Source of the DNA: a virus
Length of the DNA stretch: 24,924 nt
Strand: one strand, 5' to 3'
IMG/VR virus record: IMGVR_UViG_3300041809_003475
Location: 1-24,924 of that record
Below the pieces are notes generated by a model, which worked only from the letters and a program-made list of their open reading frames with translations, was not told the origin of the DNA and did not search any database. The translations under genes were made by a program, and so were the position numbers. Positions 1 to 24,924 of this stretch are shown one piece after another (within the stretch, counting starts at the first letter, position 1; the number at the start of each line of letters is the position of its first letter).

Positions 1-285
1 CTACTCTTTGTAGTCCTCCCAGACGTAACCAAAAAGGACATCTTTCTTGTTGATGCCTTTGTAAATCTTGTTGCGGACATACTCCATTGAGAAGCCGACC
101 TTGCTGGCCACATAATTCGCGGCGACCTCAACCGTATCGAAGAGCGCAACAAGATTGCCCTCGGCATCCTTGCAGGAGATCCGCCGATGGCGTTTGCGGC
201 TATCAACCGTAAAATCAGGTTTGCCGACTATGTACATTCCGTCCTTCCAGTTTCGAGGATCGGGTATTTCGTTGGGCTTAGTCAT
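1..285 (-). CDS. Small NUMOD1-like protein (paralogue of next gene)
   Basis: A 94-residue protein of unknown role. Its second half (about residues 38-92) reads D-x-E-G-N-L-V-A, then V-x-x-A-A-N-Y-V, then S-x-x-Y-V-R-N-K-I-Y-K-G and finally G-Y-V-W-E-D-Y. This resembles the NUMOD1 pattern (D-G-x...AA...I...G...GY-W), a small helix-turn-helix module often attached to homing nucleases; here there is no nuclease domain. The neighbour at 278-583 shares the K/N-P-D-F start and the C-x-D-x-x-G-N-L-x-A core, so the two look like a tandem duplication. Its ATG lies inside the end of the upstream gene (8-base overlap), so translation is probably coupled. DNA binding or regulation is inference; family assignment is by pattern only. 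Confidence 0.6.
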   Translation of the reverse strand: MTKPNEIPDPRNWKDGMYIVGKPDFTVDSRKRHRRISCKDAEGNLVALFDTVEVAANYVASKVGFSMEYVRNKIYKGINKKDVLFGYVWEDYKE

Positions 286-583
286 TTTGATACTTCCAGT
301 AGTAGTTAAAGAACTCTTTGGGTTCTTCTTTTTTCAGGATGCGATACAATTTTGTCGAGATATAGCTCTGACTGAACCTGTCCTGGTTGGCTCGCATGAT
401 GTGCGAGACGGTGATTTTTACATTCGGATAAACGGCAATCAGGTTTCCTTTGCTGTCATAACAACCGACCTTGAGGTTGCGCAAGCTATGGCCTCCTCCT
501 TTTACAAAGTCGGGGTTTTTGAACAACTGAACTCCTTCCACGGCCATTTCTGCACCGTTTCTACTTTTCGTCTTTATACTCAT
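278..583 (-). CDS. Small NUMOD1-like protein, upstream paralogue
   Basis: A 101-residue protein related to the gene that follows it. Shared features are N-P-D-F near residue 25, then C-Y-D-S-K-G-N-L-I-A-V-Y, a helix-like stretch with S-x-S-Y-I-S-T-K-L-Y, and an aromatic end (Y-Y-W-K-Y) in place of the usual GY-W. It is transcribed leftward from the 584-767 intergenic region and is the first gene of a two-gene unit. The start at 583 sits behind an A/T-rich leader without a clear Shine-Dalgarno site. The NUMOD1-like helix-turn-helix reading is weaker here than for its partner because the G-x-x-x-G-Y-W end is degraded. Function unknown; a phage-encoded regulator is one possibility. Confidence 0.6.
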   Translation of the reverse strand: MSIKTKSRNGAEMAVEGVQLFKNPDFVKGGGHSLRNLKVGCYDSKGNLIAVYPNVKITVSHIMRANQDRFSQSYISTKLYRILKKEEPKEFFNYYWKYQND

Positions 584-767
584 TTCGTTTAATTAAAACC
601 CAAGATAAACAGTTTTTCAATCATTTCAAGCTAGAAAAACTAAAATATATTTAGCCTTTGTGTCTTAAATTATTCAAGATTCATGTTGACATAACCCTAA
701 GTTGTCTTTTGTCTTTGTTAAATCATTTAAACCAATGCTGGACAAATATGAGTAGAAGCCTGGTTTT
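584..767. promoter_or_regulatory. A/T-rich divergent intergenic region
   Basis: This 184-base stretch separates the leftward pair of small genes from the rightward early genes, so it should hold promoters for both directions. It is much richer in A/T than the coding DNA around it. For the leftward unit a sigma70-like pair can be read on the minus strand: TTGAAT (672-677) and TAAATA (648-653) with an 18-base spacer. On the plus strand a TTGACA occurs at 686-691, but no convincing -10 box follows at 16-18 bases. No long inverted repeat that would mark an operator was found. Confidence 0.4.
648..677 (-). promoter_or_regulatory. Candidate leftward promoter
   Basis: On the minus strand TTGAAT is followed after 18 bases by TAAATA, about 65 bases upstream of the ATG of the leftward gene pair. 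The match to a sigma70 promoter is moderate and the region is A/T-rich, so a chance match is quite possible. If the host uses a different housekeeping sigma factor this assignment would not hold. Confidence 0.25.
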
Positions 768-986
768 ATGACTGCGATTTCCTCTATGAAAAACATTCAC
801 AAGGGTAAAAGCAAACACGCCGAGAGCTTATCAAAATCTGAAATTATAGCCAAACGCCACGAAGAAAGGGAGTGGGTGAAGAACTATGAGATCACGAAGA
901 AATTCTTGCGTGAGATGCGCACTCCGGTCGACTTTCTAAAGCGCCCCGAAGGAGGCTTTGAGATGGTTGAATTGCTGGAGGAGTAG
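768..986 (+). CDS. Small charged hypothetical protein
   Basis: A 72-residue, strongly charged protein that I do not recognise. The N-terminal third is lysine-rich (K-N-I-H-K-G-K-S-K-H), the middle is likely helical with many E/K/R residues, and the end is acidic (E-L-L-E-E). There is no membrane segment or cysteine motif. It is the first gene of the rightward early unit. Its stop codon lies two bases before the start of the initiator-like gene, and its last codons contain the GGAGGAG that serves as that gene's ribosome binding site, so the two are probably coupled. An alternative start is the second ATG, seven codons in. A nucleic-acid-binding or regulatory role would be a guess from charge alone. 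Confidence 0.55.
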   Translation: MTAISSMKNIHKGKSKHAESLSKSEIIAKRHEEREWVKNYEITKKFLREMRTPVDFLKRPEGGFEMVELLEE

Positions 987-988
987 CT

Positions 989-1660
989 ATGGGTGACGAG
1001 CCCTACGAGAAGCCGGAGAGAGGCTTCACGGGATTTTTTATCCCCGTGGAGTGGATGGAAGATGATCGGCTGATACCGATTGACTGGCTGATCCTTGCTG
1101 AGATTGACGCGCTCAGCAAAAGCAAAAAAAGCAAGGTGCCGGGCTGGTGCTATGCCAGCAACAGGCATATTGGGGAGTTTGTCGGTTGCAAGGAGAAATG
1201 GGTGGGCGAACGGTGCTCCAAGCTGAAGAAAATTGGCTATGTAGAGCAGAGATTTAATGGGCGCGTGATGCTGCGGAAACTGCGGAATGTTGTCATTCAG
1301 CCCACGTCTATAGGCGGAGGCAGCCCACGGCTGCAGACGGAGTCTGATACCGCCCTTGGCCGGAGGCAGGGGGCGGTTGCAAAGGGGGGCAGCCCACGTC
1401 CACAGACGGAGGAGAGTATTAAAGAGAGAATTAAATATGAGAAGAAGGGCGCGCATGTGAATAACTTCAAAAATGGCAAACGCAAAAGTAGGTATGAGAT
1501 CATTTCTGATTACATCAAAGAGAAGGGAACCAAAGCCCAACGAGATGAATTTTTCAACAACACCCAATTCTACATGCAATATGACAAAAATGCCCTGCCG
1601 TCCGAAAGGGAAATGTTTGAAAAAATCCGAAATCAAATTGATGTGAAGGCGGTTTGTTGA
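989..1660 (+). CDS. Winged-helix replication-initiator-like protein
   Basis: A 223-residue protein whose first ~100 residues (F-F-I-P-V-E-W, then L-I-P-I-D-W-L-I-L-A-E-I-D-A-L, then Y-A-S-N-R-H-I-G-E-F-V-G-C, then K-L-K-K-I-G-Y-V-E) fit the winged-helix domain found at the front of phage replisome organisers and plasmid initiators. A proline/glycine-rich linker (about 104-142) follows, then a basic helical C-terminal part. The linker DNA carries a 23-base iteron-like array, and A/T-rich DNA follows. This is the layout of lambda O, where the origin lies inside the initiator gene. Start chosen for the GGAGGAG 7 bases upstream. Likely role: bind the origin and recruit host helicase; the domain call is by pattern, the role is inferred. 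It could instead be a transcription regulator of similar fold. Confidence 0.6.
   Translation: MGDEPYEKPERGFTGFFIPVEWMEDDRLIPIDWLILAEIDALSKSKKSKVPGWCYASNRHIGEFVGCKEKWVGERCSKLKKIGYVEQRFNGRVMLRKLRNVVIQPTSIGGGSPRLQTESDTALGRRQGAVAKGGSPRPQTEESIKERIKYEKKGAHVNNFKNGKRKSRYEIISDYIKEKGTKAQRDEFFNNTQFYMQYDKNALPSEREMFEKIRNQIDVKAVC
1298..1412. repeat. Iteron-like array, five 23-bp units (candidate origin)
   Basis: Three copies of a 23-base unit beginning CAGCCCACG and ending ACGGAGG or close to it lie at 1298-1320, 1321-1343 and 1390-1412. The first two are adjacent; the third starts 69 bases (exactly 3 x 23) after the second. The two intervening units (1344-1366, 1367-1389) are degenerate but stay in phase: the first ends in CGGAGG and the second begins with CAG. 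Because 23 is not a multiple of three, copy 1 is read in a different frame (Q-P-T-S) from copies 2 and 3 (S-P-R-x-Q-T-E). The repeat is therefore preserved as DNA rather than as protein. A/T-rich sequence follows from about 1415. This fits initiator-binding iterons next to an unwinding region; that function is inference. Confidence 0.55.
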
Positions 1661-1842
1661 ATGTAAGTTTAGCTACTTTAAGCGTTAACTGACACTAATA
1701 AGTTAATAAGATTTAGAAGATTAAAATAAAACAGTTGTGTTTTTGTTTAAAAGGTTTAAATAAGATTTAAACACGGTTTAGAAATGAAAATACAAGAATC
1801 TGCACCGACCATTAAACGGATTGCTGGCGAAAGGAATACCCT
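1661..1842. other. A/T-rich intergenic region with phased TTTAAA
   Basis: This gap directly follows the initiator-like gene. It contains two TAATAAG copies (1696-1702, 1704-1710) and a run of TTTAAA or TTTAG boxes at about 1746, 1755, 1766 and 1777, spaced 9-11 bases apart, close to one helical turn. Such phasing is seen in curved DNA, easily melted origin DNA and operator arrays. A 20-codon open frame (1784-1846) occupies its end and overlaps the next ATG as ATGA. A promoter for the downstream small genes is also expected here, but no clear -35/-10 pair could be chosen. Confidence 0.4.
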
Positions 1843-1846
1843 ATGA
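1784..1846 (+). CDS. Possible 20-residue leader peptide
   Basis: A short open frame M-K-I-Q-E-S-A-P-T-I-K-R-I-A-G-E-R-N-T-L ends in a TGA that overlaps the ATG of the next gene (ATGA at 1843-1846). This is the same coupling used elsewhere in the window. It has no good ribosome binding site of its own. It may be a translated leader that couples into the downstream gene, or simply an open stretch upstream of it. Confidence 0.25.
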   Translation: MKIQESAPTIKRIAGERNTL

Positions 1847-2046
1847 GGCCACGCCTGTCTGATGCCCAGCGCAACAAACGCGAGCAGTTGCGGGCAAGGA
1901 AGAGAATTTTCGGACTCTATGAAATCCGCAAAGAAACCGATATCGAGAAACTTGAAAAAACGGGGCTAAGCCTCGAAGAAGCCAAGCGGGAGATGCTGGC
2001 AATCGACATTGAATTTTCAAAAAAGGAGGAAAAGACATGCAACTAG
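1843..2046 (+). CDS. Small helical hypothetical protein
   Basis: A 67-residue, highly charged protein that I do not recognise. It begins with a basic stretch (R-P-R-L-S-D-A-Q-R-N-K-R-E-Q-L-R-A-R-K-R), continues into an E/K-rich helix and ends with a basic tail, so it is probably mostly alpha-helical and may form a coiled coil. AAAGGA seven bases before the ATG supports the chosen start. The coding sequence ends inside a very strong AAGGAGG that serves the next gene, and the two overlap by 10 bases. The position, between the initiator and a winged-helix-like protein, suggests an early role in regulation or replication, but nothing in the sequence proves this. Confidence 0.55.
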   Translation: MRPRLSDAQRNKREQLRARKRIFGLYEIRKETDIEKLEKTGLSLEEAKREMLAIDIEFSKKEEKTCN

Positions 2047-2393
2047 ACTTACCAATGAAAGTACAGGCCGTTGGAGAGAAGCTGCACACACGGGCTACCT
2101 TCGACGAGGTCTATAATTCGCAAGGCTGTTACGATCCGAAGTCAACCGAGCACCAAAGGACGAGAGCCTTGAAGTTCCTGCGTTCGCATCCGAACCAAAA
2201 GTTCAGCGTCGATGAGGTGATTGAGTTTATCACCCCGCCGAATACAAAGAAACGCCCAAGTCAAACGAGCTTATCCTCCAGTCTCCGCGATCTTCGTAAA
2301 CCGCAGTACGGGGGCTTTAACGTTCCTTCGGGCTATGACACCGATGGTATCTTCAAATATTGGTTTGTACCGGAGGAGGTCGTCCATGCCTAA
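2037..2393 (+). CDS. Hypothetical protein, winged-helix-like middle
   Basis: A 118-residue protein with a strong ribosome binding site (AAAAGGAGG, eight bases before the ATG). Residues about 42-92 (R-A-L-K-F-L-R-S-H-P, F-S-V-D-E-V-I-E-F-I, then T-S-L-S-S-S-L-R-D-L-R and a basic aromatic turn) have the rhythm of a winged-helix DNA-binding domain: helix, recognition helix rich in serine and arginine, then a G-G-F-x-V wing. There is no enzyme motif. The gene overlaps both neighbours by about 8-10 bases, so the small early genes 1843-2574 form one coupled set. A phage transcription or replication accessory factor is plausible; the fold is inferred by eye. Confidence 0.5.
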   Translation: MQLDLPMKVQAVGEKLHTRATFDEVYNSQGCYDPKSTEHQRTRALKFLRSHPNQKFSVDEVIEFITPPNTKKRPSQTSLSSSLRDLRKPQYGGFNVPSGYDTDGIFKYWFVPEEVVHA

Positions 2394-2574
2394 CGAATGG
2401 AAAACTTACAAGGTCACGGTCAAGAATCTCGACCTTTTGCTCTCGGCCAGGAGTGAAGCTCAGGCGCTTGAGATCGTTCGGGACTCCATCCGCAAAGGGC
2501 AATTGGCCGAACGGCTACAAGTCTCCGATGACAATTTGCAACTGACAATAACCTTAGCAAGAGGGCTGCAGTAG
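2386..2574 (+). CDS. Small hypothetical protein
   Basis: A 62-residue protein of unknown function. The start at 2386 is chosen because GGAGGAGG lies six bases upstream; it overlaps the end of the preceding gene by 8 bases. An open frame continues upstream, but that part is only the shadow of the previous gene. The sequence alternates short strand-like segments (Y-K-V-T-V, L-Q-L-T-I-T-L) around one helix (A-Q-A-L-E-I-V-R-D-S-I-R-K-G), giving a beta-alpha-beta look typical of very small phage accessory proteins. The methyltransferase gene starts 8 bases downstream, so the two are probably made from the same transcript. Confidence 0.55.
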   Translation: MPNEWKTYKVTVKNLDLLLSARSEAQALEIVRDSIRKGQLAERLQVSDDNLQLTITLARGLQ

Positions 2575-2582
2575 CGCAAAAA

Positions 2583-3650
2583 GTGAATCATCTCGATCTG
2601 TTCAGTGGAATCGGAGGCTTTACCCTGGCAGCACGCTGGGCGGGCATTCGGACGGTAGGCTTTAGCGAGATTGATCCTTTTGCCTCGGCAGTTCTGAAGA
2701 AGCATTGGCCAAAAATCAAAAACTATGGAGACATTCGAACCATTACAAAAACCACAATCCCTGGTGAAATCAACCTCATCACCGGCGGCTTCCCCTGCCA
2801 GCCTTTTTCCACCGCCGGAAAGCAACGAGGCCGAGACGACCCTCGTGACCTCTGGCCTGAAATGTTCAGAGTTATCAAGGAATACAGGCCCGCTTGGGTC
2901 GTTGGAGAAAACGTTGCTGGGTTCGTCACGATGGAACTCGACCGCACGCTTGCTGACTTGGAAGCTGAAGGTTACACCGCTAGGGCGTTTATTATTCCAG
3001 CTTGCGCCGTCAACGCCCCGCACCGACGAGACAGGGTCTGGATTGTTGCCCACACCGAGAGCCAGCAACCCGTCCTCGTCGGAACAGTCACCGACGCTGG
3101 AACACGTTGTACGGCTGTTGCCGACCCCGAACTGCCTGGACGGCATGGCACCCAAGACGCCGCGCGCACTTTGGAAAGAACGCCACGTGACGAGACCTGG
3201 ACGCAAGCAATTGAGCAATTTGCGCGACGTGCTCGCGAATCAGTTGCTTCCAACGCCGAGAGCGAGCAAGTTCACGCCGTACCAGAGTCCGGGGTACTCG
3301 CCCAACATAGCGACGGTCATTTCGCTTCTCCCGACGCCCACGGCGGGAGATCGCAGGAGCAACAACTGCCGCCAGCAGGGGATCAACAATGTGATCAATC
3401 TTTTGCCGACGCCCAAGGCGCAGGACTGCCGTGCGGCGATAACGGATCGTGGGAAGAGCAACTTTGGCGAGGTTATCCATTCGAGCATTGGCGCTACGCA
3501 AACTGGTTTGAGGCTGCAACCGGCCTTTGTGGAATGGGTAATGGGCTACCCCAACGGACACACAGAATTAAAGCCCTCGGAAATGCCATCGTCCCGCAAG
3601 TCGCCTACGAAATCTTAAAAATCATAAATCCACCCGAAACAAAACAATGA
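2583..3650 (+). CDS. Cytosine-5 DNA methyltransferase
   Basis: A 355-residue C5 methyltransferase that would transfer a methyl group from S-adenosylmethionine to cytosine in DNA, probably to protect phage DNA from restriction. Motif I is D-L-F-S-G-I-G-G-F (5-13), the catalytic P-C-Q is at 71-73 (Cys72), E-N-V at 109-111, R-R-D-R-V-W at 148-153, and motif X, K-A-L-G-N-A-I-V-P-Q, at 330-339. The start is a GTG. The section between motifs VIII and X (about 157-310), where the target recognition domain should lie, is polar. It contains repeated short elements such as V-A-H-T-E-S, V-A-D-P-E-L and F-A-D-A-Q-G, which arise because the same DNA codes a second protein in the +1 frame. The stop overlaps the next ATG (ATGA). 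Target sequence cannot be predicted. Confidence 0.9.
   Translation: MNHLDLFSGIGGFTLAARWAGIRTVGFSEIDPFASAVLKKHWPKIKNYGDIRTITKTTIPGEINLITGGFPCQPFSTAGKQRGRDDPRDLWPEMFRVIKEYRPAWVVGENVAGFVTMELDRTLADLEAEGYTARAFIIPACAVNAPHRRDRVWIVAHTESQQPVLVGTVTDAGTRCTAVADPELPGRHGTQDAARTLERTPRDETWTQAIEQFARRARESVASNAESEQVHAVPESGVLAQHSDGHFASPDAHGGRSQEQQLPPAGDQQCDQSFADAQGAGLPCGDNGSWEEQLWRGYPFEHWRYANWFEAATGLCGMGNGLPQRTHRIKALGNAIVPQVAYEILKIINPPETKQ
2725..3618 (+). CDS. Overlapping +1-frame protein within the methyltransferase gene
   Basis: A second open frame of 297 residues lies wholly inside the C5 methyltransferase gene, shifted +1. It does not look like a random shadow. It carries five copies of L-L-P-T-P (at 3043, 3115, 3244, 3325 and 3400), a segment F-Q-L-A-P-S-T-P-R-T-D-E-T just before the first, and a C-terminal block F-V-E-W-V-M-G-Y-P-N-G-H-T-E-L. 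From memory, phage proteins with exactly this order (W-K-x-K-x-T, QLAPSTPRTDE, repeated PTP-x-A-x-D, then N-P-x-W-V-E-W-L-M-G-x-P-x-G-W-T) are common next to or overlapping phage C5 methyltransferases; their function is unknown to me. An in-frame stop at 2695 means it begins at 2725, or is reached by a +1 frameshift from the methyltransferase. The ribosome binding site before 2725 is poor. Expression is unproven. Confidence 0.5.
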   Translation: METFEPLQKPQSLVKSTSSPAASPASLFPPPESNEAETTLVTSGLKCSELSRNTGPLGSLEKTLLGSSRWNSTARLLTWKLKVTPLGRLLFQLAPSTPRTDETGSGLLPTPRASNPSSSEQSPTLEHVVRLLPTPNCLDGMAPKTPRALWKERHVTRPGRKQLSNLRDVLANQLLPTPRASKFTPYQSPGYSPNIATVISLLPTPTAGDRRSNNCRQQGINNVINLLPTPKAQDCRAAITDRGKSNFGEVIHSSIGATQTGLRLQPAFVEWVMGYPNGHTELKPSEMPSSRKSPTKS

Positions 3651-3790
3651 AAATCATCAACGCAATCCTAACCACCATCCTTGTGCCGCTTGTACTGGCG
3701 ACCATGCTTGTTTCCTTTGGCTTCATCATGGGACTGGCCTTCAGGCTGATCCTTGTGGGAGTCAAGTGGAGCGGCCTGGAGCTTTTTTAA
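3647..3790 (+). CDS. Small hydrophobic membrane protein
   Basis: A 47-residue protein whose ATG overlaps the methyltransferase stop (ATGA). After M-K-I-I-N it is almost continuously hydrophobic to about residue 38 (I-L-T-T-I-L-V-P-L-V-L-A-T-M-L-V, then F-G-F-I-M-G-L-A-F), which is enough for one long or two short membrane segments. A short tail W-S-G-L-E-L-F follows. It fills the space between the methyltransferase and the HNH gene with only three bases to spare. Such small proteins in phages act as holins, superinfection-exclusion factors or membrane anchors; nothing here decides between these. It lies far from the candidate lysis cassette at 13.8-14.6 kb. Confidence 0.55.
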   Translation: MKIINAILTTILVPLVLATMLVSFGFIMGLAFRLILVGVKWSGLELF

Positions 3791-3793
3791 GCC

Positions 3794-4147
3794 ATGCCTG
3801 TGCGACGCTACAATCCGAATGCCGAGAGCGAGGCAATCATGTCCCGCTTTCGGAGTGCCACGCCACCGCGTGAGGACAAGCGACCACCCGCAAGCAAACG
3901 CGGGTATGGCTGGCGATGGAAGCAGGTCAGCGATGGCGAGTACGCCAAGCACCCGATATGCGCAAGATGCGGCAAACTGATCCTTTATCGTCGCGAGGCG
4001 CGCATCGACCACGCCGAACCTGTTGCCGTCAATCCTAACAGGAAACTTGACCGCTCAAACTGCCAGACGCTCTGCATCGAGTGCCACGCACGCAAGACGG
4101 TGGCCGACTATCAAAAGTACCCCGCAACCTATGGCAAGCAAACATAA
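3794..4147 (+). CDS. HNH endonuclease, phage packaging type
   Basis: A 117-residue HNH nuclease. The zinc pairs are C56-x-x-C59 and C94-x-x-C97; the beta-beta-alpha metal core has D72-H73, N89 and H98. A basic N-terminal stretch rich in arginine and a W-R-W-K segment precede it. Small HNH proteins of this size sit next to the terminase in many HK97-like phages and are needed, with the terminase, for cutting genome concatemers at packaging; that role is inferred from family knowledge and from the terminase genes 1.7 kb downstream. The start at 3794 lies three bases after the previous stop. A homing-type nuclease is less likely because the protein lacks a separate DNA-recognition domain. Confidence 0.85.
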   Translation: MPVRRYNPNAESEAIMSRFRSATPPREDKRPPASKRGYGWRWKQVSDGEYAKHPICARCGKLILYRREARIDHAEPVAVNPNRKLDRSNCQTLCIECHARKTVADYQKYPATYGKQT

Positions 4148-4154
4148 ACGATCT

Positions 4155-4406
4155 ATGCCTACCACCATCATCCCTGAACGTTCCCGACCCATGACCGTCA
4201 GGCCGGAGATCCGCGACGACATCCCCTTGCCTGAGCCCATACGCAAGTGGCAGTCGATCGCCGCTTTAATCAAGCCCAGCCAGTCTTATGGCCCCCTTGA
4301 GAGCGAGAGCGATGTCAAGAGCCTGAGCAAGGCGATGGAGCGCAACGGCAAGCACTACACCGTCCGCAAGCGCAGCGAAGGAGGCTGGTATCTATGGTGC
4401 GTTTAA
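4155..4406 (+). CDS. Small hypothetical protein
   Basis: An 83-residue protein of unknown function, placed between the HNH gene and a small basic protein. The second half (from about residue 33) reads W-Q-S-I-A-A-L-I-K-P-S-Q-S, then a helix with S-D-V-K-S-L-S-K-A-M, then a strand pair Y-T-V-R-K-R and G-G-W-Y-L-W-C-V. That is a compact alpha/beta domain with a basic hairpin that could touch nucleic acid. The start at 4155 follows the HNH stop by seven bases; an in-frame ATG at 4131, inside the HNH gene, is the alternative. No motif identifies it. Confidence 0.5.
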   Translation: MPTTIIPERSRPMTVRPEIRDDIPLPEPIRKWQSIAALIKPSQSYGPLESESDVKSLSKAMERNGKHYTVRKRSEGGWYLWCV

Positions 4407-4552
4407 AGCCTATTCGCCTGTACCCTGCCTCCCGCGGGGGTAAGGGGGGTGTCATCTCCAGGAGAAAAACCCGCAAAACCGCACCCGCCTCCTCATTTCA
4501 AAAACTAACTAGTTTTCGTGAAAAAGTCGGAAACAACACTTTTTATCCATAA
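4394..4552 (+). CDS. Possible small basic protein filling the gap
   Basis: A 52-codon open frame begins at an ATG within the last codons of the previous gene (13-base overlap) and stops one base before the ATG of the ParB-methyltransferase. It thus exactly fills what would otherwise be a 147-base gap in a region where genes abut. The product is very basic: R-L-K-P-I-R-L near the start, S-R-G-G-K-G-G, and R-R-K-T-R-K-T in the middle. No hydrophobic segment is present. A short palindrome (4501-4516) lies within it. It may be a small nucleic-acid-binding protein, or non-coding spacer that happens to be open. The tight fit to both neighbours is the main evidence. Confidence 0.4.
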   Translation: MVRLKPIRLYPASRGGKGGVISRRKTRKTAPASSFQKLTSFREKVGNNTFYP

Positions 4553-4553
4553 A

Positions 4554-5855
4554 ATGCCCACACCTGCCATCTACTGCCGCTACACCGAGCTTTCCCCCAC
4601 GGACAAGCTCATAGAGAACCCCAAGAACCCGAACACCCATCCGGCGGAGCAGCTTGAAAAGCTTGCCCGCGTGATTGAACTCAATGGCTGGAGGGCGCCG
4701 ATCGTCGTCAGTAAGCGATCGGGCTTTATCACAAAGGGGCATGGGAGGCTACAGGCGGCCAAATTGAAAGGCTGGACGCAGGTACCGGTGGAGACGCAGG
4801 AGTATGCCAATGAAGCGGAAGAATACGCCGACATGATTGCCGATAACAAGATCGCGGAGTTGGCCGTGGGCGATGACGAGAAACTGAAGGAACTGGTTTT
4901 AGGCTTGAATGGCAAGATCGACTTGGGTGCCTTGGGTATGGCCGAAGGCGACCTGAGCGCATTCCTGCAGCCAGAGATTGTCGATGAAAAGGAGAACCCA
5001 AACGGCCTTGTGGAGCGTTCAAAGGCCTTGGGCGAAAAGTGGGGCGTCAAGCGCGGAGATATTTACCTCATCGGCGGGCAGCATAGGCTCATGTGCGGCG
5101 ACAGCACCTCGCAGGCGGACGTGGAGGCCCTTATGGCCGGCCAACGAGCGGAGCTACTCAATACCGACCCGCCCTACCTGGTCAACTATACCGGCAGCCG
5201 TCCGGACAACAACGTCAATTGGGAGGAAGGCAAGGATTGGGATTCCTCCGAGAACGTGGAACTTTACAAGACCTTCCTGCAGGTGGCTTACTCACACGCC
5301 ATCGTTGAGAGCGCGCCGGTTTATGTGTGGCACGCCGGCAAGGCAGGGTCGCAACTGTTGCGTGAGGCCTTTGGCGCAAATGGCATCCTGGAGCATCTGA
5401 CGATTATATGGGTCAAAAACAAGCCGGTCATCAGCTACAGCTGGTATGCCTGGCAGCATGAGCCGTGTCTGATGGGCTGGAAGAAAGGGAATAAGCCCGC
5501 GCGCAAGACAAAGTACAGCGGGCCCACGGTGTGGAAGTTTCTGCAAGACGGCGGAGACCTGAATCAGAGCGTCGACTACGATGCTCTCTCGACCGTGTGG
5601 GAGGTTGACTCTTTGGACGGCAAAGAACGCCCGGAACATCCGACCCCGAAGCCACCCCAGCTCTTTATGATACCGATGCGTCAGCACACCGAATTGGGCG
5701 CTATCTGCTACGAACCCTTTGCCGGAAGCGGCAGTCAGATTATCGCCGCGTCGATCATGCAGCGAAAGTGCTACGCGATGGAACTCTCCGAGAAATATTG
5801 CGGCGTCATCTTGGAGCGCTGCGTCAACTATGGACTGGAGGTGAAGAAAATCTAA
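4554..5855 (+). CDS. ParB-like domain fused to DNA adenine-type methyltransferase
   Basis: A 433-residue two-part protein common in tailed phages. The first ~90 residues are a ParB/sulfiredoxin-like domain (N-P-K-N-P-N-T-H-P near 22-30, then I-T-K-G-H-G-R-L-Q-A-A). The rest is an amino-methyltransferase with the catalytic D-P-P-Y at 205-208 coming before the SAM-binding F-A-G-S-G-S at 389-394. This is the beta-type order, with H-P-T-P-K-P shortly before the latter. It should methylate adenine N6 (cytosine N4 is possible) in phage DNA. The ATG at 4554 is preferred over an in-frame GTG at 4518 because it follows the small basic frame by one base. Together with the C5 enzyme it gives the phage two modification activities. 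The terminase small subunit starts immediately after the stop. Confidence 0.9.
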   Translation: MPTPAIYCRYTELSPTDKLIENPKNPNTHPAEQLEKLARVIELNGWRAPIVVSKRSGFITKGHGRLQAAKLKGWTQVPVETQEYANEAEEYADMIADNKIAELAVGDDEKLKELVLGLNGKIDLGALGMAEGDLSAFLQPEIVDEKENPNGLVERSKALGEKWGVKRGDIYLIGGQHRLMCGDSTSQADVEALMAGQRAELLNTDPPYLVNYTGSRPDNNVNWEEGKDWDSSENVELYKTFLQVAYSHAIVESAPVYVWHAGKAGSQLLREAFGANGILEHLTIIWVKNKPVISYSWYAWQHEPCLMGWKKGNKPARKTKYSGPTVWKFLQDGGDLNQSVDYDALSTVWEVDSLDGKERPEHPTPKPPQLFMIPMRQHTELGAICYEPFAGSGSQIIAASIMQRKCYAMELSEKYCGVILERCVNYGLEVKKI

Positions 5856-6395
5856 ATGGGCGCGCGCGGTCCAGTCACAGCACGGTCAAAGGTCGAGCCG
5901 AGGTTCAAGGTGGAGATGCCGATCAAGCCCGACACGCTCTCGCCGGTTGCCTCAAAGCAATGGGATAAGCTTGCGCCCATGCTCTACGAGGCGGGGGTCT
6001 TGACCGAGGCTGATGGCAGCGCCTTGGAGATCATGTGCGAGGCCTGGGCGACCTATGTGCGCTACAAGGAGATTGTTGACAAAACACCCGTGACGCGCGG
6101 GGCGAACCAGCAACTTATCATCAACCCGCTTGACCGGCTCAAAAAATCCGCCTTGCGGGACTATCAGAACTATCTGGACGGCTTTGGGATGACGCCGAGA
6201 ATGCGTCAACGCGTGAGCGTGGTGGAAAAGCCCAGGCGCCTAGCCGAGATCAAACAGGACATGAAGCAAATCGCAGCGTCAGTTGACAACGTGGAGGTTT
6301 CCACGAGCGACGACATCAGCGAAATCCTAAAGCGCCAGGCGGACAAGGAGGCCACTTTTCATGACCGAAATAATCCACAAACAAAACGAATATGA
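5856..6395 (+). CDS. terS: Terminase small subunit, P27 family
   Basis: A 179-residue protein with the order expected for the P27-type terminase small subunit: G-A-R-G-P at the start, a P-x-x-L-S-P-V-A-S-K-Q-W-D-K-L block, a helix with L-T-E-A-D-G-S-A-L-E-I-M-C-E-A-W, N-P-L-D-R-L-K-K-S-A and F-G-M-T-P-R-M-R-Q-R-V. It binds the packaging site on phage DNA and regulates the large subunit. The ATG directly follows the methyltransferase stop. The last 35 bases overlap the start of the large terminase gene in another frame, a long but common overlap for this pair. Family assignment is by motif order and position. Confidence 0.88.
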   Translation: MGARGPVTARSKVEPRFKVEMPIKPDTLSPVASKQWDKLAPMLYEAGVLTEADGSALEIMCEAWATYVRYKEIVDKTPVTRGANQQLIINPLDRLKKSALRDYQNYLDGFGMTPRMRQRVSVVEKPRRLAEIKQDMKQIAASVDNVEVSTSDDISEILKRQADKEATFHDRNNPQTKRI

Positions 6396-7989
6396 ACTCT
6401 ACTTTTGGGACAAGGCGGCCTACCTCAAGCACAAATTCTTTTTCGAGAAGTGTCTTTTTCACTTTGAGGGGGAATTCGCCGGAGAACCGTTCATCCTGAA
6501 CGACTGGCAGGATGACTGGGTGGCAAATTTCTACGGCTGGAGGCTCAAGGAAACCGGCTTAAGGCGCTACCGTGAGGGCGCGATCTGGATTGCGAAGGGA
6601 GGCGGCAAGACGGAGTTTGCGGCGGGCTTGTGCCTGGATGGGATTTGCAATGACGACGAGCCAAGCGCCGAGGGATACGTGGGGGCAAAGTCGCGCAAGC
6701 AAGCGGACTCTTGCTACACCAAGGCTCAACGGTTTGTTGAGAACAGCCCCTTCCTTAAGGACAAATTCACGGAAAGCTACGGGGAGTTGATCTATCGCCG
6801 GAAGATTGTGCATCCGACAAGCGGCTTGGAGCTTTGGGATACGAACATTTTCGGGGCGGTGAGCGCAGAAGGAAAGAACTTTCACGGGAAAAGCCCGCAC
6901 ATCGCGGTTTTGGACGAGATTTGGAACCAGACCGACAGCGAATTGTACTCGGCACTCTCAAAATCCCGCCGAAGCCGTCGACAGCCGATTTTTATCACCA
7001 TCGGGACGGCTGGAGAGCGCAAGAATGAGTTTGCCTGGGATCGCTGGTGCTACGATCAGTCGGTTTTGCGCGATTCGCTGAAGAACCCGCACTACTTGGT
7101 TAAAATCTACGCGCTTGATCCGAAGGACGACTGGACGGACGAGAAGAACTGGCTCAAGGCCAATCCATCGCTGGGAATCACTCCAAAACTCGAAGTCTTG
7201 CGTGACGAGTTTCTCAAGGCGCGCGAAAGCCCGCGACTGCAGAACGACTTCAAGCAATTCCATCTCAACATTTGGGTCTCGTCGTCAAGCTCCTGGCTCA
7301 ATCAGGAGAAGTGGCTCTCATGCGGCAGCAACGAGTACCCGCAACTCTTGGGCACGGAATGCGTGGCGGCCTTGGATATGTCTTTGACGACCGACCTGAC
7401 GGCGCTTGTGCTGGTCTTTAAGAAGGACGGGGTTTATTGGAGCCTACCGTTTTTCTTCATGCCAAGGGAAACGATCAAGGCGCGGAGCTTCGACGATCAG
7501 GTGCCCTATGAACAATGGATGCAGGACGGTTACATCATCCCTTGCGAAGGTGCGCTCATCGACCAGAATCAGGTCGTCGACAAAATCCTTGAGTTGAAAA
7601 AGCTCTATAAAATCAAGCAGCTGATCGTTGACCCGTGGAAGGCGGCCTATGTAGCGCAACGAGTGGAAAAGGATATCCCCGACATCGGGAAATTTGAACA
7701 GACTGTCAGAAATTACGGTCAGCCGTCCTCTTTCTTTGAGTCGCTTATCATTGAAGGGAAATTGAAGCATCCCAACAACCCCGTACTCAACTGGATGGCG
7801 ACGAATGTGGAGGTCTACCGCGACAACAACGACAATATGCGGCCGGTGAAGCCTGAGGGCTTGCGCGGGAGGAATCAGCGCATTGACGGGATTGTGGCGC
7901 TGGTCATGGCTTGCTCGGCCTTCATGGCAGGGGCGGAGAAAGACAAGCTCAATAGCGTGTATAAGGATCGAGGTTTGTTGATTGTATAA
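6361..7989 (+). CDS. terL: Terminase large subunit (packaging ATPase/nuclease)
   Basis: A 542-residue DNA-packaging motor protein. The ATPase half has G-G-G-K-T (80-84) in the Walker A position, preceded by I-A-K, and a Walker B A-V-L-D-E-I (182-187; Glu186 catalytic). The nuclease half has the acidic triad expected of this RNase H-like fold: Asp339 in A-L-D-M-S-L-T-T-D, Asp424 in I-V-D-P-W and Asp509 in R-I-D-G-I-V-A-L. Length and motif spacing fit the Terminase_1 family usually paired with a P27-type small subunit. It would cut concatemers and translocate DNA into the prohead through the portal. Normally the portal gene follows at once; here a leftward RhuM gene intervenes. Confidence 0.95.
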   Translation: MTEIIHKQNEYELYFWDKAAYLKHKFFFEKCLFHFEGEFAGEPFILNDWQDDWVANFYGWRLKETGLRRYREGAIWIAKGGGKTEFAAGLCLDGICNDDEPSAEGYVGAKSRKQADSCYTKAQRFVENSPFLKDKFTESYGELIYRRKIVHPTSGLELWDTNIFGAVSAEGKNFHGKSPHIAVLDEIWNQTDSELYSALSKSRRSRRQPIFITIGTAGERKNEFAWDRWCYDQSVLRDSLKNPHYLVKIYALDPKDDWTDEKNWLKANPSLGITPKLEVLRDEFLKARESPRLQNDFKQFHLNIWVSSSSSWLNQEKWLSCGSNEYPQLLGTECVAALDMSLTTDLTALVLVFKKDGVYWSLPFFFMPRETIKARSFDDQVPYEQWMQDGYIIPCEGALIDQNQVVDKILELKKLYKIKQLIVDPWKAAYVAQRVEKDIPDIGKFEQTVRNYGQPSSFFESLIIEGKLKHPNNPVLNWMATNVEVYRDNNDNMRPVKPEGLRGRNQRIDGIVALVMACSAFMAGAEKDKLNSVYKDRGLLIV

Positions 7990-8048
7990 TTGTGCAACAG
8001 GCTGCTGCACAAATCATTTAGCCTTTGTGCACCAGCTTGGTGCACAAA
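7990..8048. terminator. Two tandem hairpins between convergent genes
   Basis: Right after the terminase stop lie two inverted repeats built on the same half-site. The first pairs TTGTGCA (7990-7996) with TGCACAA (8006-8012) around a 9-base loop. The second pairs TTTGTGCACC (8024-8033) with GGTGCACAAA (8039-8048) around the loop AGCTT. They sit between the 3' ends of the rightward terminase gene and the leftward RhuM gene, where a two-way terminator would be expected. Neither is followed by a clear T-run, so they are not textbook intrinsic terminators; a protein-binding site or an insertion boundary is also possible. Confidence 0.5.
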
Positions 8049-8057
8049 GCCGAAAGG

Positions 8058-9047
8058 TTAGGAAGACTCCCTTTTTTCTTTCTTTATTTTCTTCATCTCG
8101 CGGTCAAAGTCTGAAATATAGTTTTTATCCTCCGCTTTGCGGTACTTAACGTACTCTTCCTCGGCTTTCTTAGCCGCCAATTCCGCACTCACGCTTCCCG
8201 CATTATCCAGAAGCTTACGTCCACTTACTCTTAAAAAGTCATCCAGCTTTCTTACCCAGTCTGCCATTTTCATCGGGTGCTTTTCGATAGCCTGCAGTTC
8301 AGCAAAGTCTAGATAAAGCGATACAATAAGGTTAAGCTTTTGTAGTTCATCCTCAGCCAAGTAGTTCTTGGCGATCTTGGCATCTTGGGGAGTTATGTAG
8401 TTCCCTTTAAAGCTCGTGAGGCCCATCAACGGTTTCTTGGAATCAGCCCTTTTGACGATGATCTCGGCGGCGGTATGCCCATGTACAGCAAAATGCATTT
8501 TATTCTGAACCGTCGCAAAGAACAGCTGGGTCAACTTGTCGTCTTTCAGATAGTCAATGCTGGTGGCATAGATGTCCGTGACTTTTTGATAAAAGTTCCG
8601 TTCACTGCTACGAATATCGCGGATACGCTGGAGCAGTTCTTCAAAATACCTTGAGCGTGCGCCGCCCTGCTTTAAGCGTTCATCGTCAAGCGTAAAACCT
8701 TTGACAATATACTCTTTGAGCCGCTGGGTCGCCCATATCCTGAACTGCGTGCCTTGAAGAGACTTTACGCGGTAACCCACTGAAATAATGACATCGAGAC
8801 TGTAGTAATTTGTGGGTTTTGTAGAAAATTCGGAATTTCCGAATTTTCTCATAGTCTCTGATTCTACCAACTCTTTTTCTTCGTAAATATTCTGAATATG
8901 CTCATTGATGGTCGATTTCGATTTATTAAAAAGCTCCGCCATCTGATCCTGGGTAAGCCATACGGTCTCATTTTCCAGGCGCACCTGCAGTTTAGTGCTA
9001 CCATCCGGCGTGGAGTAAAGGACAATTTGGGAGGGTTCCTTATTCAT
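8058..9047 (-). CDS. RhuM-family protein, inserted antisense in late operon
   Basis: A 329-residue protein of the virulence RhuM family, recognised by E-T-V-W-L-T-Q-D-Q-M-A-E-L-F with I-N-E-H-I-x-N-I-Y (25-57), Y-Y-S-L-D-V-I-I-S-V-G-Y-R-V (81-94), and G-T-Q-F-R-I-W-A-T-Q-R-L-K-E-Y-I (99-114). The N-terminal third is a helix-turn-helix-like module, the middle is helical, and the C-terminus is lysine-rich. The family is named after a Salmonella pathogenicity-island gene but has no proven biochemical activity and is frequent in mobile and defence-associated regions. Here it is the only leftward gene in the packaging/structural block. It looks richer in A/T than the genes around it and separates terminase from portal, which suggests a late acquisition. 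Confidence 0.88.
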   Translation of the reverse strand: MNKEPSQIVLYSTPDGSTKLQVRLENETVWLTQDQMAELFNKSKSTINEHIQNIYEEKELVESETMRKFGNSEFSTKPTNYYSLDVIISVGYRVKSLQGTQFRIWATQRLKEYIVKGFTLDDERLKQGGARSRYFEELLQRIRDIRSSERNFYQKVTDIYATSIDYLKDDKLTQLFFATVQNKMHFAVHGHTAAEIIVKRADSKKPLMGLTSFKGNYITPQDAKIAKNYLAEDELQKLNLIVSLYLDFAELQAIEKHPMKMADWVRKLDDFLRVSGRKLLDNAGSVSAELAAKKAEEEYVKYRKAEDKNYISDFDREMKKIKKEKRESS

Positions 9048-9178
9048 CTCTGGTTAAAGTCTAGTGCTATCTTCATAAGTAATCAACGACTCTTTTGTCT
9101 CCCGCTACTCTCCTGTCTCAAACTACTCCTGCTCCCGCATTGTTGGCGCTTTAAGAGGCAACCAGACTTGAGCCCAAG
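9048..9178. promoter_or_regulatory. Intergenic region with pyrimidine-rich tract
   Basis: This 131-base gap lies between the divergent RhuM and portal starts and should hold the RhuM promoter. Positions 9089-9138 are strongly pyrimidine-rich on the plus strand, with degenerate repetition of CTACTC, TCCTG and TCTC(CC) elements, so the RhuM leader would be purine-rich. No sigma70 pair stands out. Portal expression probably depends on read-through from a promoter upstream or on a promoter in this gap. Confidence 0.35.
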
Positions 9179-10450
9179 GTGGCAGGAATTCTTCAAAACA
9201 CAATTGGCGCGATAGGGAAACTCTTTCAGCGGTCGGTACAGACGAAAGAGGTTCAGGCGCTGTACAATCCCACGATCCTAAGCTCGGCAATCTCGCTTTA
9301 CAGCGAGCAGATCCGCACAGAAGCCACACCGGAGACGGCGATACAGGTTCCCTCGGTGGTCGCGTGCATCAACTCGATTGCCGGCACGCTCTCCACGGCC
9401 CCCATCGAACTCTACCGCAAGGAGGGCAAGCAAAACGTCCTGGCTGACGATACGATTCTTTACGACAAGCTCTCTTTGGAGCCCAACGAGGACATCTCCA
9501 CTTCCGACCTCATCCATGCCTTCATTCAGAGCTATCTTTTACGCGGCTTTTGGTTTTGCGATATCGTCTACAACAACTACGGCACCCCATTTCTGTACCC
9601 CTTGGATGTATGGCGCCACCTGACCTATCAGGAGGGCGGAGTTATCTCCTACGAGCTCTACCTCACAAGCGGAAAAGTGCTGCGCCGCTATGAGCCGGAG
9701 GTGCTGCATATCCGCAATTTCACGAAGGACGGAATAACGGCGGTCGACCCCATTCGGATGCTCAAGCCTACGCTTATGCTTGCGCTGCAGTTGCTTTCGC
9801 ACGGCGTCAATTGGTTCAAGAACTACAACGCCTCAAGCGGCGTGCTGTCGTTCCCTGAAGCTTTGGGCGAGGACGCGCGCGCCAATTTGAAGCGCAGCCT
9901 GGAGGAATTGCATTCGGGGGTCAGCAACGCGGGCAAGACGATCATCGTTGAACAGGGAGGAAAGTTCGACAAGACGACCGATACGCTCCTGGACAGCCAG
10001 TACGAGCAGATTATGACGGCGGTCGACAAGAGCATCGCGCGTTTCTTCAAGGTTCAGCCGCACAAGATTGGAATCTTGGATAAATCCTCTTTCAACAACA
10101 TCGAGTCCGAGAATTCTTCCTACCTGCGCGAGACCATACTGCCCATCATCGTGAAGTTTGAACGCGAGTGTAAAAGAAAGCTCCTTATCCCGAACCCCGC
10201 CTACGGGAAGAATTATTTCTACAAGTTTGATTTGGACGCGATCAATCGCGCCGAGATGCTGGCCACCTATCAAGCGTATCAGCTTGCGGTCGTCAACGGC
10301 ATCATGTCCCGCAACGAGGTGCGCGAAAAGCTGGGCTTGAGCCCCTACGTGGGTGGCGATGAATTTTTGACCCCGCTTAACATGCGCCCCGGCAATGCAG
10401 ATGCCAACCAACCGCCAACCCCGCCCAAGCCTCCAGAGGAAAAACCATGA
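9179..10450 (+). CDS. Portal protein, HK97 family
   Basis: A 423-residue HK97-type portal subunit. Characteristic blocks are V-P-S-V-V-A-C-I-N-S-I-A (about 60-71), P-N-E-D-I-S-T-S-D-L-I-H-A-F (about 102-115), the D-V-W-R region, H-I-R-N-F-T-K-D-G-I-T-A-V-D-P-I, G-K-T-I-I-V-E-Q-G-G-K-F, and R-F-F-K-V-Q-P-H-K-I-G near 285. A dodecamer of it forms the channel through which the terminase pumps DNA and to which the connectors attach. The start is GTG at 9179; no in-frame ATG exists between it and the upstream stop at 9152. It has no obvious ribosome binding site. The proline-rich tail and its TGA overlap the protease ATG by four bases. Confidence 0.95.
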   Translation: MAGILQNTIGAIGKLFQRSVQTKEVQALYNPTILSSAISLYSEQIRTEATPETAIQVPSVVACINSIAGTLSTAPIELYRKEGKQNVLADDTILYDKLSLEPNEDISTSDLIHAFIQSYLLRGFWFCDIVYNNYGTPFLYPLDVWRHLTYQEGGVISYELYLTSGKVLRRYEPEVLHIRNFTKDGITAVDPIRMLKPTLMLALQLLSHGVNWFKNYNASSGVLSFPEALGEDARANLKRSLEELHSGVSNAGKTIIVEQGGKFDKTTDTLLDSQYEQIMTAVDKSIARFFKVQPHKIGILDKSSFNNIESENSSYLRETILPIIVKFERECKRKLLIPNPAYGKNYFYKFDLDAINRAEMLATYQAYQLAVVNGIMSRNEVREKLGLSPYVGGDEFLTPLNMRPGNADANQPPTPPKPPEEKP

Positions 10451-11130
10451 TACACGAAACGAGAAATAATTTGGAATACCTGACGATACGTTCTGCCGAC
10501 CACGGTGGATTGAAGGTTCGCTCTCTTGAGGGGAACGCGGGGCGAGTGCTGGAAGGCTTGGCGGTAGTATTCAATTCCCTGAGCGAACCCTTGGGAGAAA
10601 TGCCGGATGGCCGGGCGATCTACGAGAAGATGGCGCCGGGGAGCTTGGACGAGTGTTTGAGGGGGAGCCCCGATGTCCGCGCGCTTTATAACCATGACAC
10701 GGGGGCGGTGCTGGGGCGCACCAAGGCCGGAACCTTGAGCTTGCTATGCGACCCGACAGGGCTGCGTTGTCAGATAAGGCTCACCGACACGGTGCTGGCC
10801 GATGATTTGGTCAAGAACATTGAGGCGGGAAACATCGACGGCATGAGCTTCGGGTTCCTGCCGGACTGGGAGTCGATTGATTACACGGATGGAGTCAATG
10901 ACGAAGGCGAGGAATGCTGCATTCGGACAATTACGAGGGTGCGGCTCTTGGCGGAGGTGAGTGTGGTAACCTTTCCCGCCTATCCGGCGACGAAAATATC
11001 CGCACGCTCGCTCCCTGACTTTGAGAAATTTATCAAGCCAAGGTCTGCTCTTGGCCACAACGCTTTAAGCCTCTCTAAACGGCGGCTTGAAATCCACCAA
11101 CACCAATTAAACCTATGGAACATCTCATAA
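10447..11130 (+). CDS. Prohead protease, HK97 family
   Basis: A 227-residue maturation protease that would cleave the scaffold-like N-terminal domain from the capsid protein during head assembly. The fold markers are L-E-G-L-A-V-V-F-N-S-L-S, then Y-E-K-M-A-P-G-S-L-D-E-C-L, the catalytic histidine in Y-N-H-D (His83), and the catalytic serine in G-M-S-F-G-F (Ser134). V-S-V-V-T-F-P-A-Y-P-A-T follows near residue 175. These are the family's usual positions. The ATG overlaps the portal stop (ATGA). The coding region runs 16 bases into the capsid gene, so portal, protease and capsid form one coupled unit. Confidence 0.94.
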   Translation: MIHETRNNLEYLTIRSADHGGLKVRSLEGNAGRVLEGLAVVFNSLSEPLGEMPDGRAIYEKMAPGSLDECLRGSPDVRALYNHDTGAVLGRTKAGTLSLLCDPTGLRCQIRLTDTVLADDLVKNIEAGNIDGMSFGFLPDWESIDYTDGVNDEGEECCIRTITRVRLLAEVSVVTFPAYPATKISARSLPDFEKFIKPRSALGHNALSLSKRRLEIHQHQLNLWNIS

Positions 11131-12470
11131 AAGAATATCGCTCGTTGACGGACGAGTTGAAAAAGATCAACTCCGCCGTCGAGAGTGAAAAACGCGGTTT
11201 TAGCGATGCCGAGAATTCTCGCCTCGCTGAAATCAACAAACGGCTTGAGAGCCTCACCCGCGACATCGACGCGGTGAAGGCCGGCAATGCCGCCATTAAT
11301 CGTGCCGACGAGTTCGAGCGCGCCCTCAAAGCCCCTCCGGCCAAATACAAACCCGATTACTCGAAGAGAGACCTGCGCGACATGGCGCGCTTCAGTCTTG
11401 CCCGCGCCATCAGCCTGAAGTCGCAGGGACTTGCCTTGGACGGCATTGAGGCAGAGGTCATGTCCGAAGGCGAAAAGGAAATGCGCGCGGTCGGCGTAGA
11501 ACCCCAGCAGACAACCGGTTCCTTCATCGTGCCAAGGACGGCGCTCAACATCATGGCCTTGCAGAAACGCACCGGCAATGACATCACCGCGACGGGTCAA
11601 ATAGCGGTAGCGGGGGACGCGGGCGGCCAGTTGATTCAAACGGATGTGATGCAGCCGCTCAACATGCTTTTTAATCCTCAGGTATTCCGCGACCTTGGAG
11701 TCCGGTTCATCGAGGGACTTGAAGGCCAGGTGAAGCTGCCGCGCCCCGGCTACGACAACACAACGATTGCCGATCCCTCGTTTGCGACTGAAATCGGCAA
11801 CGCCGGACAGGCTCAATACAAGTTCGACAGCGTCAGTCTCTCACCGAAACCCTTGACGACCTACATCAACATTTCCAAGCAGGAAATGAAGCAGGTGCCC
11901 TACGTCCAGGAGTTTGTTGTCAGCGAACTGACCACTCAGTTGATGAGCTACCTCGAAAAGGCCGCCATCAATGGTGCCACGAACGGCATGACGGGACTGC
12001 TTGCAACTACAAATCTGCCCGCCTACACGCTGGCCGACGCCACCAACTTCAAGATTGCCTGGGATGACCTTGTGGGCATGGAGGCCAATGTCGAGAACTT
12101 CAACGCTCTGCAGGGAAACCTTGGCTACCTGACGAACCCCTCGGTCAAGAAGCTGGCCCGCAAGACCCCGAAGCTCGGTACCACGTTCCCCGTGTACCTC
12201 TACGAGGATGGAGAGCTTGGCGACGCCGGCTACAAGTGCGCCATTACCCCGAACGTGCCCTCAAACCTCGGAGCCACCACCAATCGTTCCGCGCTGATCT
12301 TTGGAAACTGGCGCGACTTCGTTGTGGGTCTGTGGGGCGGTCTGGAGGTCATCGTCAATCCGTGGATTCTCGATATCAATCGCGAAGTCCGCGTGAGCTT
12401 CAACCTCTACTGCGACGCGCAAGTCCTGCGCCTGCAATCCTTCGCTGCGGCTACCACCATCGCGGCCTGA
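11115..12470 (+). CDS. Major capsid protein, HK97 fold
   Basis: A 451-residue HK97-type major capsid protein. About the first 80 residues are charged and helical (the delta, scaffold-like domain). The mature shell part begins somewhere before Q-T-T-G-S-F-I-V-P-R (about 134-143). Typical later elements are V-K-L-P-R, F-D-S-V-S-L-S-P-K (strand and E-loop area), I-N-I-S-K-Q-E (about 253-259), and a C-terminal F-G-N-W-R-D-F-V-V-G-L-W-G-G-L-E-V-I-V-N-P. The exact protease site cannot be fixed from sequence. The ATG has an A-rich leader ending AAACCT and no Shine-Dalgarno site, yet this should be the most abundant phage protein. A stable hairpin follows the stop. Confidence 0.95.
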   Translation: MEHLIKEYRSLTDELKKINSAVESEKRGFSDAENSRLAEINKRLESLTRDIDAVKAGNAAINRADEFERALKAPPAKYKPDYSKRDLRDMARFSLARAISLKSQGLALDGIEAEVMSEGEKEMRAVGVEPQQTTGSFIVPRTALNIMALQKRTGNDITATGQIAVAGDAGGQLIQTDVMQPLNMLFNPQVFRDLGVRFIEGLEGQVKLPRPGYDNTTIADPSFATEIGNAGQAQYKFDSVSLSPKPLTTYINISKQEMKQVPYVQEFVVSELTTQLMSYLEKAAINGATNGMTGLLATTNLPAYTLADATNFKIAWDDLVGMEANVENFNALQGNLGYLTNPSVKKLARKTPKLGTTFPVYLYEDGELGDAGYKCAITPNVPSNLGATTNRSALIFGNWRDFVVGLWGGLEVIVNPWILDINREVRVSFNLYCDAQVLRLQSFAAATTIAA

Positions 12471-12484
12471 AACTGACAACCTGT

Positions 12485-12512
12485 GCCGTCGCCGGTCTAT
12501 CCCGGCGGCGGC
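12485..12512 (+). terminator. Stable GC hairpin after capsid gene
   Basis: GCCGTCGCCGG (12485-12495) pairs with CCGGCGGCGGC (12502-12512) around a six-base loop TCTATC: eleven pairs with one G-U. It begins 15 bases after the capsid stop and is followed by TTAACCTC rather than a T-run. A hairpin here would be a weak terminator or, more likely, a block to 3' exonucleases that stabilises capsid mRNA and lowers downstream expression. The base pairing is visible; the role is inferred. Confidence 0.6.
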
Positions 12513-12529
12513 TTAACCTCAAAAACACC

Positions 12530-12820
12530 ATGTCAAATCCAACCACCATCACCTCCAACAACGGAACCCCTGTTTTGCTTTACGCAGGAGATGGCTCCGC
12601 GAAGGGCATCACGATCCAAGGCAATATGAAGGGCGGACGCACAAAGCTTCAGCTTTCGCGCGACGGAGGTGCCACTTTCTTTGACGCCTTTCCTTTTGAA
12701 TCAACGGTGCTGCAGTCCATGTTGCGCTATCACCTGGTCACGGTCAACTCTAACACCAGCGTCTACGCCACGCTTGTCGGCGCGGGCACGAACCCCTCTG
12801 TCTCTATTTACGTCGACTGA
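12530..12820 (+). CDS. Small head-region protein, possible decoration protein
   Basis: A 96-residue protein rich in T, S, N and G with an all-beta look: T-P-V-L-L-Y-A-G, G-I-T-I-Q-G-N, T-K-L-Q-L-S-R-D-G-G-A-T-F-F-D, H-L-V-T-V-N, and V-S-I-Y-V-D at the end. The start at 12530 follows an A-rich AAAAACACC leader; the open frame extends upstream only as a shadow of the capsid gene. Its place directly after the capsid gene and its small beta-rich composition suggest a capsid decoration or head-stabilising protein. No family motif is recognised. It ends with a TGA that overlaps the next ATG. Confidence 0.55.
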   Translation: MSNPTTITSNNGTPVLLYAGDGSAKGITIQGNMKGGRTKLQLSRDGGATFFDAFPFESTVLQSMLRYHLVTVNSNTSVYATLVGAGTNPSVSIYVD

Positions 12821-13779
12821 TGACAACCGAGATTCCAGTTGAAATCCCCCTAGAAACCTCACTCATTGCGGCGGTCGACAACGCGCCTGGCGCGTCTTTG
12901 GACGCGGACGGCAAGGTCTATTTGGACTACCTGCAAAACTCAAAGGGCTATACGCCCACGGCCACGGAGAAGAAGGTCGTCTCTCAATTTTTCAGAGCGC
13001 TCAAAGCAATCAATCTGTGGAACGATATGCGGGCGCTCTACCTCTACATCGGAGGCACAGCGGCAACCCATGCGGTGAACGCCAGGAACCCTGGCACAAA
13101 TACAATAACCTGGCATGGTGCCATGACCCATAATGCGAAGGGTTCGCAGACGGATGGCGCGACCGGTTACGGCGATCCGGGGCTTACCGCGAATACGGCC
13201 GGCAGCAACGACTACGGACTCTACGGCGGGCGCGTAAAATTTGACTGTTCTTTTGGCGGCTACAATCAAAACGGCCACCGGCAGATGATGGGAGTGCAGC
13301 GAAACAACAATGCGACTCCGGCCAATGGGTTTTTACTCATGGATCGCGGCTGGGATAACCCGAACCACGTCACTTCGGAGTTCGGGGGCGACTGCTTTGA
13401 CGGTTCGATCGGCGATGGTGTCGCATACTCCTACGGCGTCGAGCATCCAACGACGGCCCAGCGGCAGGGGCTTTGGACAATCAATGGCTTTGAAAGCGGC
13501 ACCACGGTTAAAATTTACAAGAACGGAACCGCCGTGGCCACGGGGACGCCCTCAAAGCAGGACATCACGCAGGGCAATAGCCCCGCAGCGCTTCCTTTCT
13601 ATCTTTTCTGCTACAACCGCTTCTTCATGGGCTCCTCTTGGACAAATGCGGGGGATGGCCTGGATGACGGGCAGTCCTGCTTTCACTACTACTTTGGAAA
13701 TGTCACGACGCCGGAGCAACAGTCCGGCTTTTACAGCGCGGTGCAAGCCCTGCAGGTCGCCCTAGGGAGGGGGCTGTGA
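12820..13779 (+). CDS. Lectin-like (concanavalin/LamG-type) structural protein
   Basis: A 319-residue protein. Residues about 28-95 hold a helical lead-in (Y-L-Q-N-S-K-G-Y, then T-A-T-E-K-K-V-V-S-Q-F-F, then L-W-N-D-M-R-A-L-Y-L-Y-I-G-G-T-A-A-T-H) followed by N-A-R-N-P. The rest is beta-rich with G-Y-G-D, a D-Y-G-L-Y stretch, G-T-T-V-K-I-Y-K-N-G-T and F-C-Y-N-R-F. This matches, from memory, a class of phage and Bacteroidota proteins with a LamG/concanavalin-like jelly roll. Between the capsid and connector genes it could decorate the head surface and bind glycans or mucus; that use is inference. It could instead belong to the fibre set despite its location. Its stop overlaps the next gene's start. 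Confidence 0.6.
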   Translation: MTTEIPVEIPLETSLIAAVDNAPGASLDADGKVYLDYLQNSKGYTPTATEKKVVSQFFRALKAINLWNDMRALYLYIGGTAATHAVNARNPGTNTITWHGAMTHNAKGSQTDGATGYGDPGLTANTAGSNDYGLYGGRVKFDCSFGGYNQNGHRQMMGVQRNNNATPANGFLLMDRGWDNPNHVTSEFGGDCFDGSIGDGVAYSYGVEHPTTAQRQGLWTINGFESGTTVKIYKNGTAVATGTPSKQDITQGNSPAALPFYLFCYNRFFMGSSWTNAGDGLDDGQSCFHYYFGNVTTPEQQSGFYSAVQALQVALGRGL

Positions 13780-14069
13780 TGGAAGTCTTGCGTAATCCGG
13801 ATGCTTTCGATCCCACGCGCTGCGCCGTTCACGGCGCGGACATTGAGAACTTTAAAATCACTATGACGAAATTCGAACAGAACCTCAAAGAGATCAACAC
13901 GAAGGTGGACACTTTGACCTCCACCGTCGACAGGGGCATGGCCGCCATTCAGACCGAGATCAAGAACATCAAAAGCAACAACCTCTGGGCTTCCAATTTC
14001 GGAACGGCGGCTATCTCCGCGATCATCTCGACCGGCGTCATGCTGATTTTTTCTCTGCTCAAACACTAA
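13779..14069 (+). CDS. Coiled-coil protein with C-terminal membrane anchor (XhlA-like)
   Basis: A 96-residue protein with a long amphipathic coiled coil (about 27-68, with I-x-x-F-x-x-x-M spacing and K-V-D-T-L-T-S-T-V-D-R-G) followed by one membrane segment at the end (A-I-S-A-I-I-S-T-G-V-M-L-I-F-S-L-L). This arrangement is that of XhlA-type hemolysin/holin-associated proteins. The ATG at 13779 overlaps the previous TGA (TGATG) and has GGGAGG upstream; the GTG one codon earlier is an alternative. It starts a group of four short genes, three with hydrophobic segments and one lipoprotein, which together look like a lysis cassette. The holin-accessory role is inferred from architecture only. Confidence 0.6.
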   Translation: MEVLRNPDAFDPTRCAVHGADIENFKITMTKFEQNLKEINTKVDTLTSTVDRGMAAIQTEIKNIKSNNLWASNFGTAAISAIISTGVMLIFSLLKH

Positions 14070-14075
14070 ACCACT

Positions 14076-14261
14076 ATGAAAAACTGGAAAACCACCACCC
14101 TCGGAGTGCTCAGCATTCTTACTGCCCTTGTCGGAGCCGCGATGACGTGGCTCAAAGGCACGCAGGTTGACGTATCCTCGCTCTTTGCCGCGATCATGGC
14201 GGGAGTCGGGCTTATCCACGCGAAGGACGCTTCACCGACCGACCCTGCGCCCACCAAATGA
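14076..14261 (+). CDS. Small two-helix membrane protein, holin-like
   Basis: A 61-residue protein with two hydrophobic segments: T-L-G-V-L-S-I-L-T-A-L-V-G-A-A-M (about 8-23) and L-F-A-A-I-M-A-G-V-G-L-I (about 36-47). They are separated by a short K-G-T-Q-V-D-V turn and followed by a charged, proline-containing tail. The layout (M-K-N-W-K-T start, two helices, K-D tail) is that of small class II-like holins found in many phages. Its ATG has an A-rich CTAAACCACT leader and no Shine-Dalgarno site. It overlaps the next gene by four bases. The position within the candidate lysis group supports a holin, but the function is inferred. Confidence 0.6.
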   Translation: MKNWKTTTLGVLSILTALVGAAMTWLKGTQVDVSSLFAAIMAGVGLIHAKDASPTDPAPTK

Positions 14262-14443
14262 ACCTTGTTTTGTCCATCCTTGCGTGTCTTGCGGTGATTG
14301 CCTCGCTGGTGCTGACCATCCTGTTCCGGCGTTGGCATGAGCAGGACACGCGGGAGGACAAACTCAACAAAATTAACGAGGACACCTCCCATGCTCAAAA
14401 AAGCGTTGATGATTGGACTGATCGCAAGCCTGATGCTTCTTAG
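14258..14443 (+). CDS. Small single-pass membrane protein
   Basis: A 61-residue protein with an N-terminal membrane segment (about 3-22, L-V-L-S-I-L-A-C-L-A-V-I-A-S-L-V-L-T-I-L) followed by F-R-R-W-H and a charged helix. A lipoprotein gene begins inside its coding region in another frame, the classic arrangement of Rz/Rz1 spanin pairs. However, 61 residues is short for an inner-membrane spanin, and the arginines right after the membrane segment suggest that the C-terminal part faces the cytoplasm, which is wrong for a spanin. It may therefore be a holin partner or unrelated. Start chosen by ATGA overlap with the preceding gene. Confidence 0.55.
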   Translation: MNLVLSILACLAVIASLVLTILFRRWHEQDTREDKLNKINEDTSHAQKSVDDWTDRKPDAS

Positions 14444-14624
14444 CGGGTGCACCACTCCTGTGGTGGTCGCCCAGCACAGCAGCGTTATGGAGCTTGAGCA
14501 TCGCTGGGATGCGTTGGAGGGGCAGTACGGCGCTCCCAATGCGGCTTTTCGGCATCTCTTTGGAGAGAGCCTCAAGGAGATCATCTACCAGCAGGGGGAA
14601 GCGTCCAAGAAGGAGGTCAAATGA
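14391..14624 (+). CDS. Small outer-membrane lipoprotein (o-spanin candidate)
   Basis: A 77-residue lipoprotein. The signal sequence is M-L-K-K, a hydrophobic stretch, then the lipobox L-L-S-G-C with Cys20 as the lipidated residue. The +2 residue is Thr, not Asp, so an outer-membrane location is expected in Enterobacteria-like rules. The mature part is about 57 residues and probably helical. The gene starts within the upstream membrane-protein gene, as Rz1 does within Rz, which makes an outer-membrane spanin the best guess; a phage lipoprotein blocking superinfection is the main alternative. The start at 14391 is chosen because the signal peptide begins there. AAGGAGG in its last codons serves the connector gene. 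Confidence 0.65.
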   Translation: MLKKALMIGLIASLMLLSGCTTPVVVAQHSSVMELEHRWDALEGQYGAPNAAFRHLFGESLKEIIYQQGEASKKEVK

Positions 14625-15232
14625 CGGGACTACTTTCCAACGAGGCGAGTATCACGCGCACAGCACTCAGCAGCACGCTGGCCGTGCCGCTTGAAACGGT
14701 CAAAAAGCACCTGCGCGTCGATGATGACGGTGAGGATGACATTCTCACAACCTACATCAAAGCGGCGAGCGACTACGTGGAGCAGTTCACGCGCTATGCC
14801 CTGATGTCGACGAGCTACGTTCAAGCGCAGCGCTTCTTCAAGGCGCAACTTATACTCGCGCGCTATCCGGTCACGAGCATTGCGTCCATCCAATACTACG
14901 ATAGAAACGGCGTTAAGCGGACGCTTGATTCTGGGTTTTACCGTTTCGACGCCAACGGCGCCAAGCCGCCGGTTATTGTCCTCAATAGCGCCACGAGCAA
15001 TAAGTGGCCGGAGACTGATGGTCAGATTGGCAGCGTGCAGATCGCCTTCACGGCCGGTTATACCGACCCCGCCGACATCCCGCCGCTTGTCCAGCGCTGC
15101 ATCATGGAATTTGCGGGGTATCTCTTTGAACAACGCCAGCCGGTCTTTATCGGACAAGGCTATCGCATGGATGTCCTTCCCGATGGCATCCGACACCTCA
15201 TGCATGGAGCACGACTGACCTATGATCTTTAG
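14621..15232 (+). CDS. Head-tail connector (gp6/phiE125 gp8-like)
   Basis: A 203-residue protein of the first head-tail connector class. It begins after a leader with L-E-T-V-K-K-H-L-R-V-D (about 23-33), followed by an acidic D-D-G-E-D-D, and then the helix Y-I-K-A-A-S-D-Y-V-E. Later come L-A-R-Y-P-V-T-S-I-A-S-I-Q-Y-Y-D, a W-P-x-T-D-G-Q segment, and V-Q-I-A-F-T-A-G-Y-T-D-P-A-D-I-P-P, which is diagnostic of the phiE125 gp8/HK97 gp6-like group. It docks as a ring under the portal. It overlaps the lipoprotein gene by four bases (ATGA) with a strong AAGGAGG, and the next gene by 11 bases. Confidence 0.88.
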   Translation: MTGLLSNEASITRTALSSTLAVPLETVKKHLRVDDDGEDDILTTYIKAASDYVEQFTRYALMSTSYVQAQRFFKAQLILARYPVTSIASIQYYDRNGVKRTLDSGFYRFDANGAKPPVIVLNSATSNKWPETDGQIGSVQIAFTAGYTDPADIPPLVQRCIMEFAGYLFEQRQPVFIGQGYRMDVLPDGIRHLMHGARLTYDL

Positions 15233-15578
15233 CAACTTCGATAGAGCAATCCAAATCCAGCAACGCGATGGCACCCAAAATCCCGACGGTTCGCTGTCGA
15301 ATAATTGGACGACCCTTTATAACTGCCGCGCGTCGATTGTTGAGTGCGAAAATAACGAGATGATTCACGCACGGGCGATGTTTAGCGAGCTTGGCGCGAT
15401 CTTTACGATTCGCTGGAGGGCGAGTGCCACCGATCCGCATTGCGGGGTCAATGCACAGATGCGCGTCCTCTATAAAAATCAGGTCTACGAAATTTTGGGC
15501 GTCACCAATGTCGGGCGCCATGACCAGATCAAACTCTACTGCCGCAAGTACGGCGACCGAACCACCCCCTACAACTGA
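15222..15578 (+). CDS. Head-tail adaptor / head closure protein
   Basis: A 118-residue protein matching the phage head-tail joining type (SPP1 gp16/HK97 gp7-like group): a short N-terminus, I-Q-I-Q-Q-R-D-G-T-Q-N-P-D-G-S (10-24), a W-x-x-L-Y-N-C-R-A-S-I-V-E strand, T-I-R-W-R at mid-length, and Y-E-I-L-G-V-T-N-V-G near the end. It forms the second ring closing the filled head. It is in the expected place after the connector gene. The start overlaps the connector's end by 11 bases, and its stop shares one base with the next ATG. Confidence 0.85.
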   Translation: MIFSNFDRAIQIQQRDGTQNPDGSLSNNWTTLYNCRASIVECENNEMIHARAMFSELGAIFTIRWRASATDPHCGVNAQMRVLYKNQVYEILGVTNVGRHDQIKLYCRKYGDRTTPYN

Positions 15579-16186
15579 TGAACGACCTTTCCATTCAATT
15601 TGACGACAGCCGTTGGAACAATTTTTTGAGCAATGTTCAGCGGTCGGGGTATGACCTGACGGATGTGCGGTTGACGACCGCCGTTAATAAGGCGCTGCAA
15701 CCGGCCTTGCGTCAGGCGCAGCAACTCGTGCCAGTGAAGACCGGCGCCTTGCGACGCTCGCTGACGATTAAAACAAAGAAACTTCGCGGCGGGGGTATTA
15801 CCTGGGGAGGCATCGGCGTGCAATCGCGTTCGGCCTTCATCACCTCGAAGGGTGAGACCGTCAGGCCGCCCAAGTATTATTATTTGGTCGAGTTTGGAAG
15901 AAAATCGGATGCCGAGAGAGCCAGGCGGCTCGCGAATCGCAGGGCGGGTTCGGGGCGGGCGATCGATCGGATTTTTAGAAACAGTTTCGGCTCGGAGAGC
16001 CATCTGAACGCGCGCACCCACGCCATGAACACGGGGCAACCGCGCATGAGTCATAACCGCAAGGCCTCTACCGCTCATCCGTTCCTTGCTCCCGCCATCC
16101 GAAACGCGGCGCAAGCGGTTCTGAATGCCTTTACAAGCGACATCGAGCGGCAGGTCGCCGACTCCATCGGGAGGATTAAAGCATGA
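15578..16186 (+). CDS. HK97 gp10-like tail/connector protein
   Basis: A 202-residue protein of the HK97 gp10 type. The key block is A-L-R-Q-A-Q-Q-L-V-P-V-K-T-G-A-L-R-R-S-L (about 43-62). It also has Y-Y-Y-L-V-E-F-G near 106 and A-H-P-F-L-A-P-A-I-R near 165, as usual for this group. It lies between the head closure and tail terminator genes, so it acts at the head-tail junction. Compared with the usual 110-150 residues, it carries an insert of about 55 residues (about 112-165) rich in arginine, between the V-E-F-G and P-F-L-A-P blocks. Overlaps the next gene by four bases. Confidence 0.85.
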   Translation: MNDLSIQFDDSRWNNFLSNVQRSGYDLTDVRLTTAVNKALQPALRQAQQLVPVKTGALRRSLTIKTKKLRGGGITWGGIGVQSRSAFITSKGETVRPPKYYYLVEFGRKSDAERARRLANRRAGSGRAIDRIFRNSFGSESHLNARTHAMNTGQPRMSHNRKASTAHPFLAPAIRNAAQAVLNAFTSDIERQVADSIGRIKA

Positions 16187-16599
16187 GTTTTGCCGCCGCC
16201 ATTCGGGAGTTTTTCCTCAACAACGCTGCCATCGCCGCGCAGATCGGGACAAAGCTCTATCCTTACCGCGTTGAGCAATCCGTTTCGGGCGATTTCCCCG
16301 CCGCCATCTACGAACTTTCCCTGCCGATGCCCTCAAAAGATTTGTCCATGCTCAATGAACCGCATTGGGAGACGGAGCTTACAATCGCCGCGCTCTCCCG
16401 CGACTACGGAGAGGCCATCGGCATCGCCTCGCTTTTCCGCAATGCCATTGATTGCTACTGCGGGCTGATCGGAGCAACGAACGTCAAATGGGTGCACGTC
16501 CTTGAGACGAACATGGAGCACGAGACTGAGCCGGAGTTTTTCGCGCAGGTGGTGAAGTTTACCCTCTATACCCTGCAGGAGCCCAATTTTCTAACCTAA
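16183..16599 (+). CDS. Tail terminator-like protein (DUF3168 type)
   Basis: A 138-residue protein fitting the DUF3168 tail-completion group. It starts with F-x-x-x-I-R-E-F-F-L-N-N-A-A-I-A-A-Q-I-G-T-K-L-Y-P, followed by a beta strand (A-A-I-Y-E-L-S), E-L-T-I-A-A-L-S-R-D-Y, a helix with I-A-S-L-F-R-N-A-I, and Q-V-V-K-F-T-L-Y. Proteins of this kind form the ring that stops tail tube growth and joins the tail to the head. The order connector, closure, gp10, terminator and tail tube is the standard one and supports the call. ATG overlaps the preceding stop (ATGA). Confidence 0.78.
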   Translation: MSFAAAIREFFLNNAAIAAQIGTKLYPYRVEQSVSGDFPAAIYELSLPMPSKDLSMLNEPHWETELTIAALSRDYGEAIGIASLFRNAIDCYCGLIGATNVKWVHVLETNMEHETEPEFFAQVVKFTLYTLQEPNFLT

Positions 16600-16606
16600 A
16601 ACACCT

Positions 16607-17071
16607 ATGCCCGCAACCTATCAAACCCCCACCGCAGGAGTAAACCCCTCAATCACGCAGGGAGTCTCCTTGTGGCTCTCGTCGGATGGTACCACGTACT
16701 ATCCTCTGCAATACCTCACGAAGATTGACGCCCCGCAGATCAAATCCTCGTCGATTAATATCACCTCGCTCTCGGACACCTTCGAGAAGTACATGAAAGG
16801 GCTTCCCGACTATGGGGAAGTCACGGGAGAATACGAGTACGACTACGACTCCAACGTTACGGCCATGATCGAGACCAATTACGCAGGTAATGGGTCAACG
16901 GCGGCGTTGTACTTCACCTTGAAATTCCAGCATCTGGGGACTCCCAAGATGTACACCTTCCAAGGCTTTTTTACCGAACACAAGATCGCCACGGCGGGGC
17001 CCAACGACAAGGTCACCGCCAGCTTTACCATCCGGCTCACGGGAGCCTTAACGGAGGTCACCTACGCTTAA
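16607..17071 (+). CDS. Major tail tube protein
   Basis: A 154-residue beta-rich protein at the position of the tail tube gene, directly before the two tail chaperone frames and the tape measure. It has V-S-L-W-L-S-S-D-G-T, a long middle with D-x-F-E-K-Y-M-K-G-L-P-D-Y-G-E-V-T-G-E (about 57-75), and V-T-A-S-F-T-I-R-L-T-G near the end, as in other long-tailed phage tube proteins. Hexameric rings of it would make the tail. The ATG lies after a CTAAAACACCT leader without Shine-Dalgarno site, like the capsid gene, although both must be made in large amounts. Confidence 0.82.
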   Translation: MPATYQTPTAGVNPSITQGVSLWLSSDGTTYYPLQYLTKIDAPQIKSSSINITSLSDTFEKYMKGLPDYGEVTGEYEYDYDSNVTAMIETNYAGNGSTAALYFTLKFQHLGTPKMYTFQGFFTEHKIATAGPNDKVTASFTIRLTGALTEVTYA

Positions 17072-17074
17072 TTT

Positions 17075-17383
17075 ATGGACATCGACCGCACACTTACACT
17101 CAACGATGGGAAGCACAGCATTTCCTATTCGTTTTACTCCATCTACAAGACCGAGCGAATTCTCAAAAAGAAGTTCAGCGACTTGGGCGATGATCCGGCG
17201 GGATTCATTGTTTGGATGGTATTCGCGGGGCTCTTTAACGAAAACGAAAGCCGCACCGAAGACGAGATCGCCAGGCTTATCCCCAGCAAGGGAGTCGGCG
17301 AGATACTGAAGGTCTGCGACGCGGTCTATAACGCCGATGTCGGAAGCGATGACGAACCAACACCCCAGTCCGAAGGCAAGTAA
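17075..17383 (+). CDS. Tail assembly chaperone, first frame (G-like)
   Basis: A 102-residue protein between the tail tube and tape measure genes, the universal place of the tail assembly chaperone (lambda G). It has I-D-R-T-L-T-L-N-D-G-K near the start, Y-S-I-Y-K-T-E-R-I-L-K-K-K-F, a hydrophobic helix around I-V-W-M-V-F-A-G-L-F, and an acidic proline-rich end. No sequence motif is diagnostic; position and size carry the call. The last 47 bases overlap the start of the following frame, which lies +1 (equivalently -2) to this one. A run of four C at 17363-17366 in the overlap could allow slippage to a G-T fusion. Confidence 0.65.
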   Translation: MDIDRTLTLNDGKHSISYSFYSIYKTERILKKKFSDLGDDPAGFIVWMVFAGLFNENESRTEDEIARLIPSKGVGEILKVCDAVYNADVGSDDEPTPQSEGK

Positions 17384-17741
17384 AGAAGACGCAGAGTTCC
17401 TGCGCTACTGGGCTTATTGCCGAGTCTCGCTGGGGCTCTCCGAGCTTGAAACGCGCACCTATACGCCGCGGCAGATTCGTGCGCTCAAAAAGCAGCGCGA
17501 TGAGGATATTCTTTTGTGGATGAAGTTCCTTGCGAAGGAAGTCGCGCGGGTAAACTACATGACCTATCTCACGCATTGCTCCGACCGGAAGATCAAGAGC
17601 GCCGATGAGCTCCTGGGCTTTGGCAACAAACCCGATGCCACCGGTAACGACCTGACGCGAAAAGAGGGCATGGAGGCCGCGGCCAAGGCCTTTTCAATGG
17701 CGGTCAAGAAAGCCAAGGAGGAGGTGACGCATGGCAAATAA
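17337..17741 (+). CDS. Tail assembly chaperone, second frame (T-like)
   Basis: A 134-residue reading frame overlapping the previous one, consistent with the lambda T half of a G-GT chaperone pair. It contains Y-W-A-Y-C-R-V-S-L-G-L-S-E-L-E-T-R-T-Y-T-P-R-Q-I near residue 25-48, which recalls the tail protein group where a W and two aromatic residues precede the L-x-L-S-x-x-E pattern, and a charged helical rest. It could begin by its own ATG (17337 or 17349), or be made only as a frameshift product; 17337 is the earliest possible ATG. It overlaps the tape measure gene by 11 bases. Role by position and pattern. Confidence 0.6.
   Translation: MSEAMTNQHPSPKASKEDAEFLRYWAYCRVSLGLSELETRTYTPRQIRALKKQRDEDILLWMKFLAKEVARVNYMTYLTHCSDRKIKSADELLGFGNKPDATGNDLTRKEGMEAAAKAFSMAVKKAKEEVTHGK
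17363..17366 (+). other. Candidate +1 slippage site (CCC-C)
   Basis: In the first chaperone frame the codons read ACA CCC CAG. A peptidyl-tRNA on CCC (17363-17365) could re-pair with the next CCC (17364-17366), moving into the second frame and reading AGT CCG AAG. The frame relation is +1/-2, not the usual -1, so a classical -1 slippery heptamer would not work here. No downstream stimulatory structure was identified. Confidence 0.3.
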
Positions 17742-19758
17742 GAGCCTGGGCACCTTCACCGTCGGCTTCGAGGTCAATTCCGTCAAATTCCAGGACGGAC
17801 TGGCCAAGATTCAGATACAGGCGAAGGGTTTCTCGAAGAACGTCAAGAGTTCCTTTGCCGATGCGGCCTTGGGCTTTAAGACCTTTGTGGCGGCTTTTGC
17901 CGCCTCGGAGACGGTCAAGTACTTGAATGATGTGCAGCGCACGATGCAGTCCCTGCAGGGAGTCGCGAAGGCCACGGGGCGTTCCTTTGGGGACATTAAG
18001 GAGACCTACGAGCGCGTCTTTGCGAACATGCCGGTCTCGGCGGAACAGGCCGCGGCCTCGATCGCCGCCATCGCGAAGTCAACCAAGCTTACGGGCGAGG
18101 CCTTTGAGAAAGCCTCACTGCAGGTGGCCGCCTATCAGAAGCTCATCGGAGGCGACGCAAAGGGCTTTACGCGCACCGCCGTGGGCGGAATGTCGCGCTA
18201 CAATCTGCCGGAGGGGGCGTTCAACGACTACACAAACCTTCTTTACACCGTCAGCAATCAAACAGGCGCTGGATTCGACAAGCTCAACGAGGACATGTCC
18301 AAGGGCGCCACCGAACTGCGAAATATCGGCTTTAGCGCGAAGGAGTCGGCGGTATTTCTAGGGCTTTTGGAGCAAAAGGGTTATGAGGTCGATACGGTGA
18401 TCTCGGCCATGCGAAAGGGCTACGATAATCTGGCGAAGGTTCCGAACATTCAAAACCTGCCGAAGTTCTTTAAGGATTCGGCCACCTATCTCTCGCAGAT
18501 GGCCGAGGGAACGGAGAAAGCCAAACTCTCCGAGGTCTTTGGAAAGAACGCCGATGATTTTCTGAGTGCTTGGAAGAACGTCTACGGACAGGTGGCCGCC
18601 ACCAAGGAGGAGGTCAACAAGGCCTTTGCCGATATGACCAAGGGGGCGCAAAACCAGATGACGGAGTGGGATAGGCTCACGCAGAAGGCAAAGGCCTTTG
18701 GAGAGAGTTTTGCGTCGATCATCAATCCCGCGATCGATGTTTTTTACAAGAAAACCAAAGAAGCGCTGGAGCCGTGGAATGATTTTTTCAAGAAGATATC
18801 CGAGGATATCAAGGCCGCCACGGCGCCTCCGGTGCAGTTGGGCATCGGCGCCCTGCGCGTGCCCTTGCCGCCGCAGCCGGGAGCATCAAAGCCGCAGTAT
18901 CACGTGGAGAATGGCAAATTCGTGAAGTCGGCCTTCACGGTGTCCTACCAGTCCGCGCAAGAGTACATGGATTCAATGGAGCGCTTCAAGCTCCTGGACG
19001 AGGCGGATAAAAAGCAAAAGGAGATGGCGACCTCAACGCACGAGGTGGCGCAGGCCGCCCAAGAGGCGGGCAAAAGCGTCGAGAACTACCAGGCCGCGCT
19101 CGACAAAGCTGCCGCAAGTACAACTGCTACCGTCGCGAAAGCCCAAAGCTTGAAGGATACCATGAAGGATGTCTTTGGGGACGGGAAGACCAACAGCGAC
19201 ATCCTGACGGAGGCCACAAGAAACATGGCCAACGACATGACGAACAGCTTTGACGAGATCATTTTTCGTTCAAAGAGCGTGGGACAGGCCTTTAGGGATT
19301 TGGCGCAAACGATCATTGAGCAGATCAGCAAAATGCTCATCTACGAGAGCATCTCGAAGCCCCTGGCTACCGGCATCGGAAGTATTTTTGGAAGTCTCTT
19401 TGGGCTTCAGCTGGGAAGCGGCGGGAACTCTGCAGCGAATTCTCTGGCCACGGCCACGGGGAACAAGCGTGCTTCCGGCGGGCCGGTATCAGGAGGCTCA
19501 CCCTATCTTGTCGGCGAACAAGGCCCTGAACTTTTCATCCCCGGCATGAGCGGCTCCATCATCCCCCATAACACGCTGGCCGGCGGCGGCGGGATCGTCG
19601 TCAACCAGAGCTTTACCTTGTCCGGCAACACGAACCAAGACCTGCAAAACACCATGAGGGCGATGATTGCCCAGGCCAAGGAAGCCATCGCTTCCACCGT
19701 CGCCGATGTCGCGCGACGCGGCGGCAGAGCCAGTTCTCTCATCCGAAACGCCACTTGA
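17731..19758 (+). CDS. Tail tape measure protein
   Basis: A 675-residue tape measure protein, the ruler that fixes tail length and later leaves through the tail. The N-terminus is the typical G-F-E-V-N-S-V-K-F-Q-D-G-L-A-K (12-26), followed by long alpha-helical, alanine- and lysine-rich regions with moderate hydrophobic stretches. The end has M-L-I-Y-E-S-I-S-K-P, a glycine-rich linker, G-G-P-V-S-G-G, Y-L-V-G-E-Q-G-P-E-L-F-I-P, and a basic tail, common to lambda-H-like proteins. At about 1.5 angstroms per residue a tail near 100 nm is expected; this is an estimate. It overlaps the second chaperone frame by 11 bases. Confidence 0.93.
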   Translation: MANKSLGTFTVGFEVNSVKFQDGLAKIQIQAKGFSKNVKSSFADAALGFKTFVAAFAASETVKYLNDVQRTMQSLQGVAKATGRSFGDIKETYERVFANMPVSAEQAAASIAAIAKSTKLTGEAFEKASLQVAAYQKLIGGDAKGFTRTAVGGMSRYNLPEGAFNDYTNLLYTVSNQTGAGFDKLNEDMSKGATELRNIGFSAKESAVFLGLLEQKGYEVDTVISAMRKGYDNLAKVPNIQNLPKFFKDSATYLSQMAEGTEKAKLSEVFGKNADDFLSAWKNVYGQVAATKEEVNKAFADMTKGAQNQMTEWDRLTQKAKAFGESFASIINPAIDVFYKKTKEALEPWNDFFKKISEDIKAATAPPVQLGIGALRVPLPPQPGASKPQYHVENGKFVKSAFTVSYQSAQEYMDSMERFKLLDEADKKQKEMATSTHEVAQAAQEAGKSVENYQAALDKAAASTTATVAKAQSLKDTMKDVFGDGKTNSDILTEATRNMANDMTNSFDEIIFRSKSVGQAFRDLAQTIIEQISKMLIYESISKPLATGIGSIFGSLFGLQLGSGGNSAANSLATATGNKRASGGPVSGGSPYLVGEQGPELFIPGMSGSIIPHNTLAGGGGIVVNQSFTLSGNTNQDLQNTMRAMIAQAKEAIASTVADVARRGGRASSLIRNAT

Positions 19759-19761
19759 TTC

Positions 19762-20382
19762 ATGCCCATTACCTTTCCATTGACACTCCCCAAAGCTCCC
19801 AAGCAGTACACGCTTACGCAGAGGTGCGTGGACGCGCTTTCGCAATCCCCCTACACGGGGCAGCAGTACGTCTACTCCTGGCTGGGGCAATGGTGGGAGG
19901 TGTCGGCGACCTTTCCCTGCGGGGATCGCACGCTTAATTCGCAACTGGTGGCAATATTAACCGCCCTCGGCGGGCGATCGGGCACCTTTTTCTTTGGGCC
20001 GTACGGCAGCGAGGCGGTGCCCTTGGGCGTCGCCACGGGACTGCCGGTCGTCAATGGGGCAAACCAGGATAATTCCGCAACCCTCACAACCGATGGCTGG
20101 ACGGCGAATGTCACCGGTATCCTCAAGGCGGGGGATTTCCTACAAGTCGGTACGGGGACAAGCGCACGCCTCTACCGCGTTTTACAGGATGCCAATTCGG
20201 ATGCGGGAGGCAACGCCACGCTCTCGCTTTTTCCCCGTGTCCGGCCAGGCACCGCCGACAATTCCCCCATCACCACGATTAATCCGGTCGGCGTCTTTCG
20301 CTTGAACGGCGACCTCATCTACACGCTTCAGGCCGGAGGCGTCTATCAGGAGCTTAGCCTCACCGCCATTGAAGCCCTATGA
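19762..20382 (+). CDS. Minor tail protein (distal tail, DUF2460-like)
   Basis: A 206-residue protein directly after the tape measure, the place of the distal tail protein. It shows W-E-V-S-A-T-F-P near 50, L-G-G-R-S-G-T-F-F-F-G-P (about 69-80) and a beta-rich middle with T-T-D-G-W. Then come G-I-L-K-A-G-D-F-L-Q-V-G-T-G-T, R-L-Y-R-V-L-Q-D-A and I-T-T-I-N-P-V-G-V-F-R-L. Proteins with these blocks are frequent in siphoviruses with the DUF2163/NlpC-P60 tail-tip set, and the next three genes fit that set. It probably forms the hub ring linking tube and tip. The DUF2460 label is tentative. Overlaps the next gene by four bases (ATGA). Confidence 0.7.
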   Translation: MPITFPLTLPKAPKQYTLTQRCVDALSQSPYTGQQYVYSWLGQWWEVSATFPCGDRTLNSQLVAILTALGGRSGTFFFGPYGSEAVPLGVATGLPVVNGANQDNSATLTTDGWTANVTGILKAGDFLQVGTGTSARLYRVLQDANSDAGGNATLSLFPRVRPGTADNSPITTINPVGVFRLNGDLIYTLQAGGVYQELSLTAIEAL

Positions 20383-20951
20383 GCCGCACACTTTCCAGTA
20401 ATCTTCTCACGGCGCTCACCATTTCGCCGACGAATCTCATTCTCATGGCCGATTTGATCCTCGACAGCGGCCCCATCTACATCAGTTCCTATACGAGCGA
20501 CCTGATCTATAACGGACATACCTACCTGGGCAAGGGCGTTTTGCTAGGCATCGGCGAGATGCAGGATACCGAAGAGACCAAGTCCGCAAACTTCACGATG
20601 AGCTTGAGCGGCATTCCTTCGAATATCGTCTCGGAGGCCTTGGCGGAACAGTACCAAGGCCGGCGTTGCACGGTCTACCTAGGTGCCATGACCAATCCCA
20701 CGAGCGGTGCGCCTGTACTCATTGACGCCTTTGTCCTTTTTTCGGGGATGCTCGACACCATGACGATCGAGGACGGCCCCGACACCGCAACGGTCACCGT
20801 GAGCGTTGAAAACCGCCTGGTGCGGATGATGACCTCAAAGGAACGCCGCTACAACGATCAGGATCAACGCATCGATTTTCCCAATGACAACGCCTTTAAA
20901 TACATCGCCGCCCTGCAAGGCCAGCAAACCGAATGGGGGAGGACGTCATGA
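20379..20951 (+). CDS. Tail hub protein, DUF2163-like
   Basis: A 190-residue protein of the DUF2163-like baseplate hub group. It has L-I-L-M-A-D-L-I-L-D-S-G-P-I-Y (20-34), Y-N-G-H-T-Y-L-G-K-G (about 44-53), I-G-E-M-Q-D-T-E-E, then F-S-G-M-L-D-T-M near 122. It ends with R-R-Y-N-D-Q-D-Q-R-I-D-F-P-N-D and a short tail of T-E-W-G. It takes the place of lambda minor tail protein L-like genes, ahead of the NlpC/P60-like gene. The product would be one of the rings at the tail tip. It is shorter than the full DUF2163 proteins of alphaproteobacteria. Its stop overlaps the next ATG (ATGA), with GGGGAGGA just upstream serving that gene. Confidence 0.75.
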   Translation: MSRTLSSNLLTALTISPTNLILMADLILDSGPIYISSYTSDLIYNGHTYLGKGVLLGIGEMQDTEETKSANFTMSLSGIPSNIVSEALAEQYQGRRCTVYLGAMTNPTSGAPVLIDAFVLFSGMLDTMTIEDGPDTATVTVSVENRLVRMMTSKERRYNDQDQRIDFPNDNAFKYIAALQGQQTEWGRTS

Positions 20952-21364
20952 GAGTCGATAACTGGCCGGCAAAGTTCAACGAGGTGGTGGAGGAGTACGG
21001 ACAGAAAGAGTTCACGTGGGGGCAATCCGATTGCTTTTGCTTCGCCGCTGACTGTATTAAGGCAATAACCGGCTTTGATCTCCTGCAAAACTGGCGCGAG
21101 GCCTATAAAACCCGCGACGAAGCCCTACAACTGCTTGAAGCCCACGGCGGGGTACAGGCGTCGGCTGAGGAGATTTTGGAGCCCCTGGGCTCAACAGAAT
21201 GCGAAATTAATTTTATCCGGCGGGGAGATTTGCTGCTTTTGGAGATAAACGGCGAAAACATGCTCGCCATTTGGGATGGCTTCAATGCCCTGGCACCCAT
21301 TGACGGACGGGGACTCTGCAAGCTCAACAAGTCTTTCATAAAAAAATGCTGGGCGATCGTGTGA
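20948..21364 (+). CDS. NlpC/P60-like tail protein (DUF6950 type)
   Basis: A 138-residue protein with the Cys-containing front of an NlpC/P60-like fold: F-T-W-G-Q-S-D-C-F-C-F-A-A-D-C-I (22-37, likely nucleophile Cys29), then I-T-G-F-D-L and W-R-E-A-Y. R-R-G-D-L-L-L-L-E (about 91-99) and A-I-W-D-G-F follow. Members in siphovirus tail tips are thought to cut peptidoglycan or process the tip. The histidine expected after the G-D-L segment is not present here (L-A-I-W-D-G instead of H-x-G-I), so hydrolase activity is doubtful. Start at 20948 chosen for the GGGGGAGGA upstream and the ATGA overlap; a longer form from 20933 would begin inside that binding site. Confidence 0.75.
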   Translation: MRVDNWPAKFNEVVEEYGQKEFTWGQSDCFCFAADCIKAITGFDLLQNWREAYKTRDEALQLLEAHGGVQASAEEILEPLGSTECEINFIRRGDLLLLEINGENMLAIWDGFNALAPIDGRGLCKLNKSFIKKCWAIV

Positions 21365-21365
21365 G

Positions 21366-24218
21366 ATGAAAAAAGTTATCACAGTCATGGCACTCATGCT
21401 CCTGGCTACAAGTCAGGCGCACGCGATCCCTGTTGTCCTTGCCGCCGCAGCGGGCGCCGCAGGAGCGATGATCACCGCCGGTTCAATGGCGATCACGGGA
21501 GCCGTCATTGGACAGGCTATCCTGGGCGCGGTGCTGGCGGGAGCCTCCATGCTCTTGCAACAGAAGCCCAAATCGGTCAGCGGGCAGATGTCCGGCACCA
21601 CCGTAACGGGTTACGGTGCCAATAATCCCAAGCGCATCATCTACGGGCAGACCAAGGTCGGCGGGACGATCTTCTTTCAACACTCGACTGGTAACAATAA
21701 CGAGTACCTGCATATCTGTGTTGCCTTCGCGGGGCACAAGATCAGTTCCTACGACAAGATTTGGTTTGATGATTATCTGCTCACGCTCGACGCCAACGGG
21801 AACGCGCAAACAGGGGTGGATTCCACCGGCAAAACCGTCGACTACACGGGGCTTGCCACCGTCTACAAGCACATGGGCGACGACAACCAGGCCGCCGATG
21901 CAAACCTTATCACCGCCGCTCCCGACAAGTGGGATAGCACCTGCATGGCCTGTGGCAACGCCTATCTCTACATCAAGCTCAAGTACAATTCCTCAGTATT
22001 CTCCAATGGACTACCGGCCGTCACCGCTTTGATTAGCGGCAAGCCAGTCTATGATCCACGAAACTCCACCACGGCCTTTAGCAGCAATCCCGCCTTGTGT
22101 TTACGGGACTTCCTGACGGATGCTCGCTATGGCCTTTGTGCCGACACGGCAACTGAAATTGACGACACCACCTTCATTGCTGCCGCCAATCATTGCGACG
22201 AAATTGTTAATAAAAGCGATGGGACAACGGAAAAACGGTATGTGTGCAATGGGACGCTCGATAGCTCCACGGGGCCGGAACAGATGATCGCCAACCTTCG
22301 GATGTCGATGGCAGGACTGTGCCCCTATGTCGGAGGAAAGTTTAGAGCTTTCGCGGGAGTTTGGAGGACGCCTGAGAGCGGGGGACTCAGCGAGAAGGAC
22401 TGCATCGACAAGATGCAGATTCAATCGGCGCTTCAGCGCCAAGACCTCTTTAACGGCGTCAAGGGCACGTATATCTCTCCGAACAACCAGTATCAGGCGA
22501 CCGACTTTCCCGCCATCTACAGCAACATCTACATGGCCGCCGATGGCGGCGAGCGGCTCTGGCAGGATATCACTCTGCCTTTTACTCAGTCGCCCTCGAT
22601 GGCGCAGCGGATATCAAAAATAATGCTCTTGCAAACGCGCCAACCGACGACTGTGTCGCTCAGCTGTCCGCTCTCGGCGATCCGTTTTACGGTGGGGGAT
22701 ATCATCCCCTTGAGCCTTGCTCGGATGGGCTGGGTTAATAAATACTTTGAGATTCAAGATTTGAAGTTGGGCACGTCGACCACTTCCGGCAGCGCCCCCG
22801 TGCCGGTCATCAAAATGACGTTGCGCGAGACCTGCAGCGCCGTCTATGACTGGTCGACCAATGACGAGAGCCCCGCTCCGTTATCGGTAAAGACCAATCT
22901 GCCCAGCGGCAAGAGCATCCCACCGCCCACAAACGTGGGCATCTCAAGCGGCACCAATGACCTTTATGTGCGGCCGGATGGCACGGTCATCAGCCGGGCG
23001 CATCTCACGTGGACTCCCTCGGCGTGGGGCACCGTGCAGGATGGCGGATGCTACGTCATCCAATACAAGCCTTCCAACCAGAGCAACTGGCACGAGTGGT
23101 CAAAGCCCGCCGGCTACGCGATTGAGGAGTACGTGAGTGATGTGCAGGACGGAGCGCAGTACGACTTCCGCATAGCCGCCGTGAGCGTGCTGGGGGTCTA
23201 TTCCACGTGGGTGACTCTCACCAACTATACGATCATTGGTAAAACCGCCGCGCCGAACCCGCCGACCAATTTTAATCTGGTGGTGCAGCCGGATGGCACG
23301 AGGCAATTCTCCTGGATAAAACCGACCGATCCGGACTTTGCGGGGTGTCTCGTGGGCTATTCCACGAACCTCTCCGCAATTTTTTCGCAGATGTCGCTTT
23401 TAAATAACGGCGGCATTGTCGCCAATCCCTACGAGACAAACCAACTTGCGGCGGGCACCTATCGTTTTGGGATCATCTCGGTGGATACGTCAGGCAATCA
23501 ATCGACGCCTGTTTATCTGGCCGCCATGACGATCGGCAGCCCGCGCATCGCGGGTGCCATTGCCATCTACAACCCGAACCTCTCCGGCTGGCAGGGCACG
23601 ATAACCAATGGCGCCGCCCGCAGCGATGGTTGGATTGAGCCCACGACCACGCAGACTTGGACGGCCTTGCCCGCCACGTGGGATGCCTGGACAAACTGGC
23701 TTTCAAACTACAATACCCCCATCACCTATGTCTCTCAGGTCTACGATTTGGGATCGATACTGGCCTTTACGCCGCTTGTGACGGCGAATTGCCAAGGGAC
23801 GCCAACCTATCAAATCAAAACCTCCAATGACAACTCCACCTGGACAGGCTGGCAGGGGGTGAATGCCACCTATACCGCGCGGTACTTTCAGATTCAAACA
23901 CAGGTGGCCTCGGCGAACAGCCTGCCGCCGATCATTTTCTCCGAGCAGATCATCGCGAGCGGAAACCCCAAGAGTGAAACCGTCACGAACCTCACGAGCG
24001 CGACGGTCAGCACACGCACCAGCACCGGCGTCTTTACCGTGCCCCTGATGAAGACTTATAACCTCATCACGAGCGTACAGGTCATCTTTGTCGGCAATTA
24101 CCCAGGTTATACCTTTAACGTGGTCAACAAATCCGTAAGTGGGCCGCTCATTAATCTTTTCAACGGCAGCAATGTCCTTGCCGACGCCGTGGTCGACGTC
24201 ATTGTCACCGGCCTCTGA
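21366..24218 (+). CDS. Tail tip / host attachment protein (J-like, Fn3 domains)
   Basis: A 950-residue tail-tip protein. After an N-terminal hydrophobic part (1-65) come the conserved tip-attachment core (R-I-I-Y-G-Q-T-K-V-G-G, then L-H-I-C-V-A-F-A-G-H, about 91-121) and a long hub region (N-P-A-L-C-L-R-D-F-L, Y-V-C-N-G-T-L-D). Two fibronectin type III-like domains follow (about 515-620 and 630-725), then a C-terminal region with G-W-I-E and Y-x-x-x-R-Y-F-Q-I-Q-T patterns like a carbohydrate-binding beta sandwich. It forms the central fibre base and contacts the receptor. Odd: residues 1-20 (M-K-K, hydrophobic core, A-H-A) look like a Sec signal peptide, unusual in a cytoplasm-assembled tail protein. 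Starts one base after the preceding stop. Confidence 0.85.
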   Translation: MKKVITVMALMLLATSQAHAIPVVLAAAAGAAGAMITAGSMAITGAVIGQAILGAVLAGASMLLQQKPKSVSGQMSGTTVTGYGANNPKRIIYGQTKVGGTIFFQHSTGNNNEYLHICVAFAGHKISSYDKIWFDDYLLTLDANGNAQTGVDSTGKTVDYTGLATVYKHMGDDNQAADANLITAAPDKWDSTCMACGNAYLYIKLKYNSSVFSNGLPAVTALISGKPVYDPRNSTTAFSSNPALCLRDFLTDARYGLCADTATEIDDTTFIAAANHCDEIVNKSDGTTEKRYVCNGTLDSSTGPEQMIANLRMSMAGLCPYVGGKFRAFAGVWRTPESGGLSEKDCIDKMQIQSALQRQDLFNGVKGTYISPNNQYQATDFPAIYSNIYMAADGGERLWQDITLPFTQSPSMAQRISKIMLLQTRQPTTVSLSCPLSAIRFTVGDIIPLSLARMGWVNKYFEIQDLKLGTSTTSGSAPVPVIKMTLRETCSAVYDWSTNDESPAPLSVKTNLPSGKSIPPPTNVGISSGTNDLYVRPDGTVISRAHLTWTPSAWGTVQDGGCYVIQYKPSNQSNWHEWSKPAGYAIEEYVSDVQDGAQYDFRIAAVSVLGVYSTWVTLTNYTIIGKTAAPNPPTNFNLVVQPDGTRQFSWIKPTDPDFAGCLVGYSTNLSAIFSQMSLLNNGGIVANPYETNQLAAGTYRFGIISVDTSGNQSTPVYLAAMTIGSPRIAGAIAIYNPNLSGWQGTITNGAARSDGWIEPTTTQTWTALPATWDAWTNWLSNYNTPITYVSQVYDLGSILAFTPLVTANCQGTPTYQIKTSNDNSTWTGWQGVNATYTARYFQIQTQVASANSLPPIIFSEQIIASGNPKSETVTNLTSATVSTRTSTGVFTVPLMKTYNLITSVQVIFVGNYPGYTFNVVNKSVSGPLINLFNGSNVLADAVVDVIVTGL

Positions 24219-24222
24219 TTTT

Positions 24223-24924
24223 ATGCCCTACCAATTCCCCACAACTCCAGTCCCCACCACGAACCTTGCAACCGGTTCCGCGAATCCTGCTGCCGCCCGA
24301 AGCGATCTGCTGACGCTTGTCAACGCCTTCAACACCCTGCTTCAAGGCCTTGGCGTGGCCGGAGGTTATGCCCAAATAGACGCAAACGGCAACGTCATCC
24401 TTGGCAGCGGCCTCAACTTTGGCGTTAACAGCACGAGCGGCTTCCCGCGCCTAACGCTCTCGGCCAATGCCTATATCGAATGGAACACGACCACCAACAC
24501 CATGAATTACTACTTGAGCGGGGTGCTGAAAGGTTCCATGCCGATGGCCACCCCCGCCACCAATAACTACAACGACCTCTTGAATCTGCCCACACTCCAA
24601 ACGAGGAACACGTCCTATCTCACTTACGGGGGCGGAGCCGCCACGGTCAATTTGGACTTCATGGCGAACTGCATCGACTACCGGTTGCTGGTTAGTATTT
24701 CGGGGACGATCACTTTTACGACAAGCAACAAGGCCTTGGGGCGTGCGATGACAATCCTTCTTTGGTCGGATGCCTCGGCGAGGACGTTGACGTTTCCATC
24801 CTCTTGGACATGGGTCGGCACCAAACCAACTGCGACCACGGGAGGGAAGTGTGGCATCCTATCAATAACCTGCTTTGGAGCCAATGAAACTGATGTTTAC
24901 GCCGCCTACGGGCAGCAATACTAA
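24223..24924 (+). CDS. Tail fibre-like protein
   Basis: A 233-residue protein four bases after the tip gene. It opens with M-P-Y-Q-F-P and contains a short helix (L-L-T-L-V-N-A-F-N-T-L-L-Q-G-L-G, about 29-44) followed by Y-A-Q-I-D-A-N-G-N-V-I-L-G-S, the pattern seen at the head of many tail fibre and tail spike proteins. The rest is beta-rich and T/N/S-rich, and ends with a compact domain with T-I-L-L-W-S-D and L-T-F-P-S-S-W-T-W-V (about 188-205). No pectate-lyase or chaperone domain is evident. It probably sits on the tip complex and binds a surface sugar. The ATG at 24223 is preferred; the upstream extension is a shadow of the tip gene. The stop is the last codon of the window. Confidence 0.65.
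   Translation: MPYQFPTTPVPTTNLATGSANPAAARSDLLTLVNAFNTLLQGLGVAGGYAQIDANGNVILGSGLNFGVNSTSGFPRLTLSANAYIEWNTTTNTMNYYLSGVLKGSMPMATPATNNYNDLLNLPTLQTRNTSYLTYGGGAATVNLDFMANCIDYRLLVSISGTITFTTSNKALGRAMTILLWSDASARTLTFPSSWTWVGTKPTATTGGKCGILSITCFGANETDVYAAYGQQY

Follow-up and report, generated by a model that had tools for sequence, protein, structure and literature searches.

A phage C5 cytosine methyltransferase gene with a second conserved protein in its +1 frame, probably a frame-split two-subunit enzyme

The C5 cytosine methyltransferase gene of the virus contig studied here (IMG/VR record IMGVR_UViG_3300041809_003475, of which positions 1 to 24,924 form the window of 24,924 nucleotides) contains a long open reading frame in its +1 frame. 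Is this second frame a gene and, if so, what would its product contribute to the methyltransferase? The first-pass annotation, made from the letters of the DNA, had proposed a dual-coding locus in which the partner protein might be a specificity or an anti-restriction factor. Below, the main-frame protein is called alpha and the +1-frame protein beta (see Table 1 for coordinates). The neighbours of the locus are typical of a tailed phage and comprise an HNH endonuclease, a ParB-methyltransferase fusion, terminase, portal and tail genes. The fusion, a ParB-like domain joined to a second DNA methyltransferase (4518-5855; phrog_498, E=4.7e-104), sits shortly downstream of the C5 methyltransferase and the HNH endonuclease (3794-4147). 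Between the terminase and portal genes, in a stretch of lower GC content, an open reading frame of 329 aa lies on the opposite strand (8058-9047, -); it is without a PHROG match and is possibly a moron gene.

Table 1. Features of the methyltransferase locus (positions refer to the window).
Feature	Position	Strand	Remarks
Alpha (C5 cytosine methyltransferase frame)	2583-3650	+	355 aa, GTG start; motifs I-VIII and X
Beta (+1-frame protein; putative target-recognition and motif IX subunit)	2725-3618	+	297 aa, ATG start
Alpha motif I, DLFSGIGG	2595-2618	+	outside the overlap
Alpha motif IV, catalytic Cys, GGFPCQPFS	2784-2810	+	
Alpha motif VI, GENV	2904-2915	+	
Beta conserved hairpin LTWKLKVTPLGRLLFQLAPS	2953-3012	+	one of the two confidently predicted parts of beta
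Alpha motif VIII APHRRDRVWIVA	3015-3050	+	same bases read in beta: STPRTDETGSGLL
Beta LLPTP repeat 1	3043-3057	+	
Beta LLPTP repeat 2	3115-3129	+	
Beta LLPTP repeat 3	3244-3258	+	
Beta LLPTP repeat 4	3325-3339	+	
Beta LLPTP repeat 5	3400-3414	+	
Beta motif IX-like block LRLQPAFVEWVMGYPNGHTEL	3508-3570	+	best local profile match to monomeric C5 methyltransferases falls on their motif IX
Alpha motif X RIKALGNAIVPQ	3564-3599	+	selection back on the alpha frame here

The layout of the +1 frame is exactly as first annotated: beta begins and ends at the positions given before, and the five LLPTP repeats, the QLAPSTP block and the VEWVMGYP block (the last within the motif IX-like block) were all located in it. 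The V-A-(H/D)-(T/P)-type repeats ascribed to the methyltransferase frame are found as VAHTE, VADPE and VASNA over three of the LLPTP repeats. In the GC-rich gene of the window the length of the open frame is by itself weak evidence for a protein, given that a +1 run of at least 306 codons arises in 12 of 2000 synonymous shuffles of the methyltransferase gene (p ~0.006). Beta matches phrog_1008 (E=1.9e-33), its PHROGs family carries the label DNA methyltransferase, and its product matches 68 phage records; Pfam and NCBIfam gave no match to beta, and a search of PDB sequences with it yielded nothing useful. At every divergent locus tested (methyltransferase identity ~30-55%), none of 300 synonymous shuffles of the homologue is as similar to the window in the +1 frame as the homologue itself (z 5.3-10.3); these loci had been located via the +1 frame, an ascertainment of which the codon-position tests given below are independent. 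The frame is open and similar in loci of lower GC content as well (Paenibacillus, Lactobacillus and Bacteroides phages). On these sequence comparisons, beta is a real and strongly conserved second protein read in the +1 frame of the methyltransferase gene. A profile comparison of beta with alpha gave no relation, so that beta as a frame-shifted copy of alpha is ruled out.

Which frame is under selection differs along the gene. Substitution rates at the three codon positions of the methyltransferase frame were determined over 49 independent close homologue pairs, drawn partly from collections ascertained via beta; position 1 of this frame is the wobble position of the +1 frame. Before the overlap the rates are.083/.046/.351 (position 3 exceeding position 1 in 38 of 39 pairs), from the start of the overlap to motif VIII.104/.049/.167 (38 of 46), from motif VIII to X.224/.058/.063 (1 of 40) and from motif X onwards.075/.038/.266 (39 of 41). 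Finer bins place the switch of the selected frame at motif X. The methyltransferase frame evolves normally upstream of the overlap and at motif X, and equal substitution at the first, second and third +1 positions is rejected in sign tests by pair. Up to motif VIII we find purifying selection in both frames of the overlap, as in an overprinted pair. The codon-position rates thus indicate that the N-terminal overlap serves both frames and that the stretch from VIII to X serves beta first; judged from them, it is mainly the +1 frame that codes between these two motifs. The dual-coding locus proposed earlier is strongly supported by these rates and by the shuffles, with synonymous-site constraint on the +1 frame and, up to motif VIII, on both. 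The part of the proposal that did not stand is that of two equal partners between motifs VIII and IX, where the +1 frame dominates.

The alpha frame of this stretch is nevertheless kept open. Between motifs VIII and X, 118 nested loci together have 1 stop in the alpha frame against 482 expected after synonymous shuffling of beta, whereas in two loci where alpha ends after motif VIII (L030 and L038) stops occur at chance level (11 against 10.6 and 9 against 10.2). From VIII to X the alpha frame has the character of a linker that is kept open to connect with motif X. In two Bacteroides loci (L081 and L082) stops interrupt the alpha frame in the linker and close to motif X, and beta is open over its full length, which may represent decay or a three-piece arrangement.

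Alpha matches PF00145 with E=2.5e-47 over residues 2-176 and phrog_363 with 4.4e-80, and has motifs I, IV (PCQ), VI (ENV), VIII and X in the order of a C5 methyltransferase. Its AF2 model has a pLDDT above 90 over most of residues 1-160 and of about 94 at motif X. Over residues 163-301, the supposed target-recognition region, the pLDDT is mostly below 50 and the chain is mostly predicted to be disordered; one helix (202-222) inside the supposed linker is a point against the linker reading. Foldseek aligns alpha to M.HhaI over only ~163 columns, the catalytic part. The model of alpha thus has no folded small domain for target recognition between motifs VIII and IX, and no motif IX block is seen ahead of motif X in the alpha chain, where X directly follows VIII. 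In one relative (L006, MT835926.1, ~1453-2457) the methyltransferase is interrupted by about 1 kb just before the catalytic PCQ, with alpha and beta resuming afterwards; the end of the interrupting sequence (..GIVVHN|C) resembles an intein C-terminus.

A candidate for the missing motif is found in beta, whose C-terminal block has the consensus LxPxFVEWxMGxPxGWT. Compared with motif IX of single-chain C5 methyltransferases this block gives a short and modest match (E=0.016, or 0.087 with a larger alignment). Scanning the betas of 213 loci with a motif IX PSSM puts the best hit on the MGFP block in 171, and beta outscores alpha in 154; mean best scores are -0.1 for alpha and 3.6 for beta, against 44-54 for the training monomers. 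Beta therefore appears to carry the C5-methyltransferase motif IX that is absent from the main frame. The structure model of beta, for which the alignment was built from the retrieved loci only, is poor (pLDDT 60, pTM 0.26) and too weak to compare its fold with others, which is a point against a target-recognition assignment.

Motif X can be encoded in either frame. In three loci (L030, which is identical to L112, L038, and L289 of mycobacteriophage Arissanae) alpha stops after motif VIII; here motif X is encoded in the beta frame, downstream of motif IX. Six loci had first been counted in this class on the tree, of which L076 (which looks rearranged), L202 (without a clear motif IX block) and L203 (an alpha-like tail at the end, without evident motif IX) were dropped. 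A count of six changes of the motif X frame is set aside, since only these three loci are relied on.

The first ATG of beta lies a median of 5 codons downstream of the last +1 stop. Of 181 loci, 62% have a Shine-Dalgarno-like motif ahead of this ATG; the corresponding figures are 29% for synonymous shuffles and 10% for the other ATGs within the gene. Beta probably has a translation start of its own. The beta ATG of the window is without such a motif, a point against this reading here.

To determine how the two proteins are distributed, loci were gathered with a +1 profile from viral and genome collections and, separately, with a methyltransferase profile alone (the alignment behind the latter leans towards the beta-bearing subfamily, as it was itself built from loci found through the +1 frame). 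All 256 loci hold both proteins, 255 in relative frame +1 and one as a tandem rearrangement. Among 298 genomes of one order 14 have beta, all 14 with an overlapping alpha. A stand-alone beta was found neither among the 256 loci nor in the 14 beta-bearing genomes, and the profile search gave no homologue outside methyltransferase genes in either set; the first-pass statement that some copies apparently do not overlap a methyltransferase is not borne out. PF00145 methyltransferases from whole genomes separate cleanly into alpha-like ones with beta and ordinary single-chain ones without; one alpha-like methyltransferase without a beta match (L274) belongs to a locus cut by the contig end. In a tree of motifs I-VIII the beta-bearing methyltransferases all fall on one side of the branch from the monomers (SH-aLRT 99.9; the monomer sample is nine only), in agreement, as far as such a tree goes, with a single origin.

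Members of the family occur in Bacillota, Bacteroidota and Acidobacteriota, in Mycobacterium, Stenotrophomonas, Escherichia and Klebsiella phages and in E. coli prophages. The arrangement is widespread in phages and usually annotated as one gene. A relative of the Kagunavirus C5 methyltransferase is present in 66 of 5426 complete E. coli genomes; in both E. coli loci that were read (L294 and L295, one of them in a P2-like prophage) the nested +1 frame is visible and unannotated. Equal match scores point to apparently identical alpha/beta copies within one genome in a Roseovarius MAG chromosome (five copies, L071-L075) and in Lihuaxuella thermophila (three, L027-L029), probably repeated prophages or mobile units. 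Tandem or rearranged loci (L133, 208-1955, and L297, 1254-2941) have a complete pair followed by a second beta, L133 also a truncated alpha.

Across 474 PTP repeats, picked by their amino-acid motif, the +1 amino acids are conserved and the +1 wobble bases are free; given this choice of repeats, the informative part is the free wobble. With PTP conserved as amino acids and its wobble free, the methyltransferase frame varies there among D/N/H/Y and T/A/S/P, which accounts for its V-A-(H/D)-(T/P) repeats. Some betas (L016) have further PTP repeats past the methyltransferase stop. The repeats coincide with module boundaries. In five close phages the N-terminal part of beta is 92-96% identical in DNA, and LPTP-bounded modules are near-identical between some of them (the first of L010 and the first of L017, 92%), in one case at another position (the second of L010 and the first of L015, 95%). 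The remaining modules are mostly ~50-60% identical; the last one, of which the conserved tail is part, reaches values of up to 0.70. LPTP-bounded modules thus swap between close phages.

C5 methyltransferases of two polypeptides are known: the gene for the small polypeptide of M.EcoHK31I is nested in that of the large one in another frame, and M.EaeI is likewise a two-polypeptide enzyme. According to PMC3404938, the large subunit of M.EcoHK31I has motifs I-VIII and X and the small polypeptide motif IX, and the predicted target-recognition domain is placed in the large subunit. Our family has the same distribution, with I-VIII and X on the large chain, motif IX (by its short, modest match) on the second, and the second gene nested in another frame in nearly all loci. 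The window can be likened to M.EcoHK31I (which recognizes YGGCCR) by its reported motif split, that is by description and not by sequence; the enterobacterial members (L286, L287, L294 and L295) resemble it in having an alpha of ~300-342 aa with a nested +1 beta. There are differences: in the account of M.EcoHK31I only motif IX is on the small subunit, whereas here the region from VIII to IX is coded mainly by beta, and members of the present family, with their LPTP-bounded modules, come from many phyla. M.AquI (CYCGRG) is also split in two subunits, according to PMC3404938 with I-VIII in the large one and the distal variable region with IX-X in the small one. This distribution is shared by L030, L038 and L289, but not by the window and most relatives, in which alpha includes motif X and the beta gene lies wholly inside that of alpha; moreover, the large subunit of M.AquI keeps part of the variable region, unlike the present alpha.

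A homologue of beta has already been annotated in Paenibacillus larvae phage Shelly (SHELLY_56, KP296795, 'g55 internal gene') as a hypothetical protein inside the methyltransferase gene, but this and the other P. larvae phage 'internal gene' annotations come without any proposed function. The multispecific phage C5 methyltransferases of the SPbeta/phi3T type have modular target-recognition domains in a single polypeptide and one frame; modular target recognition would be common to both systems, with the present modules in a separate overlapping frame. ShiLan, a mobile insertion with a hidden HNH endonuclease in phage methylase genes (PMC11855218), also places a second frame inside a phage DNA methylase gene, but beta has no nuclease match and is not an insertion. 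A two-polypeptide C5 methyltransferase with motif IX on the small chain is therefore already known from the M.EcoHK31I precedent. In the open literature we found no paper on the family-wide arrangement, on target recognition in a nested frame, on module exchange or on moves of motif X; the features that look new are how broadly the family is spread, its single origin, the position of the target-recognition region in the nested frame, and the change of frame of motif X.

We estimate a probability of roughly 85% that the locus encodes a frame-split two-subunit C5 methyltransferase, in which alpha provides motifs I-VIII and X and beta target recognition and motif IX. The modest motif IX match and the assignment of the domain to the large subunit of M.EcoHK31I in PMC3404938 speak against it. 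That same assignment would favour alpha as the whole enzyme, with its own fast-evolving target-recognition domain and beta as a regulator or chaperone. We regard this as improbable, given the observation that changes in the region are mainly on alpha position 1 and approach the rate of silent sites elsewhere in the gene, that the region is mostly predicted disordered, and that L030, L038 and L289 are without it altogether. It might also be argued that programmed frameshifting yields one full-length methyltransferase, with ribosomes entering the +1 frame past motif VIII and leaving it ahead of motif X; the product would have the canonical order of I-VIII, target recognition, IX and X. This is equally improbable to us: two efficient shifts would be required, and the constraint on beta upstream of motif VIII (position 3 at 0.167 against 0.351 before the overlap), the Shine-Dalgarno enrichment ahead of its ATG and the early end of alpha in L030 and L038 would be left unexplained.

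Slightly less improbable, but still unlikely, is an overprinted beta that is independent of methylation, i.e. an anti-restriction or other accessory protein sharing the methyltransferase DNA. The N-terminal half of beta (over motifs IV-VIII) has no Pfam or PDB relative, as would suit a de novo overprinted part. Against this, beta is never found without alpha, it has a motif IX-like block where motif IX belongs and alpha has none, motif X follows that block in the beta frame of some relatives, and a new gene would not be expected to turn the target-recognition region of a methyltransferase into an unconstrained linker. Of the two roles suggested in the first-pass annotation, that of a specificity partner is strongly supported; nothing points to anti-restriction; beta has the look of a structural component of the enzyme, comprising target-recognition region and motif IX, as is known from M.EcoHK31I. 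Finally, the +1 frame could be open without coding for a protein, as a side effect of codon choice or of conserved DNA (e.g. recombination repeats) in a gene rich in GC, with which the p-value for openness of the window and the coincidence of LPTP repeats with module boundaries would agree. We give this hardly any credence, since the wobble is free and the +1 amino acids are conserved in the PTP repeats, the frame-specific rates reverse between VIII and X, and the similarity exceeds all synonymous shuffles in lower-GC loci as well.

The two-subunit reading brings together what was computed (a second coding frame, frame-specific constraint, obligate co-occurrence, module swapping, the motif IX match and AquI-like variants), and from it we infer complex formation, a target-recognition function of beta and change of specificity. 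Alpha would fold as the catalytic domain, with motifs I-VIII including the PCQ cysteine and closed by motif X. Its part between VIII and X would be no more than a disordered linker, kept open so that ribosomes can get as far as motif X. Translation of beta would begin at an internal start of its own; the protein would contribute motif IX and the target-recognition region (the modules between LPTP repeats), and the active enzyme would be the complex of the two chains. By swapping LPTP-bounded modules, phages might then change methylation specificity, with both frames staying open. A plausible history would begin with a frameshift after motif VIII that split a monomer, followed by an upstream internal start overprinting the motif IV-VIII region; a second frameshift, between IX and X, would have brought motif X back into alpha in most lineages, or the move would have gone the other way in some.

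Somewhat better than even, in our judgement, are the chances of a wider claim: that this is a large, old family of single origin, with the whole of target recognition in a nested subunit of swappable modules, methylation reprogrammed by their exchange, and motif X moved between frames more than once. If so, it would be an error to place the target-recognition domain of such enzymes in the large subunit, as has been published. A codon-optimised synthetic alpha would destroy beta, so that enzymes cloned in that way could look inactive. Motif X in either frame is an internal control that makes complementation of the two chains testable, and the modules are a possible system for cytosine methylation at chosen sites. 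The locus represents a long and widely conserved same-strand overlap in DNA phages. If the two-subunit reading is true, a single DNA cytosine methyltransferase annotation in many phages and prophages would conceal a pair of genes, with specificity set by the one that is not annotated.
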